DNA from: Actinoplanes lobatus
Lineage (GTDB): Bacteria; Actinomycetota; Actinomycetes; Mycobacteriales; Micromonosporaceae
Reading direction: 5' to 3'
NCBI RefSeq assembly: GCF_014205215.1
Contig: NZ_JACHNC010000001.1
Location: forward strand, 4,779,001-4,843,000
DNA length: 64,000 bases
Both the position numbers and the translations under genes were made by a program. The stretch's first letter is position 1. Every line of letters starts with the position of its first letter. The notes beneath the pieces are model-generated. The model was not told the DNA's origin, ran no database searches, and saw only the letters and a program-made list of their open reading frames with translations. This document shows positions 1-64,000 of this stretch, piece after piece.

Positions 1-1263
1 CGACAGATAGCCGGTGACCGCCTCTGTGCCCCAGAACGCCTCGGGATGGCCCGCCGGGTCCAGGAGCGAGGCAAGGGTGAGCGTGGGGCGGGCCAGGCCG
101 ACCGGTTCGGTGACGTCGGCGGCCTTCAACGCCAGCAGCAGAGTGGTCGCCACCGGGCGGGTGTAGTCGTCGGGTCGGCTCGTGGCGGGCATCAGTTCGG
201 TCAGACGGTGGCTGCTGTCGCGGTAGAGGGACAGGTAGGCGCGACAGGGCAGAGCCTGGTTGATCAGGTAGGCGGTGGCGTGGGAGAGCGCGAGCGGCAG
301 ATGGCCGAGCGCCTCGGTCAGCTCGGGGACCGAGTCGTCGAGGCAGGCGGCCAGGCCCTCCCTTTCGAGGCGGGCGGTGAGGTAGGCGATCGACTCGCCG
401 GGGCTGTACACGTCGATGTCGATCTTCTGGCGGCCGCTGCTCAGGACGGTCGCGTCCTGGAGCCGGGTGGTGGCGAGGGTCCAGCCGGTCGGCCGGGCCG
501 GAGGCCACAGGTCCGCGATGTGTGCGGGGTCGGTGACGTCGTCCAGCACGATCAGCCAGGTCAGGTCGGTGGTGTGCAGCCACTCCAGGAAGGCGGCGGC
601 GTCGGCGCTTTCGTCGGTGCCGGAGACGCCGGGGGCCTTCACTCGCTCGGCGGCCCGGGCGTAGGCGGTGAGGATCTGGTCGGGGCTGCCGGCGGGGACC
701 CAGACGACCAGGTCGGTCCTCCTCTCCACGATGGCCTGGTGAGCGAACCACGCCGCCAGCTGCGACTTGCCGACCCCTCCGCCGCCGGACAGGACGCGGG
801 CTGCGCGGCCGGCGTCGTCGTTCTCGCCGAGGACCACGTCGGTGCCCGCGCCGCGGGCCGCCATGATGCGTTCGCGAAGGCCGGTGCGCGGCTGGAAGGC
901 GGAGGCGAGAGGCGGGATCGTGCCCACGCATTCCGGTTTCGCCCCGGAGACGTCGTTATCGGCCGTGCCCGATCCGGCGGCGGCGATCGGTTCTGCGGAT
1001 GTGCTCGGGTCTGTGGTGGCTGGTCCTGCGGCGGTGGTGGTCGGTTGTGCGGTGGCGGGCGGATCGGGGGTGACGGGCGGTTGTGGGGGTGGGAACAGGT
1101 AGGTGGCGGCGAAGGTGACCAGGGCGACCACGACGGCTATCGCGCTGGCCAGCTGGTCGGCGATCTCCAGGCCGGCACCGAAGAGGAAGGCGGCCAGGCA
1201 GGCCACGACGGCGGCGAAGAGGATCCGGCCGACCAAGATCGCGCGGGGGGTACGGGGCGGCAT
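1..1263 (-). CDS. Membrane-anchored STAND (NB-ARC-like) ATPase, C-terminus cut by window edge
   Basis: The first 421 codons are present; the rest lies beyond base 1. Two hydrophobic segments (about residues 9-31 and 40-57) would hold the N-terminus in the membrane, followed by a Pro/Thr/Ala-rich linker. A nucleotide-binding domain follows, with P-loop GGGGVGKSQ near residue 160, a Walker B-like LIVLDDVTD near residue 235 and GHLPLALSHA further on, the order seen in NB-ARC/STAND switches. Family members usually end in TPR or other repeats that sense a ligand; those would be outside the window, so the signal sensed is unknown. The ATG at 1263 has GGAAGG 9 nt upstream. The long plus-strand reading frame over this stretch is a GC-rich shadow. 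Sure of the ATPase class, unsure of the role (regulation, defence or secondary metabolism). Confidence 0.8.
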   Translation of the reverse strand, partial: MPPRTPRAILVGRILFAAVVACLAAFLFGAGLEIADQLASAIAVVVALVTFAATYLFPPPQPPVTPDPPATAQPTTTAAGPATTDPSTSAEPIAAAGSGTADNDVSGAKPECVGTIPPLASAFQPRTGLRERIMAARGAGTDVVLGENDDAGRAARVLSGGGGVGKSQLAAWFAHQAIVERRTDLVVWVPAGSPDQILTAYARAAERVKAPGVSGTDESADAAAFLEWLHTTDLTWLIVLDDVTDPAHIADLWPPARPTGWTLATTRLQDATVLSSGRQKIDIDVYSPGESIAYLTARLEREGLAACLDDSVPELTEALGHLPLALSHATAYLINQALPCRAYLSLYRDSSHRLTELMPATSRPDDYTRPVATTLLLALKAADVTEPVGLARPTLTLASLLDPAGHPEAFWGTEAVTGYLS

Positions 1264-1344
1264 GGGCGGCGGCCTTCCGGCGTGCTACTGCTGAGAACCG
1301 CCAGTTTAGGAAGACCGATCCATGCGGGACAGTCGCCGATCAGG

Positions 1345-2391
1345 TCAGAAGTAGACGTCCTCGTGGGACTTGTCGTAGCCGCGGATCTCGGTGAGGCGGT
1401 TCTCGGTTACCAGGCGGGCCCAGGCGGGGTTGCCGAGCAGGATCCGGCCTACGGCGACCAGGTCGTACTCGCCGGTCGTTAGGCCCTCGGTCAAGCGGGA
1501 CATATGGAGGAAAGTGCTGGTCAGGCCGACTGAGCCGACGGTGATCGACGGGCGGCCGGTCAGCTTCTTGGCCCAGCCGGCCAGGTTGAGCGGGGAGCCA
1601 GGGAAGGCCGGTTCCCAGAAGCGGCGCTGGGAGGCGTGGAAGGCGTCGGCACCGGCGTCCGCGAGCACCGTGAGGATCTCGGCGAGTTCGGCGGGGGACT
1701 GGGCGATACGGGCCTGGTAATCGCGTTCCTTGAACTGGGAGAAGCGGACGATCACCGGCATCGTTGGCGGGAGTTCGGCGCGGACCGCGCGGATCACCTC
1801 GGCCGGGAAGGCGGCACGACGGGCGGGGGAGCCGCCGAAAGAGTCGGTTCGGTGGTTGGTGGCCGGCCACAGGAATTCGTCCAACAGGTAACCGTGGGCG
1901 CCGTGGATCTCCACCGCGTCGAAGCCGGCGCGGGCCGCCACCCGGGCCGACTCGGCGTAGGCGGCCAGGATGGTGTCGATGTCGGCGATGGACATGGCGT
2001 GGCCGCCCACCCCGGACGGGGTCCACGCCTCGACGCCGTCGACCGGGCGGCGTTCGCTGCCGAGATGCCACAGCTGGGTGGCGATCCGGCCGCCCACGGC
2101 GTGGACCGCCGCGGTCACGCCGCACCAGCCCGCCTCGGCCGGGCCCGCCGTCATCCGCGGGACGGTGGTCTCGTGGCTCGCGCTCGGGTGGCCGACCAAT
2201 GTGCCCTCGGTGACGATCAGGCCGACGCCGTTCTCGGCCCGGCGACGGTAGTAGTCAGCGACCTCTGCGGTGGGCACGCCACCGGGGGAACGGAAGCGGG
2301 TCATCGGCGCCATCACGAACCGGTTCAGCAGATCCAGCCCGCCGAGCGTGAACGGGGCGATCAGGGTGGGCGAGGTGGTTGTCGTGGGCAT
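1345..2391 (-). CDS. Old Yellow Enzyme family NADH:flavin oxidoreductase (ene-reductase)
   Basis: A 348-residue FMN-dependent TIM-barrel oxidoreductase that typically reduces activated C=C bonds of unsaturated aldehydes, ketones or nitro compounds using NAD(P)H. Visible signatures are the N-terminal LLNRFVMAPMTR segment, TQLWHLG, the substrate/hydride region EIHGAHGYLLDEFLWP followed by NHRTDSFGG, and the C-terminal phosphate-binding stretch VAVGRILLGNPAWA. Length is normal for the bacterial NemA/OYE group. It is transcribed divergently from the MerR gene at 2452. The minus-strand promoter has TTGACC (2429-2424) and TAGCGT (2403-2398), six bases before ATG, so the mRNA is probably leaderless. 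Likely role: detoxification of electrophiles, induced through the MerR protein; the real substrate cannot be read from sequence. Confidence 0.93.
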   Translation of the reverse strand: MPTTTTSPTLIAPFTLGGLDLLNRFVMAPMTRFRSPGGVPTAEVADYYRRRAENGVGLIVTEGTLVGHPSASHETTVPRMTAGPAEAGWCGVTAAVHAVGGRIATQLWHLGSERRPVDGVEAWTPSGVGGHAMSIADIDTILAAYAESARVAARAGFDAVEIHGAHGYLLDEFLWPATNHRTDSFGGSPARRAAFPAEVIRAVRAELPPTMPVIVRFSQFKERDYQARIAQSPAELAEILTVLADAGADAFHASQRRFWEPAFPGSPLNLAGWAKKLTGRPSITVGSVGLTSTFLHMSRLTEGLTTGEYDLVAVGRILLGNPAWARLVTENRLTEIRGYDKSHEDVYF

Positions 2392-2397
2392 GGGGTC

Positions 2398-2430
2398 ACG
2401 CTAAGACTTGACACTGATGTCAGGGTCAAG
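2398..2430. promoter_or_regulatory. MerR-type operator and divergent promoter
   Basis: A 24-bp imperfect palindrome at 2407-2430 (20 of 24 positions symmetric; outer arms CTTGAC and GTCAAG) fills the space between the OYE and MerR genes. For the OYE gene the -35 is TTGACC and the -10 is TAGCGT with a long 20-bp spacer (19 bp if TTAGCG is used), the stretched spacing characteristic of MerR-activated promoters. The same palindrome supplies a TTGACA (2408-2413) for the MerR gene itself, so autoregulation is likely. Confidence 0.75.
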
Positions 2431-2451
2431 CGCTGTGAGCCGGGAGACAGG

Positions 2452-2805
2452 ATGCGGATCGGGGAACTCAGCGCCGCTACCGGCGCCAGCGCGCGGTCGC
2501 TGCGGTACTACGAGGAGCAGGGGCTGCTCGGCAGCGAGCGTGGCACTGGCGGGCAGCGGCACTACCCGGCGGCGGCGACCGAGCGGGTGGGCCTGATCCG
2601 GACGCTGCTGGCCGCCGGACTGTCGACCGCCACGATCCGGGACGTGCTGCCGTGCGTGGCCGACGAGGCGATCCGTACGCCGTGGCTGGCCGGCCGCCTG
2701 GGCGAGGAGTTGCGCCGGGTGGAGGCGCAGATGGCCGACCTGCACCGCACCCGGGACATCCTGGCCGGCCTGGTCGAGCGGTACGCGGTCAGTGGGCAAT
2801 CGTGA
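2452..2805 (+). CDS. MerR family transcriptional regulator
   Basis: A 117-residue MerR-type regulator. The N-terminal winged helix-turn-helix reads MRIGELSAATGASARSLRYY, followed by EEQGLLGSERG and RHYPAAATERV as expected for the family, then a C-terminal dimerisation helix (about residues 75-110). There is no cysteine cluster of the metal-sensing MerR/SoxR type, so it probably senses an organic molecule or redox-active electrophile. It faces the OYE gene across a shared palindrome and most likely controls it. Its last 17 bases overlap, tail to tail, the end of the phosphatase gene on the other strand. Confidence 0.92.
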   Translation: MRIGELSAATGASARSLRYYEEQGLLGSERGTGGQRHYPAAATERVGLIRTLLAAGLSTATIRDVLPCVADEAIRTPWLAGRLGEELRRVEAQMADLHRTRDILAGLVERYAVSGQS

Positions 2806-4711
2806 GCATGCCGCGGCCGGCGATCCGGGTGAGGGTGATCCGGTCGATCTCGGTGTACGGCTGGTTGGTGCCGGGCAGGGCGTCGGCCAGTGTCCGTACG
2901 GTCAGTGTGGTGGTCTCGCCCGGGGCGGCCGGGACCACGTCGACGGCCAGGAAGGCGTAGGCGTCGTAGCGGACCTGCGACCAGTCGATCGCCTCGGGGA
3001 CCCGTACCCCCGCCTTTTGCCCTGATTTGCCGATCACCGTCGTCGCGCCGGACCAGATGTAGCTGTTGTCGACGTCGGCCGTGTTGTTTTCCGGGTTCTT
3101 CGGCCGGTAGCCGCGGTAACGCTCACCCTCGGGCAGGGTGCGCGCGCCGGACGGCTTCACGCCGGGCGGGGCCGGCGCCTCCGGGCCGGGCGCCGGGCGG
3201 AACGGGTAGCGGGGCCGCCCGCCGGAGCCGGCGCAGATGTAGGTGACGCCGTCGTCGGCCGGGTGGATCGTGGAGCCGTCCGGCGCGGAGCGGGTCCTAC
3301 GGCCGTACCGGATCGGGTCGGTTCGTTCGAGCTGGTGGTTGTGGCCCTGGATGGCCAGATCCACCCGGTACTTCGAGAAGAGCGGGTCGAGGGCGTCCCG
3401 GACGCCGCCGTCGGAGGCGTGTTTGTCCGAGGTCGCGTAGGCGCACTGGTGGAAGAACGCGACGATGAAGTCCACCGTGGTCCCGGACCGCCACTCCCGC
3501 AGCACCGACTCCACCCAGCGCACCTGCTCGCCGCCCGAGTAGCCGGTGTTGGTCTGGAGTTCGGCGCACAGGTCGTTGGCGTCGACGGCCAGGAAGCCGA
3601 CGTTGCCGTAGACGAACCGGTACGCCGACGGGCACCCGTGAGGGCCGTTGCCGGGCAGGTCCAGCCGGGTGCGATGGCCGCCGTAGCCGTGGTCGCCGTG
3701 GATCGGCTCCATGTCGTGGTTGCCGGTGGTGAACATCCACGGGACGTAGGCGGCCAGCGGTTCGATCTGGTTGAGGAAGACGTCCCACACGTACGGGTTG
3801 AAGAGGTTCTTTCCGGGCGGCGCGGTGCGTGACATGGCCATGCTGTCGTCGGCGGGCAGGCCCTGACCACTCGGGTTGGCGTAGCAGATGTCTCCGGCGA
3901 GCAGCGCGAACACCGGTTTCTGGGTGCGCATCAGATTGACCTGGGTGACCGCCGGCCACGGATCGGCGCCGTCGGCCCCGGCCACCGGATCGGTGCTCAG
4001 GTAGGAGTTGTTGTCGAAGACGGCGGCCGGCCAGGCGCCTCCGGCCCGGCGGACCACGGCCGGCTGCTGATACCAGGAGTGCCGTGGGTCGGTCGGTGCC
4101 GTGTGCGTGCCGACGTCGGCGAACGCGGTGAAGGTGAACGGCGCGGCCACCGCGCTGTACCCGGCGGAGGACCGGGCGGCCACCGGCCCGGGAGCGGCGG
4201 TGAAGTGGGCGTCCCCGGTCACGGTGCCGTCGGAGAGGCGGATCCGGTAGTGGTGCACGGCGCCCGGTGTCAGCCGGTCCATCACCGCCTTGACGTAGAA
4301 CTGGCTGCACACCGGGCCGCCGGTGATCGCGTCGCTGCCGGTCAGGTGGTGGATCCCGGCCGGGAAGGTCGCGCCGTAGTCGCCCGGGGCGGTGCCTACT
4401 TCGACGACCGCCCGCAGCCCGGCCGGCAGGCTGCCGGTGCTGCTCACGAGCTGGGCGGTGACCGCCATGGCCCGCCGCGGCGCGCCGTCGGCGCCGGGCA
4501 CGAACGACAGGTGGCGACCGGAGACGACCAGCCCGGCCCGCCCGGCCGTGCCGCCGCCGGCCGCGAACGCCGCACCGGCCAGCCGGTACTGGGCGTACAC
4601 CAGGCCGCCGCCGGTCAGCGCGGCCCGCAGCGCTGTCCGGCGGCTGACCCGGTGCCGGGCCAGGATCCGGTCGTTCAGGTCGGTGTACTCGTCGATCGTC
4701 TCCGGACTCAT
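2789..4711 (-). CDS. Tat-exported metallophosphoesterase of the purple acid phosphatase type
   Basis: A 640-residue exported phosphatase. The leader contains SRRTALRAALTGG (near residue 24), a plausible twin-arginine signal followed by a hydrophobic stretch ending near AFA. A fibronectin-like N-terminal region precedes the metallophosphatase core, where the conserved blocks appear in order: ADVGTHT, LLAGDICYANP, TGNHDMEP, FFHQCAYAT and QGHNHQLER. These match the metal ligands of purple acid phosphatase-like enzymes, which hydrolyse phosphomonoesters outside the cell. It starts 9 bp after the acyltransferase gene at 4721-5734 and is therefore probably the last gene of the polysaccharide operon, although a free-standing phosphate-scavenging role is equally possible. 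Family assignment is firm; substrate is unknown. Confidence 0.9.
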   Translation of the reverse strand: MSPETIDEYTDLNDRILARHRVSRRTALRAALTGGGLVYAQYRLAGAAFAAGGGTAGRAGLVVSGRHLSFVPGADGAPRRAMAVTAQLVSSTGSLPAGLRAVVEVGTAPGDYGATFPAGIHHLTGSDAITGGPVCSQFYVKAVMDRLTPGAVHHYRIRLSDGTVTGDAHFTAAPGPVAARSSAGYSAVAAPFTFTAFADVGTHTAPTDPRHSWYQQPAVVRRAGGAWPAAVFDNNSYLSTDPVAGADGADPWPAVTQVNLMRTQKPVFALLAGDICYANPSGQGLPADDSMAMSRTAPPGKNLFNPYVWDVFLNQIEPLAAYVPWMFTTGNHDMEPIHGDHGYGGHRTRLDLPGNGPHGCPSAYRFVYGNVGFLAVDANDLCAELQTNTGYSGGEQVRWVESVLREWRSGTTVDFIVAFFHQCAYATSDKHASDGGVRDALDPLFSKYRVDLAIQGHNHQLERTDPIRYGRRTRSAPDGSTIHPADDGVTYICAGSGGRPRYPFRPAPGPEAPAPPGVKPSGARTLPEGERYRGYRPKNPENNTADVDNSYIWSGATTVIGKSGQKAGVRVPEAIDWSQVRYDAYAFLAVDVVPAAPGETTTLTVRTLADALPGTNQPYTEIDRITLTRIAGRGMLTIAH

Positions 4712-4720
4712 GACCGAAAA

Positions 4721-5734
4721 CTACCGGTACGGTGGGAATCGTCCTGACATGAGGTCGGGGGTCGGGGTGCCGGCCAGCTTCTCGAACGCGACCGGGTCGG
4801 TCACCATCCGCCACGTGTGGAAATCCTGGCGCCCGGACGCGAAGGCCGCCTTGTAGCGGAACAGCGAGTCGTCCGCCCCGCCCACCCCGCCGCCGATGTG
4901 GTGCACCAGGTTGCCGTGCTCCCGGCCCCACCGTCGTACCTCGTGATAGAGCAGTTTGTCCGCCCACCAGATCTGCCCGTCCCGGGTGGACTGGAGATGC
5001 GTCTGCATGATCCGCCGGTACGCGAAGAACAGGTTCCCGCCCAGAACCTCCCCGTCCCGCCGCGCCACGGCCAGGTGGACGTGCCCGTCGAGCGCGTCCC
5101 GCAGCCGCAGGAAGTGATCCCGGTCGAAGAAGTAGAACGCCGTGGCCCCGACCCGCCGCATGGTGGCGTGGTACGTCTCCACCCACGCGTCGAGCAGCCC
5201 CCAGTCGTCGAAGACGACCTCCACCCCGGCCCGGCCCGCCTTGTTGATCTGGTTGCGGTGGGTGCGGTGGGTCTCCTGCCAGAGCTGTTCGGGGCTCAGG
5301 GTGAGGTCCACCGAGACGGTCTCCCCGTGGTGGACGACCGTCCCGGTGCCGGCCAGCACGGCCGCCGCCGACGGCAGCAGCGGATGCAGCCGGGCGAAGA
5401 GGCTGATCACGTCGTTGGCGCGCAGCACACCGGCCATCGCCAGGGTGGCACGCTCCCAGAACCCGGTCTCCGACGGTGGCACGTCACTGACCGGGCCGGG
5501 GTAGCCGTACGGGGAGACGGCGTCCCGTGACCCGGTGCCCGGCACGTCACGCAGCACCAGTGGAAGCAGTAACACCTGGCCCATCTCGTCGTACCGGAAC
5601 GCGATCGGCGTGCCCCCGGTGAGCCGGGCGTCGAGCGTCACGTAGGCGGGCAGGTGGTAGACGTCGTGCTGGACGCGCCGCAGCGCCTCGGTCCATGCCG
5701 GGTCGCCGGGTTGCAGCAGGGCGCCTTCGGCCAT
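4721..5734 (-). CDS. GNAT/FemAB-like acyltransferase, paralogue A
   Basis: A 337-residue protein with the features of the BioF2-like/FemAB branch of the GNAT fold (aminoacyl- or acyl-transfer to an amino group). Seen directly: SPYGYPGP near residue 70, THRNQINKAGRAGVEVVFDDW, the TYHATMRRVGATAFYFF segment and a C-terminal GGGVGGADDSLFRYKAAF motif where FemAB-like proteins end their second domain. It is colinear over its whole length with the gene at 7001-8014 (also 337 residues), by eye about half identical, so the two arose by duplication; the FAD monooxygenase lies between them. Position within a surface-polysaccharide operon suggests acylation of an amino sugar or of a cell-wall/lipid-linked acceptor. 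Exact donor and acceptor are not deducible. Confidence 0.8.
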   Translation of the reverse strand: MAEGALLQPGDPAWTEALRRVQHDVYHLPAYVTLDARLTGGTPIAFRYDEMGQVLLLPLVLRDVPGTGSRDAVSPYGYPGPVSDVPPSETGFWERATLAMAGVLRANDVISLFARLHPLLPSAAAVLAGTGTVVHHGETVSVDLTLSPEQLWQETHRTHRNQINKAGRAGVEVVFDDWGLLDAWVETYHATMRRVGATAFYFFDRDHFLRLRDALDGHVHLAVARRDGEVLGGNLFFAYRRIMQTHLQSTRDGQIWWADKLLYHEVRRWGREHGNLVHHIGGGVGGADDSLFRYKAAFASGRQDFHTWRMVTDPVAFEKLAGTPTPDLMSGRFPPYR

Positions 5735-5756
5735 CGGTCATCCCTTCGTTCGGGTG

Positions 5757-6989
5757 TCACGCCGTATTCGGTATCGCCTGGCCCGCCGCCACGGGATGGG
5801 TCGTCGTGGGCCGGCGCCGGGCCCGGCTGGACCGGCGCGCGCTCAACGTCCACCGCAGCAGCGTGCGGGGGACCGGGCTCTGCGTCGCCATGTGCAGCAG
5901 GTACCGCCACGTCGGATATTCGCCGCGCCGGTTCGACAGCGCGTACGAGAAGCGTCTGGCCGGAAGATGGGCGTACTCGGGCATCCGCTCGAACCACGCG
6001 CTGCTCGCCCGCGCCGCCTTCTGCAACGGCGCCAGCGCCGCCTTGCGGCGATGCTCGTAGCGTTCCAGGGCCACCGGCAGATCGTCGCCGGAGGCGACGG
6101 CGTCCGCCAGCGCCATGGCGTCCTGCATGGCCAGCTTCGTCCCGGAGCCGATCGCGAAGTGGGTGGTGTGCGCCGAGTCTCCCATCAGGACGATGTTGCC
6201 GTGGTCCCAGCGCTGGGTGGTGACCCGGCGGAAGTTCAGCCAGCCGGTGCCGCCGACCTCGGCCCGATGGTCGATCAGTTCGGCGCCGTCCAGATGCTTC
6301 GCGAAGATCTCCGCCAGCCGGGCCGTCCCGGCGCGCGCGTCCATCTGGTCGAAACCCAGGCCGGCCCACGTCTCCGGGGTGCACTCCACGATGAACGTGC
6401 TGGTCTTGGCATCGAACGGGTACGCGTGGAACCAGATCCACCCGGCCTCGGTCTCCTCGAACCCGAAGGTGAACGTGTCGAACACCTTCGGTGTGCCCAG
6501 CCAGATGTAGCGGTTCCGGGCGACCTCCACCTCGGCGCCGAAGTGCTCGGCGTGCGCCTCCCGGATCCGGCTGCGTGCCCCGTCGCACGCCACGATCAGG
6601 TCGGAGGGCGGCAGATCGGACAGGTCGGCCAGCTCGTCCGAGTACCGGATGTCCACACCGAGCTCGACGGCCCGCTCGGCGAGGATCTCCAGCAGCCGGT
6701 GACGGCCCAGGCTGAACCCGTAGCCGGCCAGGTAGGTGTCGGGTTTGCCGGTGGCCCGCACCTCGTACTCGTCCCACTTGTAGGCGGCCTCCCAGATCCG
6801 CCCGGCGCTGACCGGGTCGTACTCGAACAGGTCGTCGAGCAGGTCGTCCCAGAACACGACACCCCAGCCCCAGGTGACCCCGGCCGGGTTGCGCTCCAGG
6901 ACGGTGACCTCGTTCTCCGGGTCCGCGAGCTTCGCCAGCGTCGCGAAGTACAGGCCGGCGGGACCGCCGCCGACGCAGGTGATGCGCAT
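5757..6989 (-). CDS. FAD-dependent aromatic-type monooxygenase
   Basis: A 410-residue group A flavin monooxygenase. The ADP-binding motif VGGGPAGLYFA is at the N-terminus, the DG motif reads VACDGARSRIRE near residue 140 and the second FAD-binding motif is GNIVLMGDSAHTTHFAIGSG near residue 280. The N-terminal third (WGWGVVFWDDLL) resembles salicylyl-CoA 5-hydroxylase and the flavin half of anthraniloyl-CoA monooxygenase, which act on CoA thioesters; that comparison is from memory. ATG at 6989 is chosen because the Rossmann motif begins directly after it. It sits 11 bp after one acyltransferase paralogue and 22 bp before the other, so the three likely work together, for example hydroxylating an acyl group that is then transferred. 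That joint role is inference. Confidence 0.85.
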   Translation of the reverse strand: MRITCVGGGPAGLYFATLAKLADPENEVTVLERNPAGVTWGWGVVFWDDLLDDLFEYDPVSAGRIWEAAYKWDEYEVRATGKPDTYLAGYGFSLGRHRLLEILAERAVELGVDIRYSDELADLSDLPPSDLIVACDGARSRIREAHAEHFGAEVEVARNRYIWLGTPKVFDTFTFGFEETEAGWIWFHAYPFDAKTSTFIVECTPETWAGLGFDQMDARAGTARLAEIFAKHLDGAELIDHRAEVGGTGWLNFRRVTTQRWDHGNIVLMGDSAHTTHFAIGSGTKLAMQDAMALADAVASGDDLPVALERYEHRRKAALAPLQKAARASSAWFERMPEYAHLPARRFSYALSNRRGEYPTWRYLLHMATQSPVPRTLLRWTLSARRSSRARRRPTTTHPVAAGQAIPNTA

Positions 6990-7000
6990 GACGATGCTCC

Positions 7001-8014
7001 TCAGCGGTAGGACGGGAAGGTGGTGGTCAGGTCGGCCGGGTCGGCGCCGGGTTTGCGTTCGCGGACCAGTTCCTCGTACGCCGCCGGGTCGGCGACCACA
7101 CGCCAGGTGTGGAAGGGGTGCCGGCTGGGCGAGAACCCCGCCTTGTACGAGAAGAGCGAGTCGTTCGCGCCGCCCTTGCCCCCGCCCAGGTGGAACACCC
7201 GGTCGCCGCGCTGCTTGCACCACCGGCGCACCGAGTCGTAGAGCAGCTCGTCGGCGTACCGTTTCGGCGCCCGCCGGGTGGACGAGACGTATCCGGTGGC
7301 GATCCCGTCGTACGAGAAGAAGGTGTTGCCACCCACCACCTCGCCGTCCTCACATGCGACGACCAGGTGCATCCGGTCGCCGACCGCGTCGTGCAGCGCC
7401 GTCAGGTGCTCGACGGTGAAGAAGTAGTACGACGTCGCACCGACCCGCCGCATGTTGTCGTGGTAGACGTCGACCCACTCGCCGAGCCGGCTCCAGTCGT
7501 CGAACACGATCTCGGTGCCCGCACGTTTCGCCCGGTTGATGTGGTTGCGGTGGTCACTGCGGGTCTGCTTCCACATCTCCTCCTCGGAGACGGTCAGGTC
7601 CATGGAGACGGTCTCACCGTGGCAGACCAGGGCGCCGTGCGCGGAGAGGACCGGCGCGGGGGCGTCGAACAGCGGGTGCGTCCGGATGAACGCCGAGACG
7701 ATGCCCTCCTCCCGCAGTGTCTCCACGAACGCCGCGCACGCCTCGTTCCAGAACACCGGGTCGCCACGGCCGACCGGGCCGGGATACCCGTACGGGGAGA
7801 TCGCGTCCCGCAGCCCGGAGTCCGGGATCTCCCGCAGGATCAGCGGGATCAGCACCCGCCGGCCGTGCCTCTCGTAGTGGAACGCGGCCGGCGCCCCGCC
7901 GTAGAGCCGGGCGTCCAGAACCACGTAGTCCGGCACGTGGTACATGTCGTGACCGACGTGCTGGAGTGTCTCCTTCCACTCGCGGGCCGCCGGATCCAGC
8001 AGCGATGCCGTCAT
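7001..8014 (-). CDS. GNAT/FemAB-like acyltransferase, paralogue B
   Basis: A 337-residue homologue of the gene at 4721-5734, with matching blocks DMYHVPDYVVLDARLYGG, SPYGYPGPVG, HGETVSMDLTVSEEEMW, RSDHRNHINRAKRAG, YHDNMRRVGATSYYFF and HLGGGKGGANDSLFSYKAGF. The start at 8014 gives exactly the same length as the paralogue; upstream in-frame codons lack this similarity. As with its partner, the fold and the place in the operon point to acyl or aminoacyl transfer during surface-polymer modification. It lies 23 bp downstream of the secreted 376-residue protein gene and 11 bp upstream of the FAD monooxygenase gene. Confidence 0.8.
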   Translation of the reverse strand: MTASLLDPAAREWKETLQHVGHDMYHVPDYVVLDARLYGGAPAAFHYERHGRRVLIPLILREIPDSGLRDAISPYGYPGPVGRGDPVFWNEACAAFVETLREEGIVSAFIRTHPLFDAPAPVLSAHGALVCHGETVSMDLTVSEEEMWKQTRSDHRNHINRAKRAGTEIVFDDWSRLGEWVDVYHDNMRRVGATSYYFFTVEHLTALHDAVGDRMHLVVACEDGEVVGGNTFFSYDGIATGYVSSTRRAPKRYADELLYDSVRRWCKQRGDRVFHLGGGKGGANDSLFSYKAGFSPSRHPFHTWRVVADPAAYEELVRERKPGADPADLTTTFPSYR

Positions 8015-8037
8015 GTCGCTTTGTCTCCTTCCGGCGT

Positions 8038-9168
8038 TCAGGCCCGCAGCAGGCGGGCGTTGAGCGCCATGTTCGCGGCGAACTGATCGTTCACCACCTG
8101 GTGTCTCTCCAGCCGCAGTTGCACGGCCGGGTCGTAGCGGCCCAGCTTCACGAAGCCGTCGGACCACCAGCCGTTGTCGGTTCCGGTGCCGTCCACGTAG
8201 GCGTGATAGGTCTTCCCGCCGGGCCAGACCACTCTGGTCAGCAGGGCCGAGAACGCCGCCATGTCCGCCGTCGACCAGCCCTGGCCGCGGTCGTGGGCCT
8301 CCACCACGTACGTGACCACCGCATTGCCGTGGCCCACGTCCTGGCCGGGCCGTTGCGCCGAGCCCCACACGTCGCTCCAGAACCAGGCGGTCGGCTCCGC
8401 GGGATTGCGCCGCAACTGGCCGCGCAGGCGGGTGCTGATCTCGTCGACCACCGCGTTGCACCGGGCTTTACGGCCCTGGTCGGCGGTGAGGTGGGCCAGG
8501 TTCATGGCGATCAGTGCCCAGTGCGACGCCATGTGGGTGCGCTCGCGGTAGAGGTATTCCTTGGTGCCCCGGGTGTGCCACTTGTCGAAGATGTCGGTCT
8601 CGGCGAAGGCGAGCAGCCGGGCGTAGCGGGCCCGGTATCCGGCGTTGGTCAGGCCCTTCATGGCGACCAGCAGGTTCGTGCCGTAACGCCACAGGTACGA
8701 CTCGTAGAGCGGCACCTCGTCGCCGCCCTCGCCGGAGCTGCTGGACGCCCAGCCGGAGAACCGGTCCCGGAACGAGCTCTTCGGCAGCGACTTCGACGGG
8801 CGGGCCGCGGCCACCACGTTCTCCATGAACGTCAGTCCCCGGTCCAGGTAGCGGTGGTCGCCGGTGGCCCGGAACATCGCGGTGCACGCGTCGATGTCGT
8901 ACGCCAGGTCGTAGTGGTCCCGGCTGTCCGTGGACCGGCTCAGCGGGAGCCCGTTGCGCAGCGCGAAGTCCCAGCTGCGCAGATAGACCCCGGTCCAGTA
9001 GGCCACCGTCTTGATCTTCAGCGCCTCCTGCATCGAGGGCGGCGGGACCGGCATCGGGTCACGGACGTCCGGCACGTCGTCGCCCGCCGCCCGGACCAGG
9101 TGCAGCCCGGCCGCGCCGGCGACCACCGCCCCGCCGAGCGAGGCCACCAACACCGTCCGCCGCCTCAT
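8038..9168 (-). CDS. Secreted protein of unknown function, probable alpha-helical toroid
   Basis: A 376-residue protein that I do not recognise as a named family. It begins MRRRTVLVASLGGAVVAG, a Tat- or Sec-type export signal, then is rich in regularly spaced helical segments with Trp/Tyr/His (VAYWTGVYLRSWDFALR, YDLAYDIDACTAMFRATGDHRYLDRG, TDNGWWSDGFVKLGRYDP), which recalls the (alpha/alpha) barrels of polysaccharide lyases, unsaturated glucuronyl hydrolases and C5-epimerases. An extracellular role in trimming or modifying the polymer made by the surrounding operon would fit. Its ATG overlaps the stop of the O-antigen-ligase-type gene by 4 nt (ATGA), showing translational coupling. Function is open. 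Confidence 0.65.
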   Translation of the reverse strand: MRRRTVLVASLGGAVVAGAAGLHLVRAAGDDVPDVRDPMPVPPPSMQEALKIKTVAYWTGVYLRSWDFALRNGLPLSRSTDSRDHYDLAYDIDACTAMFRATGDHRYLDRGLTFMENVVAAARPSKSLPKSSFRDRFSGWASSSSGEGGDEVPLYESYLWRYGTNLLVAMKGLTNAGYRARYARLLAFAETDIFDKWHTRGTKEYLYRERTHMASHWALIAMNLAHLTADQGRKARCNAVVDEISTRLRGQLRRNPAEPTAWFWSDVWGSAQRPGQDVGHGNAVVTYVVEAHDRGQGWSTADMAAFSALLTRVVWPGGKTYHAYVDGTGTDNGWWSDGFVKLGRYDPAVQLRLERHQVVNDQFAANMALNARLLRA

Positions 9169-10373
9169 CGCGTCACCGTCGCCAACGGCGCCGCCGGAGC
9201 CCGAAACGGGGCCGGCGAGGGCGCGACCAGGGCCGCCGCGGCCGCCATCGCCGCGAACATCCAGGCCAGCCGGGAGTCGTAGTAGTCACCGGAGAACAGG
9301 CCGCTGATCGCCACGAAGACGGTCGACGCCACGGCCAGCCCGGTGAGCTGGGGACGGTGCCCGCCACCGTGGACGATCCGGGTCCACAGCAGCACCGACA
9401 GGGTGAGCAGCCCGAGACCGATCAGCCCGCCCTCGGCCGCGACCGCGATCACGTAGTTGTGTGGATACTCGACGGCCTGGTTGACGCCGATCAGGCCGTA
9501 GAAGCCGTCGATGCCGGCGCCGCCGACCGGATGGTCGGCGAAGAGGCGGACCGCGGCCATCCAGATGTCGGTCCGTCCGGAGAGATATTGTTCCTGCACG
9601 GTCTGTTCAACGAACCGTTCCTGGAAGAGGTCGGTGAACGCCGGCGGAGCCAGCGCCCAGATCAGGCCCACCGCGGCCAGTGACACCACCACCGACGCCG
9701 CGATCCCGGCGGCGCTCAGCCGGTGCCGCAGCTTGAGCAGCGCGGCGAAACCGACGACCCCACCGGCCACCAGCGTGCCGCGCGACCCGGACAGCACCGT
9801 GGCCAGCAGGAAGAGCGGGATCACCAGCAGCGGCAGCACCCGGCCGGTCAGCATGAACAGGGCGATCGCGCTGATCACGCCGAGCACCTCGATCCGGGCG
9901 AACACGTTGGGCCCGCCCCCGAAGGCCGAGTAGCGGCCCTGCTCACCCGGCCCGCTGATGAAGATGGCGGCCAGCGCGTAGACGATCGCGGCCACGAAGA
10001 ACAGCTGGAAGGCGAACCGGATGACGGTCTCCGGGTCGCAGGTCGTGTACTGGTAGGTCGCCACCAGCAGCACGCCCAGCAGCACCAGGTCCAGCACCTG
10101 CGGGCCGACCCGGGCGGCCGGCGGGGCCCACAGCCCCGAGGCGATCTGGAAGAGGAAGAACAGCAGGGCCACGATGATCCAGCCCTCCCGTCCCGCCTTC
10201 CCGCTCCTCAGCTCGGCGGAGTTCAGGATCAGGACGGCCAGCGCGACGAGCACGCCGATCACCCGCAGGTCCACCCAGGCCAGATCGACCAGCCCGGCCC
10301 GGTCCAGCGTGTACCGGCCGCCGATCGCCACGAGGATCAGCAGCAGCCCGGGGGCGAGGAACGCCCGCCTCAT
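9165..10373 (-). CDS. O-antigen ligase/polymerase-type membrane protein
   Basis: A 402-residue polytopic membrane protein with about ten to twelve hydrophobic helices. The Wzy_C/O-antigen ligase signature is visible in LSGSRGTLVAGG, then after a large outside loop TDIWMAAVRLFADHPVGGAGIDGFYG and YPHNYVIAVAAEGGLIGLG, the usual Arg/His-containing loop of this family. In a Gram-positive setting such proteins polymerise lipid-linked repeat units or ligate a finished chain to its acceptor on the outer face of the membrane. It is coupled by ATGA overlaps both upstream (flippase, 10370-10373) and downstream (9165-9168). Whether it acts as polymerase or ligase cannot be told from sequence. Confidence 0.85.
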   Translation of the reverse strand: MRRAFLAPGLLLILVAIGGRYTLDRAGLVDLAWVDLRVIGVLVALAVLILNSAELRSGKAGREGWIIVALLFFLFQIASGLWAPPAARVGPQVLDLVLLGVLLVATYQYTTCDPETVIRFAFQLFFVAAIVYALAAIFISGPGEQGRYSAFGGGPNVFARIEVLGVISAIALFMLTGRVLPLLVIPLFLLATVLSGSRGTLVAGGVVGFAALLKLRHRLSAAGIAASVVVSLAAVGLIWALAPPAFTDLFQERFVEQTVQEQYLSGRTDIWMAAVRLFADHPVGGAGIDGFYGLIGVNQAVEYPHNYVIAVAAEGGLIGLGLLTLSVLLWTRIVHGGGHRPQLTGLAVASTVFVAISGLFSGDYYDSRLAWMFAAMAAAAALVAPSPAPFRAPAAPLATVTR

Positions 10374-11635
10374 CGTTCTCTCACGAGGTTCGTCGCGATC
10401 AACGCGAACACCAGGCAGGCGCCGTACCCGGCCAGCGAACCGTAGGCCGCGCCGAGGATCCCGAGCCGCGGGATCAGCAGGATGTACGCCGCGAAGCTCA
10501 CCACGAAACCGATGATCTCGGCGGCCGACACCAGCCCACCGTGCCCCTTCGCGATCAGCAGGCCCAGGCTGACCCGGGACACCGCGTACAGGCCGGCCGC
10601 CACCACCAGCGGCAGCACGACCACCTTGGCGTCCGCGTAGTCGTGGCCGAACAGCGGCTCGATCAGCAGGTGCAGGCCACCGGCCACGACCGGGACCACC
10701 ACCAGGGCGTACGCGCCGACGGCCAGCAGGATCGGCGCGGTCCGCAGCGTCCCCTCCCGGTGCGACGCCCGCCACCGGCCCAGACGGGAGTCGGCGTAGG
10801 CCCGTACCGGCCACGCCAGCAGCTCGGTCATGGTCGCCACCGACGCGTAGTGGCCGAGCGCCGCGGTGGACGCCAGCGCCGGGATGACCAGGCGGTCCAC
10901 CCGCAGCATCGCCATGTTGGACAGCGCGGCCGGGAACAGCGCCAGGCCCTCCCGCCGGACCTGACGGTTCACCCCCGGATCGAGGGGGGTGGCGGCCGCG
11001 GTCACCGGCAGCCGCGTCCAGATCAGCATGTAGACGACGGTGGGTGTGGCGCCGGCGAACAGGTAGGCCAGGAACCACAGCTCGGGACGGGCCGCGCCGC
11101 CCACGTACAGGCCGATCAGCATGGCCAGCAGCAGCAGCGCCTCGAGGATCCGGGCCACCAGGAAGTCCCGGACCCGGCCCACCGCGATCGCGATCGACCG
11201 GGTGGCCAGGCTGGCGGCCTCGATCAGCGCGAACACCGCCAGCATGGCGACGATCACCCCGCTCGGCGTCAACCGGTTCGGCGCGGCCAGGTGCCAGATC
11301 ACCGCCCCGGCGAGAAAGACCAGACACGGTACGGCGAGCAGGCGGGCGTACGCGCGGACCGCCGGAGCGGGCGCCACGTTGTGGTAGGCGGCCACGAAGC
11401 TGCGCTCGGTGCCCATCAGCAGGACCTGGGTGGCCAGGTACACCACCTGGAGCATCAGGGCGACCTCGCCGCGGTGGGTGGGACTGAGGGACCGGACCAT
11501 CAGGATGTTGGCCGCCATCGCCACCCCACCGGTCAGCACCTGCGAGGCCAGCAGCTGTACGGACGGCTCCCGCAGCACACGTCCGGCCAGTGCCGCCCGG
11601 GCCGGCGCGGCATCCTCGACCCGCAGCTCACTCAC
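10370..11635 (-). CDS. Polysaccharide flippase (Wzx/MOP superfamily)
   Basis: A 421-residue protein with about twelve hydrophobic segments and the N-terminal pattern of oligosaccharide flippases: QLLASQVLTGGVAMAANILMVRSLSPTHRGEVALM, where the first two helices are joined by the short charged turn LSPTHRGE. It would move lipid-linked repeat units across the membrane. It starts inside the end of the Wzz/kinase-like gene (8-nt overlap) and ends with an ATGA overlap on the ligase gene, so export and polymerisation genes are translationally linked. Confidence 0.85.
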   Translation of the reverse strand: MSELRVEDAAPARAALAGRVLREPSVQLLASQVLTGGVAMAANILMVRSLSPTHRGEVALMLQVVYLATQVLLMGTERSFVAAYHNVAPAPAVRAYARLLAVPCLVFLAGAVIWHLAAPNRLTPSGVIVAMLAVFALIEAASLATRSIAIAVGRVRDFLVARILEALLLLAMLIGLYVGGAARPELWFLAYLFAGATPTVVYMLIWTRLPVTAAATPLDPGVNRQVRREGLALFPAALSNMAMLRVDRLVIPALASTAALGHYASVATMTELLAWPVRAYADSRLGRWRASHREGTLRTAPILLAVGAYALVVVPVVAGGLHLLIEPLFGHDYADAKVVVLPLVVAAGLYAVSRVSLGLLIAKGHGGLVSAAEIIGFVVSFAAYILLIPRLGILGAAYGSLAGYGACLVFALIATNLVRER

Positions 11636-13196
11636 CGCGCCGCTGCTCCTCGTCCGGAGTGGCGCTCTGCTCCTCCTCCTGGCCGGACTCCCGCTGCGCG
11701 GGCACCGCGGCCGCCTCGGCGTCCTCCGCCGGGGCCGGGGACTGCTCGATCTCCGGCTTCACCACCCGGGCCCGGCCGCGTGCCGTCCCGACCGGGGGCA
11801 GCGAGACGAACGTGTCGTCCAGGCGGGCCGCCGGCGGATCCCCGTCCAACCCGAAGATCAGGTCGGGGCTGTCCGCGCCGCCGACCTGGGCGGAGTCCTG
11901 CCAGGAGCCGCCGGTCGGCAGCTTGCGCGGCAGGGAGTTCAGCACCGCGCCGGCCAGCCGGGCGCCGACCCGTTGCAGCAGGTCGATCGACTTCTCCACA
12001 TCGGCCGTCCGGGTCCGGTTGGCCCGCACCACGAGCAGCGCGTCGTCGGTGACGTGGGCCAGCACCGACGCGTCGGCCACCCCGTGCAGGGCGGGCGCGT
12101 CCACCAGCACGATGTCGTACCGCTCGGTCAGGGTCCGGACCGTGGCCGGCAGCCGGGGGGAGGCCAGCAGCTCACCGGGGTCGGGCGCGTGCTCCCCGGC
12201 CGGGAGCACGGTCACCCGGCCGCCCAGCGAGTTCTGGAGCACGTCCGGCACGCGGGCGGTTCCGGCGAGCACCTCGGCCAGGCCGGGCGAGGCCTCCAGC
12301 GACAGATAGCGCCCGACGCCGGGCGTACGCATGTTGGCGTCGACCAGCACGACCCGCGCCCCGGTCTCGGCCATCGCTATGGCCAGCCCGCACGCCACCG
12401 CCGTAGTGCCCTCCTTCCGGCTCGCACCGGTGAGCAGCAGTGACCGGCCGCGCCGCGGGATGCCGGCGTGCGGGTCGGCGAGCACCGGCAGCAGGCTGCG
12501 CAGCCGACGGAACGCCTCGGCCAGGGCCTGATCGGGGTGGCCGTCGCGGGGCCGCCCGCCGATCGAGATGGACCCGACCGAGTCCAGGCCGAGGCGCCGC
12601 AGGTCGGCCTCGTCGGTGACGGTTCGCGCCGTCGCCTCCCGGATCGCGACCGCGACCGCCCCGATGAGCAGCCCCAGCACGGCGGCGAAGCCGGCGTTGC
12701 GGCCCAGGTTGCCCGGTTCCTCCACGGTGACCGCGTCCTGCACGATCGAGACCGCCGGGGCGGGCCCGTCCCGCGGGTCGGCCGGCGCGCCGATCTGCCG
12801 GGCCAGGCCGACCAGGACCGCCGCCGCGGTCGTGACGATCTGCCGGCTCTCCTCCTCGGTGTCGGCGACCGCCGACACCACCAGCAGGTCGGTGCCCTCA
12901 CGCACCTGCGCCGACAGGCTCTTCTGCACCTGGCCGGCGGTGACCTCGGGGCCCATCCGGTCGACCACGGCCTGGGCCACCCGAGGGCCGGTCAGCAGGG
13001 CGATGTACGAGTTGAGGCGCCGTGCCCCGGCATCCGGATCGCCGTTGCCGGCGCTGACGAAGAGGGTCAGCGACGATTTGTAGCCGGGTGACCCGGCCGC
13101 CGTCAGGCCCGCCGCGATGCCGGCCGCCACCAGCACCGGAACCACCAGCCAGAGCCATCGGCGCCGGCAGGCCCGTACGTAAGCGCGCAGTTCCAC
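11628..13196 (-). CDS. Chain-length determinant fused to BY-kinase-like domain with a degenerate P-loop
   Basis: A 522-residue fusion. The N-terminal Wzz part has membrane helices at about residues 13-31 and 170-187 with an extracellular coiled region between. The C-terminal part is the CpsD/Wzc-type tyrosine kinase fold: Walker A' VVLVDANMRTP and Walker B VLVDAPAL are intact, but the Walker A position reads TGASRKEGTTAV, without the GK[S/T] lysine found in BY-kinases. The tail after about residue 430 is Glu/Pro/Ala-rich and has no tyrosine cluster to autophosphorylate. It may therefore be a non-catalytic or differently regulated scaffold for polymer chain length. The gene begins 19 bp after the broken glycosyltransferase. 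Confidence 0.85.
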   Translation of the reverse strand: MELRAYVRACRRRWLWLVVPVLVAAGIAAGLTAAGSPGYKSSLTLFVSAGNGDPDAGARRLNSYIALLTGPRVAQAVVDRMGPEVTAGQVQKSLSAQVREGTDLLVVSAVADTEEESRQIVTTAAAVLVGLARQIGAPADPRDGPAPAVSIVQDAVTVEEPGNLGRNAGFAAVLGLLIGAVAVAIREATARTVTDEADLRRLGLDSVGSISIGGRPRDGHPDQALAEAFRRLRSLLPVLADPHAGIPRRGRSLLLTGASRKEGTTAVACGLAIAMAETGARVVLVDANMRTPGVGRYLSLEASPGLAEVLAGTARVPDVLQNSLGGRVTVLPAGEHAPDPGELLASPRLPATVRTLTERYDIVLVDAPALHGVADASVLAHVTDDALLVVRANRTRTADVEKSIDLLQRVGARLAGAVLNSLPRKLPTGGSWQDSAQVGGADSPDLIFGLDGDPPAARLDDTFVSLPPVGTARGRARVVKPEIEQSPAPAEDAEAAAVPAQRESGQEEEQSATPDEEQRRGE

Positions 13197-13215
13197 GCTG
13201 ACTTCCCCCGATTCG

Positions 13216-13934
13216 TCAGGACTGGACGGACTGCTTCTTCCGGCGTGCCGATCGGTTCAGCACCGCCTCGAACTCCTCGAACAGCAGGTCCCGGGAGAAC
13301 CTCTCGACGGCCAGCCGGTACGCGGCCTCCCGGGCCCGTTTCAGCCACACCTCGTCACGCAGGTGCCGGACCAGCTGATAACCGGCCTCGTCGGTGTCCT
13401 CCGGGTCGAGCACCAGGCCGGCCCCGGTCTCGGTGAGCAGGTCCGCCTGCCAGCCGCCGTAGTTGATGGCGATCGGCCGGGACGCGGCCAGCGCGTCGAA
13501 GAACTTGTTCGCCGAGTTGTCCCACAGCCCGCGGATCGGCCGGACCGTGCTGCTCGACATGGTGGCCGCGCCGAGGATCACCGGCAGCTCCGACTTGGGC
13601 ACCTTCTCCCACATGTGGACCACGTCGCCGAGGAGTCCCAGTTCGGCGGCGAGCGCCTTGGTCGGCTCCCACTCCTTGCCGTGGCCGACGATCAGGAACC
13701 GTATGTCCGAGTCCAGCTCGCGGGCCCGTCGCATGGCCCGGACCAGGTACTCCACGCCGTTCACCACGCCCAGCGCCCCGGTGTAGACCAGCAGCGGCCG
13801 GTCGGGGTGATGTCGGTGGTGATCACGTCCACCGTGTGCCCGCGGGCGACCAGGCGGCGGGCCTGCTCGTACGAGCGGATCCCACCGGCCATGCCCGGAT
13901 TGCAGTAGTACTGGTGGATGTAGACGATCCGCAT
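13216..13934 (-). pseudogene. Glycosyltransferase family 4, internally deleted and frameshifted
   Basis: The start, MRIVYIHQYYCNPGMAGG then RSYEQARRLVARGHTVDVITTD, is a typical WcaI-like GT4 N-terminus and reads from ATG 13934 for about 40 codons. Near 13800-13815 the reading switches to another frame that continues with RPLLVYTGALGVVNGVEYLV, the beginning of the C-terminal donor-binding domain, and runs well conserved to the stop at 13216 (GHGKEWEPTKALAAELGLLG, SNKFFDALAASRPIAINYGG-like region). About 150 residues of the N-terminal Rossmann domain that full-length (about 400-residue) relatives have are absent, and the missing length is not a multiple of three. Either a real deletion has inactivated this enzyme or the assembly collapsed here. 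The gene sits in the middle of an otherwise intact operon. Confidence 0.82.
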
Positions 13935-13940
13935 CTCGGT

Positions 13941-15044
13941 TCAGCCCTCCCGGATCGCGTCGACGACGCGTTCCCGGTCGTGTTCGGTCAACGCGGATCC
14001 GCTGGGCAGGCACACCCCGCGGCGGAACAGGTCGGCGCTGACCCCGCCGCCGCGCACCACGCAGTCCTGGAAGACCGGTTGCAGGTGCATCGGCTTCCAG
14101 GCGGGCCGGGCCTCGATGTTCCGCTGTGCGAGCCGGGCGATGAGCCGGTCCCGGTCGTCGCCGTCCACCAGTGCGCAGGTGAGCCAGTAGTTCGGGGCGC
14201 CGTAGCCGGCGACCGGCATGAAGGTGAGATCCGGCAGCGCGGCCCGGTAGTACTCGAACGTCGCCCTACGGGCCGCGATCATCTGGTCGAGCCGCTGCAC
14301 CTGGCCCCGCCCGACCGCGGCGAGCAGGTTGCTGAGCCGGTAGTTGTAGCCGACCGTCCGGTGCTCGTAGTGCGGCACCGGCTCGCGGGCCTGGGTGGAC
14401 AGGTGCCGGGCCTGCTTGGCGACCCGGCCGTCGTCGGTGACGAGCATCCCGCCGCCGCCCGTGGTGATGATCTTGTTGCCGTTGAAGGACAGCACCCCGG
14501 CCAGCCCGAACGACCCGGCCGGCTGCCCCCGGTAGGTGGCGCCCAGGGCTTCGGCGGCGTCCTCGATGAGCGGGACGCCGTACCGGTCGCAGGCCTCCAT
14601 CAGCGGGTCGTAGTCGGCGCACTGGCCGTACATGTCGACGGTGATCACCGCCCGGGGCAGCTGCCCCCGTTCGGCGCGGGCCCGCAGCTCCTCGGCGACC
14701 AGGGCCGGGTCCACGTTCCAGCTGTCCGGGGTGGAGTCCACGAACACCGGGCGGGCGCCCAGGTAGACCACCGCGTTCGCGGTCGCCACGAAGGTGAACG
14801 ACGGCACCAGCACGGTGTCGCCGCGGCGTACCCCGGCCGCGATGAGGGCCAGGTGCAGGGCGGCGGTGCCGCTGCTGAGCGCCACCGCGTGCCGTACGCC
14901 GACGACCTCGGCGACCTGCTCCTCGAAGGCGTCCAGGTCGGGGCCGACCGGGGCCACCCAGTTCGAGTCGAAGGCGTCCAGCAGGAGCTTGCGCTCCAGG
15001 TCGCTGACGTCCGGTGGGGACAGGTAGATGCGGGTGTCAGTCAT
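13941..15044 (-). CDS. DegT/DnrJ/EryC1/StrS-type sugar aminotransferase
   Basis: A 367-residue PLP-dependent aminotransferase that makes amino sugars from keto-sugar nucleotides. Signatures: ALSSGTAALHLAL for the PLP phosphate, FVDSTPDSWNVDP, the cofactor-contacting LIEDAAEALGATY and the lysine that forms the Schiff base in LSFNGNKIITTGGGGML. Length is normal. It overlaps the deacetylase gene by 8 nt at its start and ends 6 bp before the truncated glycosyltransferase. An amino sugar made here would give the FemAB/GNAT-like proteins of the same operon an amino group to acylate. Confidence 0.93.
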   Translation of the reverse strand: MTDTRIYLSPPDVSDLERKLLLDAFDSNWVAPVGPDLDAFEEQVAEVVGVRHAVALSSGTAALHLALIAAGVRRGDTVLVPSFTFVATANAVVYLGARPVFVDSTPDSWNVDPALVAEELRARAERGQLPRAVITVDMYGQCADYDPLMEACDRYGVPLIEDAAEALGATYRGQPAGSFGLAGVLSFNGNKIITTGGGGMLVTDDGRVAKQARHLSTQAREPVPHYEHRTVGYNYRLSNLLAAVGRGQVQRLDQMIAARRATFEYYRAALPDLTFMPVAGYGAPNYWLTCALVDGDDRDRLIARLAQRNIEARPAWKPMHLQPVFQDCVVRGGGVSADLFRRGVCLPSGSALTEHDRERVVDAIREG

Positions 15045-15807
15045 GGACGCGCGTCCTCACCGCCAGGATCGGCCAGGCGGGGTGCAGACCCTGCCGGTGG
15101 ATGAACATCGGATCGCCGCCGGCGTGCATGGCCGGCCGCAGGGTGGTCGCGAAACTGCGGTAGCCGGCCTCGCGGGCCACCTCCACGTCCCGCTTGCGGA
15201 AGTCGACGGCGGGGTGGCCGTACGGGGCGGCGAAGTCCCGGACCTCCACGCCCAGCTCGTCCTCGATCTCCCGTTTGGAGTCGACGATCTCCCGGGCGGC
15301 CGTGGTGTCGTCCTGGTCGGCCAGCCGGTGATGGCTGACCGTGTGCGACCCGAAGCCGAATCCGGCGGCCCGCAGCTCCCGGCAGTCCTGCCAGGTCAGG
15401 TTCCCCGGCTGCCCGACCATGCCGGAGGTGACGAAGAACATCGCCGGCACCCCCATCTCCAGCAGCACCGGCGCGGCCACGTCCCGCCAGGTCAGGTGGG
15501 CGTCGTCGAAGGACAGACAGAACACCGGCCCGGTCAGCGGGCGTTCACCGCCGAGCACCCGTAACGCCTCGTCCCAGGACACCATCGGCCCGATCGCGGA
15601 CAGCGCCCTCAGGTGGCGGCGGAAGTCGCGGGCGTACTCCGCGGAGACGTCGTGGTAGAAGGGGAAGTACAGGCCCGGGGTGCTGGGCAGGCGGCGCCGG
15701 AGCCCCGCCGCGGCCAGGATGCGACCCTGCAACCGGGGCCGGGCGCGCAGCCGGCTGCGCAGGCCCAGCTCGTTCAGGCGCCGTTTGAAGGCTGTGGGCG
15801 GCTGCAT
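15037..15807 (-). CDS. Polysaccharide deacetylase (NodB/CE4 fold)
   Basis: A 256-residue CE4-type esterase. Visible catalytic motifs are CLSFDDAHLTW (motif 1, Asp and metal Asp), FGSHTVSHHRL (motif 2, the two metal histidines) and FAAPYGHPAVD (motif 3). It removes N- or O-acetyl groups from a glycan. An upstream in-frame ATG at 15876 exists, but ATG 15807 has GGGAGGG about 10 nt before it and begins where similarity would be expected. No clear signal peptide is seen, so it may act on the lipid-linked intermediate on the cytoplasmic side. It is the first gene of the minus-strand operon that runs to 2789. Confidence 0.88.
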   Translation of the reverse strand: MQPPTAFKRRLNELGLRSRLRARPRLQGRILAAAGLRRRLPSTPGLYFPFYHDVSAEYARDFRRHLRALSAIGPMVSWDEALRVLGGERPLTGPVFCLSFDDAHLTWRDVAAPVLLEMGVPAMFFVTSGMVGQPGNLTWQDCRELRAAGFGFGSHTVSHHRLADQDDTTAAREIVDSKREIEDELGVEVRDFAAPYGHPAVDFRKRDVEVAREAGYRSFATTLRPAMHAGGDPMFIHRQGLHPAWPILAVRTRVHD

Positions 15808-16033
15808 GGGATCGGCACCCTCCCGCTCGTTCGACAGGTCACGGCCACGGGTCGTCGCCCCGTGGCCTTCACCCACGATTGCAAATGCGCGAGAGGTGCG
15901 GCAGTAGCAATTGTCATAATGAACGCGAAAGATATTCGCGTCAATTGAAAATAGGCCCGATCGGCTTCTTGCGGAATGGTCTTATGGTTGAGCATCATCG
16001 TGCCGGCCGTGCTGTAATTCGATCGGGGACCCC
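15808..16033. promoter_or_regulatory. Divergent control region of the polysaccharide operon, with inverted repeat
   Basis: This 226-bp gap is clearly richer in A+T than its surroundings and separates two divergent transcripts. It holds an inverted repeat with 7-bp arms, ACGCGAA and TTCGCGT, separated by AGATA (15923-15941), and two CAATTG hexamers (15908-15913 and 15942-15947). These are good candidates for an operator and for the promoters of both the deacetylase-led operon and the gene at 16034. No regulator gene adjoins, so the factor is unknown. Confidence 0.5.
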
Positions 16034-17056
16034 ATGTTGAAGTTGCACCGGGTGGAACCGTCCGCCGACCTCTGGGCGGACCGGGCCACCTACGAGGATC
16101 GCCTGATCTTTCACACCCGGGAGTGGATCCGCTTCGTCGCCGAGTGCCAGCGCGCCGAGCCCCTGCTAGCCGTCGTCACCGACCGCGGCCGGCCCGTCGG
16201 CCACTTCACCGGCCTCCTGGCCAGGCGTTTCGGCATGCGGATCCTGGGCAGTCCGATGGCCGGCTGGACCACGTCGTACGTCGGTTTCAACCTGCGCCCG
16301 GACGTCTCCCGCCGCGCCGCGCTGGAGGCGCTCATGCCGTTCGCCTTCGGTGAGGCCGGCGCCGCCCATCTGGAGATCCGCGATCGTGGCCTGGCGGAAA
16401 AGGATCTCGGCGGTCTCGGACTGCGCTGGGACGCCGCGCCCACCGCGGTCATCGACCTGAATCCGACAGAGGATCAACTCTTCGGGGCGATGGCGAGCGC
16501 ATGCCGCCGAAACATCCGCAAGGCCGCGAAGTCCGGCGTCGTCATCGAGGACGCGGGTGATGATCCCGCATTCGCCGACGAATTCTACGATCAATTGCGT
16601 GATGTATTCGCCAAACAGAATCTGGTGCCGACCTATTCGGTGGACAGGGTTCGGTCGTTGATCCGTCACCTGGCCCCGGCCGGGAACCTCCTGCTGCTGC
16701 GGGCCCGCGACGCCGACGGCCGCAGCATCGCCACCGCCGTCCTGCCCTGGTACCACCGCACCATGTACTTCTGGGGCGGCGCCAGCTACCGACCGTTCCA
16801 GCACCTGCGCCCCAACGAGGCTCTCATCTGGCACGCGCTGCGCTGGGCGAAGGAGCGTGGCGTCACCGAGTTCGACTTCGTCGGCGGCAACGCGTACAAG
16901 GCCAAGTACGGCACCACCGAGGTCCCGGTCCCGTGGGCGCGCCGCTCCCGGTCGCCACTCGTCGCCCACCTGCGCGACGCGGCCAAGCAGGGCTTCGCCC
17001 TGAAACAGCGCACGGTCGCCCGCCTCACCCGCCAGTCGGTGGCCATTCCAGGCTGA
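16034..17056 (+). CDS. FemAB/GNAT-like acyltransferase, third member
   Basis: A 340-residue protein of the FemAB/BioF2-like GNAT group, more distant from the two 337-residue paralogues. Key regions are YVGFNLRPDVS, the segment ACRRNIRKAAKSGVVIED, typical of the peptidyl/aminoacyl transfer family, LPWYHRTMYFWGGASYRPFQ and the C-terminal DFVGGNAYKAKYGTTEVPVPW, which closely matches the 'FKxxFG' end seen in FemAB-related EPS proteins. It is divergent from the polysaccharide operon across a short AT-rich region and is probably part of the same pathway. Substrate unknown. Confidence 0.82.
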   Translation: MLKLHRVEPSADLWADRATYEDRLIFHTREWIRFVAECQRAEPLLAVVTDRGRPVGHFTGLLARRFGMRILGSPMAGWTTSYVGFNLRPDVSRRAALEALMPFAFGEAGAAHLEIRDRGLAEKDLGGLGLRWDAAPTAVIDLNPTEDQLFGAMASACRRNIRKAAKSGVVIEDAGDDPAFADEFYDQLRDVFAKQNLVPTYSVDRVRSLIRHLAPAGNLLLLRARDADGRSIATAVLPWYHRTMYFWGGASYRPFQHLRPNEALIWHALRWAKERGVTEFDFVGGNAYKAKYGTTEVPVPWARRSRSPLVAHLRDAAKQGFALKQRTVARLTRQSVAIPG

Positions 17057-17389
17057 CCTTGGTGAGGGTCGCGCCGGGGTTGAAAGACGATGAAACATGC
17101 GCAACTCCTGGCTGAAATATTTGTGCGGGTAAGTGGTGCCGGAAGGCAGTGACTTTCGTCATCCGGAGTGCCGCCGCGATGATCAAAGCGCAGGTGGCGC
17201 GGGACTTCTAGCTGCACTGTCCACTGTGCCGCGCACATTTTGACATCGGCCTGAAACATTGTGAAAGAACTGCAAGAACTTGCAGAGAGTGGGGGATATC
17301 AATAGCGTGCGTTTCCGTGGTCCGGCCGGCCATGTCCGTATCGCGTTCCGTCCCGGTGGAGCGCGCGGAAATCGACCGAGGGAGACGTC
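17057..17389 (+). promoter_or_regulatory. Upstream region of the starch-binding protease, with amylase-type operator
   Basis: No gene is seen in these 333 bases. The informative part is an inverted repeat CTGCAAG-AA-CTTGCAG at 17270-17285, about 105 bp before the start codon. Its 14-bp core TGCAAGAACTTGCA is identical, in the same orientation relative to the gene, to the site upstream of the alpha-amylase (31412-31425), and CCTGAAAC precedes both. Sites of this TTGCAAG type in Streptomyces amylase promoters are bound by LacI-family maltose repressors (MalR/Reg1). GAGGGAGACGTC before the ATG gives a good ribosome binding site. Confidence 0.65.
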
Positions 17390-20179
17390 ATGCGACAGGA
17401 CCGGAGCGGCCCGGACCCGGAACCGAAAGAGCGGAGACGACGGACCGCCACCGCCCTGATCGGCGCGGGCGCCATGCTGATCGCACTGGTCAGCGCGCCG
17501 GGCCCGGCACGGGCGGCGGAGAGTGGGCCGAAGGTCGCGGCCGAGGTGGCCGAGGCGGTCGAGGGCGGGCGCGACGCCACCTTCTGGGTGGTGCTGCGGG
17601 AACGCCCCGACCTCGCCCCGGCCGTGAAGGCCAAGGGCAAGGCGCGGGCGAAGGCCGTCCACGACGCGGCGCGCGGCAGCACCGCCCGGCACCAGAGCGG
17701 GCTGCGTAAGCTGCTGACCGCCCGGAAGGCGCGGTTCGAGCAGTTCTGGATCGCGGACACCGTCAAGGTCACCGGCGACGCGGCGCTGCTCAAGGAGGTG
17801 GCGGCCCGGCCCGAGGTGAAGGCGGTGCTGCCGGACACGCCGGTCACCCTGCCGGCGCCGGTCGCGGGTGCGGTGCAGGCGGCCGTCGACGCGAACGAGT
17901 GGAACGTGGACCGGATCGGCGCGCCCCGCGTGTGGGGCGAGCGGGACGACCGCGGTCAGGGGATCGTGGTCGCCAACGTGGACACCGGGGTGCAGTTCGA
18001 CCACCCGGCGCTGGCGGCGAACTACCGGGGGCGGCAGGCGGACGGCACCGTCCAGCACGACTACAACTGGTTCGATCCGGCGCACGTCTGCCCGGACGCG
18101 AACCCGTGCGACAACAACGGGCACGGCACCCACACCATGGGGACGATGGCCGGATCCGGCGGCATCGGCGTGGCGCCCGGGGTCACCTGGATCGCGGCGA
18201 AGGGCTGCGAGAGCAACTCGTGCTCGGTGGCGGCGCTGCTCGGGGCCGGGCAGTGGATCGTCGCGCCGACCGACCGCAACGGCCAGAACCCGCGGCCGGA
18301 CCTCGCGCCGGACGTCGTGAACAACTCGTGGGGCGGGGCGTCCGGCTTCGACCCGTGGTATTCCGACGTGGTGCGGTCGTGGGTGGCGGCGGGGATCTTC
18401 CCGGCCTTCTCCAACGGCAACGCGGGCCCCGGCTGTGCCACCGCGTCCACGCCGGGCTCCTACACCGACACCTACTCGTCCGGCGCGACCGACGTCAACG
18501 ACGCGATCGCCTCGTTCTCCAGCCGGGGCACCGGCCAGGACGGCGGCGTGAAGCCGGACCTGTCGGCGCCGGGCGTGGACGTGCGCTCCAGCATCCCGGG
18601 CGGCGGGTACGCCTCCTACAGCGGCACCTCGATGGCCTCCCCGCACACCGCCGCCACGGTCGCGCTGATCTGGTCGGCGGCGCCCGCGCTGCGCCGGGAC
18701 GTGGCCGCCACCAGGGAGATCCTGGACGAGACGGCGATCGACACGAACGACACCAGCTGCGGCGGGACGGCCACCGACAACAACGTGTTCGGGCAGGGGC
18801 GGCTGGACGCGTACGCCGCGGTGAATCTGGCGCTGCGCCCGGCCGGAAGCCTGACCGGAACCGTGACCGGCGCGGGTGTGCCCCTGGCCGGCGCGACCGT
18901 CTCGCTCAGCGGGACCGCCACCCGGGCCGCGACGACCGGCGCGGACGGCGGCTACCGCTTCGGGCGGCTGCCGGCCGGCGACTACCGGATCCGGGTGACG
19001 GCGTTCGGCTACGACACCTACGAGACCGGCGTGACGATCACCGCGAACGACGGCTCCGACGTGGACGCGGCACTCGCCACCAGCCGTTCCGGTGTCGTCT
19101 CCGGGCAGGTCAGCGGCGCCGGGGCGGCACTCGCCGGGGCGACGGTCGCGCTCACCGGCACGCCGGTCACGGTCACCACCGGCGCCGACGGCGGGTTCCG
19201 GCTGGCCGCTCCGGTCGGCGACTACGAGCTCACCGTCCGCGCGCCCAACGGCTGCTTCGCCGCCGCCACCCGGTCCCTCACGGTCAGCGGCGACCTCACG
19301 CTCGACGTCCCGCTGACGCAGAACACCGACGGGTACGGGCACAGCTGCGCCCCCGCCACCGAGGAGTACCGGGCCGGGACCGACCTGCTGGCCCTGACCG
19401 GCGACGACGCGGCCACCGAGATCACCCTGCCGTTCGCCGTGCCGCACTACGGAGCCGCCCGCACCCGCGCCTGGGTCAGCACCAACGGTGTGATCGGGTT
19501 CGGGACGGTCAGCTCGTCGTACACGAACCTGGCCGTTCCCAGCACTCTGGAGCCGAACGACACCCTCTTCGCGCTCTGGGACGATCTGATCGTCGACGAC
19601 CAGGCCGGCGTCTGGACGGCGGCGACCGCGGACACCTTCGTGGTGGAGTGGCGCAACGTCCGGTTCTACCCGACCACCGCGGACCGGATCTCGATCAGCG
19701 CGATCCTGCACGCCGACGGCACGGTCACCTACCGGTACCGGGGCCTGACCGGGACCCGCGCCACCGGGAACAGCGCGACCATCGGCATCGAGAACGCGAC
19801 CGGGACCGACGGGCTGGCGTACGGCGTCGACACCCCGGTTCTCACCGAGGGCGCCGGAGTGACCTTCCGCCCGCCCGCGAACCGGATCGCGGCCACCTTC
19901 AACGTCACCCGCACCACCTGGTACGGCCAGAACGTCTTCGTCGCCGGAAACCTGCCCGAACTGGGCGCATGGGATCCGGCGCGTGCCGTGCCGCTGTCCG
20001 CCGACGGCTATCCGGTGTGGACGGGGAACGTCGGCCTGCCGCCGAACACCGCCGTCGAGTTCAAGTACATCGTCAAGGACCCGGACGGGACGGTCACCTG
20101 GGAGGAGGGCGCCAACCGCACCACAATCACCCCGCCGACCGGGCAGTACATCACCCACGACACGTTCGGCGACCACTGA
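17390..20179 (+). CDS. Secreted subtilisin-like (S8) protease with C-terminal starch-binding domain
   Basis: A 929-residue exported serine protease. A charged n-region and hydrophobic core end at about residue 43 (ARA/AES). A propeptide-like region (about 45-165) precedes the peptidase: catalytic Asp in VANVDTGVQFDHP (near 199), His in NNGHGTHTMG (near 246) and Ser in YSGTSMASPHTAA (near 413). Two carboxypeptidase-regulatory-like beta domains follow (about 485-645, each with a TTGADGGYRF/TTGADGGFRL-type core), then a domain I cannot name (about 645-825). The last 95 residues (from AATFNV through FVAGNLPELGAWDP to FKYIVKDPDGTVTWEEGANR) are a CBM20-type starch-binding module, strikingly like the two on the alpha-amylase at 29141-31372. 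The promoter shares its operator. A protease tethered to starch is unusual. Confidence 0.92.
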   Translation: MRQDRSGPDPEPKERRRRTATALIGAGAMLIALVSAPGPARAAESGPKVAAEVAEAVEGGRDATFWVVLRERPDLAPAVKAKGKARAKAVHDAARGSTARHQSGLRKLLTARKARFEQFWIADTVKVTGDAALLKEVAARPEVKAVLPDTPVTLPAPVAGAVQAAVDANEWNVDRIGAPRVWGERDDRGQGIVVANVDTGVQFDHPALAANYRGRQADGTVQHDYNWFDPAHVCPDANPCDNNGHGTHTMGTMAGSGGIGVAPGVTWIAAKGCESNSCSVAALLGAGQWIVAPTDRNGQNPRPDLAPDVVNNSWGGASGFDPWYSDVVRSWVAAGIFPAFSNGNAGPGCATASTPGSYTDTYSSGATDVNDAIASFSSRGTGQDGGVKPDLSAPGVDVRSSIPGGGYASYSGTSMASPHTAATVALIWSAAPALRRDVAATREILDETAIDTNDTSCGGTATDNNVFGQGRLDAYAAVNLALRPAGSLTGTVTGAGVPLAGATVSLSGTATRAATTGADGGYRFGRLPAGDYRIRVTAFGYDTYETGVTITANDGSDVDAALATSRSGVVSGQVSGAGAALAGATVALTGTPVTVTTGADGGFRLAAPVGDYELTVRAPNGCFAAATRSLTVSGDLTLDVPLTQNTDGYGHSCAPATEEYRAGTDLLALTGDDAATEITLPFAVPHYGAARTRAWVSTNGVIGFGTVSSSYTNLAVPSTLEPNDTLFALWDDLIVDDQAGVWTAATADTFVVEWRNVRFYPTTADRISISAILHADGTVTYRYRGLTGTRATGNSATIGIENATGTDGLAYGVDTPVLTEGAGVTFRPPANRIAATFNVTRTTWYGQNVFVAGNLPELGAWDPARAVPLSADGYPVWTGNVGLPPNTAVEFKYIVKDPDGTVTWEEGANRTTITPPTGQYITHDTFGDH

Positions 20180-20197
20180 GAAGGTTCACCGAGGCCC

Positions 20198-20235
20198 GCA
20201 TGCCACGTTCCGTCCGCCGACGGAATGTGGCATGC
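20198..20235 (+). terminator. Rho-independent-type terminator after the S8 protease
   Basis: Two 17-nt arms (20198-20214 and 20219-20235) pair over their whole length with a single G/U-compatible mismatch around a 4-nt loop, 18 bp after the protease stop codon. The tail is C-rich rather than T-rich, which is common for actinobacterial terminators. Confidence 0.8.
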
Positions 20236-20315
20236 CCCCCGGTGATTGGCATCGGTGCCCAGCGGATATACCGTTTCTGGAAACATTCCGGAGAACTCGG
20301 TCAGGCGGTCAGGCG

Positions 20316-21112
20316 GTGCCCGTCCCATCGGTCACGGCGGTGGTGGACGACGAGAGCTGGCTCGTCGAGCTGACCGTGCGCGGTTCCTGGGGGCGGCCCC
20401 TGTGGCTGTCCGCCTACCAGGCGCTGCACAAGTGCCTCGCCCAGCACCCCGCAGGCGTCCTGCTCGACCTGCGCGGACTCGACGACCCCGGCGCGAGCAG
20501 CGCGCCCCTCTGGCTCACCGCCGCGGCCCAGGGCACGCGGATGGATCCGACGGTACGCGTCGCGGCCAGCCTGCCGGCCGATACCCGCCTGGCGGCCCGG
20601 CTCGGCCTCCCGCCCGCCCAGGACGTGCTGCCGGTCTTCGCCACCGTGCAGCTGGCCCGGTCCTTCCTGGCCAGCCGGCGCCCACTGACCAGTCAGATGC
20701 GGCTACAGCTGCCCCCGGACCCGTCGGCCGCGCCCGGCGCCCGGCAGGTGGTGTCCGAGGCCTGCACCGGGTGGGGCATGCCACGGCTGGTGCCCCGGGC
20801 CCGGATCGTGGTGTCCGAGCTGGTGGTCAACGCGGCCGAGCACGCCGGCACCCCGATCGACGTGCTCATCTCCCGGCGCGGCCCGGACCTGCTGCACCTG
20901 GTCGTGGTGGACGGCGACCCGGCGCTGCCGCCGATGCCCGGCGGGGACGAGCCGCCGCTGGACACGCTGCTGACCGAACGGGGTACGGACTCCGGATCGT
21001 CGACGCGGCGGCCGAGGCCTGGGGCGCCATGCCCACCCGTACCGGAAAGATGGTGTGGGCTCTGTTGCGGGACACTCAGGAGCAGCGGCGCAGCAGCTCG
21101 GCCGGGACGTAG
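20316..21112 (+). pseudogene. STAS-like plus anti-sigma-type ATP-binding protein, interrupted by a 1-base frameshift
   Basis: The N-terminal part (VVDDESWLVELTVRGSW, then LLDLRGLDDPGASSAP) resembles a STAS-type domain and is followed by a GHKL ATPase of the anti-sigma/serine kinase type, with N-box ARIVVSELVVNAAEHAG. Reading from GTG 20316 runs to TERG at about 20983, after which the expected GHKL G-box YGLRIVDAAAEAWG and the end of the domain are found only in the +1-shifted frame, stopping at 21112. The shift falls on a run of four G (20980-20983); one more G would restore an uninterrupted protein of about 265 residues. So this is either a recent inactivating deletion or a homopolymer sequencing error. 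Neighbouring STAS and LuxR/GAF genes suggest a stress-signalling group. The tail overlaps the convergent LuxR gene by 37 bp. Confidence 0.75.
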
Positions 21113-22098
21113 AGGCCCTGCCGGTCGGCCCGGACCGCGGCGGCCGTCCGCGACTCCGCCCCCATCTTGGCCATGATGTGTTCCAGGTGGCCGATCGCGG
21201 TCCGCGGCGTGATCCGCAGCGCGCCGGCGATCGCCGCGTTGCTGCGGCCCTCCACCAGCAGCCCCAGCACCTGCATCTCCCGGCGGGTCAGGCCGTACGT
21301 CTCCGGAGGCGGCCCCAGCAGCACCAGCGCCCGGTGGTGGCCGGGCGGTTCCGGCGGGCAGGCCAGCGCGGTCACCTGCACCAGGCCGCGCTCCGGGTCG
21401 GTGCTGGGCACCATGAACCGGGCGATCGACCGGCCCGGCGCGAGCAGCGCCCCCACCAGATGCAGCGCCGGCGGCTCCACCCCGAACGAGTGCGGGCCGG
21501 GCAGGCCGGGCAGCAGTTCGGTCCGCCCCGACCGGGTCAGCACCACCCCGGCCGTCGCGCCGTGCACCATCCCGGCCAGCGCGGCGAGCGTGCGCAGCGG
21601 GTCCACCGCGTACGCGATCAGCGGGGCCACCGTCGCCAGCAGGTCGCACAGCTCGTCGCTGAGCGGATCCGGCGACCCGGCGTGCGCGCCCAGCATTCCC
21701 AGGTAGCGGCCGTCCGCGGTGACCAGGGGAAGGGCCACCCCCTCGGCGAACCCGTCCGGCTGGAAGTAGTCCACCCACGACGGCAGCTCCTCGACCGGCA
21801 CCGGCGACTCGAACGCCCGCATCGGGCGGCGGTCGCGGTGCAGGCCGACCCGCTCCAGGATGGCCGTGAACTCCGGCCCGCCCAGGTACCGCTGGAGCCG
21901 GCCGGTGTGGCCGGGGGCGATGATCGGTTGGTGGCGCCGTCCTTCCGGATCGAGCAGGCTCAGCCAGGCGGCGTCGTGCCGCAGCAGCGGGCGCAGGATC
22001 TCGATCAGCGCCTCGGCCCGCGGCCGGACGCCGCCGGGCATCGCCGCGATCCGAACGATCTCGGCCGTGACCCGTCCGCTGTTCAGATGTGCGCCCAC
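21076..22098 (-). CDS. LuxR-type regulator with GAF-like sensory region
   Basis: About 340 residues. The C-terminus is a GerE/LuxR helix-turn-helix (YGLTRREMQVLGLLVEGRSN, then AAIAGALRITPRTAIGHLEHIMAKMG). The N-terminal 180 residues (LLRHDAAWLSLLDPEGRRHQ, GVALPLVTADGRYLGMLGAH) look like a GAF-type small-molecule or redox sensor. No receiver domain is present. The start is uncertain: an upstream in-frame ATG exists at 22227, but GTG 22098 begins where the protein becomes plausible, with a GGAGGG abutting it. It shares the strand with the STAS gene 43 bp upstream and may belong to that signalling set; targets are unknown. Confidence 0.8.
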   Translation of the reverse strand: MGAHLNSGRVTAEIVRIAAMPGGVRPRAEALIEILRPLLRHDAAWLSLLDPEGRRHQPIIAPGHTGRLQRYLGGPEFTAILERVGLHRDRRPMRAFESPVPVEELPSWVDYFQPDGFAEGVALPLVTADGRYLGMLGAHAGSPDPLSDELCDLLATVAPLIAYAVDPLRTLAALAGMVHGATAGVVLTRSGRTELLPGLPGPHSFGVEPPALHLVGALLAPGRSIARFMVPSTDPERGLVQVTALACPPEPPGHHRALVLLGPPPETYGLTRREMQVLGLLVEGRSNAAIAGALRITPRTAIGHLEHIMAKMGAESRTAAAVRADRQGLYVPAELLRRCS

Positions 22099-22141
22099 CC
22101 CTCCATCATGGTGCGCGCACGCCGCGTCAGGGGCTGGCCGA

Positions 22142-22519
22142 TCAGCCGGTCCGGGTGGTCGCCCCCACCGTCCAGCCCAGGAAGACGTCGATCCCGCAGA
22201 GCCGGAGGAGGACGTCCACACCCTCATGGGCGGCCACGATCCGCACGCGGTCCGGCCCGGCCCCGGCGCTCAGCGCGTGCAGCGCCCGCAGCCCGGCCTG
22301 ATCGCAGAAGGAGACGCCGGCCAGATCCAGCCGGAGCATCGTGGCATCCCGTTCGCCGAGCGCGGTGCGCAACTCCCGCAACAGCACCGGAGCACTGTGG
22401 AGGTCCAATTCCCCGACCACCCGGGCCAGCACGTCACCGGACCGGAGGCGATGGACGGAGACGGTGATCGCCGGGGGCGCCGGGTCGATCAGGAACTCGT
22501 CGTCGTACACGTGACGCAC
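22142..22519 (-). CDS. STAS-domain anti-sigma factor antagonist
   Basis: A 125-residue single-domain STAS protein. The core pattern is visible: VLARVVGELDLHSAPVLLREL, then LRLDLAGVSFCDQAGLRALHAL, with the residue normally phosphorylated by an anti-sigma kinase lying in the FCDQAGLR loop, where Asp-Gln replaces the usual Asp-Ser/Thr-Ser. Loss of the phosphorylatable serine/threonine would make it insensitive to a kinase, or shift regulation elsewhere. The frameshifted GHKL protein at 20316 is the nearest candidate partner. Confidence 0.85.
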   Translation of the reverse strand: MRHVYDDEFLIDPAPPAITVSVHRLRSGDVLARVVGELDLHSAPVLLRELRTALGERDATMLRLDLAGVSFCDQAGLRALHALSAGAGPDRVRIVAAHEGVDVLLRLCGIDVFLGWTVGATTRTG

Positions 22520-22633
22520 CCTTTCCGCGCCGCTGTCGTACCTGACTGCGACCGTACCGAGCGGTGCGGGGCCGGGGCATCGGAAGAAACTCCCGCGCGG
22601 ATTCGGGCAGGAGGCGCCGTCCGGCCGACCGGA

Positions 22634-24130
22634 TCAGGCGGGCTGGATCCAGTCGAAGGTGCGTTCCACGGCGCGGCGCCAGTTGGCGTACTCGCCGTCG
22701 CGCAGGGCCGGGTCCATGGCCGGCATCCACTGGCCGGCGATGTGCCAGTTGCGGCGCAGGCCGTCCAGGTCGGGCCAGTAGCCGACGGCCAGGCCGGCCG
22801 CGTAGGCGGCGCCCAGCGACACCGTCTCCACGGCCAGCGGGCGGACCACCGGCACGTCCAGCACGTCGGCGATCATCTGCATCAGCAGGTTGTCGGCGGT
22901 CATCCCGCCGTCGACCTTGAGGGTGGTGAGGGTGAGACCGGAGTTGGCGTTCATGGCGTCCACCACCTCGCGGGTCTGCCAGGCGGTCGCCTCCAGCACC
23001 GCGCGGGCCAGGTGACCCTTGGTGATGTACGAGGTGAGGCCCACGATCACGCCGCGTGCCTCACTGCGCCAGTAGGGGGCGTACAGGCCGGAGAAGGCGG
23101 GCACGATGTAGCAGCCGCCGTTGTCGGCGACGGTCCGGGCCAGGGTCTCGATCTCCGGGGCGCTGGAGATCAGTTCGAGCTGGTCGCGGAACCACTGGAC
23201 CAGCGAGCCGGTGATCGCGATCGAGCCTTCCAGGGCGTAGACGGCCGGGGCGCCGGCGATCTGGTAGGCGACCGTGCTGAGCAGCCCGTTCTCCGGGTGG
23301 ACCAGTTCCGCGCCGGTGTTCAGGAGCAGGAAGCTGCCGGTGCCGTACGTGCACTTCGCCTCGCCCGGGGTGAAGCACGTCTGCCCGAACAGCGCCGCCT
23401 GCTGGTCGCCGAGCGCCGCCCCGATCCGTACCCCGGGAAAGGCCTCGGACGCGATGCCGAAGCCGCCGATCGACGGCCGTACCGTCGGCAGCATGGCGCG
23501 GGGTATCCCGAAGAAGCCGAGCGCCCGCGGCGACCAGTCGAGTCCGCGCACGTCGAGCAGCATGGTGCGGCTCGCGTTGGTCACGTCGGTGACGTGCTGG
23601 GCCCGCCCGGTGAGGTTCCAGATCAGCCAGGTCTCCATGGTGCCGCAGAGGACTTCGCCGCGTTCGGCCCGTTCCCGCAGGCCCGGCGTGTGGTCGAGCA
23701 TCCAGCGCAGGCGCGGCCCGGAGAAGTAGGTCGCCAGGGGAAGTCCGGAGATCTCGGATATCTCGGAGGCGGCGGAAGAGGCGGCCAGCGAGTGGACCAG
23801 CGCGTCGGTCCGGGTGTCCTGCCAGATGATCGCCCGCCCGGCCGGCACACCGGTACGCCGGTCCCAGATGACCGTGGTCTCCCGCTGGTTGGCGATGCCC
23901 AGGGCGGCCAGCTGGTCCAGCCCGATCCCGGCCCGCCGCAGCACCCGGGGCGCGAGCCGTTCCACATTGCGCCAGATCTCCATGGCGTCGTGCTCCACCC
24001 AGCCGGGCCGGGGAAAATACTGCTTGTGCTCCTGCTGGGCCAGGGAGACCAGCTGCCCCCGCCGGTCGAAGACGATGCACCGGGTCGAGGTGGTGCCCTG
24101 GTCGATCGCGAGCACATATTTCTCGGTCAT
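22634..24130 (-). CDS. glpK: Glycerol kinase, copy 1
   Basis: A 498-residue FGGY kinase that phosphorylates glycerol to sn-glycerol 3-phosphate with ATP. Diagnostic stretches are [15 protein letters not shown] (ATP-binding first loop), GIANQRETTVIWDRRTG, YFSGPRLRWMLDHTPG, ALEGSIAITGSLVQWFRDQL and VDGGMTADNLLMQ. Length is normal. It is translationally coupled to the IclR gene through an ATGA overlap (24127-24130), which is unusual because the second glycerol kinase sits in the divergent glpF-glpK-glpD operon. Possibly the two enzymes differ in control or in the polyol accepted; both have complete motifs. Confidence 0.93.
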   Translation of the reverse strand: MTEKYVLAIDQGTTSTRCIVFDRRGQLVSLAQQEHKQYFPRPGWVEHDAMEIWRNVERLAPRVLRRAGIGLDQLAALGIANQRETTVIWDRRTGVPAGRAIIWQDTRTDALVHSLAASSAASEISEISGLPLATYFSGPRLRWMLDHTPGLRERAERGEVLCGTMETWLIWNLTGRAQHVTDVTNASRTMLLDVRGLDWSPRALGFFGIPRAMLPTVRPSIGGFGIASEAFPGVRIGAALGDQQAALFGQTCFTPGEAKCTYGTGSFLLLNTGAELVHPENGLLSTVAYQIAGAPAVYALEGSIAITGSLVQWFRDQLELISSAPEIETLARTVADNGGCYIVPAFSGLYAPYWRSEARGVIVGLTSYITKGHLARAVLEATAWQTREVVDAMNANSGLTLTTLKVDGGMTADNLLMQMIADVLDVPVVRPLAVETVSLGAAYAAGLAVGYWPDLDGLRRNWHIAGQWMPAMDPALRDGEYANWRRAVERTFDWIQPA

Positions 24131-24879
24131 CGGGTGGCCCCCAGATCCCTTGAGATGGCCCGGGCGGCGTCGCGGACGTAGGTCACCAGCCTCGGCAGCG
24201 GCCGGTAGTGGCTGTCGCAGAGGCGCTCGACCGGGCCGGAGATGCCGATCGCGCCGACGACCAGTCCGCCGTAGCCGCGGATCGGCGCCGCCACCGCCGC
24301 CTGGCCGACCAGGAACTCGTCCACCTCGAAAGCCCAGCCGGACTCCCGTACCCCCTCCAGGGCGACGGCAAGCGCGCGCGGGTCGGTGAGGGTGCGGCGG
24401 GTGAAGGTCTCCAGGTTCGGCGCCGGGCCGCCGGCCCGGTAGGCGAGCAGTACCTTGCCGAGCGCGGTGGCGTGCAGCGGCAGCAGGGCGCCGACGTCCA
24501 GGGTCTGGAACGTGTCGTCCGGCCGGAACACGTGGTGTACCACGAGCACCTGCCCCTCCAGCACGGTGCCGATCCGGACCGCCGCGCCGCTGCGCGCGGC
24601 GAGGGGGTCGGCCCAGTTGATCGACCGGGACCGCAGCTCGTTGATGTCCAGATAGCTGGTGCCCAGGTGGAGCAGGGCGCCACCGAGCTGGTACTGCCCG
24701 GAGACCCGGTCCTGCTCGACGAACCCGACCAGTTGCAGGGTGCGCAGGATGCCGTGCGTGGTGCCCTTGGCCAGGTCCAGCGTGCGGGCGATCTCGCTGA
24801 GCCCGAAACGGCCCGGCCCACCGGCGAGGGTCCGCAGGATCGCGGCCGCTCGTTCGATCGCCTGCACCGTTCCGGGCAT
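24127..24879 (-). CDS. IclR family regulator, probable glycerol regulator (GylR-like)
   Basis: A 250-residue IclR protein: N-terminal winged helix (AIERAAAILRTLAGGPGRFG, LSEIARTLDLAKGTTHGILR) and C-terminal effector domain (VLEGQVLVVHHVFRPDDTFQ, LPLHATALGKVLLAY). In Streptomyces the IclR protein GylR represses the gyl operon and responds to glycerol 3-phosphate; here the gene lies between glycerol kinase 1 and the glpFKD operon, so the same role is likely. ATG 24879 is seven bases after a TAGAGT -10 box (24892-24887), suggesting a leaderless transcript. Confidence 0.9.
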   Translation of the reverse strand: MPGTVQAIERAAAILRTLAGGPGRFGLSEIARTLDLAKGTTHGILRTLQLVGFVEQDRVSGQYQLGGALLHLGTSYLDINELRSRSINWADPLAARSGAAVRIGTVLEGQVLVVHHVFRPDDTFQTLDVGALLPLHATALGKVLLAYRAGGPAPNLETFTRRTLTDPRALAVALEGVRESGWAFEVDEFLVGQAAVAAPIRGYGGLVVGAIGISGPVERLCDSHYRPLPRLVTYVRDAARAISRDLGATR

Positions 24880-25003
24880 GTTTCGGACTCTAAGCCACCG
24901 TGTTGCGACTCGCTGTAATTGATGTTCGACAATGCCGACCGGTGTTCATTGCCCCCTCTCCGGGCCCTGCCTAGCGTCCGGGACATCGATGCAGGGAGGG
25001 AGC
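24880..25003. promoter_or_regulatory. Divergent glycerol promoter region
   Basis: The 124 bp between the IclR gene and glpF contain a minus-strand -10 TAGAGT (24892-24887) and two related motifs, TGTTCGACAATG (24923-24934) and TGTTCATTG (24943-24951), 20 bp apart. TGTTCGACAATG resembles the half-sites I associate with GylR-type IclR regulators; this is a weak match. GGGAGGG just before ATG 25004 is the glpF ribosome binding site. Confidence 0.45.
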
Positions 25004-25843
25004 ATGGCAACACGACTCAAGATTCCAGGACTCGCCGGCGAACTGGCGGCCGAGTTCGCCGGCACCATGATTCTGATTCTGTTCGGCGTGGGGGTGGTGG
25101 CGCAGGTCGCCGCCGCCGGGATCGGGGACCACGACAGCATCGCCTGGGCCTGGGGCCTGGGTGTGACACTCGGCGTCTACGTCGCGGCGCGGATCAGCGG
25201 CGCGCACCTCAACCCGGCGGTGACCATCGCGCTCGCCGTCTTCAAGGGCTTCTCCTGGCGGAAGGTGGCCCCGTACTCGATCGCCCAGTTCCTCGGCGCG
25301 TTCGTCGCCGCGCTGATCGTGCGCTGGAACTACACCGAGGTGCTGCGGGCCGCCGACCCCGGCCTGACGATCAAGACGCAGGGCGTCTTCTCCACACTGC
25401 CCGGCAACGGGACGCTTCCGGTCGGCGAGTGGGGCGCTCTCCGCGACCAGATCATCGGTACGGCGATCCTGCTCTTCGTCATCCTGGCGCTGACCGACAT
25501 GAACAACACGGCGCCGGCCGCCAACCTCGGGCCGGTCGTGGTGGGCCTGCTCGTCGTCGCGATCGGCATGGCCTGGGGCACCAACGCCGGCTACGCGATC
25601 AACCCGGCCCGCGACTTCGGACCGCGACTCGCGAGTTTCCTGACCGGCTACGAGACGGCGTTCCGTGACCAGACCGGGTATCTCTATTTCTGGATCCCGA
25701 TAGCCGGGCCGATCATCGGTGGCATCGTGGGCGCCGGGTTGTACCAGACTCTGATCGGGCGCTTCCTGCCGTCGGATTCGCCCCAGGAACCGGGTGAGCT
25801 ACCGACCCGGACAGATGAGAACGTGGAGGTCAATCGTGGCTGA
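25004..25843 (+). CDS. glpF: Glycerol uptake facilitator (aquaglyceroporin)
   Basis: A 279-residue MIP channel with six membrane helices and both pore loops: [14 protein letters not shown] (near residue 67) and [18 protein letters not shown]. The Asp after the second NPAR marks the glycerol-conducting rather than the water-only subgroup. A longer in-frame start at 24932 was set aside because ATG 25004 has a strong GGGAGGG 5 nt upstream and starts directly before the first amphipathic segment. Its stop overlaps the GTG of glpK copy 2 by 8 nt. Confidence 0.94.
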
Positions 25844-27341
25844 CTTCGTCGGCGCCGTCGATCAGGGCACCACCAGCACCCGGTTCATGATTTTCGACCA
25901 TGGTGGGAACGAGGTGGCCCGGCACCAGCTCGAACACGAGCAGATCCTGCCGCGGGCCGGCTGGGTGGAGCACAACCCGATCGAGATCTGGGAGCGCACG
26001 GTCGCCGTGGTGCGCACCGCCATGCAGAAGGCCAACCTTTCGGCCAGCGACCTCGCCGCGGTCGGCATCACCAACCAGCGGGAGACCACGGTCGTCTGGG
26101 ACCGCCGGACCGGGCGGCCGTACTACAACGCGATCGTCTGGCAGGACACGCGCACCGACCGGATCGCGTCGGCCCTGGACCGGGACGAGCGCGGCTCTAC
26201 TATTCGCCGCAAAGCGGGCCTTCCGCCCGCCACGTACTTCTCCGGCGGCAAGATCCAGTGGATCCTGGAGAACGTCGACGGCGTCCGGGAGGCCGCCGAA
26301 CGCGGTGACGCGCTGTTCGGCAACACCGACTCCTGGCTGCTGTGGAACATCACGCGCGGCAACCACGTCACCGACGTGACGAACGCCAGCCGCACCATGC
26401 TGATGAACCTGGAGACCCTCGACTGGGACGACGAACTGCTGTCGTTCTTCAACATCCCGCGGGCCATGCTGCCGGAGATCCGCCCGTCGTCCGACCCCAA
26501 CGGGTACGGCACCGCGCACGTCGACGGGCCGCTCGGCGGGGACGTGCCGCTCACCGGCGACCTCGGCGACCAGCAGGCCGCCACGGTCGGGCAGGTCTGC
26601 TTCAACCCGGGCGAGGCCAAGAACACCTACGGCACCGGCAACTTCATGCTGCTCAACACCGGTACGAACCTGGTGCGCTCGGAGAACGGGCTGCTCACCA
26701 CGGTCTGCTACAAGTTCGGCGACGCCGCCCCGGTCTACGCCCTGGAGGGCTCGATCGCGGTCACCGGCTCGGCCGTGCAGTGGCTGCGCGACCAGCTGCA
26801 CATCATCAAGTCGGCCGGCGAGAGCGAGTCGCTGGCCGCGCAGGTGCCGGACAACGGCGGCGTCTACTTCGTCCCGGCGTTCTCCGGGCTGTTCGCGCCG
26901 TACTGGCGCTCCGACGCCCGCGGCGCGATCGTCGGGCTGTCCCGGTTCAACACCGACGCGCACATCGCCCGGGCCACCCTGGAGGCGATCTGCTACCAGA
27001 CCCGGGACGTGGTCGACGCCATGGCGCAGGACTCCGGCGTGACCCTGGACGTGCTCAAGGTCGACGGCGGCATCACCGTCAACAACCTGTGCATGCAGAT
27101 CCAGGCCGACGTGCTCGGGGTGCAGGTCAGCCGCCCGGTGGTCGCCGAGACCACCGCCCTGGGCGCCGCCTACGCGGCCGGTCTCGCGGTCGGGTTCTGG
27201 AAGAACACCGACGAGCTGCGGGAGAACTGGAACGAGTCGCAGCGCTGGCGGCCGACCTGGTCCGCCGAACAGCGGGACCAGGGCTTCGGGAAGTGGAAGA
27301 AGGCGGTGCAGCGGACCCTCGACTGGGTGGATGTGGACTGA
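25836..27341 (+). CDS. glpK: Glycerol kinase, copy 2 (glpFKD operon)
   Basis: A 501-residue FGGY kinase with the glycerol kinase signatures [62 protein letters not shown] and [20 protein letters not shown]. The start is GTG 25836, six bases after GGAGGT, and overlaps glpF; upstream in-frame ATG codons lie inside glpF and lack a ribosome site. With glpF before it and glpD two bases after it, this is the catabolic copy: glycerol uptake, phosphorylation, then oxidation to dihydroxyacetone phosphate. Confidence 0.95.
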
Positions 27342-27343
27342 TC

Positions 27344-29041
27344 ATGACGGCTCTCTCTCCTTCGTACCGGGACGCCGCCTCGCACGCTCTCGAGCAGCGG
27401 GAGGTCGACGTGCTGGTGATCGGTGGGGGAGTGGTGGGGGCGGGTTGCGCGCTCGACGCGGTCACACGGGGACTGACCGTGGGTCTCGTCGAGGCGCGCG
27501 ACCTCGCCTCCGGCACGTCCAGCCGGTCCAGCAAACTGATCCACGGCGGGCTGCGCTACCTGGAGATGCTGGACTTCGGGCTGGTCCGCGAGGCGCTGCG
27601 GGAGCGGGGGCTGATCCTGCACCGCCTCGCGCCGCACCTGGCGCGCCCGGTCCGGTTCCTCTACCCGCTCAAGCACCGCGGCTGGGAACGCCTGTACGCC
27701 GGGGCGGGCGTCACCCTCTACGACACCCTGGCCGGCCTACGGAACATGCCGCGGCACCGGCATCTGACCCGGCGCGGCGCGCTGCGGGCCTGCCCGTCGC
27801 TGCGCCGGGACTCCCTGGTCGGCGCGTTGCAGTACTACGACGCGCAGGTCGACGACGCCCGGCACACCATGTTCCTGGCCCGGACCGCGGCCGCGCACGG
27901 CGCCCACGTGGTCACCCGGACCGAGGTCGTCGGCTTCCTCCGGGAGGGTTCCCGGATGACCGGGGTACGGGTGCACGACCTGGAACACGACCGGACGTAC
28001 GAGATCCGCGCCCAGCAGATCGTCAACGCCACCGGCGTGTGGACCGACGACACCCAGTCCCTGGTCGGCGAACGGGGGCAGTTCCACGTACGCGCCTCGA
28101 AGGGTATCCACCTGGTGGTTCCCCGCGACCGGGTCCAGTCGTCGACCGGGCTGATCCTGCGGACCGCGACAAGCGTGCTGTTCGTCATCCCGTGGGGCCG
28201 GCACTGGATCATCGGCACCACCGACACCGACTGGCGGCTCGACAAGGCGCACCCGGCGGCGTCCAGCAAGGACATCGACTACCTGCTCCGCGAGGTGAAC
28301 AAGGTCCTCGCGACACCGCTGGAACGCGCCGACGTGGAGGGGGTCTACGCCGGGCTGCGGCCGCTGCTGTCCGGCGAGTCGGAGCCGACGTCGCGGCTGT
28401 CCCGTGAGCATTCGGTGTCGAGCCCGGTGCCGGGGCTGGTGGTGGTGGCCGGCGGCAAGTACACGACGTACCGGGTGATGGCGAAGGACGCGGTCGACGC
28501 CTGTGTGCACAACCTGGCCCGGACCGTGCCGCGTTCGGTCACCGACCGGGTGCCGCTGGTCGGCGCCGACGGCTATCCGGCGCTGTGGAACCGCCGGGGC
28601 ATCCTGGCCGCCGAGTCCGGCCTGCACGTGGCCCGGGTCGAGCACCTGCTCGGCCGGTACGGCGCGCTGATCCACGAGGTGCTGGCGCTGATCCGCGACG
28701 ACCCGGACCTGGGCCGCCCGATCGAGGGCGCCGACGACTACCTGCGTGCCGAGTTCGTCTACGCGGCCGCCGCCGAGGGCGCCCGGCACCTGGTGGACGT
28801 GCTGACCAGGCGGACCCGCATCTCGATCGAGACGTTCGACCGTGGCGTGGTCGCCGCCCCGCACGCGGCCGAGCTGATGGGCCGGGTGCTCGGCTGGACG
28901 GCCGGGCAGCGCGACCGTGAGGTGGAGAACTACCGGCTGCGGGTGGCGGCGGAACGCGCCTCGCAGGAGCAGCAGGACGACGAGACGGCCGACGCGGCCC
29001 GCCTCGGCGCTCCGGACGTGGTGCCGGTGCGCGTCACATGA
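27344..29041 (+). CDS. glpD: Aerobic glycerol-3-phosphate dehydrogenase
   Basis: A 565-residue FAD enzyme that oxidises sn-glycerol 3-phosphate to dihydroxyacetone phosphate and passes electrons to membrane quinone. FAD-binding VLVIGGGVVGAGCALDAVTRG lies at residues 24-44; SSRSSKLIHGGLRYLE, VNATGVWTD and GGKYTTYRVMAKDAVDA are typical of GlpD, and the C-terminal helical domain (from about 400) is complete. ATG 27344 lies 2 bp after the glpK stop. The stop codon is embedded in the first ATGA of the 77-bp repeat at 29038. Confidence 0.94.
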   Translation: MTALSPSYRDAASHALEQREVDVLVIGGGVVGAGCALDAVTRGLTVGLVEARDLASGTSSRSSKLIHGGLRYLEMLDFGLVREALRERGLILHRLAPHLARPVRFLYPLKHRGWERLYAGAGVTLYDTLAGLRNMPRHRHLTRRGALRACPSLRRDSLVGALQYYDAQVDDARHTMFLARTAAAHGAHVVTRTEVVGFLREGSRMTGVRVHDLEHDRTYEIRAQQIVNATGVWTDDTQSLVGERGQFHVRASKGIHLVVPRDRVQSSTGLILRTATSVLFVIPWGRHWIIGTTDTDWRLDKAHPAASSKDIDYLLREVNKVLATPLERADVEGVYAGLRPLLSGESEPTSRLSREHSVSSPVPGLVVVAGGKYTTYRVMAKDAVDACVHNLARTVPRSVTDRVPLVGADGYPALWNRRGILAAESGLHVARVEHLLGRYGALIHEVLALIRDDPDLGRPIEGADDYLRAEFVYAAAAEGARHLVDVLTRRTRISIETFDRGVVAAPHAAELMGRVLGWTAGQRDREVENYRLRVAAERASQEQQDDETADAARLGAPDVVPVRVT

Positions 29042-29114
29042 GCGAGCTTGCGAGTGAATCATCAGGCTCAGTCATGAACTCATGGCGACGCCGGAGCGAA
29101 GCGGAGGTGGCGCC
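29038..29114 (+). repeat. 77-bp junction repeat, copy A
   Basis: A 77-bp element that starts with the ATGAG containing the glpD stop codon and is followed by a second ATGAG at 29115. It is about 91% identical (70 of 77) to the copy at 35411-35487, with no length difference. Near its end it carries GGAGGTGG, a ribosome binding site 5-6 nt before the second ATG. In this copy no convincing gene follows: the reading from 29115 stops after 46 codons and is antisense to the amylase, so the original downstream gene seems to have been lost. Confidence 0.85.
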
Positions 29115-29140
29115 ATGAGGGCGGGCCGCTGGGCCTTGGG

Positions 29141-31372
29141 CTACTTCCAGGTGTCGCTGATGGTGTACGCCGACGCGGTGCCGGTGGTGTACGACCGGTT
29201 GCTGCCGGACTCCCAGGTGACGGTCCCGGAGGCGTCCTTCTTGATGTACTTGTAGGTGAAGGTGGTGCTCTGCGGGACGATCACCAGCTTGCTCCAGGTC
29301 GGGTAGGACGCCGACGACAGCGGGATCGCGTTGGCGGTGTTCCAGGCGCCGAGGGAGTCGATCGAGCCGACCACGTAGACGTTCTGCCCGGTGCTGGTGG
29401 TCGCCGTCTCGTTGAAGGTGACCGCGGTGGCGCTGGCGTTCGCCACGTTCCAGCTGTTGTCGAAGGAGATCGCCGAGGTGCCGGTGCTCACCGAGCGGTT
29501 GGCGTTGCTCTCCCAGGTGACGTTCCCGGAGGAGTCCTTCTTGATGTACTTGTACTCGAAGCTGGTGCCGGACGGGATCGACACCGTCGAGGTCCAGATC
29601 GGGTAGCCACTGGCCGACAGCTTGACCGCGTTCGCCGTGTCCCAGCTGCCGAGGGCCGCGTTCGAGCCGACCACGTAGACGTCGGTGCCGGTCGTGGTGG
29701 TGGCGTACACGTTGAAGGTCGCGGCGACCGTACCGGCGCTTGTCGTGACGCTGGGCGACGGCGTGGCCGAGGTGGTGACGCTGGGCGAGGGGCTCGCGCT
29801 GGTGGCCGAAGCCGAAGGCGAGGCGGTCGGGGAGGTGGTGGTGCCGCCGCCGGAGGTGGCGTTGACGTCGATCGCCACGGCGCTGTTGGCCGGGATGGTG
29901 ACCGACGCGGTGCCGCCGGAGACGGTGATCGCGGTGCCGTTGCAGCCGGTGCTGGACGCGCCGCCGGTGATCCGGTCACAGTAGACGCCGTCGGCCAGGC
30001 CGGTGGTGTAGGTGGCGGTCGACGCGCTGGACGAGTTGTTCAGGCCGAACCAGCCGAGCGAGCCACGGCTGAACCCGATCACGTTGCCGCTGGTGGTGGT
30101 CCAGTTGGACGCCGAGGTGACGGACTGGGTGGTGTTGTGCCAGGCCACCATGCCCTTGACGCCGGTCGACCGGGTGAGGCACTGCCAGGCGCTGTTGGTG
30201 CAGTCGGTGTCGGTGACGAAACCGCTGGAGTCGGCGGGCGGCGACTGCCCGGTCGACGAGGTGGAGAAGGTGAAGCCGTCGTAGACGAACGGCTGCCCGT
30301 ACGGGTAGGCCAGCAGGAAGTAGTTGGCCAGCGTGTACTTGGTCCCGTCCTGGTAGCGCAGCGTGGTGCCGTCGCGCTCCAGGTCGTGGTTGGTGACCAT
30401 GGCGGCGGTCTGCGCGCTCGTCGCGTCCAGGCTCCACGACGGGATGGTCGACAGGTTGCCCAGCGTCCCGTTGTTGAACTGGGTCTTGAGGCCCATCGCG
30501 TAGGAGAAGCCGAGCACGTCACCGTTGGAGGTGAACGCCGACGGCAGCAGCTCGCTGTTGGACGCGCCGGTGAAGATCTCCTGCGCGATGTACGGCTTGA
30601 CGCCCTCGGCCGTGGTGTTGTTGAGCTTCGCGATGATCGCCGCGAAGTCGGCCTTGGCCACGTGCTTGGCGGCGTCCACCCGGAAGCCGTCGACGCCGAT
30701 GCCGACCAGGTCGTTCAGGTAGGCGGCGATCTTCGTCTGCACGGTGCTGCTCTGCGTCTTCAGGTCGGACAGCGACAGCAGCATGCAGTTCTGGACTTCG
30801 GAGACGTTGTTCCAGTCGTCGATCACCGCGTCGTCGTCCGAGCAGTAGCCGTCGTTCGCGTGGTGGAAGTCGTCGTAGACGTACGGCACCGCGGGGTAGC
30901 TGTAGCCGGACGGGCTGAACGTCGACCCGCCGTAGGTGGTGGTCAGCGTGTTGTTGGCGCCGGCCATGTGGTTGACGACCGCGTCCACATAGACCCGGAC
31001 GCCGGCATTGTGGCAGGCGGTGACCATGCTGGAGAACTCGGCGCGGGTGCCGAACCGGCTGGTCAGGTTGTACGACACCGGCTGGTAGATCTCCCACCAC
31101 GGGTGCACGCCGCTGTCGCTGGTCGCGAGGCTCACCGATTCGGCGGGCGGGGCCACCTGGACCGCGCCGTAACCGGCCGGGCCGAGGTGGTTCGTGCAGG
31201 CGGCCGAGACCGAGTCCCAGTTCCAGGACCACAGGTTCGCGGTGACGTCGCTGTTGTTGAGGCTGGTGGCGGCCGACGCGGTGCCCGGCAGCGTGATGGC
31301 GGTGAGACCGGCCGCGAGAGCGGCGACGGCGGAGACGGACCCGGCAAGGAGTCTGCGGGAGCGCAATTTCAT
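29141..31372 (-). CDS. Secreted alpha-amylase (GH13) with two starch-binding domains
   Basis: A 743-residue exported enzyme that hydrolyses internal alpha-1,4 bonds of starch. A signal peptide ends at about residue 34 (TASA). GH13 motifs appear in order: YVDAVVNHMAG, GFRVDAAKHV (nucleophile Asp), PYIAQEIFTG (acid/base Glu) and MVTNHDLERD. A Ser/Thr/Pro linker (about 500-545) leads to two tandem CBM20-like modules, each with VYVVGS..LGSWD or LGAWN and a FxYKYIKKD..G.VTWES core. ATG 31372 is chosen over an upstream start at 31426 because the signal peptide begins here and GAGG lies seven bases upstream. The TTGCAAG operator sits 40 bp upstream, and the closest relative of the modules in the window is on the S8 protease. 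Confidence 0.94.
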   Translation of the reverse strand: MKLRSRRLLAGSVSAVAALAAGLTAITLPGTASAATSLNNSDVTANLWSWNWDSVSAACTNHLGPAGYGAVQVAPPAESVSLATSDSGVHPWWEIYQPVSYNLTSRFGTRAEFSSMVTACHNAGVRVYVDAVVNHMAGANNTLTTTYGGSTFSPSGYSYPAVPYVYDDFHHANDGYCSDDDAVIDDWNNVSEVQNCMLLSLSDLKTQSSTVQTKIAAYLNDLVGIGVDGFRVDAAKHVAKADFAAIIAKLNNTTAEGVKPYIAQEIFTGASNSELLPSAFTSNGDVLGFSYAMGLKTQFNNGTLGNLSTIPSWSLDATSAQTAAMVTNHDLERDGTTLRYQDGTKYTLANYFLLAYPYGQPFVYDGFTFSTSSTGQSPPADSSGFVTDTDCTNSAWQCLTRSTGVKGMVAWHNTTQSVTSASNWTTTSGNVIGFSRGSLGWFGLNNSSSASTATYTTGLADGVYCDRITGGASSTGCNGTAITVSGGTASVTIPANSAVAIDVNATSGGGTTTSPTASPSASATSASPSPSVTTSATPSPSVTTSAGTVAATFNVYATTTTGTDVYVVGSNAALGSWDTANAVKLSASGYPIWTSTVSIPSGTSFEYKYIKKDSSGNVTWESNANRSVSTGTSAISFDNSWNVANASATAVTFNETATTSTGQNVYVVGSIDSLGAWNTANAIPLSSASYPTWSKLVIVPQSTTFTYKYIKKDASGTVTWESGSNRSYTTGTASAYTISDTWK

Positions 31373-31410
31373 GGAGGTGCCTCTTCTACGGAGGGCAACG
31401 CTGAGGATTG

Positions 31411-31427
31411 TTGCAAGTTCTTGCAAG
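31411..31427 (-). promoter_or_regulatory. MalR-type operator of the alpha-amylase
   Basis: Two TTGCAAG copies in direct repeat on the plus strand with a TTC spacer (31411-31417 and 31421-31427), which also form the dyad TGCAAG-TT-CTTGCA (31412-31425). This arrangement matches the repeats in Streptomyces alpha-amylase promoters bound by the LacI-family maltose repressor. The same 14-bp core lies at 17271-17284 before the S8 protease. Confidence 0.7.
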
Positions 31428-31488
31428 CGGTTTCAGGAAATTACCAAGCCGTGTCGCGCCCGTAAAGAGGTTCTTACCTATGAAAGAA

Positions 31489-31515
31489 AGCCCCGGCGGA
31501 AGGCCCGCCGGGGCT
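31489..31515 (-). terminator. Intrinsic terminator of the CDP-alcohol phosphatidyltransferase gene
   Basis: An 11-bp perfect stem (31489-31499 with 31505-31515, AGCCCCGGCGG arm) with a 5-nt loop, followed on the minus strand by a T-rich TTTCTTTC tail. It lies 17 bp after the stop codon at 31533 and also shields the amylase promoter from read-through. Confidence 0.9.
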
Positions 31516-31532
31516 GTGTGTGAGCTGTGTGC

Positions 31533-32387
31533 TCAGAGGACGGCGATCCGCCTCTGATAGGTCCTGGTAGTGGTCCAGAGCTTGTAGACCAGCAGTGACT
31601 CGAAGGCCAGCAGCAGGAGTCCGGCGGCGACCGTGACGGGCGCCAGCAACCCGGTCACCGGCCCGATGATGAACACGAACATCATGAACTCGATGCCGCT
31701 GAAGACGTGTGCGCGGATGCGCTGCCGTAGCAAGAAGTTGCGGAAGTTGAGGAAACCACCGAACCGGGCGCGGAAGTCGCCGTGCACGTCGATCGCCGAC
31801 CGGGCCTCCTCGCCGTCGAGCGGGATCTCCTCGTCGGTCTCCTCCGCGTACTCCATCGCCGTACCGGAGGCCGCGGCCGCGGCCGTCAGGTTCTCCTTCA
31901 TGGTCAGCTTGACCTTCTGCATCTGGAGCGCGTTCAGGTAGCGGAACATGTCCAGGAAGATGACGGTCGCGGCCAGCCACAGGTAGAGGGTCTCACCGGT
32001 GTGGTGCCACTGCCCGCCGAACAGCGCCAGCGAGCAGACCACCACCCGCAACCGGTCGAAGACGTAGTCCAGCCAGCTGCCGAACAGCGACCCCGTCCCG
32101 TTCAGCCGGGCGATCTTGCCGTCCATGCAGTCCAGCACGAAACCCAGGTGGAACAGCAGCGCGCCGACGAGCAGCCACCGGTACTCCGCCTGCCAGAACG
32201 CCGCCGCCGCGCCCAGGCCCAGCGCGAACGCGCCCAGACTCAGCACGTTCGGCGTGACCGGGCGCCACGGGGCGACCAGCCACACCAGCCGGGACGCGAG
32301 CGGATCCACCAGCCACACCGTCCACCACGAGTCCCGGCGTTTATAGGTGCGCTCACGGATCTCCGCGAGCGAGGGTCGCTGTGCCAT
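31533..32387 (-). CDS. CDP-alcohol phosphatidyltransferase family membrane enzyme
   Basis: A 284-residue integral membrane protein with the complete family signature D-x2-D-G-x2-A-R-x8-G-x3-D-x3-D, seen as DCMDGKIAR then GSWLDYVFD. It transfers the phosphate-linked group of a CDP-alcohol to a second alcohol, making a phospholipid or a soluble phosphodiester. It is longer than PgsA-type enzymes because of a charged loop (about residues 165-215), so the acceptor is uncertain; a polyol-phosphate or inositol-type lipid is possible. The start at 32387 is preferred over 32474. No operon partner is evident. Confidence 0.88.
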   Translation of the reverse strand: MAQRPSLAEIRERTYKRRDSWWTVWLVDPLASRLVWLVAPWRPVTPNVLSLGAFALGLGAAAAFWQAEYRWLLVGALLFHLGFVLDCMDGKIARLNGTGSLFGSWLDYVFDRLRVVVCSLALFGGQWHHTGETLYLWLAATVIFLDMFRYLNALQMQKVKLTMKENLTAAAAASGTAMEYAEETDEEIPLDGEEARSAIDVHGDFRARFGGFLNFRNFLLRQRIRAHVFSGIEFMMFVFIIGPVTGLLAPVTVAAGLLLLAFESLLVYKLWTTTRTYQRRIAVL

Positions 32388-32470
32388 CGCTGTCTCTCCT
32401 CGGCCTGTGCAGCGCGAGGGCTTCTTCTGGGGTGGGACCCCCTGCGCTGCGCGTATTGAACACCCGGGAG

Positions 32471-33019
32471 TCAAGATCCGTCTGCCCCGTCGCGGCGCGC
32501 GAACACCACCGAGGCCACCACGAAGATCAACACACCGGCGAGCGGCAGCCGGCCGGTCACCTCACCCCAGTGCGTGCGGATCAAGGGAAACCCGATCTCG
32601 TACGCGACGAGCACCGCCCCCGCGGCCCCGACCGGATGCCGGATCAACAACCCCACCCCGGCCGCGACCAGCGTGTCCACCACCAGTGACAGCGTCCCGC
32701 CCGGCTCCCCGGCGGTGCCCGCGACCAGCAGCGCGGCCGGCGCCGCCAGCACCACCAGGGCCACCGCCTTCGCCGCCACGAGCCGGTACCGCCGCGGCAT
32801 CGCCAGCAGCGTGGTCCGGATCTGGCCGCCGCCCTGGTACTCGTGGGCCGTCGCCAGCACACCCAGGATCAGGAACCCCACCTGCCCGTACGGCAGCACC
32901 GAGCCGCCCGGCGGATCCAGCGCGTCCAGCAGCAGCGTGACCGCCCAGGTCAGGCCCAGGGTGAGCGCCAGCGACCGCAGGGTGAGCAGCTTCTCCACCT
33001 CGGCCCGGACCGTGTTCAC
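32471..33019 (-). CDS. ABC transporter permease, second subunit
   Basis: A 182-residue hydrophobic protein with about five membrane helices and the opening VNTVRAEVEKLLTLRSLALT, where EVEKLLTLRS is the cytosolic coupling segment also found in the neighbouring permease (ELRKLLGLRT). It also shares YQGGGQIRTTLLAMPRRYRL with that subunit's EYTPTGD..QLTTTLAAMPRRARL. It begins with GTG 33019, overlapping the previous stop by 4 nt. Together with the ATPase it forms a small ABC-2-like exporter; substrate unknown. Confidence 0.8.
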   Translation of the reverse strand: MNTVRAEVEKLLTLRSLALTLGLTWAVTLLLDALDPPGGSVLPYGQVGFLILGVLATAHEYQGGGQIRTTLLAMPRRYRLVAAKAVALVVLAAPAALLVAGTAGEPGGTLSLVVDTLVAAGVGLLIRHPVGAAGAVLVAYEIGFPLIRTHWGEVTGRLPLAGVLIFVVASVVFARRDGADGS

Positions 33020-33765
33020 GCGTCCCGCCTGCCGAACAGCCACCCGGCCAGGGCCAGCAGCGCCGCCACCCACGCCGACATCACCAGCCCGGCGGTCACC
33101 GGGGCGACGTCGTGGTCGCCCACCTCGTTCAGGAACATGTGCGCCCCCACGATGTCCGGCAGGTAGACGGCCGCGCTGGTCACCTTGGTCAGCAGGTAGG
33201 ACACCGAGACGACCGAGGTGTTCACCACCAGCACGGTCAGCGTGACGATCCCGTTCCGGAAGATCAGCGTGAGGGCGTACGCCAGCAGCCCGATCAGCAC
33301 CCAGTAGAGAACCGCCCCGGCCAGCCGCCCGGGCGCCGGCGACGGCACCAGCGAACCGTGCACCAGCCGGGTCACCGCCAGCGTCGCCACCGTCGTGACC
33401 ATCCCCTGCACCGCCACCACCAGCGTCAGCGCGGCGCCCTTGGCGGTCAGCAGCCGGGCCCGCCGGGGCATCGCCGCCAGTGTGGTGGTGAGCTGCCGGG
33501 CGCCCGGCGCGTCGTCCCCGGTGGGCGTGTACTCGCTGCTCACCGTCACCACCCCGAGGATCATCGCGCCCAGCACGCCGATGCCCAGTGTCTGGAACCC
33601 CAGGTCGGACGCGTCGGTGTAGAGGCCCTCGGCGATCGCCCGGCGGGTGCTCCCGGCCGACACGAACACCAGCGCCGGCGCGGCCAGGAACCCCACCAGC
33701 AGGCCGATCCAGGCGGTCCGCAACCCGAGCAGTTTCCGCAGCTCGGCGTCGAGAAGGCTCACCAC
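33016..33765 (-). CDS. ABC transporter permease, first subunit
   Basis: A 249-residue ABC-2-like permease with about six membrane helices. The N-terminal MVSLLDAELRKLLGLRTAWI and the loop SSEYTPTGDDAPGARQLTTT are typical of permeases of drug or antimicrobial-peptide exporters. Its start overlaps the ATPase gene by 7 nt and its stop overlaps the second permease by 4 nt, so the three genes form one translationally coupled unit. Confidence 0.82.
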   Translation of the reverse strand: MVSLLDAELRKLLGLRTAWIGLLVGFLAAPALVFVSAGSTRRAIAEGLYTDASDLGFQTLGIGVLGAMILGVVTVSSEYTPTGDDAPGARQLTTTLAAMPRRARLLTAKGAALTLVVAVQGMVTTVATLAVTRLVHGSLVPSPAPGRLAGAVLYWVLIGLLAYALTLIFRNGIVTLTVLVVNTSVVSVSYLLTKVTSAAVYLPDIVGAHMFLNEVGDHDVAPVTAGLVMSAWVAALLALAGWLFGRRDA

Positions 33766-34469
33766 GACACACCCTCGCTCCCGGTCTTCGCCAGGAACGC
33801 GTCCTCCAGGGTGGCGTGCCCGCCGACCACCTCGGCCAGCTCACCGGACGCCACCACCCGGCCGCGGTCGATGATCACCACGTCGTCCACGGTCTCCGCC
33901 AGCTCACCCATCAGGTGACTGGAGAGCAGCACGGTCCGCCCGGCGGCCGCGCTGTCCCGCAGGAACGTGCGCATCCACCGGATCCCGGCCGGGTCCAGCC
34001 CGTTCACCGGCTCGTCCAGGATCAGCACCGGCGGATCGCCGAGCAGCGCGGCGGCCAGCCCCAGACGGCGGCTCATCCCGAGCGAGAACCGGCCGGCCCG
34101 CTTGCCCGCCTCGGCGCTCAGCCCGACCAGGTCCAGCACCTCGCCGACACGGGAGCGGGGCAGCCCGTTGCTCGCCGCCACCCAGCGCAGATGCGCCCGC
34201 GCCGACCGGGAACGGTGGGCCCCGCTGCCGTCCAGCAGCGCCCCGGCCACGGTGAGCGGGCGGTCGTGGTCGGCGTACCGGCGGCCGTCGATCAGGGCGG
34301 TCCCGCCCTGCGGACGGTCCAGGCCGAGCAGCACCCGCAGCGTGGTCGTCTTGCCCGCGCCGTTCGGCCCGAGGAACCCGGTCACCCGCCCGGGCCGCGC
34401 CGTGAAACTCACCTCGTGCAGGACCCGGGTCCGGCCGCGGACCCGGGTGACACCATCGATCGTGATCAT
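33759..34469 (-). CDS. ABC transporter ATP-binding protein
   Basis: A 236-residue ATPase: Walker A GFLGPNGAGKTTTLRVLLGL (near residue 35), a signature sequence reading SLGMSRRLGLAAALLG in place of LSGGQ-type wording, Walker B VLILDEPVNGLDP and H-loop LLSSHLMGELAE. This is the DRA/bacitracin-type subgroup that powers two-subunit exporters such as the permeases downstream. It is divergent from the two-component system at 34569-36168, the usual sign that the kinase-regulator pair controls the exporter. ATG 34469 is chosen because the conserved fold begins at once. Confidence 0.92.
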   Translation of the reverse strand: MITIDGVTRVRGRTRVLHEVSFTARPGRVTGFLGPNGAGKTTTLRVLLGLDRPQGGTALIDGRRYADHDRPLTVAGALLDGSGAHRSRSARAHLRWVAASNGLPRSRVGEVLDLVGLSAEAGKRAGRFSLGMSRRLGLAAALLGDPPVLILDEPVNGLDPAGIRWMRTFLRDSAAAGRTVLLSSHLMGELAETVDDVVIIDRGRVVASGELAEVVGGHATLEDAFLAKTGSEGVSW

Positions 34470-34555
34470 ATGGGCAGTCAACCGGCGGCCCGGCCCGGCC
34501 ACATCGGACCCAGCTCGGGGATCGCCTCGCCCGTCTACGACCCTGGTCCGAGGAA

Positions 34556-34568
34556 TAGAGTCGGCCCG
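34556..34568 (+). promoter_or_regulatory. Leaderless-type promoter of the histidine kinase gene
   Basis: A -10 box TAGAGT (34556-34561) is followed after seven bases by the GTG start at 34569, so transcription is expected to begin at or one base before the start codon. No Shine-Dalgarno sequence is in place, which supports choosing this GTG. Confidence 0.55.
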
Positions 34569-35414
34569 GTGAACGCCAACCCCCGGCCCGCGTGGCGCAG
34601 CCGGGCCGTGCCGGTCGTCGTGGTCGTCGCCGCGGTGCTGATCATGGCCATGTGCACGGTCGGGACCTCCGGCCCGCTGTCCCGGATCATCCCGGTGGTG
34701 ATCGGCGGCGGGGCGGCCACCGCGGCGGTGTGGTCGGTGCGCCGGTGGCGGGCCGACCGGGCCGCCTACGAGCGGCGGCTCACCGAGTGGGCGGCCACCG
34801 AGGCGGTGCTGGCCGAACGGCTGCACATCGCCCGCGACCTGCATGATCTCGTGTCGCACGGGCTCGGGCTGATCACCGTACGGGCGGCGGCCACCCGGCA
34901 CCTGCCCGCGCCCGCCGAGATCCGGGCCGCTCTCGACGACATCGAGGAGACCAGCCGCGACGCCACCGCCGAACTGCGCCGCATGCTCGGCGTGCTCCGC
35001 GAGCCCACCGCGCCCGGCCCGCGCGCGCCGGTGGAGGGCCTCGACGCGCTGCCCGGCATCGTCGCGGCCGCCGCGGCCGCCGGGGTGCGGGCCCGGCTGC
35101 ACGCCGGTGAGCTCGGGGACGTGCCGCCGGGCGTCCAGGTGGCGGTCTGCCGGACGGTCCGGGAGGGCCTCGCCAACACGGCCCGGCACGCCGGCCCGGC
35201 CGACGCCACGGTCCGGGTGCACCGCGACGGGAGACATGTGGTGGTGAGCGTCGCCGACAGCGGCCCGGCCCACGGCTGGCGGCCCACCCCGGGCGCCGGG
35301 CACGGCCTCGCCGGGCTGCGGGAACGCGTCGGCAGCCTGGGCGGCACCCTGTCGGCCGAGCGGGTCGAGGCGGGCTTCCGCCTCACCGCCCGGATCCCGG
35401 ACGAGCCGCAATGA
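34569..35414 (+). CDS. Sensor histidine kinase (HisKA_3/NarL-type)
   Basis: A 281-residue membrane kinase. Two short membrane helices (about residues 13-31 and 37-56) with almost no outside loop indicate sensing within the membrane. The phosphorylated His is in IARDLHDLVSHGLGLI; dimerisation helices follow, then the ATPase with N-box TVREGLANTARHAG, G1 VADSGPAHGW and the GAGHGLAGLRERV lid. Its stop lies in the first ATGA of the 77-bp repeat that separates it from the regulator. Divergent orientation from an ABC exporter suggests it detects a cell-envelope agent and induces that exporter. Confidence 0.9.
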   Translation: MNANPRPAWRSRAVPVVVVVAAVLIMAMCTVGTSGPLSRIIPVVIGGGAATAAVWSVRRWRADRAAYERRLTEWAATEAVLAERLHIARDLHDLVSHGLGLITVRAAATRHLPAPAEIRAALDDIEETSRDATAELRRMLGVLREPTAPGPRAPVEGLDALPGIVAAAAAAGVRARLHAGELGDVPPGVQVAVCRTVREGLANTARHAGPADATVRVHRDGRHVVVSVADSGPAHGWRPTPGAGHGLAGLRERVGSLGGTLSAERVEAGFRLTARIPDEPQ

Positions 35415-35487
35415 GCGAGCTTGCGAGCGAATCATCGGGCTCAGTCTTGAACTCATTGCGATGCCGGAGCGCAGCGGAGGTGGCGCA
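35411..35487 (+). repeat. 77-bp junction repeat, copy B, between kinase and response regulator
   Basis: Same length and about 91% identical to copy A (29038-29114). It begins with the ATGA that ends the kinase gene and ends directly before the ATGAG that starts the response regulator. Removing it would leave a classic ATGA stop/start overlap, so it looks as if it had inserted into a coupled junction and duplicated the ATGAG. Its last 15 bases carry GGAGGTGGCGCA, a strong ribosome site for the following ATG; it also carries an in-frame ATG at 35461 that could add nine residues to the regulator. Confidence 0.88.
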
Positions 35488-36168
35488 ATGAGCCTGAAGC
35501 CGGCCGACGGGGTCACCCGCGTTCTGGTGGTGGACGACCAGCCGCTGCTCCGGCAGAGCCTCGCCATGATCCTCGGGCACGAGCCGGACATCGAGGTGGC
35601 CGGGCAGGCCGCGGACGGGGCGGAGGCGGTGCTGCGGGCCCGGGCGGCGCGGCCGGACGTGGTGCTCATGGACGTACGCATGCCGGGTGTCGATGGTCTT
35701 GAGGCGACCCGGCGGATCTGTGCCGACCCGGCCCTGACCGGCACCCGGGTGCTGGTGCTCAGCATGTTCGAGCTGGACGAGTACGTCTACGAGGCCCTCC
35801 AGGCGGGAGCGTCCGGTTTCCTGCTCAAGGACGCCCGGCCGGAGGACCTGGTGGAGGCGGTCCGGCGCACCGGCCGGGGCGAGTCGCTGTTCGCCCCGTC
35901 GATCCTCACCCGGCTGGTGGCCCACTACGTGGCGGCACCCCGGCCGGAACGGGTCCGGGCGCTGCGGCACCTCACGCCCCGCGAGGTGGAGGTGCTCGCC
36001 CTGATCGGCAACGGCCTGGCCAACGACGAGATCGCCACGGCGCTGGCCATCTCGGTCAAGACGGTGAAGACCCACATCACCCACCTGCTCGCCAAACTGG
36101 CCGCCCGCGACCGCGCCCAGCTGGTGATCGCCGCCTTCAACGCCGGTCTGGTCCGCCCCCGCGCCTGA
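35488..36168 (+). CDS. NarL/FixJ-type response regulator
   Basis: A 226-residue regulator: receiver domain (VLVVDDQPLLRQSL acidic pair; phosphoacceptor Asp in VVLMDVRMPG; conserved Lys in GFLLKDARPEDL) and C-terminal LuxR-type helix-turn-helix (LTPREVEVLALIGNGLANDE, IATALAISVKTVKTHITHL). It is the partner of the kinase upstream. ATG 35488 is used; the alternative at 35461 lies wholly inside the repeat element. Likely target: the divergent exporter operon. Confidence 0.93.
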   Translation: MSLKPADGVTRVLVVDDQPLLRQSLAMILGHEPDIEVAGQAADGAEAVLRARAARPDVVLMDVRMPGVDGLEATRRICADPALTGTRVLVLSMFELDEYVYEALQAGASGFLLKDARPEDLVEAVRRTGRGESLFAPSILTRLVAHYVAAPRPERVRALRHLTPREVEVLALIGNGLANDEIATALAISVKTVKTHITHLLAKLAARDRAQLVIAAFNAGLVRPRA

Positions 36169-36208
36169 CCGCCTTGAACCGCGGTCGGCGAGCTGCGACG
36201 GTGTTCAC

Positions 36209-36559
36209 ATGACTGACATCGATGTGGCGGAAGAGAACAAGAGACGGTTCCTCGATGCCTTCGGCCGGTTCGCGGCCGGCGAGGTCGAGGTCCTCCGCGA
36301 GATCCTCCGCGAGGATTTCCTGTCACACAGCCCGGGCGCCCCGGCCGGCCGCGACGCCTGGATCGAGTTCATCGTCAACTCACCGATCGCCACCGCCCAG
36401 CTCGACCTGCAACACGTCATCGCGGACGACCAGTTCGTGGTGGCCCACTACACCCTCATCCCGGCCGAGGGCCCGTCCGAGACGGTCGTCGACATCTGGC
36501 GTTTCGAGGACGGGCTGATCGTCGAGCACTGGGACGTGAGCCGCCCGTTACCTTCTTAA
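36209..36559 (+). CDS. SnoaL-like/NTF2-fold protein
   Basis: A 116-residue protein of the NTF2-like fold: ENKRRFLDAFGRFAAGEVEV helix, EDFLSHSPGAPAGRDAWIEF, DQFVVAHYTLIP strand and the terminal VVDIWRFEDGLIVEHWDVSR, the usual SnoaL-like ending. Members include polyketide cyclases, isomerases and many uncharacterised small proteins. It stands alone between the response regulator and the GH43 gene; a TTGAAC at 36174 and the closeness of the start suggest its own promoter. No function can be assigned. Confidence 0.82.
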   Translation: MTDIDVAEENKRRFLDAFGRFAAGEVEVLREILREDFLSHSPGAPAGRDAWIEFIVNSPIATAQLDLQHVIADDQFVVAHYTLIPAEGPSETVVDIWRFEDGLIVEHWDVSRPLPS

Positions 36560-36571
36560 TCAGTCGGGGCA

Positions 36572-36601
36572 TTGCCGGAAAAATCCGGTAGCTCCTAGCG
36601 T
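36572..36601 (+). promoter_or_regulatory. Promoter of the GH43 gene with embedded dyad
   Basis: TTGCCG (36572-36577) and TAGCGT (36596-36601) are 18 bp apart and 8 bp before ATG 36610. Between them lies the dyad CCGGA-AAAA-TCCGG (36575-36588), which overlaps the -35 and would suit a repressor. Confidence 0.5.
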
Positions 36602-36609
36602 CGGCATCC

Positions 36610-38823
36610 ATGAGACTCCGCGCACATCTGGCGGTCGCGGCGCTGGTCGCGGGCCTGTTCGCCCCGGTAACGGCGCCCGCGGCCGCGCAGGCCGCAGCCA
36701 CCTACACCAACCCGGTCAGTGCCGGGACCGTCGACACCTTCCCCGATCCGGCGGTGATCAAAGGCAAAGACGGCATCTGGTACGCCTACGGCACCACGAA
36801 CCCGATCCTCAACAGTGCTGGCGAGACCGGCGAGCACGTCCTGCCGATCCTGTCCTCCACCGACCTGGTGCACTGGACGTACCGGGGTGACGCCGTCCCC
36901 GGCGGCACCGTCCGCCTGTGGGCACCGGACATCCGCTACATCGCCGGGTCCTACCACCTCACCTACTCGCAGTCGACCGGCGGCATCGGCCTGCGGACCG
37001 GCCCCACCCCGCTCGGCCCGTGGACCGACCACGGCCTGATCGTGCCGTCCGGTGGCAGCGGCTGCCCGACCGGCAACATCGACCAGGCCCTGTTCACCGG
37101 CGCGGACGGCGCCCACTACCTGTACTGGGGCAGCTACGACGTCCTCTGTGTACAGCGGCTGAACGCGGCCGCCACCACCCGGGTCGGCGAGATCACCCAG
37201 GTGGCCCGGGGCCGCCGCGCCGAGGGCGGGTTCGTGGTGCACCGCGACGGCTGGTACTACCTGTTCTTCTCGGACGGCGGCTGCTGCGACGGCGCGTACA
37301 GCGGCTACACCGTGAAGGTCGGCCGCTCGGCCAGCCCGCTCGGCCCGTTCAAGACACCCAGCGGCCTCGACCTGATGGACCTCACCAGCAAGGACGGCAT
37401 CGTGCTGGCGGCCAACGGGGACCGCTGGATCGGGCCCGGCCACAACGCGATCACCACCGACCTGGCCGGCCAGGACTGGCTGGTCTACCACGCCATCCCG
37501 GCCGGCGACCCGGACTTCCCGCCGGTCACCGGCGCGAACGGCGCCACCCTGCGGCTCACCAAACGGCCGCTGATGATCGACCGGCTGGACTGGATCGGTG
37601 GCTGGCCGGTGGTCCGCGCCGGCGCCGGACCGTCCAACTCACCGCAGACCGCACCGGTCACCACCTGGACCGTGGGCAGCACGTTCGCCTCCCTGGCCGG
37701 CTGGTCGGCGGCCTGGCCACTGGCGACCGGCACGGATTCCGGCGGATATCTCAGCGCGGGTGCGGGCGGGTTCTCGCTCAGCGACGCCACGGTCTCCGGC
37801 GACGTCCGGGTGGAGGGCGACCTGCGGGCCGGGGCGGGGCTGGTGATCGCCTACGCCGACCCGTCGAACCACGTGGTGGCGTGGCTCGACCGGGCCACGA
37901 ACCGGCTGGTCGTCGCGGTGACGGTGGGCGGACGGCGTACCGATCAGGTGGCCGCTCTGCCGGCCGGATTCGCGCACACCGCGTGGCACACCGTGGCCGC
38001 GCAGCGGCGTGGCCGGGCGCTGGCCGTCGAAGTCTCGGCCGACCGGCTCCGGGACGCGGTCGCGACCGTGTCGATCACCCTGCCGGCCGGCGCCCCGGTC
38101 GCCGGGCGAATCGGCGCGGCGGCCACCGGGGCGGGCGCGCAGGCCGACAACATCGGGGCCGCGCCGCTCTACCAGCCGGTCACCGCCCGGGTCGCCGACC
38201 CGGCGCCGGGCGCCCTGCTGCCCGCCTGTTCCGACGAGTTCGAGGCGGCGAGCGACCCGGCCTGGAGCTGGGTGCGCGGCCCGGCCGCCGGGGCGGTCCG
38301 CACCGGTGGCGCCCTGGTCTGGCCGACCCAGGCGGCCGAGCTGCACACCGGCAACAACACCGCGTCGGTGCTGCTGCGCGACGCCCCGGCGGGCGACTTC
38401 ACCGTGGAGACGAAGCTGACCTTCGACGGCACCCGTGGCAACCAGCAGGCCGGGCTGGTGCTCTACCGGAACGACGATCGGTACTTCAAGCTGGCCCACT
38501 CGGTGCTGCCGCTCGCGAACACCGCCCTGTTCCTGCACCAGACCGAGTTCGGCAAGGAGGGCGACCGGGCGGGTGGGGTGGCGAACGCGCCGATGTTCGG
38601 CGGGCCGGCGACCCCCACCCTGTGGTTGCGGCTGCGCTACCACCACGACGCGGCGAACGGCGAGGACGAGGTACGGGCGGCGTCCAGCACCGACGGGGTG
38701 ACCTGGACGTGGGGCGGGGTGTGGACCCTGCCACACTCTGGTCCGTATCGGATCGGACTGATCTCGATGAACGCCACCGGCGCGACGGCGAACTTCGACC
38801 ACGTGCGAACCTACGCGGGGTAA
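36610..38823 (+). CDS. Secreted GH43-family glycosidase with C-terminal lectin-like domain
   Basis: A 737-residue exported enzyme, signal peptide to about residue 33 (AQA/AAT). The five-bladed GH43 propeller shows the catalytic Asp in TFPDPAVIKG, WAPDIRYIAGSYHLTYSQS and the acid Glu in RRAEGGFVVHRDGWYYLFFS. GH43 enzymes release arabinose or xylose from hemicellulose side chains. A middle beta domain (about 345-520) and a C-terminal concanavalin-like region (DEFEAASDPAWSWVRG, AGLVLYRNDDRYFKL) similar to GH43_C2/DUF1349 follow. Which sugar it acts on cannot be fixed from sequence. No sugar transporter or regulator adjoins, so it is a stand-alone secreted hydrolase. Confidence 0.9.
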   Translation: MRLRAHLAVAALVAGLFAPVTAPAAAQAAATYTNPVSAGTVDTFPDPAVIKGKDGIWYAYGTTNPILNSAGETGEHVLPILSSTDLVHWTYRGDAVPGGTVRLWAPDIRYIAGSYHLTYSQSTGGIGLRTGPTPLGPWTDHGLIVPSGGSGCPTGNIDQALFTGADGAHYLYWGSYDVLCVQRLNAAATTRVGEITQVARGRRAEGGFVVHRDGWYYLFFSDGGCCDGAYSGYTVKVGRSASPLGPFKTPSGLDLMDLTSKDGIVLAANGDRWIGPGHNAITTDLAGQDWLVYHAIPAGDPDFPPVTGANGATLRLTKRPLMIDRLDWIGGWPVVRAGAGPSNSPQTAPVTTWTVGSTFASLAGWSAAWPLATGTDSGGYLSAGAGGFSLSDATVSGDVRVEGDLRAGAGLVIAYADPSNHVVAWLDRATNRLVVAVTVGGRRTDQVAALPAGFAHTAWHTVAAQRRGRALAVEVSADRLRDAVATVSITLPAGAPVAGRIGAAATGAGAQADNIGAAPLYQPVTARVADPAPGALLPACSDEFEAASDPAWSWVRGPAAGAVRTGGALVWPTQAAELHTGNNTASVLLRDAPAGDFTVETKLTFDGTRGNQQAGLVLYRNDDRYFKLAHSVLPLANTALFLHQTEFGKEGDRAGGVANAPMFGGPATPTLWLRLRYHHDAANGEDEVRAASSTDGVTWTWGGVWTLPHSGPYRIGLISMNATGATANFDHVRTYAG

Positions 38824-38885
38824 GCCTAGTTCTCCTATCAGTCTGATGGGTATTATGGGTCGCACCCCGACGACTGGAGACCACG

Positions 38886-39476
38886 ATGACGACCGTGCAG
38901 GACCTGCGCCGCGTCGACGATGAAGCATTTCGGCGGCTTCTCGACCGCAACGCGATCTGGAAGCGAATGGTGAAGGCCGGCGACCGCCTGCCCCTCATGC
39001 CGCTGCTCGAGGTGGATCTCGGACCGATCCACCTCGACCGGCTCCTGCACACCGGCCCGCTCGTGCTGGTCTTCATCCGCTACGCCGGCTCGGCCGACTG
39101 CGAGGCGCTGCTGCGGTCCTACTCGGAGAAGCTCGAACCGGCGCTCACCGACCTCGGCGCGCACCTGGTCGCCGTCAGCACGCAGGAACCGGGCCGGCTG
39201 GCCGACCTCAAACACCGCGACGACCTGCGCATGCTGGTCGCCTCCGACCCGCGGCACGTCCTGATCGACGCCCTGAACATCGGCTTCGGCAGCCCCGGCG
39301 CCGACAAGCCGCTCGGCACCGGCCGGTCGGTCCTGCCGTTCGCCACGGTGGTCGTCGCCGACCGGTCCGGCCGGGTCCGGTTCGTCGACGTGCGCCCCAA
39401 CTGGCTGTCACCCCTGCCGCCCGCCCCGATCATCGACGTGGTTAATTCGCTGGTTACCGGCCGGAGCCGGCGCTAA
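38886..39476 (+). CDS. Peroxiredoxin-like (AhpC/TSA fold) protein lacking the peroxidatic cysteine
   Basis: A 196-residue thioredoxin-fold protein. The region LVLVFIRYAGSADCEALLRSY aligns with FYRGGWCPYC of peroxiredoxin-like proteins, but the first (peroxidatic) cysteine is replaced and only one Cys remains, at the place of the second. AVSTQEPGRLADLK and LPFATVVVADRSGRVRFVDV match the remainder of the fold. It may be a thiol-binding or redox-silent relative. It has GGAG before its ATG and a TATTAT -10-like box at about 38852; its stop codon overlaps the promoter of the following leader ORF. Confidence 0.75.
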   Translation: MTTVQDLRRVDDEAFRRLLDRNAIWKRMVKAGDRLPLMPLLEVDLGPIHLDRLLHTGPLVLVFIRYAGSADCEALLRSYSEKLEPALTDLGAHLVAVSTQEPGRLADLKHRDDLRMLVASDPRHVLIDALNIGFGSPGADKPLGTGRSVLPFATVVVADRSGRVRFVDVRPNWLSPLPPAPIIDVVNSLVTGRSRR

Positions 39477-39485
39477 CCTCTCGGC
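39451..39485 (+). promoter_or_regulatory. Promoter of the tuf leader
   Basis: TGGTTA (39451-39456), 17 bp, then TAACCT (39474-39479), with the ATG of the leader ORF beginning seven bases later. The leader peptide would thus be translated from a leaderless 5' end. Confidence 0.55.
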
Positions 39486-39554
39486 ATGTTCTTCGCGCCC
39501 GGTCAGCAGCTGCCCCTCGTGGTGGCTCCCGCGCGCCTCGATTCGCGAGTCTGA
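39486..39554 (+). CDS. 22-residue leader peptide ahead of tuf
   Basis: A short ORF (MFFAPGQQLP..., ending ARLDSRV) lies exactly at the predicted transcription start, is in a different frame from tuf, and stops one base into a 10-bp hairpin. Size, place and the following structure suggest a regulatory leader whose translation senses ribosome or elongation-factor status, as in ribosome-mediated attenuation of antibiotic-resistance genes. No homologue is known to me, so the assignment rests on context only. Confidence 0.5.
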   Translation: MFFAPGQQLPLVVAPARLDSRV

Positions 39555-39597
39555 CCCCTCCCCGCCAGCAGCAGAACCCAGGGGAGGGGTGGCTGCT
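39554..39597 (+). promoter_or_regulatory. Attenuator-like hairpin with alternative pairing upstream of tuf
   Basis: ACCCCTCCCC (39554-39563) pairs perfectly with GGGGAGGGGT (39581-39590) around a 17-nt loop. Within the loop AGCAGC (39567-39572) can instead pair with GCTGCT (39592-39597), so two mutually exclusive folds exist. The leader stop codon touches the first arm, so a stalled or terminating ribosome would open it. There is no T tract, so it could act on transcription in the actinobacterial manner or as a structural switch. Confidence 0.5.
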
Positions 39598-39678
39598 CCG
39601 TGCGTGGTTCTGGCGCGTCCCGGCTGGCATCGGGCCGCGCTCCACCTCCCGCCTCGCATCCAGTGAGGACTCGCAAAG

Positions 39679-40869
39679 ATGGCCAAGAGCCAGTTCATCC
39701 GTACGAAGCCACACCTGAACATCGGCACGATGGGTCACGTCGACCACGGCAAGACGACCCTGACCGCCGCGATCACGAAGGTTCTCGCCGACCGCGACCC
39801 GGCAACCAACCGGTACGTCGCGTTCGAGGGGATCGACAAGGCCCCGGAGGAGGCCGCCCGCGGCATCACCATCACCATCGCCCACGTCGAGTACGAGACC
39901 GCGTCCCGCCACTACGCCCACGTCGACATGCCCGGCCACGCCGACTACGTGAAGAACATGATCACCGGCGCGGCGCAGGTGGACGGCGCGATCCTGGTCG
40001 TCTCGGCGCAGGACGGGTCGATGCCGCAGACCCGCGAGCACGTGCTGCTCGCCCAGCGGGTCGGCGTGCCGTACCTGGTGGTGGCCCTCAACAAGAGCGA
40101 CATGGCCGACGACCCGGAACTGCTCGACCTGGTCGAGCTGGAGGTCCGTGAGCTGCTGTCCGCCTACGGCTTCCCCGGCGACGAGGTGCCGGTGGTCCGG
40201 GTCAGCGCGCTGCGGGCGCTCGAGGGCGACCCGCGCTGGGTGGCGTCGATCGGCGAGCTGCTCGACGCGGTCGACACGTACGTGCCGATCCCGCCGCGCG
40301 AGCTGGGCGAGCCGTTCCTCATGCCGATCGAGAACGTCCTGTCGATCAGCGGCCGCGGCACCGTCGTCACCGGCAAGGTGGAGCGCGGCGAGCTCCGCGT
40401 GGGCGAGCCGGTCGAGGTGGTCGGCCTCGGACCGACCGTCGCCAGCGTCGCCACCGGCCTGGAGACGTTCGGCAAGGTCCTGGAGTCGGCGCAGGCCGGC
40501 GACAACGCCGCCGTCCTGCTGCGCGGGGTCAAGCGCGAGCAGGTGCAGCGGGGCCAGGTTCTCGCGGCGTCCTCCAGCGTGCGCCCGCACCGGGTCTTCA
40601 CGGCCCGGATATACGCGCTGACCAGCGCCGAGGGTGGCCGGCACACGCCGTTCGCGGCGGACTACCGGCCGCAGTTCTACTTCCACACCACCGACGTGTC
40701 CGGCGGGATGGACCTCGGCGGCCGCGACCTGGTCATGCCCGGCGACACCCTGGACCGGGTGACCGTCACCCTGGGCAAGGCGATCGCCCTGGAAGCCGGC
40801 ATGGGCTTCGCGGTCCGTGAGGGCAACCGCACGGTCGCCGCCGGCACGGTGACCGCCGTCCTGGAGTGA
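39679..40869 (+). CDS. tuf: Elongation factor Tu, divergent second-type copy
   Basis: A 396-residue translational GTPase that brings aminoacyl-tRNA to the ribosome. G1 [11 protein letters not shown], the Thr-containing [13 protein letters not shown]3 [12 protein letters not shown]4 NKSD and domains II and III ([29 protein letters not shown]) are complete. It is clearly more divergent than a housekeeping EF-Tu (for example DMPGH for the usual DCPGH, and unusual [20 protein letters not shown]). It is not next to rpsL-rpsG-fusA, so it is likely an accessory copy. The place equivalent to E. coli Gln124 is Arg ([11 protein letters not shown]), at a known kirromycin-resistance position. GAGGA precedes ATG by 8-9 nt. 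Confidence 0.93.
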
Positions 40870-40874
40870 GTCTC

Positions 40875-40905
40875 CGGCGGCCGGCTCGGGAAGAGCCGGC
40901 CGCCG
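40875..40905. terminator. Bidirectional terminator between tuf and copA
   Basis: A perfect 13-bp stem (40875-40887 with 40893-40905, CGGCGGCCGGCTC arm) and 5-nt loop lies between the convergent stop codons of tuf (40869) and the copper ATPase (40911). Confidence 0.88.
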
Positions 40906-40910
40906 AGAGG

Positions 40911-43109
40911 TCAGTACAGGGGCCGGAAGCGGCGCAGGCGGAGACTGTTGGCCACCACGAAGACCGAGGAGAAGGCCATCGCGGCGCCGGCGATCATCGG
41001 GTTGAGCAGCCCGGCGGCGGCCAGTGGCAGCGCTGCCACGTTGTACGCGAACGCCCAGAACAGGTTGCTCTTGATGATCCGCAGCGTCCGCCGGGACAGC
41101 CGGATCGCGTCCACCGCGGCCGTCAGATCACCGCGCACCAGGGTCAGGTCGGACGCCTCGATCGCCACGTCGGTGCCGGTGCCCATGGCCAGCCCCAGGT
41201 CCGACTGGGCGAGGGCGGCCGCGTCGTTCACCCCGTCGCCGGCCATCGCCACCACCCGGCCGTCCGACTGCAACCGCCGGATCACGTCGACCTTGCCGGC
41301 CGGCAGCACCCCGGCGATCACCTCGTCGATGCCGACCTCGGCCGCCACGGCCCGCGCCACCGTCTCGTTGTCGCCGGTCAGCAGCACCGGGGTCAGGCCC
41401 AGGCGGCGCAGCCCGGCGACCGCGGTGGCGCTGGTCGGCTTCACCGTGTCGGCGACGGCCAGCACACCGCGGGCTTTACCGTCCCAGCCGGCCACGATCG
41501 CGGTGCGGCCGGCCGCCTCCTGCTCGGCGGCGATCCGGGCGACCTCGACGGGGACCTCGAAACCCTCCCTCTCCAGCAGGCCGATCCGCCCGGCGAGAAC
41601 GTCACGATCGCCGGCGGTTCCCCGTACGCCCAAGCCCTCGAAGCTGGTGAACCCACTCACCGGAAGGTGATCGCCCACCCCGGCCGCGATCGCGTGAGCG
41701 ATGGGGTGTTCCGACGCCGCCTCCACGGACGCCGTCAGACGCAGCAGCTCCGGATCGTCGGGCAGCACGGCGACCAGCCTCATCACGCCGGTGGTGACCG
41801 TGCCCGTCTTGTCCAGGACGATCGTGTCCACCCGGTGGGTCGACTCCAGCGCCTCCGGACCCTTGATCAGGATGCCGAGCTGCGCGCCCCGGCCGGTGCC
41901 GACCAGCAGCGCCGTCGGCGTGGCCAGGCCGAGCGCGCACGGGCAGGCGATGATCAGCACGGCCACCGCGGCGGTGAACGCGGCCGTCCAGCCCGCGCCG
42001 GTGCCGTACCACCAGCCCAGCGTCGCCACCGCCAGCGTGATCACGATCGGCACGAACACGGCGGAGATCCGGTCGGCGAGCCGCTGCACCTCCGCCTTGC
42101 CGGCCTGCGCCTGCTCGACGAGCCGGGCCATCTGCGCCAGCTGGGTGTCGGCGCCGACCCGGGTGGCCCGCACGATCAGGCGGCCGCCCGCGTTCACCGT
42201 GCCGCCGGCGACCTCGCCGCCCGGCCCGATCTCGACGGGGACGCTCTCGCCGGTCAGCATCGACCGGTCGACCGCCGACGACCCCTCCTCGACCACGCCG
42301 TCCGTCGCGATCTTCTCGCCCGGGCGGACCACGAACCGGTCGTCCTTCCGCAGATCCTCGACGGGTACGCGCACCTCCCGGCCGTCGCGCAGCACGGCGA
42401 CGTCCTTGGCGCCCAGTTCCAGCAGCGCCCGCAGCGCGTCACCGGCCCGCCGCTTGGACCGGGCCTCGAAGTACCGCCCGGCCAGGATGAACATGGTCAC
42501 CCCGGCGGCCGCCTCCAGGTAGATGGTCCCGGCGCCGTCGGTGCGGTTGACGGCCAGGCTGAACGGGTGGGTCATGCCCGGCTCCCCGGCGGTGCCGAAG
42601 AACAGCGCCCACAACGACCAGCCGAACGCCGCGATCGTCCCCAGCGAGACCAGCGTGTCCATGGTCGCCGCGCCGTGCCGCAGGTTGATCGCGGCCGCCC
42701 GGTGGAACGGCCAGCCGCCGTAGACGACCACCGGCGCGGCCAGGGTGAGCGAGGCCCACTGCCAGTAGGTGAACTGCCAGGCCGGAACCATGGCCAGCAG
42801 GATCACCGGAACGCTGAGCACGATCGATACGAGCAGTCGGGTGCGTAGAGGATCCGATTTATCCGGCTCGGCAGGCTTTTCTGCGGCCTTGACCGCGGCG
42901 GAATATCCGGTCTTTTCGACCGTGGCGATCAGATCGGCAGTGGTGACGCCCGGGTCGGCCGTCACCGTCGCCTTCTCGGTGGCGTAGTTGACCGTGGCGG
43001 TCACCCCGTCCATCCGGTTCAGCTTCTTCTCGATCCGGGCCGCGCAGGACGCGCAGGTCATCCCGCCGATCTCGAGTTCGATCAGCTGAGGAGAGATTTG
43101 TAGGCTCAT
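40911..43109 (-). CDS. copA: Copper-translocating P1B-type ATPase
   Basis: A 732-residue CPx ATPase that exports Cu(I). An N-terminal heavy-metal domain has [16 protein letters not shown]; eight membrane helices follow. The membrane metal site is [10 protein letters not shown], the phosphorylation site DKTGTVTTG, the P1B-specific His-Pro is EHPIAHAIA and the hinge is [10 protein letters not shown]. The TGE phosphatase motif ([10 protein letters not shown]) is intact. It lies 12 bp after the secreted protein gene at 43122 and both are divergent from csoR, the copper-sensing repressor, so the operon is expected to be copper-induced. Confidence 0.95.
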
Positions 43110-43121
43110 GGCTGTTACCCC

Positions 43122-44030
43122 TCAGTCGTGCGTGTGGCCGTCGGCGCTGGGCCCTGGATCGGCGGTCCCGGTCGGGGCCGGCGGCTGGGTGACACCGGTC
43201 GTCGTCGCGGTGAACTCGGCGGTGCGCACCTTTCCAGCGTGCTGGAAATCCAGGTAGAGACGGTAGACCCCGGGCGACGGCACCTCGGCCTCGAAGCTCA
43301 GCGCGGTCTCGCTCGCCGGGTGCACGTGCAGGTAGGCGAGGTCTCCCTCGCGCAGCACCACCAGGTGACCGAGCGCCCCCAGGTAGGGCTCCAGGTCGGT
43401 GACCGGTTTCCCGTCCCGGCTGACCGTGAGGTCGAGCTTCGACGAGGCCCCGGCCGCGAGATCGCCGGCGAGGGTGACGGTGTAGCCGTCGACCTCGGCG
43501 GTCCGCGCCACCGGCGGCAGCGGCACCGGCTGGTAGTCGCCGGGAGCGGGCACGTCGACGCCCAGGGTGAGCGCCTCCGGCTCGGCGGCCGGCTGGAAGT
43601 CGGCGAGCACCCGGTACTGCCCGGGGGTATCCACGCCGATCGGCGCCGACCACGTGCCGTCCGCGCCCAGGACCGGATGCAGGTGCTGGTAGCCGGACAG
43701 ATCCCGCCGGACCACGATGAGATGCAGGTCCTTGTCGTGGTTGCGGGTGTACGACGTGACCGGTTTCCCGTCCGGCCCGAGCACCTGGAAGGCGAACGGC
43801 CGCGGCTCCCCGACGGTGAACCGGGTGGTGGCCGGGCTCAACCGGTAGCCGCCCTGCGCGATCTGCAATCCGCCCGGGACCCGCGGCGTGCCGGGCGTGT
43901 GGGCCCCACCGTGCGCCGGCTCAGGCTCCGGCCGCACGTCCGGGCCGATCAGCCGCCCCGCGCCGGCCGCCACCCCGAAGACGGCGACCAGCCCCAGAGC
44001 GAACGCGGCCAGCCGTACCGGCGTCCTCAT
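43122..44030 (-). CDS. Secreted/membrane-anchored protein of the copper operon
   Basis: A 302-residue protein with an N-terminal signal or anchor (about residues 7-27) and two similar beta-rich halves, each containing a histidine pair: HLIVVRRDLSGYQHLHPVLG (about 118-137) and HLVVLREGDLAYLHVHPASE (about 218-238). The C-terminus ends DGHTHD. I know this type only as an uncharacterised companion of csoR/copA in actinobacteria; the His-x-His sites suggest periplasmic-side copper binding or hand-over. It is the first gene of the copA operon. Confidence 0.75.
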   Translation of the reverse strand: MRTPVRLAAFALGLVAVFGVAAGAGRLIGPDVRPEPEPAHGGAHTPGTPRVPGGLQIAQGGYRLSPATTRFTVGEPRPFAFQVLGPDGKPVTSYTRNHDKDLHLIVVRRDLSGYQHLHPVLGADGTWSAPIGVDTPGQYRVLADFQPAAEPEALTLGVDVPAPGDYQPVPLPPVARTAEVDGYTVTLAGDLAAGASSKLDLTVSRDGKPVTDLEPYLGALGHLVVLREGDLAYLHVHPASETALSFEAEVPSPGVYRLYLDFQHAGKVRTAEFTATTTGVTQPPAPTGTADPGPSADGHTHD

Positions 44031-44068
44031 GAGTGCTCCCTTCGTCGTGTTGCCCCCTCACCGTACAC

Positions 44069-44108
44069 ATACCCGGTAGGGGTATCCAAGCGATGTAGCA
44101 TGGTCCTC
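44069..44108. promoter_or_regulatory. CsoR operator and csoR promoter
   Basis: ATACCC-GGTAG-GGGTAT-type pseudo-palindrome at 44069-44085 matches the G/C-tract operators with ATACCC/GGGTAT ends bound by CsoR proteins, and lies between the divergent csoR and copA-operon starts. TAGCAT (44096-44101) is seven bases before ATG 44109, giving a leaderless csoR transcript. Confidence 0.75.
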
Positions 44109-44405
44109 ATGACCAATCCCGCCCCGACCCGCGGCTACACCGCGACGAAGGACAACCTGCAGTCCCGGCTGCGCCGCATCGAGGGCCAGGTGCGCGGCAT
44201 CGAGCGGATGGTCGAGGACGACCGCTACTGCATCGACATCCTCACCCAGATCTCCGCCATCCAGGCCGCCCTCGACAAGGTGGCGCTCGGCCTCCTCGAC
44301 GGGCACGCCCGCCACTGCATGCACGAGGGCGCCCAGGAGGGCCGCGCCGACGAGATGGCCTCCGAGCTGATGGCCGCGGTCGGCCGGTTGATGAAGAGAG
44401 GCTGA
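44109..44405 (+). CDS. csoR: Copper-sensing transcriptional repressor CsoR
   Basis: A 98-residue all-helical DUF156 repressor. The Cu(I) ligands are present with the spacing of M. tuberculosis CsoR (Cys36, His61, Cys65): Cys41 in DRYCIDIL, His66 and Cys70 in GHARHCMH. The DNA-binding basic surface NLQSRLRRIEGQVRGIERM is typical. ATG 44109 fits a leaderless promoter; an in-frame ATG at 44100 is possible but lies in the -10 box. It should repress both itself and the copA operon until copper binds. Confidence 0.94.
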   Translation: MTNPAPTRGYTATKDNLQSRLRRIEGQVRGIERMVEDDRYCIDILTQISAIQAALDKVALGLLDGHARHCMHEGAQEGRADEMASELMAAVGRLMKRG

Positions 44406-44524
44406 CCGGCATCGGCCTGGCCGCGTGATGTGGGCCATATCCGCTTGTCGTCCGGATCCGGCGACCCGAGAGTGCTGATACCGGTCGGTAACAAGTGGCC
44501 GCCGACACCGAGACGGGGAACGAC

Positions 44525-45310
44525 ATGACGCAGCCGGCACCAATGGTCCTCGTGTCGCCTGCCATGGGCATCGGATCGCGGTACTACCGGCTGCTCGTCG
44601 AAGCGTTCGAAGCCCGGGGATGGAGCGCCCGTGCGCTGCCCCGGCGCGGTTTCGAGCAGGGCGATCGCCCGGCGTCACGGGGCAACGACTGGTCCTACGC
44701 CGACGAGATCCAGGTGATGGCCGAGGCGGTGACGGCGGCCCGTACCGAGGCGCCGCAGCGGCCGGTCATCATCCTCGGCCACAGCCTCGGCGCCCAGCTC
44801 GCGGTCGGACACCAGCTCGGCCACGTCCCGGCGGACGGTGTGGTCACGGTGGGCGGCGCCCTGCCGTACCACCGGCACTACCCGCTCGGCGGCCTGCCGC
44901 TGGTGATCCAGGCCGGTGCGGTCGTCCCGCTGCTGACCACCCTGTTCGGCCACCTGCCCAGGCCCGCCTTCGGCGGCCCGGGCGCCCGCACCCTGATGCG
45001 CGAGTGGGCCCGGATGGCGCTGACCGGCCGCACCCCGTTCCCGGCACCCGAGCCGGTGCGTAGCCCGTCGCTGCTCGTGGCCTTGGAGGGCGACCGCCTC
45101 GCCCCGCCGATGTCGGTCGAGGCCTTCGCCGCCGCCCTGTTCGACCCGTCGGCCGTCACACTCTGGCAGTACCGCCACGCCGACGTCCCGCCGGGCGGCA
45201 GCAACGACCACATCGCCTGGGCCCGCAACGCCGGCCCGGTCATCGACCGCATCGCCACCTGGTGGGCCACCGCCGACCGCCGCACCGACGAGATCCTGGC
45301 CGGCGACTGA
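44525..45310 (+). CDS. Alpha/beta-hydrolase fold protein
   Basis: A 261-residue serine hydrolase. The nucleophile elbow is ILGHSLGAQLA (about residue 92), an oxyanion region VSPAMGIGSRYY lies at the N-terminus, and the probable catalytic His is in SNDHIAWARN near the C-terminus. ATG 44525 has GGGGAAC in front; a GTG at 44495 would add ten residues. Substrate unknown; it stands alone between csoR and the xdhC-like gene, with which it converges. Confidence 0.85.
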   Translation: MTQPAPMVLVSPAMGIGSRYYRLLVEAFEARGWSARALPRRGFEQGDRPASRGNDWSYADEIQVMAEAVTAARTEAPQRPVIILGHSLGAQLAVGHQLGHVPADGVVTVGGALPYHRHYPLGGLPLVIQAGAVVPLLTTLFGHLPRPAFGGPGARTLMREWARMALTGRTPFPAPEPVRSPSLLVALEGDRLAPPMSVEAFAAALFDPSAVTLWQYRHADVPPGGSNDHIAWARNAGPVIDRIATWWATADRRTDEILAGD

Positions 45311-45322
45311 CGGCTGCTCTGA

Positions 45323-46375
45323 TCAGGCGGGGCCGTGGATGGGGGCGGTCAAACCGGTCAGGGGGGCTCCGGAACCGCCCCAGGAGAGGGCGACGATCTC
45401 GGCGGCGATGGCCACCGCGGTCTCCTCCGGGGTGCGGGCGCCCAGGTCGAGGCCGATCGGGGCGCGCAGGCGGGACAGAGCCGACTCCGGGACACCGGCC
45501 TCGCGCAGGCGGCGGAGACGGTCCTCGCAGGTGCGGCGGCTGCCCATCGCGCCGATGTAGCGGGCCGGGGTCCGCAGGGCGACCTCCAGCAGCGGGATGT
45601 CGAACTTCGGGTCGTGGGTGAGCACGCACAGGACGGTGCGCTCGTCGATCTCGGTGGATTCGAGGTAGCGGTGCGGCCACTGGACGACCACCTCGTCCGC
45701 CTCGGGGAAGCGGGCCTCGGTGGCGAACACGCCCCGGGCGTCACAGACGGTGACCTGGTAGCCGAGGAACTTCCCGATCCGGGCCACCGCCGCGGCGAAG
45801 TCGATCGCCCCGAACACGATCATGCGGGCCGGGGAGGCCCAGGACTGGACGAACACCTCGCGCTCGCAGGCCGTCGCGATGGCGCTGCGCCCGTGCGCCA
45901 GCAGGCCTCTCGCCTGGGCGGCGGCGATCCGGTCGAGTTCGGGGTCACCGAGGGTCCCGGCGGTGCGGTCGGGCCACACCACGAGCTGGGCGCCGGGCAG
46001 GGACACGGTGGCGACCGGGCGGCCGGCGGCGATGTCGGCGAGCACGGCGTCCAGCGAGGACAGCGCGACGTCCGGCTGGATCATGACCTCGATGGTGCCG
46101 CCACAGGTCAGACCGACTTCGAACGCGTCGCCGTCGCTCACCCCGTACGTATGTGTCTGTGCCTTTTTGGCATTTATGACTTCCTGCGCGGCCGTGTAGA
46201 CGGCGCCCTCCACGCAGCCGCCCGAGACACTGCCCAGAACGTCGCCGTGCTCGTTGACGGCCATCGCGGCGCCGGGCCGGCGGGGCGCCGAACGCCACGT
46301 GTTCACCACCGTCGCCACGGCGAAGGAGACGCCGGCGGCGCGCCAGGCGATCAGCCCGTCCACGATCTCGCGCAT
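45323..46375 (-). CDS. XdhC/CoxI family molybdenum-cofactor maturation protein
   Basis: A 350-residue XdhC-family protein. The N-terminal domain contains GSVSGGCVEGAVYTAAQEVI with its conserved Cys and the second SDGDAFEVGLTCGGTIEVMI; the Rossmann part includes VFGAIDFAAAVARIGKFLGY and YIGAMGSRRTCEDRL, and ends in IGLDLGARTPEETAVAIAAEI. Such proteins bind the molybdenum cofactor, help to add the sulfido ligand and protect it until insertion into molybdenum hydroxylases. It is divergent from coxMSL. The start at 46375 is preferred to 46399 because GGAAGG precedes it by 7 nt. Confidence 0.92.
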   Translation of the reverse strand: MREIVDGLIAWRAAGVSFAVATVVNTWRSAPRRPGAAMAVNEHGDVLGSVSGGCVEGAVYTAAQEVINAKKAQTHTYGVSDGDAFEVGLTCGGTIEVMIQPDVALSSLDAVLADIAAGRPVATVSLPGAQLVVWPDRTAGTLGDPELDRIAAAQARGLLAHGRSAIATACEREVFVQSWASPARMIVFGAIDFAAAVARIGKFLGYQVTVCDARGVFATEARFPEADEVVVQWPHRYLESTEIDERTVLCVLTHDPKFDIPLLEVALRTPARYIGAMGSRRTCEDRLRRLREAGVPESALSRLRAPIGLDLGARTPEETAVAIAAEIVALSWGGSGAPLTGLTAPIHGPA

Positions 46376-46495
46376 CTGAGCACCTTCCGTGATCATCACG
46401 GCCTAGTCAACGCTTGATTAAGAGAACCCTTAGGTCGCTGTTGACAATGGATCCCGGGCACGCGAGGGTCTGCGCGACTTCGCGGGAGGTGCAGG
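46376..46495. promoter_or_regulatory. Divergent cox promoter region with palindrome
   Basis: TTGACA (46441-46446) faces the cox operon and TTGACT (46411-46406) faces the xdhC-like gene. A perfect 15-bp palindrome with 7-bp arms, CCGTGAT-C-ATCACGG (46387-46401), lies just before the xdhC-like ribosome site and is a candidate operator. The LysR protein at 56823 is the only regulator in the locus. GGGAGG precedes the GTG of coxM. Confidence 0.5.
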
Positions 46496-47371
46496 GTGCA
46501 GGTGCCGGCTCCGTTCGAATACGAACGTGCCACAAGCGTGGATCAAGCCATTGGACTGTTGGAGCGGCTGGGCAGCTCGGCACGGTTGGTGGCCGGTGGC
46601 CACAGCCTGCTGCCGATGATGAAGCTGCGGCTCGCCAACTTCGAATATCTCATCGACATCAACGATCTGCACGGCGAGCTCGGCTACATCAGGCTGAGCG
46701 ACGACGAGGTGCGCATCGGGGCCATGACCCGGCATCGGGAGCTGCTCGAATCGGACGTGCTGGCCGGCGTCTTCCCGATCTTCGCCGACGCCGAGCGGGT
46801 GATCGCCGACCCGGTGGTCCGCAATCGCGGCACCCTGGGCGGATCGCTCTGCCAGGCGGACCCGTCCGAGGACCTGTCGGCGGTGTGCACGACCCTGGAC
46901 GCGAGCTGCGTGATCCGGGGCCCGGGCGGCGCCGAGCGGGTCGTCACCATGGAGGAGTTCCACGTCGGCCCGTACGAGACGGCCGTCGCGGACAACGAGA
47001 TCCTCATCGAGATCCGGCTGCCCCGGAAGAATTTCAAGGTCGGCAGCGCGTACGCGAAGGTCGAGCGCCGCGCCGGCGACTGGGCCGTCGTGTCGGCCGG
47101 CGCCGCGGTGTGGCTCGACGCCGGCCGGATCGTGGACGCCCGGGTGGGCCTGGCCGCGGTCGGCCCGAACACCACCGGCATCCCGGAGATCTCGGCGGCC
47201 CTGCGCGGGCACGAGCCGAGCGAGGAGCTGTACCAGCTGGCCGGGGCGATCGCGGCGCGCAGCTGCGACCCGGTGACCGACACCCGGGGCAGTGCCGACT
47301 ACAAGCGCCACCTGGCGGACGAGCTGACCCGGCGCACCCTGCGTACCGCCGTCGAACGGGCGAGGAGCTGA
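46496..47371 (+). CDS. coxM: Carbon monoxide dehydrogenase medium (FAD) subunit
   Basis: A 291-residue flavoprotein subunit that carries electrons from the iron-sulfur centres towards the membrane quinone. Both FAD motifs are those of genuine CO dehydrogenase: [15 protein letters not shown] and [16 protein letters not shown]. The start is GTG 46496, seven bases after GGGAGG. It is the first gene of an operon that runs to 56857; the gap to coxS is 4 bp. Confidence 0.94.
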
Positions 47372-47375
47372 ACTG

Positions 47376-47857
47376 ATGCAGGTCACGATGACCGTCAACG
47401 GGACCGAGTACACCCGTGAGATCGAGGGCCGCATGCTGCTCGTGCACTTCCTGCGCGACGTGCTCGGCCTGACCGGCACCCACTGGGGCTGCGACACGAG
47501 CAACTGCGGCGTCTGCGTGGTGTGGCTGGACGGCGAGCCCGTCAAGTCGTGCACCGTGCTGGCGGCGATGGCCGGGGGCCACGAGGTCCGTACCGTCGAA
47601 GGTCTTGCCAACGGCGCCGAGCTGGACCCGATCCAGGAGGGCTTCCGGCAGTGCCACGGCCTCCAGTGCGGGTTCTGCACGCCGGGCATGCTGATGACCT
47701 GCCGGGCGCTGCTGGACAAGAACCCGGACCCGACCGAGGGCGAGATCCGCGAGGCCATCTCCGGCCAGATCTGTCGCTGCACCGGTTACTCCTCGATCAT
47801 CCGCTCGGTCCGCTGGGCGGCTGTTCACGAAGCTTCCAAAGAAGAGGCGACGGCCCA

Positions 47858-47861
<4 letters not shown>
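47376..47861 (+). CDS. coxS: Carbon monoxide dehydrogenase small (2Fe-2S) subunit
   Basis: A 161-residue subunit with two [2Fe-2S] centres: the plant-ferredoxin-type cluster [21 protein letters not shown] region (C-x4-C-x2-C-x11-C) and the second in [10 protein letters not shown] with [11 protein letters not shown]. It passes electrons from the Mo-Cu site in CoxL to FAD in CoxM. Its stop overlaps coxL by 4 nt (GTGA). Confidence 0.95.
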
Positions 47862-50251
<2,390 letters not shown>

Positions 50252-50274
50252 AGAACAAACCAGGGGAGTACGTG

Positions 50275-51267
50275 ATGACGACGAGCATCGCCGAGCGCGC
50301 CCACGAGCTGACGGTCGCCCGCCGGCCGTTCGTGCACGCCACCGTGGTCCGCGCCCAGGAACCCACCTCGGCGCGGGCCGGCGACGACGCGGTGATCCTG
50401 GCCGACGGGTCCATCGAGGGCTTCGTCGGCGGGGTCTGCGCCGAGACGTCGGTGCGGGCGGCCGCCATGGACTCGCTGCGCGACGGCAACACCGTCCTGC
50501 TGCGGGTGCTGCCGGAGGACTCGGCCGAGTTCCCGGAGACGCCCGGCGCGCTCGTCGTCGTCAACCCCTGCCACTCCGGCGGGGCGATCGAGATCTTCCT
50601 CCGGCCGGTGCTGCCGAAACCGTTGGTCGTGGTGACCGGTGGCACCCCGGTCGGCACGGCCGCGACGGCCCTGGCCGAGTTCCTCGACTTCGAGGTGGCC
50701 CACTCGTACGAGGGGGCGACCGCGGTGGTGGTGGCCGGGCTGGGCCGCGACGAGGAACGCGCCGTCCGGGAGGCACTGGACGCCGGTGTGCCGCTGATCG
50801 CGCTGGTGGCCAGCAACACCCGGTCGGCGATCCTGCTCGACACGATGGGCCTGTCCATCGAGGAGCGGTCCCGGATCCGGGCGCACGCCGGTATCGACAT
50901 CGGCGCCCGTACCCCCAAGGAGATCGCCCTCTCGGTGCTGGCCGAGATCGTGCGCGAGATGCGCGTCGGCGGCCTGACCGCCGCCGCGCCGAAGAAGCCC
51001 GCCGCGACGCACGCCGAGGCGGCCGCGTTCGCGAAAGCCGGGCCCGAATTCGTGGCCGGCCCGGCCCTGCCCGTCGGGCCGGCCACATTTCCCATCGAGG
51101 AGATCATGGTCCCCATCGGCGAGACCCCCGCCCGAACCGCGATCGACCCGGTCTGCGGGATGACCGTCGTGATCGGACCGGACACCCCGCACGGGGTGGT
51201 CGGCGGCGAGGACTACTGGTTCTGCTGCCCCGGCTGCTTGAAGAAGTACACGATTGAACACTCCTGA
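50275..51267 (+). CDS. XdhC-family maturation protein with C-terminal YHS metal domain (CoxF-like)
   Basis: A 330-residue protein. The first 230 residues are XdhC-like (LADGSIEGFVGGVCAETSVR with conserved Cys, and RAHAGIDIGARTPKEIALSV). After an Ala-rich linker the last 45 residues form a YHS domain, DPVCGMTVVIG then YWFCCPGCLKKY, with a metal-binding cysteine set. Since this dehydrogenase needs a Mo-S-Cu centre, a fused YHS domain could help deliver copper or sulfur; that is inference. GGGGAG precedes ATG by 7 nt. It overlaps coxD by 14 nt. Confidence 0.88.
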   Translation: MTTSIAERAHELTVARRPFVHATVVRAQEPTSARAGDDAVILADGSIEGFVGGVCAETSVRAAAMDSLRDGNTVLLRVLPEDSAEFPETPGALVVVNPCHSGGAIEIFLRPVLPKPLVVVTGGTPVGTAATALAEFLDFEVAHSYEGATAVVVAGLGRDEERAVREALDAGVPLIALVASNTRSAILLDTMGLSIEERSRIRAHAGIDIGARTPKEIALSVLAEIVREMRVGGLTAAAPKKPAATHAEAAAFAKAGPEFVAGPALPVGPATFPIEEIMVPIGETPARTAIDPVCGMTVVIGPDTPHGVVGGEDYWFCCPGCLKKYTIEHS

Positions 51268-52105
51268 CGAGGTCATCGCGCGTCTGGACGCCGTCGACTA
51301 CCTGGTCGACGACGGCCTCGCCATGGCGATCTTCCTGGCCCTGCGGCTCGGCAAGCCGCTGCTGCTGGAGGGCGAGCCCGGTGTCGGCAAGACGGCCGCC
51401 GCCAAGGCGCTGGCGGACGCGCTCGACACGCCGTTCATCCGCCTCCAGTGCTACGAGGGCCTGACCGCCGGTGAGGCCCTGTACGAGTGGAACTACCAGC
51501 GTCAGCTGCTGCACATCCGGCTCGGCCACGCCACCGACGACTCCTCCCTGTTCACCGACGACTTCCTGCTGGAACGGCCGATCCTGCGCGCCGTCCGGCA
51601 CGACGGGCCGACCCCGCCGGTGCTGCTGATCGACGAGATCGACCGGGCCGACGACGAGTTCGAGGCGCTGCTGTTCGAGTTCCTCGGCGAGGCGTCGGTG
51701 ACCGTTCCCGAACTGGGCACCTTCGCCGCCACCCGGCCGCCGGTCGTGGTGCTCACCTCCAACCGCAGCCGCGAACTGCACGACGCGCTGCGCCGCCGCT
51801 GCCTCTACCACTGGATCGAGTTCCCGGCCCCGGACCGCGCGGCGTCGATCGTGCGCCGCGCGGTTCCGGCCGCCACCGCACCGCTGATCCGGGACGCCAC
51901 CGAGTTCATCGGCCGGGCCCGGGCGCTCGAACTGGACAAGGCGCCCGGCCTGGCCGAGACGATCGACTGGGTCTCCGCGCTGGCGGCTCTCGGCGTCACC
52001 GACCTCGCCGCGGGGGACGTTCCGCGCACCATCGGCACCATCGCCAAGACCCCCGGCGACCGGATCCTGGTCGCCGAGGCCGTAACCCGGGAGAGCCCCC
52101 AATGA
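51254..52105 (+). CDS. coxD: MoxR-type AAA+ ATPase for CO dehydrogenase maturation
   Basis: A 283-residue AAA+ chaperone: Walker A LEGEPGVGKTAAAKAL, Walker B PVLLIDEIDRADDEFEA, sensor TSNRSRELHDALRRRC. CoxD in Afipia (Oligotropha) is required to build the [CuSMoO2] centre, working with the VWA protein CoxE. It begins with TTG 51254, inside the preceding gene, and overlaps coxG by ATGA. Confidence 0.93.
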   Translation: MNTPDEVIARLDAVDYLVDDGLAMAIFLALRLGKPLLLEGEPGVGKTAAAKALADALDTPFIRLQCYEGLTAGEALYEWNYQRQLLHIRLGHATDDSSLFTDDFLLERPILRAVRHDGPTPPVLLIDEIDRADDEFEALLFEFLGEASVTVPELGTFAATRPPVVVLTSNRSRELHDALRRRCLYHWIEFPAPDRAASIVRRAVPAATAPLIRDATEFIGRARALELDKAPGLAETIDWVSALAALGVTDLAAGDVPRTIGTIAKTPGDRILVAEAVTRESPQ

Positions 52106-52833
52106 AGATCACCAACGAGTTCACCGTACGGATCCCGATCGACCGTGCCTGGCAGGTGCTGACCGACCTCGAGGGCATCGCCCCCTGCATGCCGGGCGCC
52201 CAGCTCACTGGGGTGGAGGGCGACGTCTACCAGGGCCGGGTGAAGGTCAAGGTCGGCCCGGTGATCTCGGACTTCTCCGGGACCGCGCGGTTCGTGGAGC
52301 GGGACGACACGGCCTACCGGGCGGTCATCGACGCCAAGGGCCGCGACGCCCGGTCGGCCGGCAACGCGGCCGCCGTGGTCAGCGCGTCGCTGTCGCCGGA
52401 GGGGGAGGACGGCACCCGGGTCTCGGTCGACACCGACCTGAAGATCAGCGGGAAGCTGGCCCAGTTCGGCAGCGGCATGATCAAGGAGGTGTCCTCGAAG
52501 CTGCTCGCCCAGTTCGTCGCGAACCTGGAGGCGAAGCTGGCCGCTCCCGTGGCGGAGGCCGCCGCGGTTTCGGAGGCCGGTGCGGTTTCGGAGGCTGCCG
52601 CGGTCGAGGATGCCGCTCCCGTCGCGGAGGCCGCTGCCCCCGTCGCGGAACCCGTTCCCGCCGCTGCTCCCGCCACCGGCCCCGCTCCGGTCGCGGTGAA
52701 GGAGACGGCCGAGCCGGAGGCTCTCGATCTGCTGGCCGTGGCCGGCGGATCCGTCTACAAACGGCTCATTCCGGTCGGCATCGGCGTGGCGGTCCTCGCC
52801 GCCGTCGTCATCTGGTTCGTTGCCCGCGGCTGA
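52102..52833 (+). CDS. coxG: CoxG, SRPBCC-fold membrane adaptor of CO dehydrogenase
   Basis: A 243-residue protein. Residues 1-150 are the SRPBCC/CoxG domain (FTVRIPIDRAWQVLTDLEGI, CMPGAQLTGVEGD, KVGPVISDFSGTARF). An Ala/Pro/Glu-rich repetitive linker (about 150-212) leads to a single C-terminal membrane helix (RLIPVGIGVAVLAAVVIWFV). CoxG recruits the enzyme to the membrane and delivers electrons to menaquinone in mycobacteria. Translational coupling to coxD by ATGA; the tail overlaps coxE by 14 nt. Confidence 0.92.
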   Translation: MKITNEFTVRIPIDRAWQVLTDLEGIAPCMPGAQLTGVEGDVYQGRVKVKVGPVISDFSGTARFVERDDTAYRAVIDAKGRDARSAGNAAAVVSASLSPEGEDGTRVSVDTDLKISGKLAQFGSGMIKEVSSKLLAQFVANLEAKLAAPVAEAAAVSEAGAVSEAAAVEDAAPVAEAAAPVAEPVPAAAPATGPAPVAVKETAEPEALDLLAVAGGSVYKRLIPVGIGVAVLAAVVIWFVARG

Positions 52834-54034
52834 CCCCGCCCCGGTGCTGCTGCGCGGCACCGACCGGGCCGCGTTCGCGGTGGCGTTCACGGCCCGGTTG
52901 CGCGCCGCCGGCCTGCCGGCCGGGATCACCGAGACCGACGACCTGGTACGGGCACTGGCCGCCAGCCCACCGGTGTCCCGCGGCGCGCTCTACTGGACGG
53001 CCCGGATCGCCCTGGTCCGCCGGCACGCCGACCTGGCCGTCTTCGACCGGGTCTTCACCACCGTCTTCGACGACAGCCCGCCGCTGCCGCTGAGCCGTTC
53101 CGCCACCCCGCCGTCCCGCCGCGACGACGGCACCAACGTGGCGGTCCCGGGCACCGGCGACGAGAAGACGTCCGGCGGCGACGGGCTGCCGTGGGCCACC
53201 CTGCCGCCGGCGGTCGCGGCCGGCGACTCGCCCGCCGACGACGGCCTCCACCTGCCCGAACTGCGGCCCAGCGAGCTGGCGGCACTGGCCGAACAGCCCT
53301 TCGAGGACCTGGACGCCGGACAGACCGCGGCGCTCGGCGAGGCGCTGCGGGACGCGCTCACCCACTGGCCGCACCGGCGCGGACGGCGGCACAAGGCGCA
53401 CCCGGCCGGCCGGCGGGTGGCGTTGCGGCCCACCATCGCCCGGGCCCGGCGTACCGGGTGGGAGGCGGTCACCGTGGTCCGGGAACGGCCGGTGCCCCGC
53501 CCGCGCCGGGTCGTGATGCTCTGCGACGTCAGCGAGTCGATGCGCGCCCAGGCGGCCGCATATCTACAGCTCATGCGCGCGTTCACCACGGTCGCCGACG
53601 CCGAGGTGTTCGCCTTCGCCACCCGGCTGACCCGGCTCACCGTGCCGCTGCGGCACACCTCGCCACGGGAGGCGATCGAGCAGGCCGGGGCGGCCGTCGA
53701 CGACCGGTTCGGCGGCACCCGGATCGCCGCGAACCTCGGCGCGCTGCTCGGCTCGCACCACGGCGAGACGGTCCGCGGCGGCGTGGTGATCGTCGCCTCG
53801 GACGGGTGGGACAGCGACCCGCCGGAACGGATGAGCGCTGTCATGGCCCGGCTGCGCCGCCGCGCGTACCGGATCATCTGGTTGAATCCCCGCGCCGGCG
53901 CTCCTGGATGGACCCCCGGCGTCGGCGGTATGGCCGCGGCCTTGCCGTTCTGTGACCGGCTGTTGCCGGCCGCCACCTTCGCCGACCTCATTCAGGCTGT
54001 TCGCTGCCTACAGGAAGTGGCCGGCCGGCGATAA
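52820..54034 (+). CDS. coxE: CoxE, von Willebrand factor A domain maturation protein
   Basis: A 404-residue protein with a C-terminal VWA domain. The MIDAS motif is VVMLCDVSESMRAQ (D-x-S-x-S), followed by the conserved Thr in RFGGTRIAANLG and Asp in VIVASDGWDSDPPE. CoxE partners the CoxD ATPase during insertion of the copper-sulfur part of the active site. TTG 52820 lies inside coxG; a GTG at 52844 is the alternative start. Confidence 0.92.
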   Translation: MPAADPAPVLLRGTDRAAFAVAFTARLRAAGLPAGITETDDLVRALAASPPVSRGALYWTARIALVRRHADLAVFDRVFTTVFDDSPPLPLSRSATPPSRRDDGTNVAVPGTGDEKTSGGDGLPWATLPPAVAAGDSPADDGLHLPELRPSELAALAEQPFEDLDAGQTAALGEALRDALTHWPHRRGRRHKAHPAGRRVALRPTIARARRTGWEAVTVVRERPVPRPRRVVMLCDVSESMRAQAAAYLQLMRAFTTVADAEVFAFATRLTRLTVPLRHTSPREAIEQAGAAVDDRFGGTRIAANLGALLGSHHGETVRGGVVIVASDGWDSDPPERMSAVMARLRRRAYRIIWLNPRAGAPGWTPGVGGMAAALPFCDRLLPAATFADLIQAVRCLQEVAGRR

Positions 54035-54065
54035 GCTCAGCGTTTTCTAGCGGGGGAGGAAGGTA

Positions 54066-55601
54066 GTGGCACGGATCCAGCAGAGCCTGCGAAGAGCCGC
54101 AGGAGCGATCGTCGAGGGGGCCGACCCGCAGGAGGTGGCCCGGTCCGAGATGCGGCGGCTCACCGGCTCGGAGATGGGCGTCGACCCCAGTGACTTCCCG
54201 GCCGCCCAGGAGCTCGGCGGCAGCGTCGACACCGTGATGGAGCAGCGCACCGTCCCGCTCGACGAGGCCGGTGAGGTGCTCAACCGCAGCGAGTTGCAGC
54301 GGCTGGAGGGCGAGCAGGTGCACGTCATCTGCCCCATGGTGATTCCCAAGGGCCGCTCCCTGGCGACCATGCTGCCGGTGCTGTCGCTGCTGGTGATCGG
54401 CCTGTTCGGGGTGGCCCTGGTCGGCGTGGCCAGCGGTGACGTGCTGCTCAACCCGTTCTTCGGCGTGCACTACTGGGTGCTGTCGCTGTTCGCCGTCGGG
54501 TTCGTCTGGTGGCGGCAGGGCATGGTGATGGTGCCGGACGGCTGCGCCGCGCTGATCACCCGCTTCGGCAAGCTGGAGCAGGTCGTCGGCCCGGGGCGGA
54601 TCATCCTGCTCAACCCGTGGAAGCGGGTGTCGTACATCGTGAACACCACGCGGGAGTACCCGTTCAACGCCCCCGTCCGGGAGGCGCCCACCAAGGGCGG
54701 GGTGAAGGCGTCGATCGACCTGTTCATCCAGTTCCGGATCAACGACCCGGTGGAGTTCGTCTACACGCTCGGCGCGGTCCGCGGCTTCGAGGAGAAGCTC
54801 AGCAACGCGGTCAGCGAGACGATCCGCAGCCTCATCTACGAGCAGGCGGCCGCCGACATCTACAACATGGTCGGCGAGGACTCCGGCCGGCTGCTGGACA
54901 TGCTCAACCAGCAGTTCCGCCCGGCCGTCGAGCTGACCAACGCCAACATCACCCACGCCGAGCCGGCCGACCAGAAATACCGGATGGACCTCGCGGCGCC
55001 GGAGATGGTCCGGGTCGCCAAGGACGCCTACACCCATGAGTACGCGTTGACGCTGCGCAAGGAACAGGACGAGGGCGACCTGACCAAGGAACTCGCCACC
55101 CTCACCGAGACGCTGTCCGCGATCCAGGCCGACATCGCCCAATACCAGGCGCAGATGGACACCGCCGTGGAGCGGGAGACCAACCGGGCCGAGGCGCTGG
55201 CCCGCCAGCGGTACGTGCTGGCCGAGTCCGAGGCGAAGGCCAACGCCGCCCTGCTGGAGGCGCAGGCCCTGGACATCCGGGCGGTCACCACGGCCGAGGC
55301 GCCGGAGATCCTCGAATACCGCTACCAGCGTGAGGTGCTGGACCGGCTGGAGGAGGTGGCCGGGCACCTGCCCCGGCTGGTCCGCATCGGCGGATCCGGC
55401 GACCCCAACGGGGCGGCCGGCATCGACCTGCTGCAACTGGCCCGGGAGATGCTCGGCGAGCGCGGCACCGAACTGTTCACCCCGGCCGACATGGCCGCCA
55501 TGCGTGATCGCCTGGCCTCGGTCGCACAGCGGATCGCCGAGCGGGAGCCGGAGATCGACGCGCTGCGGGGACTCCCCACCCAACATGAGGAGCGGGCATG
55601 A
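54066..55601 (+). CDS. SPFH/band 7 (stomatin-like) membrane protein 1
   Basis: A 511-residue protein. An N-terminal cytosolic part of about 98 residues is followed by two membrane helices (about 100-123 and 133-150), an SPFH domain (VPDGCAALITRFGKLEQVVG, INDPVEFVYTLGAVRGFEEK, RSLIYEQAAADIYNMVGEDS) and a long coiled coil (about 325-420, Ala/Glu-rich). SPFH proteins form large rings that organise membrane domains and their enzymes. It lies 31 bp after coxE in the same orientation with no terminator between, so it belongs to the cox operon by position; GTG start 54066, ATGA overlap with the next gene. Confidence 0.87.
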   Translation: MARIQQSLRRAAGAIVEGADPQEVARSEMRRLTGSEMGVDPSDFPAAQELGGSVDTVMEQRTVPLDEAGEVLNRSELQRLEGEQVHVICPMVIPKGRSLATMLPVLSLLVIGLFGVALVGVASGDVLLNPFFGVHYWVLSLFAVGFVWWRQGMVMVPDGCAALITRFGKLEQVVGPGRIILLNPWKRVSYIVNTTREYPFNAPVREAPTKGGVKASIDLFIQFRINDPVEFVYTLGAVRGFEEKLSNAVSETIRSLIYEQAAADIYNMVGEDSGRLLDMLNQQFRPAVELTNANITHAEPADQKYRMDLAAPEMVRVAKDAYTHEYALTLRKEQDEGDLTKELATLTETLSAIQADIAQYQAQMDTAVERETNRAEALARQRYVLAESEAKANAALLEAQALDIRAVTTAEAPEILEYRYQREVLDRLEEVAGHLPRLVRIGGSGDPNGAAGIDLLQLAREMLGERGTELFTPADMAAMRDRLASVAQRIAEREPEIDALRGLPTQHEERA

Positions 55602-56857
55602 GCAGGTCTTTCGGTGGGCGCAGCTCGGTCATCACCGAGGCGGTGGCGCCGTGGAGCGACATCGCCCGGCTGCTGCGCGGTGGTGAGGCGGGCACACTCG
55701 TACCGGTCGTCATCCCGAAGCACCAGCGGCGGCTCGGCTGGATCGCCGCGCTCTGGCTCGGCCTGCTCGCGGTGCTGTCCGGAGTCATGTTCACCCTCGA
55801 CGACTCCGGCGTGCTCGCCGCGCTGGCGTACGCCTCCGGGGTCCTGTTCCTGCTCGTCGGGTTGCTGTGGTGGTGGCGCACCTCGATCGTCGAGATCGAA
55901 CAGGGCACCCACGGCGTGCTGACCAGGTACGGCGCCGTCGCGGGCACCCTCGACCCGGGCCGGCACTACCTGTGGCACCCGTGGTCGCGGGTCGCGTTCG
56001 TGGTCGACGTGGCCACCGAGATCCCGTACTCGGCGCCGGTCATGGCCTGCCCGACCCGGGAGAACGTGCCGCTGCGCTCCATCGAGTTCTTCATGAAGCT
56101 GCGGATCACCGACGCCGTCCTGTTCGTGCGGACCATCGGCGCCGGCAACTTCGACCTGGTGCTGTCCAGCGCCGTCCAGGACGCCATCCGGCAGCGGGCC
56201 CGGCTCGTGCAGACCGAGCGGGCGTACGACCTGCGCGGCTCCGACGTGGCCGACATGCAGGAACTGCTCAACCGCCAGCTGTCCCGGTACGGCGTACGCA
56301 TCACCGGCTGCAACATCCCGGACGTGCAGCTGCCCGCCCAGTACCAGCAGCACCTCGCCACCCGGGAGCGGGTCGCCAAGGAGAGCGCCGCCTACGAGCA
56401 GGAGTGGGGGCTCACCCGCAAACGCCGCATCGACCAGCTCCAGATGGACATCGAGCGCGCCAAGAAGGTTCGGGACGCCCGGATCGTCGAGGTGAAAGCG
56501 GCCCTCAACAAGGCCCGCGAGCAGGTCGCCCAGCTGCTGGAGAAGCAGGAGACCGACGCCCAGCGGGTCCGGTTCGAGATCGAGACGCGGGGCCGCAGCG
56601 GGCTGATCGCCGCGGAGAACGAGGCGAAGGCCCAGCGGCGGCTCGCCCAGGCGTACCGGGACAACCGGGCCGTCCTCCAGTACGAGCTGGCCCTGCGCCG
56701 GCTCGAGGTGGGCGCCGAACTGGCCGGTCAGGCCCCGCAGCCGGTGGTGATCCGTACCGACGGCGGCAGCGACAACGGCGCCCTGGCCACCCTCATCGCC
56801 GCCCAGCTGCTGCCACGGAGCATCAGCTCCACAGAGTCACATGGATCGACGGCTTGA
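55598..56857 (+). CDS. SPFH/band 7 (stomatin-like) membrane protein 2
   Basis: A 419-residue protein of the same architecture as its neighbour but only distantly similar: two membrane helices (about 46-66 and 71-92), an SPFH domain (VEIEQGTHGVLTRYGAVAGT, ELLNRQLSRYGVRITGCNIP) and a coiled coil (about 270-370, LQMDIERAKKVRDARIVEVK). Coupled to SPFH 1 through ATGA, which suggests equimolar synthesis and a mixed ring. Its 3' end overlaps the convergent LysR gene by 35 bp. Confidence 0.87.
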   Translation: MSRSFGGRSSVITEAVAPWSDIARLLRGGEAGTLVPVVIPKHQRRLGWIAALWLGLLAVLSGVMFTLDDSGVLAALAYASGVLFLLVGLLWWWRTSIVEIEQGTHGVLTRYGAVAGTLDPGRHYLWHPWSRVAFVVDVATEIPYSAPVMACPTRENVPLRSIEFFMKLRITDAVLFVRTIGAGNFDLVLSSAVQDAIRQRARLVQTERAYDLRGSDVADMQELLNRQLSRYGVRITGCNIPDVQLPAQYQQHLATRERVAKESAAYEQEWGLTRKRRIDQLQMDIERAKKVRDARIVEVKAALNKAREQVAQLLEKQETDAQRVRFEIETRGRSGLIAAENEAKAQRRLAQAYRDNRAVLQYELALRRLEVGAELAGQAPQPVVIRTDGGSDNGALATLIAAQLLPRSISSTESHGSTA

Positions 56858-57779
56858 ACCGTCCCACATTGACCCCGGCCCCGCGCATCATCGCCTGAAT
56901 GGCCCGGGGCGTCGACGCGAAACGCGCCAACTCGGCCGCCGCGGACGGCGCCCCGGTCTCGGCCAGGGTCAGCGAATGCCACACGTCCTCCAACCCGGTG
57001 TGCGGCCCGCAGAACTGCACGAGATGCCCCTTGCGGACCTCCGGCGCCACGGTGAACGACAGCGCCGCCGCCACCCCGTGCCCGCGTTTCGCCTCCTCGA
57101 TGGCGGCCGCGTGGCTCTGGAAGATCTGCTGCCGGTCGTCCGGCACCCCGAGCCGGCGCAGCAGCGTCGGGATGGCGCCCCGGTCGGCGGCGGCGGACGG
57201 CCCGAGCAGCCACGTCTGGTCACGCAACTGCCGCGGTGACGGCTGGGTGCCGGCCAGCGGATGGTCCGGGCCGGCCACCGTGACGACCTTGTAGTACATG
57301 ACCGGGCGGCACACCACCGCCGGATCCGGACACGCCGGCGGCGGACCGATCGCGATGTCGATGCGCCGCTCGATCAGCGCCGGCACGAACGACCCCGGGT
57401 TGCGGACACTCAGCTCGACGTCGAGGTCCGCGGCCCGGCTCGCGAACAACTCGATCAGACCCGGCGCACCGTGCTCGGCGAACAGGCTGGAAGCGCCCAC
57501 CCGCAGCAGCCGCCGCCCCTGCCCGGCCGCGCTCACCTCCAGCACCGTGATGTCCTGCAGACCGAGCAGCTCGGTGGCCCGGCTGGCCAGGCGCAGCCCG
57601 CCCGGCGTGAACGTCAGCCCGTTCGCCGTCCGCGAGAACAGCTGATCACCCAGCTCCTTGCGCAGCTGTCCGATGTGCAGCGACACCGCCGACTCGGACA
57701 CCTCGAGCTGTGCGGCCGCCTGTTTCACCGAGCCACACCGGACCACGGCGGAATAGGCGCGCAACTGAGTGGGGGTCAC
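56823..57779 (-). CDS. LysR-type regulator, probable cox regulator
   Basis: A 318-residue LTTR. The N-terminal winged helix reads LRAYSAVVRCGSVKQAAAQL, then SESAVSLHIGQLRKELGDQL; the effector domain follows (LRVGASSLFAEHGAPGLIEL, DIAIGPPPACPDP). LysR proteins control CO dehydrogenase operons in mycobacteria (CutR) and calvin-cycle genes elsewhere. Here it converges on the cox operon end rather than facing its promoter, so a direct role is likely but not certain; it could instead serve the hydrolase divergent at 57918. Confidence 0.88.
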   Translation of the reverse strand: MTPTQLRAYSAVVRCGSVKQAAAQLEVSESAVSLHIGQLRKELGDQLFSRTANGLTFTPGGLRLASRATELLGLQDITVLEVSAAGQGRRLLRVGASSLFAEHGAPGLIELFASRAADLDVELSVRNPGSFVPALIERRIDIAIGPPPACPDPAVVCRPVMYYKVVTVAGPDHPLAGTQPSPRQLRDQTWLLGPSAAADRGAIPTLLRRLGVPDDRQQIFQSHAAAIEEAKRGHGVAAALSFTVAPEVRKGHLVQFCGPHTGLEDVWHSLTLAETGAPSAAAELARFASTPRAIQAMMRGAGVNVGRFKPSIHVTLWS

Positions 57780-57917
57780 CGCCGCAATGTATCGCGATCA
57801 ACGTGCCGGACGCGCCCGCGTCGCAGACTCTGACCACACCGGCGATCTCACCGATCCCGCTCATCCGGTGCGGTGCATACGCTGTCGTCCGCTCGCATCA
57901 CGGAGAGAGGACCCGCC

Positions 57918-58685
57918 ATGCCGACCTTCCAGGCCACCGACGGTGTGGAGATCTACTACCAGCGTTGGGAGGCCGAGTCGGCGCTGCCACCCGTGCTGCT
58001 GCACCACGGATTCATCGCGAACGGCCTCACCAACTGGGTGCTGCCCGGCGTGGTCGACGCCCTCACCGCCGCCGGCCGCGACGTCGTGGCCATCGACGCC
58101 CGCGGGCACGGCCGCTCCGGCAAACCGCACGACCCGTCGTACTACGGCGAGTCCCGGATGGCCGCCGACGTCGCCACCCTGCTCGACCTGCTCGGCATCA
58201 AGACCGTCGACGTGGCCGGCTACTCGATGGGCGCCATCGTCTCGCTCCTGCTGACCACCCGCGACACCCGGGTACGCCGCCTCGTCATCGGCGGCGTCGG
58301 CTCGGCGGTGGTCGAGTTGGGCGGCGTCGACACCCGGGTCATCCCGGCCGGCGACTTCCGCGAGGCGTTCGAGGCCGCGGACCCGAAGACCATCGCCTCG
58401 CCGGCCGCCGCCGGATTCCGCTCCTTCGTCGACGCGGTGGGCGGCGACCGCGTCGCCCTGGCCGCGCAGGCCGCCGCCCTGCACGCCGCGCCCATCCCGC
58501 TGGACACCATCACCGTGCCCACCCTGGTCCTGGCGGGCCGCGACGACGCCCTGGCCACCCGCCCGGAGCTCCTGGCAAAGGCCATCCCCGGAGCCCGCCT
58601 CGCCGTCATCGACGGCGACCACCTGGGCGCCGTCCGAGTCCCCGCCTTCACCGCCGAACTGCTCACCTTCCTCAACACCCCCTGA
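57918..58685 (+). CDS. Alpha/beta hydrolase
   Basis: A 255-residue hydrolase of the 3-oxoadipate enol-lactonase/haloperoxidase-like group. Oxyanion region LLHHGFIANG, nucleophile DVAGYSMGAIVSLL, Asp in LVLAGRDDALA and His in IDGDHLGAVR. ATG 57918 follows AGAGAGG by 8 nt; an earlier ATG at 57873 lacks this. It is divergent from the LysR gene with a 138-bp gap. Physiological substrate unknown. Confidence 0.88.
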   Translation: MPTFQATDGVEIYYQRWEAESALPPVLLHHGFIANGLTNWVLPGVVDALTAAGRDVVAIDARGHGRSGKPHDPSYYGESRMAADVATLLDLLGIKTVDVAGYSMGAIVSLLLTTRDTRVRRLVIGGVGSAVVELGGVDTRVIPAGDFREAFEAADPKTIASPAAAGFRSFVDAVGGDRVALAAQAAALHAAPIPLDTITVPTLVLAGRDDALATRPELLAKAIPGARLAVIDGDHLGAVRVPAFTAELLTFLNTP

Positions 58686-58822
58686 CCCTCGCTCCCACCC
58701 ACCATCCCGTCCACCCGCCACCCGCCACCCGCCATCCCGTCCACCCGCCATCCCCGTCCACCCACCACCCGCCATCCCGTCCACCCGCCATCCGCCATCC
58801 CGTCCACCCGCCACTCGCCATC
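58686..58822 (+). repeat. C-rich minisatellite
   Basis: Degenerate tandem copies of a roughly 16-17 bp unit built from CATCCCGTCCACCCGC. No reading frame of interest. It is the left flank of a repeat-filled region between convergent genes. Confidence 0.75.
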
Positions 58823-59194
58823 CGCGATCTTGGGCGTTTGCCCGCCGCATGTGGTGGTGATTCGTCCAAGGTCTGGCGGGGTGTGTGCGTCCTGCTCGCT
58901 GTGCGTCCCGCGACGCGCGATCTTGGGCGTTTGCCCGCCGCATTTGGTGGTGATTCGTCCAAGGCCTGGCGGGGTGTGTGCGTCCTGCTCGCTGCGCGTC
59001 CTGCGACGCGCGATCTTGGGCGTTTGTCCACCGCATGTGGTGGTGATTCGTCCAAGGTTTGGCGGGGTGTGTGCGTCCTGCTCGCTGTGCGTCCTGCGAC
59101 GCGCGATCTTGGGCGTTTGCCCGCCGCATTCGGTGGTGATTCTCCCAAGGTCTGGCGGGGTGTGTTCGCCCTGCTCGCTGCGCGTCCTGCCGCC
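58823..59194 (+). repeat. Four tandem 93-bp repeats
   Basis: Units start at 58823, 58916, 59009 and 59102, exactly 93 bp apart, each beginning CGCGATCTTGGGCG; a fifth start at 59195 leads into a different sequence. Copies differ at only a few positions. Each unit contains the arms CTTGGGCG and CGTCCAAG, that is, a diverged form of the palindromic element found once each at 59195-59248 and 59473-59520, plus about 40 bp of spacer. Continuous reading frames across the array on both strands reflect the period being a multiple of three and are not considered genes. Confidence 0.9.
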
Positions 59195-59248
59195 CGCGAT
59201 CTTGGGCGATCGGCCACCGGAGCGGGTGGGAAATCGTCCAAGATCGCG
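59195..59248. repeat. Palindromic REP-like element 1
   Basis: Arms of 16 bp, CGCGATCTTGGGCGAT (59195-59210) and ATCGTCCAAGATCGCG (59233-59248), pair with one mismatch across a 22-nt loop. It directly follows the 93-bp array and looks like its ancestral unit. Confidence 0.82.
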
Positions 59249-59289
59249 ACGGGTGAACCGCGGGCCGCGGGCGGTGGGACGCGGCGGTG

Positions 59290-59460
59290 AGACGCGGGCC
59301 GCGGGCGGTGGGTGGTGGGTTGTGGGTGGTGGGTCGTGGGTGGTGGGTCGTGGGTCGTGGGTGGTGGGTTGCGGGTGGTGGACCGCGGGCGGTGGACCGC
59401 GGGCGGTGGGTCGTGGGTGGTGGGTCGCGGGCGGTGGGTGGTCGAGGCCGCGGTGAGGGG
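59290..59460 (+). repeat. G-rich minisatellite
   Basis: Degenerate copies of GTGGGTGGTGGGTCGTG and close variants on the plus strand. It is rich in GGG runs and could form G-quadruplexes or pair, in RNA, with the C-rich repeat at 58686-58822. Confidence 0.75.
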
Positions 59461-59472
59461 GCGGGTGAGGGG

Positions 59473-59520
59473 GATCTTGGACGATCGGTTACCGCATCCG
59501 GTGGGAAATCGTCCGAGATC
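59473..59520. repeat. Palindromic REP-like element 2
   Basis: Arms GATCTTGGACGAT (59473-59485) and ATCGTCCGAGATC (59508-59520), one mismatch, again with a 22-nt loop. Same family as the element at 59195-59248. Confidence 0.82.
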
Positions 59521-59581
59521 GCGACAGGTGGGTCGCGGGTGGTGGGCGGTGGGACGTGAGGCCCGCGGGGGTGGTGGTGGG

Positions 59582-61225
59582 TCAGTGGCGGGGGATGGGG
59601 CGGGACGGGGCGCAAGTCAGCTTGCCGTTCACGGCCTGGCAGGTGGTCTGGTAGCCGTGGGTGTAGAGGCCGGCACCCAGCCAGTCATAGCCGACGGCCG
59701 GCGAGTGACCGGGGATGACCGGGATGAAGTTGGTGGCGTCGTCGGGGCTGCCGGTGCCGTCGTAGCGGGCCACCGCCGGGTACGCGTAGACCGGCCGACT
59801 GCGTGAGCCCTTCGTGGCGACCACCGACGTGGGGGCGGCGCCCTTCTCCACCCAGTTCAGCATCGGCGTCAGGATGTCGAAGGTGTCCGGGCCCAGTCCG
59901 CCGCTGCAATGGGCCAGCCCGGGGAAGAGGAACAGCCGGGCGTACGAGGAGGCCGCGCGCCCGCCCAGCGCCTCGTAGTAGTTCAGTGTCGCCTGCGGGG
60001 AGATGTGCTGGTCGGACCAGCCGTGCCAGAGGATCAGCTTGCCGCCGCCGCGCCGGAACCGGGTGAGGTCCGGGTCGGTGGCCGACAGGTATTTCGAGGT
60101 CTGCACCGTCTGCCAGAACGACGCCTCGGTGAACTTGAGGTCGGTGAGCTGGTAGTCCGGGTCGGCCACGTTGAAGTAGGCGAGGTAACGCAGGAACGAC
60201 AGGGCGATGTTCTCACTGAACGTGACCTGCCCCTGGGCGGCCGGTACGAACAGTGTCCAGTCCAGTTCGGAGCCCCACTCGTGGGAGATCTCCTGTTCCA
60301 GGCGCACGCCGCGGGAGGTGACGGCGCCGTCGTGCAGCTTGCGGACGACCGCGGCCTCGGCCCGGGTGAGGCAGGTCGCCGGATCGTCGCAGACCAGGCT
60401 GTACGGGTCGAACCGGCACCGCCGCGGGTCGTCCAGCACCCCGTCGGCCAGCCCGTCCAGCCCGTCGCAGGCGGCCATCACCGCGTCGTGGATCAGCGGC
60501 AGCTTCCCGGCGAGCAGGATGTAGTTGCCGGCGGTGTCCTTGTTGGCGAGCACGTTCCAGGCGTGGTGGAAGGTGTTCTGTACGACCAGGTTGCTCGCGG
60601 GCGCCCCGGCCACGATCCCGTCGAAGTCGTCCGGGTAGCGCTGTGCTTCCATGAGCGCCTCACGGCCGCCGTCCGAGCAGCCGCTGAAGTAGCTGTACGC
60701 TGGCGGCCGCCCGTAGAACCGGGTGATCACCTGCTTGGCGACCCGCGCGGTCTCGTGCATCCCGCGGTAGGCGAAGTCGATCTGCGCCTGCGGGTTTCCG
60801 GCCGCCCACGAGCCGTCGTTCTGTCCCTGGTGGCCCATGTCGGTGGTGGCGCTGGCGATGGTGCCGTCGGCGACCGGGGCGCACGCCGCCGCCTGGGTGT
60901 AGTTGATCCGCGCGGTGCCGCACAGCCCGCCGCACCCGGTCTGGAGGTACCGCTGCGTCCACCCGTTCACCGGTAGGCGCATGACGATCGTGTCCGCCGG
61001 GGCGATGACGCCTTCCACGGCGCAGTACGGGGCCGGGGCGCCGGCGCTGGTCACGGTGGCGGACCGGATGGTGACGCCGGGCAGGTCGAGGCCGGTGATG
61101 TCGGAGCAGTCCATGACCGGCTGGACGGGGCGGAGTGCGGAGGAGGCGGTCGCCGGCAGGTCACCGGGCAGCAGTAGCGCGCCGATGGTCAGCAGGGCGA
61201 TAGCGAGACGGGACGCTGATCTCAT
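59582..61225 (-). CDS. Secreted tannase/feruloyl esterase-family hydrolase
   Basis: A 547-residue exported esterase. Signal peptide to about residue 27 (ATA/SSA). Family features: nucleophile FSGCSDGGREALMEAQR, with the Cys-Ser pair, catalytic Asp in LWHGWSDQHISPQ and His in GLAHCSGG, whose neighbouring Cys completes the CS-D-HC motif disulfide. Many cysteines (for example CGGLCG and CDDPATC) indicate an extracellular protein. Members split gallate or ferulate esters, or MHET-like aromatic esters. A half-site of the GntR operator family (61324-61337) lies about 100 bp upstream, and the transporter, regulator and dioxygenase nearby make an aromatic acid product likely. Confidence 0.9.
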   Translation of the reverse strand: MRSASRLAIALLTIGALLLPGDLPATASSALRPVQPVMDCSDITGLDLPGVTIRSATVTSAGAPAPYCAVEGVIAPADTIVMRLPVNGWTQRYLQTGCGGLCGTARINYTQAAACAPVADGTIASATTDMGHQGQNDGSWAAGNPQAQIDFAYRGMHETARVAKQVITRFYGRPPAYSYFSGCSDGGREALMEAQRYPDDFDGIVAGAPASNLVVQNTFHHAWNVLANKDTAGNYILLAGKLPLIHDAVMAACDGLDGLADGVLDDPRRCRFDPYSLVCDDPATCLTRAEAAVVRKLHDGAVTSRGVRLEQEISHEWGSELDWTLFVPAAQGQVTFSENIALSFLRYLAYFNVADPDYQLTDLKFTEASFWQTVQTSKYLSATDPDLTRFRRGGGKLILWHGWSDQHISPQATLNYYEALGGRAASSYARLFLFPGLAHCSGGLGPDTFDILTPMLNWVEKGAAPTSVVATKGSRSRPVYAYPAVARYDGTGSPDDATNFIPVIPGHSPAVGYDWLGAGLYTHGYQTTCQAVNGKLTCAPSRPIPRH

Positions 61226-61323
61226 GCGGGATCCCCTCGTTGGGAGGCATCGATCGGAAGCGTTGCGGCAACGTGAGCAGAACGATAAGTCTCGACATGA
61301 GTTCTTAACAAGATGGCGAGCAA

Positions 61324-61337
61324 TATCGTCAACAATC
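61324..61337 (-). promoter_or_regulatory. GntR-type operator site upstream of the tannase gene
   Basis: TATCGTCAACAATC agrees with the two sites near the GntR gene (GATTGTCAACAATC) at 12 of 14 positions and lies in the 197-bp gap between the tannase-family gene and the transporter gene. Confidence 0.55.
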
Positions 61338-61384
61338 CACAGTCGAGGGTGCTCCGGACGTACCGGGAAGGGTTTGAAAAGAGA

Positions 61385-61409
61385 AGGCCCGGACCGATGG
61401 CCCGGGCCT
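61385..61409 (-). terminator. Terminator of the transporter gene
   Basis: An 8-bp stem, AGGCCCGG (61385-61392) with CCGGGCCT (61402-61409), followed on the minus strand by TTCTCTTTTC. It lies 14 bp after the stop codon at 61423. Confidence 0.8.
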
Positions 61410-61422
61410 CTCCTGAGGTGCG

Positions 61423-62727
61423 TCAGTGCGCGCCGACCGGCTCCCCGGCGGCTTCCGCCAAGGCCAGCTGCTCCTTGCTGCGCAGGCCGGCCAGCAGCAC
61501 GAAGACGGTGGCGAAGACCGCGGAGGCGGCGAAGACCGTGAAGCCCCAGCCCTGGTTGCCGGCGGCCATGAGCTGACCGCCCAGCCAGGGGCCGAGGACC
61601 GCGCCGAAGCGGCCGATGCCGGCGGCCGAGCCGACCGCGGTGGCCCGGCTCGCCGTGTCGTACCGGGAGGTGACCGCGGCGTACACCATGGTCTGCGCGC
61701 TGAACAGGAAGACGCCGGCCAGGAACACGACGACGAAGGTGACCGCCAGCGGCATGTGGACGCCGAGCAGGTAGACGCCGACGGCGGTGAGCGCGAACCA
61801 GGCCGCGGCGACCGGGACAGCCCCGAAGCGGTCGGCCACCCGGCCGGCGACCAGCATGCCGGCGATGCCACCCAGGTTGATGACGATCAGGAAGGCGAGC
61901 GCCGAGCCCAGGTCGTAGCCCTCGCCGCGCATCATCGTCGGCAGCCAGGTGTTCACGCCGTAGACCAGCAGCAGGCCGCCGAACGAGGCGCACCAGAACA
62001 GCAGGGTGGGCTGCCAGCGGCCGCCCCGGAAAAGGCTGAGCGTGGACTTCTTCGCGGCGGCGGCCGCGGGCAGCTCGACGCCGTGGTCGGAGGCGACCTC
62101 GCGGGCCTCGTCGAGGCGGCCGCGGGCGATCAGGAAGCTCAGCGACTCGGGCAGGAACTTCGCCACCAGGGGCACCGCGACGAACAGCGGCAGCACCCCG
62201 ATCCAGAACGCGGACCGCCAGCCGAACGAGTCGAGCAGCCAGAGGCCGAGGGTGGCGGCCAGGATGCCGCCGGCCTGGTGCGCGGTCATCAGTGAGCCGA
62301 TCAGCAGGTTCCGCCGTCCGGCCGGGGCGAACTCGGCCACCATGGTGAGGGCGATCGGCAGCAGGCCGCCGAGACCGAGGCCGGCGACGAACCGGCCGAG
62401 GCCGAAGGTGCCGAGCGACGGTGCGGCCGCGCAGACGCCGGAGGCGATCGAGAAGACCGTGGTGCTCGCGATGATCATCATCTTGCGGCCGATCCGGTCG
62501 GTCAGGGGACCGGAGCCGAGCGCGCCGAGCAGCATGCCGAAGGTGGCGTAGCTGCCCAGCGTGCCGGCCGCCTCCTTGGTCAGGCCGAGCGCGGGGTCGT
62601 CGAGCATGCCGGGCAGGACGGCGCCGTAGATGAACAGGTCGACGCCGTCGAAGAGGACGACCAGCCAGCAGATCGCGACGACGAGGGCGGCGAGATTTTT
62701 CGATGAGCGGGGGGATGTGCGCTGCAT
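61423..62727 (-). CDS. MFS aromatic acid:H+ symporter (AAHS-type)
   Basis: A 434-residue major facilitator with twelve hydrophobic helices. Helix 1 has the acidic pattern WLVVLFDGVDLFIYGAVLP, loop 2-3 is GPLTDRIGRKMM and the symmetric loop 8-9 is AGRVADRFG, as in benzoate, 4-hydroxybenzoate and gallate permeases. The start at 62727 excludes a long unrelated upstream extension. Expression is probably controlled by the GntR protein through the sites at 62754-62767 and 62829-62842. It would import the aromatic acid produced by the esterase. Confidence 0.9.
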   Translation of the reverse strand: MQRTSPRSSKNLAALVVAICWLVVLFDGVDLFIYGAVLPGMLDDPALGLTKEAAGTLGSYATFGMLLGALGSGPLTDRIGRKMMIIASTTVFSIASGVCAAAPSLGTFGLGRFVAGLGLGGLLPIALTMVAEFAPAGRRNLLIGSLMTAHQAGGILAATLGLWLLDSFGWRSAFWIGVLPLFVAVPLVAKFLPESLSFLIARGRLDEAREVASDHGVELPAAAAAKKSTLSLFRGGRWQPTLLFWCASFGGLLLVYGVNTWLPTMMRGEGYDLGSALAFLIVINLGGIAGMLVAGRVADRFGAVPVAAAWFALTAVGVYLLGVHMPLAVTFVVVFLAGVFLFSAQTMVYAAVTSRYDTASRATAVGSAAGIGRFGAVLGPWLGGQLMAAGNQGWGFTVFAASAVFATVFVLLAGLRSKEQLALAEAAGEPVGAH

Positions 62728-62753
62728 CACCGGATCGTGCTTGTTGTTCTCAT

Positions 62754-62842
62754 GATTGTCAACAATCAGTTTCACGTATCTGTCCAGCTCATGTCGTTGC
62801 AGCTTCTCAGCGTGGGTGAAGTCCAGGAGATTGTTGACAATC
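62754..62842. promoter_or_regulatory. Two GntR operators between the transporter and gntR genes
   Basis: GATTGTCAACAATC (62754-62767) and GATTGTTGACAATC (62829-62842) are reverse complements of one another and each is a dyad with 6-bp arms GATTGT/ACAATC. Their centres are 75 bp apart, so looping or independent control of the two divergent promoters is possible. The dyad is typical of FadR-subfamily GntR regulators. Confidence 0.75.
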
Positions 62843-62950
62843 AGCGTCGATGCCTTCGGGAACAGCGAAGATCTTGACCGGCGGTGATCAGGAGAGCGCG
62901 GTATCGTACCGGCACTGAACAGGCTGTCGGCACGGGACGACGGGATCCAC

Positions 62951-63658
62951 ATGTCTGCGGAGAAGAACCTCACCGGCGTACGCCGGTCACGGCCACGTGG
63001 CACGGCTGACGGGAAGGACAAGGCGACCGCACGCGACGAACTGCGCACCGCGATCCTGGCCGGGGAGTACATGCCCGGCGAACGCCTGGTCGAGGCGCAG
63101 CTGATCGAGCGGTTCGGGGTGAGCCGGTTCAACATCCGGCTGGCCCTGCAGGACCTCGCCGGTGAGGGCCTGGTCGAGATCCTGCGCAACCGCGGCGCCC
63201 ACGTCCGCAAGATCTCGCTGGCCGAGACGATCGAGATCACCCAGGTGCGGATGGTGCTGGAAGGCCTGGTGGCGGCACAGGCCGCGGAACGCGTCACCGA
63301 GGCCGAGGCCAGCGAGCTCGACGAGATCGGCCTGCTCATGCGCCGCGCCGTGGAGGCCGGCGAGTTCCGCCGCTACAGCGACCTCAACCAGCGCCTCCAC
63401 GGCCTGATCCGGAAGATCGGCGACCACGCCACCGCGGACCGGCTGATCGGCACGCTGCGCGCCCAGCTGGCCCGGCACCAGTTCATGCTGTCACTGCTGC
63501 CCGGCCGGCCGGCCGTCTCGCTGCCGCAGCACGAGCGCATCATCACGGCGATCCGCGACCGTGACCCGGCGGCCGCCGAGACGGCCATGCGCGAGCACAT
63601 CGCGAGCGTGGTGGAGGTGCTCCGGTCGCTGGAGGACACCCCGGCGGCCCACGGCTAG
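62951..63658 (+). CDS. GntR family regulator, FCD (FadR) subfamily
   Basis: A 235-residue regulator. The N-terminal winged helix is RDELRTAILAGEYMPGERLV, then EAQLIERFGVSRFNIRLALQ; the all-helical FCD effector domain carries the metal-binding residues in DLNQRLHGLIRK and in REHIASVVEVL near the end. It is divergent from the transporter and is likely a repressor released by an aromatic acid. The first 20 residues (basic, Arg-rich) are atypical. Confidence 0.92.
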   Translation: MSAEKNLTGVRRSRPRGTADGKDKATARDELRTAILAGEYMPGERLVEAQLIERFGVSRFNIRLALQDLAGEGLVEILRNRGAHVRKISLAETIEITQVRMVLEGLVAAQAAERVTEAEASELDEIGLLMRRAVEAGEFRRYSDLNQRLHGLIRKIGDHATADRLIGTLRAQLARHQFMLSLLPGRPAVSLPQHERIITAIRDRDPAAAETAMREHIASVVEVLRSLEDTPAAHG

Positions 63659-63665
63659 GCCGTCA

Positions 63666-64000
63666 CTACGCCCACTCGGCCTCGGCGACCGGCGGCGTGC
63701 CGTGGGTGTGGAAGGACTCGATCGTCTTCAAGCCCCAGGCCTGGCCCTTGGCGCGTTCCGCCTCGGTCCACGTGACCACCTCGTGGTCCGGGGCGAGCAG
63801 CAGCCGGGCGCCCGCGTTGCAGAGTTCGATGCGGTTGCCGCCGGGCTCCCAGACGTACAGGAAGAAGGTCTGCTGGATGGCGTGCTTGTGCGGCCCGGTC
63901 TCGATGTGCACGCCGGCCTCCAGGAAGACGTCCGCGGCGCGCAGGATGTCCTCCCGGGTGTCGGTCGCGAACGCCACGTGGTGCAGCCGGCCCCGCGAAC
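63666..64000 (-). CDS. Extradiol ring-cleavage dioxygenase (catechol 2,3-dioxygenase type), N-terminus beyond window
   Basis: The last 111 codons of a VOC-fold dioxygenase. Visible are the metal-binding His in RLHHVAFATDTRED, RAADVFLEAGVHIETGPHKH, the conserved YVWEPGGNRIEL with the ligand Glu, and a C-terminal extension of about 35 residues (DHEVVTWTEAERAKGQAWG, LKTIESFHTHGTPP) typical of true catechol 2,3-dioxygenases. It opens catechol-like rings at the meta position using Fe(II) and O2. Its stop lies 7 bp from the convergent gntR stop. It completes the aromatic module with the esterase and the transporter. Confidence 0.87.
   Translation of the reverse strand, partial: SRGRLHHVAFATDTREDILRAADVFLEAGVHIETGPHKHAIQQTFFLYVWEPGGNRIELCNAGARLLLAPDHEVVTWTEAERAKGQAWGLKTIESFHTHGTPPVAEAEWA

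Follow-up and report, generated by a model that had tools for sequence, protein, structure and literature searches.

A dispersed 77-bp element at stop/start junctions of Actinoplanes lobatus, probably a MIRU-like mini-cistron

In the 64,000-nucleotide stretch of the Actinoplanes lobatus genome analysed here (the window), a single 77-bp sequence occupies two ATGA stop/start junctions, and the question is what kind of repeat can lie so exactly on the borders of genes. Copies A (29038-29114) and B (35411-35487) are identical at 70 of 77 positions (90.9%), and a scan of both strands found no other place in the window with 34 or fewer mismatches out of 77. The 5' ATGA with which each copy opens supplies the TGA stop of the upstream frame, and ATGAG follows each copy directly, as a preliminary description of this DNA had stated. 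With the ATGA that it has in common with what follows, copy A extends over 29038-29118 (+ strand); it lies behind a mechanically listed frame (26342-29041, +) the 3' part of which is glpD, a name that comes from the preliminary description and is consistent with the protein sequence as read. Copy B with its shared ATGA (35411-35491, +) follows another mechanically listed frame (33588-35414, +), whose 3' part was described as a histidine kinase and whose true start lies later than the listed one at 33588, and precedes a response regulator gene (35488-36168, +). The orthologue of this regulator in the related genome G019 is 96% identical and is coupled directly through GTGA. The GGAGGTGG noted earlier before the second ATG is present, although it ends 4 nt, not 5-6 nt, before that ATG; the Shine-Dalgarno-like GGAGG read from the sequence (29103-29107 in A and 35476-35480 in B, both +) ends 7 nt before it in both copies. 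Copy A had been thought to have lost its downstream gene, but G019 has no gene there either: its glpD end is an empty site that reads ATGAGGCGGGCC, and neither the window nor G019 has a frame longer than 60 codons that starts within about 30 nt past glpD.

A genome-wide search, which the preliminary description had called for, placed the copies mostly at same-strand stop/start overlaps. A 26-base 5' core pattern, with up to three mismatches, matched 72 places in the 10.4-Mb genome and its reversed control none, which rules out a chance repeat; a 3' core pattern added 11 places, giving at least 83. The 72 copies form 57 sites (44 single, 11 double and two triple), 13 of which are thus tandem arrays with a spacing of 77-78 bp. 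At 52 of the 57 sites, the TGA of the 5' ATGA ends an open frame 165 or more codons long, some of these frames being cut off by the end of the locus. At the remaining five, the 5' ATGA itself closes no long frame: the upstream overlap is TAATG in L037 and TGATG in L062, and in L024, L057 and L064 the long upstream frame already stops 16, 2 and 4 codons before the 5' ATGA, respectively. The 3' border is ATGA in all 56 sites where it could be set. Related units of 53, 56, 47, 44 and 35 bp occur besides those of 77 bp. Plasmid records gave no match to the element.

The empty junctions that had been predicted in relatives were found. Of 34 sites queried in G019, 30 were informative and 27 of these were empty, which with glpD makes 28 of 31 junctions without the element, 20 reading ATGA and eight GTGA; in G007, where 19 of 42 matched places were read, 18 of 19 informative junctions were empty. 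Among the 27 empty calls, five (L018, L027, L031, L039 and L043) have flank alignments with a gap of -10 to +9 bases and no element. L008, L021, L050 and L054 failed the two-sided rule in G019, the alignment of L050 crossing the join and lying mostly downstream of it, and L022, whose G019 match is a paralogue (79%), was left out and is not among the 34. At the L002 site, copy number is one here and two in G019, a comparison between species. The insertion point is thus a DTGA start codon, mostly within a same-strand stop/start overlap, and both proteins are left intact, which bears out the earlier view of a small repetitive and apparently mobile element. The simple duplication of ATGAG proposed with that view does not fit: the empty site is GTGA in eight of 28 cases, yet both outer borders are ATGA in all 55 filled sites examined (L056 and L049 being left out of this test), and only positions -1 and -2, not -3, are common to the borders above chance.

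What lies between the borders is a gene of its own. Copies A and B each form a single ORF without interruption, 26 codons and a stop in length (MSELASESSGSVMNSWRRRSEAEVAP and MSELASESSGSVLNSLRCRSAAEVAQ, respectively), with ATGA overlaps at both ends: the ATG of the mini-ORF overlaps the stop of the upstream gene, and its TGA overlaps the ATG of the downstream gene. This ORF had been missed in the preliminary description. In 69 of the 72 copies, the ORF is intact and the start-to-start length is 3n-1. The first copy of L035 (78 bp) and L056 (54 bp) are 3n units that read on in frame, L049 (76 bp) breaks the length rule, and L238 (49 bp) and L240 (71 bp, with an internal stop) are further exceptions. 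The 5' pattern occurs in 43 of 300 genomes of the family, the window's own included, and in one of 396 genomes of the phylum, which is again the window's own. The greatest number of places in one genome is 117, in G086. In the second genus to which G086 and G106 belong (12 loci read), both kinds of unit were recognized: 74-bp coupled units at seven tandem junctions, and 75-bp tandem units that have no internal ATGA and read on in frame at ten.

Because the element is a 26-codon ORF that overlaps both neighbours, coupling is probably relayed through it rather than abolished, as far as the sequence can tell. We consider it likely that the element is a non-autonomous mobile mini-cistron that works in the manner of the mycobacterial interspersed repetitive units (MIRUs). 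A ribosome finishing the upstream gene would reinitiate on the mini-ORF, melt the 3' hairpin described below by reading to the TGA, and then reinitiate on the downstream gene; unit length is held at 3n-1, which would serve reinitiation, or, in some units, at 3n, which would serve reading on. With coupling relayed across the insert, insertion would be nearly neutral. Tandem copies may have arisen by unequal exchange or slippage.

The downstream AUG lies inside a conserved, covarying hairpin (element positions 42-82) that extends into the second codon of the host gene. In copy A, it occupies 29079-29119 (+), including the second ATG, and in copy B 35452-35492 (+), where it takes in the response regulator's ATG and a single base of the codon after it. 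Among 52 outer copies, which are related so that shuffle counts are not to be taken as probabilities, pair 47-77 forms in 51 (shuffle mean 27.1; none of 5000 shuffles as good), pair 42-82 in 49 (35.8; none of 5000) and pair 48-76 in only 31 (22.2; two of 5000). Independent changes are fewer than copies, because base-47 types cluster by subfamily (34.1 of 52 same-type nearest neighbours versus 24.6; one of 300 shuffles as good), as do, weakly, those of base 42 (39.2 versus 35.9; 17 of 300). The nine-pair helix is 94.2% paired in register versus 20-58% when slid by one to three positions. The excised 41-nt hairpin has a mean z of -3.88 (52 copies, 60 shuffles each), and every one of the 52 predicted folds has the AUG in a paired state. 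When copy B is folded as a whole, nothing stands out (z = -0.93).

The covariation may instead be a by-product of quasi-palindrome correction, a generally known mechanism of template switching, with no role in translation. Such correction would match both arms without selection. However, the persisting G-U pairs (45-79 in 13 of 65 copies and 53-71 in 47 of 65) better fit selection at the RNA level than correction of DNA, and the length rule is left unexplained, so that we regard this account as unlikely. The preliminary description had taken the element for a module that uncouples both genes, converting coupled translation to independent initiation by means of its own ribosome binding site. 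Its GGAGG (positions 66-70), which adjoins the hairpin AUG, is indeed invariant in 65 distinct 77-bp copies, and in predicted folds its first three bases hardly ever pair. The ATGA overlaps kept at both ends of the 26-codon ORF, the 3n-1 length, the position of the AUG within a covarying hairpin and the 3n tandem units of the sister genus that read on in frame all stand against uncoupling, which is unsupported here and which we rank as less likely, indeed quite improbable.

A further reading concerns how a site is found: the internal arm (42-48) would pair with the target NN-DTGA-N at insertion, or be written from it, so that the element would be guided by sequence to start codons. If G-U is allowed, arm base 47 and the -1 base at the relative's empty site are able to pair in 21 of 27 cases (mean 12.5; none of 5000 shuffles as good), and in 20 of 24 in the smaller sample of hand-typed sites, to which L013, L018 and L027 were added to make the 27. 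The outer 5' flank pairs with arm base 47 in 34 of 51 (versus 23.7; five of 5000 shuffles as good), and the two bases that precede the ATGA agree site by site between the 5' and 3' borders in 30 and 29 of 55 (versus 20.2 and 16.6). On the other side, counting Watson-Crick pairs only weakens the match with the base of the relative (15 of 27 versus 9.7; 65 of 5000), base 47 tracks the 3' end (51 of 52) more closely than the 5' end, and a target base retained at the 3' border accounts for part of the match. Where base 42 is unusual, the nearest neighbours of the copy are mostly ordinary, which speaks for later compensation. We thus hold arm-target pairing to be doubtful, and still more so the fuller proposal of a sequence-guided mini-gene, in which an arm 5'-N-TCAT-NN complementary to NN-DTGA-N has its site chosen or copied while coupling is preserved. 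Guide subfamilies, with G42 elements aiming at ATGAC sites, are likewise unsupported, most such copies having ordinary neighbours. Among the G42-type copies, L040 and L052 are possibly related. Finally, a fixed, non-mobile regulatory leader inherited with its operons would explain the precise placement at gene junctions, but is virtually ruled out by the empty orthologous junctions of G019 and G007, unless all are precise deletions, and by the occurrence of the pattern in 43 of 300 family genomes.

The mini-cistron that relays coupling can be set beside several known systems. REP/REPIN sequences and miniature elements of the IS200/IS605 type are likewise short, hairpin-bearing, non-autonomous and present in many copies; we know of no tie of these to stop/start codons and of no coupled ORF in them. 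REP/REPIN sequences with RAYT have an extragenic, non-coding placement, whereas the present element lies at stop/start junctions. In coupled leader minigenes and bicistronic designs, according to the accessible text of PMC12548453, a short ORF likewise hands ribosomes to the next gene; in contrast, the element is a dispersed repeat between two pre-existing genes.

MIRUs are mainly known as typing markers in tuberculosis, and reportedly go back to Supply et al. in 1997. According to the accessible text of the sources (PMC12548453, PMC4213456, PMC2734929, PMC2453075, PMC4128351), they are dispersed repeats of 40-100 bp with sizes of 77 and 53 bp, as found here, located at start codons in operons; their ORF is coupled through a -4 overlap, they occur in tandem, and relatives have empty sites. 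Genome size and gene content suggest that the present host is not a mycobacterium. The 35-bp related unit of the element falls below this size range. A 53-bp mycobacterial unit lies at the senX3/regX3 junction in L078-L080; in L076, L077, L081 and L082, the two genes overlap directly. Promoter activity is reported for the senX3-regX3 repeat in the accessible part of PMC4213456, and 41 MIRU locations for M. tuberculosis H37Rv in that of PMC2734929, versus up to 117 pattern places in G086. When the element was compared with five mycobacterial units, a set without the 77-bp unit of M. tuberculosis, 13, 73, 129, 177 and 639 of 1000 shuffles were as good; the similarity is weak for one unit and not significant for the other four, nor for the set taken together. 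The covarying start-codon hairpin and the in-frame arrays are described here for the element. The openly searchable literature yielded no account of such elements beyond the mycobacteria, and the accessible part of the genome paper on Actinoplanes SE50/110 (PMC3364876) makes no mention of them.

The existence of another family of this design, whether independent or very distantly related, suggests that mobile mini-cistrons are a general route into operons that leaves them unbroken. The dozens of insertions, together with the empty sites in relatives, form a natural experiment on translational coupling, and the mechanism can be tested directly through the hairpin pairs, one of which involves a base of the host gene itself, and through the switching of units between 3n-1 and 3n. 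In short, the element has the architecture of a MIRU, probably outside the mycobacteria.

The two copies of the 77-bp repeat in the window, copy A after glpD (29038-29114) and copy B between the kinase and response regulator genes (35411-35487), are identical at 70 of 77 positions, and each amounts to a 26-codon ORF with its stop codon (MSELASESSGSVMNSWRRRSEAEVAP in copy A and MSELASESSGSVLNSLRCRSAAEVAQ in copy B). The 5' ATGA of the element combines the stop codon of the upstream gene with the start of this mini-ORF, and the 3' ATGA combines the stop of the mini-ORF with the next start. The preliminary description was right in placing both copies on ATGA stop/start junctions, but it overlooked the ORF between them.

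The element belongs to a family dispersed over the genome. A search with an 81-base query gave 55 matches at E ≤ 0.001, a figure based on scoring 40 of the 88 first-look candidates. The 5' core pattern (up to three mismatches) was found at 72 places and the 3' core pattern at 80, 11 of them new, whereas the reversed control for the former and the control for the latter gave none; the total is thus at least 83 places, although some of the most divergent might not belong to the family. The 72 copies group into 57 sites (44 single, 11 double and two triple), most of which share the placement on stop/start junctions. At 52 of these sites, the TGA of the 5' ATGA terminates an upstream frame that spans 165 codons or more (truncated by the locus end in some cases), and ATGA is present at all 56 settable 3' borders. 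Of the 5' exceptions, L037 and L062 have the overlaps TAATG and TGATG, respectively, and in L024, L057 and L064 the upstream frame ends 16, 2 and 4 codons earlier. The neighbours, named from the proteins as read rather than from a family search, include what look like ruvA/ruvB (L063), nuoG/nuoH (L065), sdhA (L064), rph/rdgB (L045) and, within the window, a kinase/regulator pair.

Measured from start to start, 69 of the 72 copies have a length of 3n-1 (77 bp in 66; 47, 56 and 44 bp in one each). Two copies of 3n length, the first of L035 (78 bp) and L056 (54 bp), read on in frame, and L049 is a single 76-bp copy. The 11 extra places include seven units of 53 bp and one each of 56 and 35 bp; L238 (49 bp) and L240 (71 bp, interrupted by a stop codon) do not follow the rule. 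Many copies also have, near the middle, an ATGA or TTGA in another frame at element positions 37-40 (ATGA at 29074-29077 in copy A, TTGA at 35447-35450 in copy B). This might be a fall-back relay upon frame shift, and the internal TTGA of L049 could still serve in that way.

The next start codon (positions 78-80) is covered by a helix in which positions 42-50 pair with 74-82, base 82 being already a base of the host gene. Among 52 outer copies, pair 47-77 is formed in 51 (shuffle mean 27.1; G-C 32, C-G 8, T-A 7, T-G 3, G-T 1), pair 42-82 in 49 (35.8; C-G 40, G-C 6, T-A 2, A-T 1) and pair 48-76 in 31 (22.2). Pairing is 94.2% in register, against 20-58% when slid by one to three bases. Because the nearest neighbours of the G42, T42 and A42 copies are mostly C42 copies, several changes look independent; L040, however, counts L021 and L044 among its closest copies, as L052 does L040. 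Clustering by subfamily is seen for the base-47 types (1 of 300 shuffles as good) and weakly for the base-42 types (17 of 300), so that there were fewer events than the copy counts imply. For the excised 41-nt hairpin, the mean folding z is -3.88, with 48 of 52 below -2, and the AUG is paired in 52 of 52 predicted folds; of GGAGG, the last two bases are paired and the first three almost never. For the whole element, z is -0.93 in copy B and -3.85 in copy A. Correction at the DNA level could also maintain pairing, but G-U pairs persist at 45-79 in 13 of 65 copies, and we therefore favour selection at the RNA level.

Given this site, ORF, length rule, covarying hairpin and the empty sites described below, ribosomes probably reinitiate first on the mini-ORF and then, with the hairpin opened, on the next gene, in which case an insertion would keep the operon translated.

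In the relative G019, the response regulator orthologue (96% identity) is preceded by the junction ...GACGAGCCCCG-GTGAGCC, without the element. Of 34 sites queried with their flanks joined, 30 were informative in this genome, 27 being empty and three filled: L002 (two copies against one in the window's genome), L063 and L067. At the last (L228 in G019), a 176-base insert stands against one unit in the window's genome; it resembles a tandem array of four units, each some 44 bp long, from a short class with an expansion of its own. In G007, 18 of 19 junctions (out of 42 matched places) lack the element and one (L023) is filled. From these empty sites, the element would appear to be mobile. The glpD end is also empty in G019, followed by nearly identical sequence, and no frame exceeding 60 codons begins at this point; copy A therefore did not lose a downstream gene, as had been supposed, and a bare ATGAG at the stop codon apparently sufficed for insertion. 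An ORF reading like an alpha-amylase (29141-31426, minus strand) converges on copy A and ends 26 nt past the second ATG, which makes copy A the end of its gene row.

The expectation that junctions without the element read ATGA held at 20 of 28 empty G019 sites, the other eight reading GTGA. The outer borders of filled sites are ATGA in 55 of 55; GTGA does open L241 and L243, two of the short extra copies. For the two bases preceding the ATGA, the 5' and 3' borders of a site agree in 30 and 29 of 55 (permutation means 20.2 and 16.6; 0 of 2000 as good), and the third base shows no match above permutation (20 against 20.3). Of 27 sites compared with the empty relative, 18 retain its -1 base at the 5' border and 17 at the 3' border (13 at both, five at neither). 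Together, these matches suggest a short shared NN-ATGA border, with correction towards either side.

In other genomes the distribution is patchy. With up to two mismatches, the 5' pattern occurs in 43 of 300 family genomes including the window's own, with up to 117 places in one (G086), these counts being pattern places mostly not read individually. With up to three, it occurs in six of 40 relatives, again including the own genome; the G038 match is probably due to chance. Among 396 phylum genomes, a sample with one other family member, it was found only in the window's own. Gene content and genome size would suit an Actinoplanes-like host from the Micromonosporaceae, and the best GlpK matches in plasmid records, at 77% in Streptomyces, are in keeping with an actinomycete. 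At eight loci of G140 and G204, which belong to the window's genus, the units measure 77 bp, apart from a single 47-bp unit, and stand in tandem up to four at a time; L262 has CTGA in place of the 3' ATGA, and its frame continues. Twelve loci were covered in the genus of G086 and G106, where the unit length is 74 bp (41 bp in L246) and neighbouring frames are coupled through ATGA. In L251, L252, L254 and L255, tandem 75-bp units have lost the internal ATGA and read on as one ORF, which in L254 comprises five 25-codon units. The frame also continues into the following sequence from the L251 array and from the final unit of L248.

Excerpts of a review (PMC12548453) describe MIRUs, the mycobacterial interspersed repetitive units, as apparently mobile elements that insert at start codons and whose ORF has a -4 coupling. 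Such a unit, 53 bp long, separates the senX3 stop from regX3 in L078-L080, with an 18-codon ORF in L078 and L079 and a TGATG end in L080, while in L076, L077, L081 and L082 senX3 and regX3 overlap directly. In L092 (Mycolicibacterium sediminis, 1036-1194), three 53-bp units upstream of regX3 repeat the start region of this gene, the first with a 17-codon ORF with a RegX3-like beginning and a TGATG end; this coupled unit apparently has a separate origin, from regX3's own start. L085, from a record titled Acidobacteria bacterium MAG, is a mycobacterial-type senX3/regX3 locus (93% RegX3 identity) with a 59-bp MIRU-like unit and a shorter unit before it, and is probably a misassigned bin. When five mycobacterial units were aligned locally to the element consensus, four showed no significant similarity and the fifth a weak one, and the element is therefore not filed as a MIRU. 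It works like one, and its unit sizes of 77 and 53 bp are those given for the senX3-regX3 MIRUs in excerpts of two reports (PMC4213456, PMC2453075).
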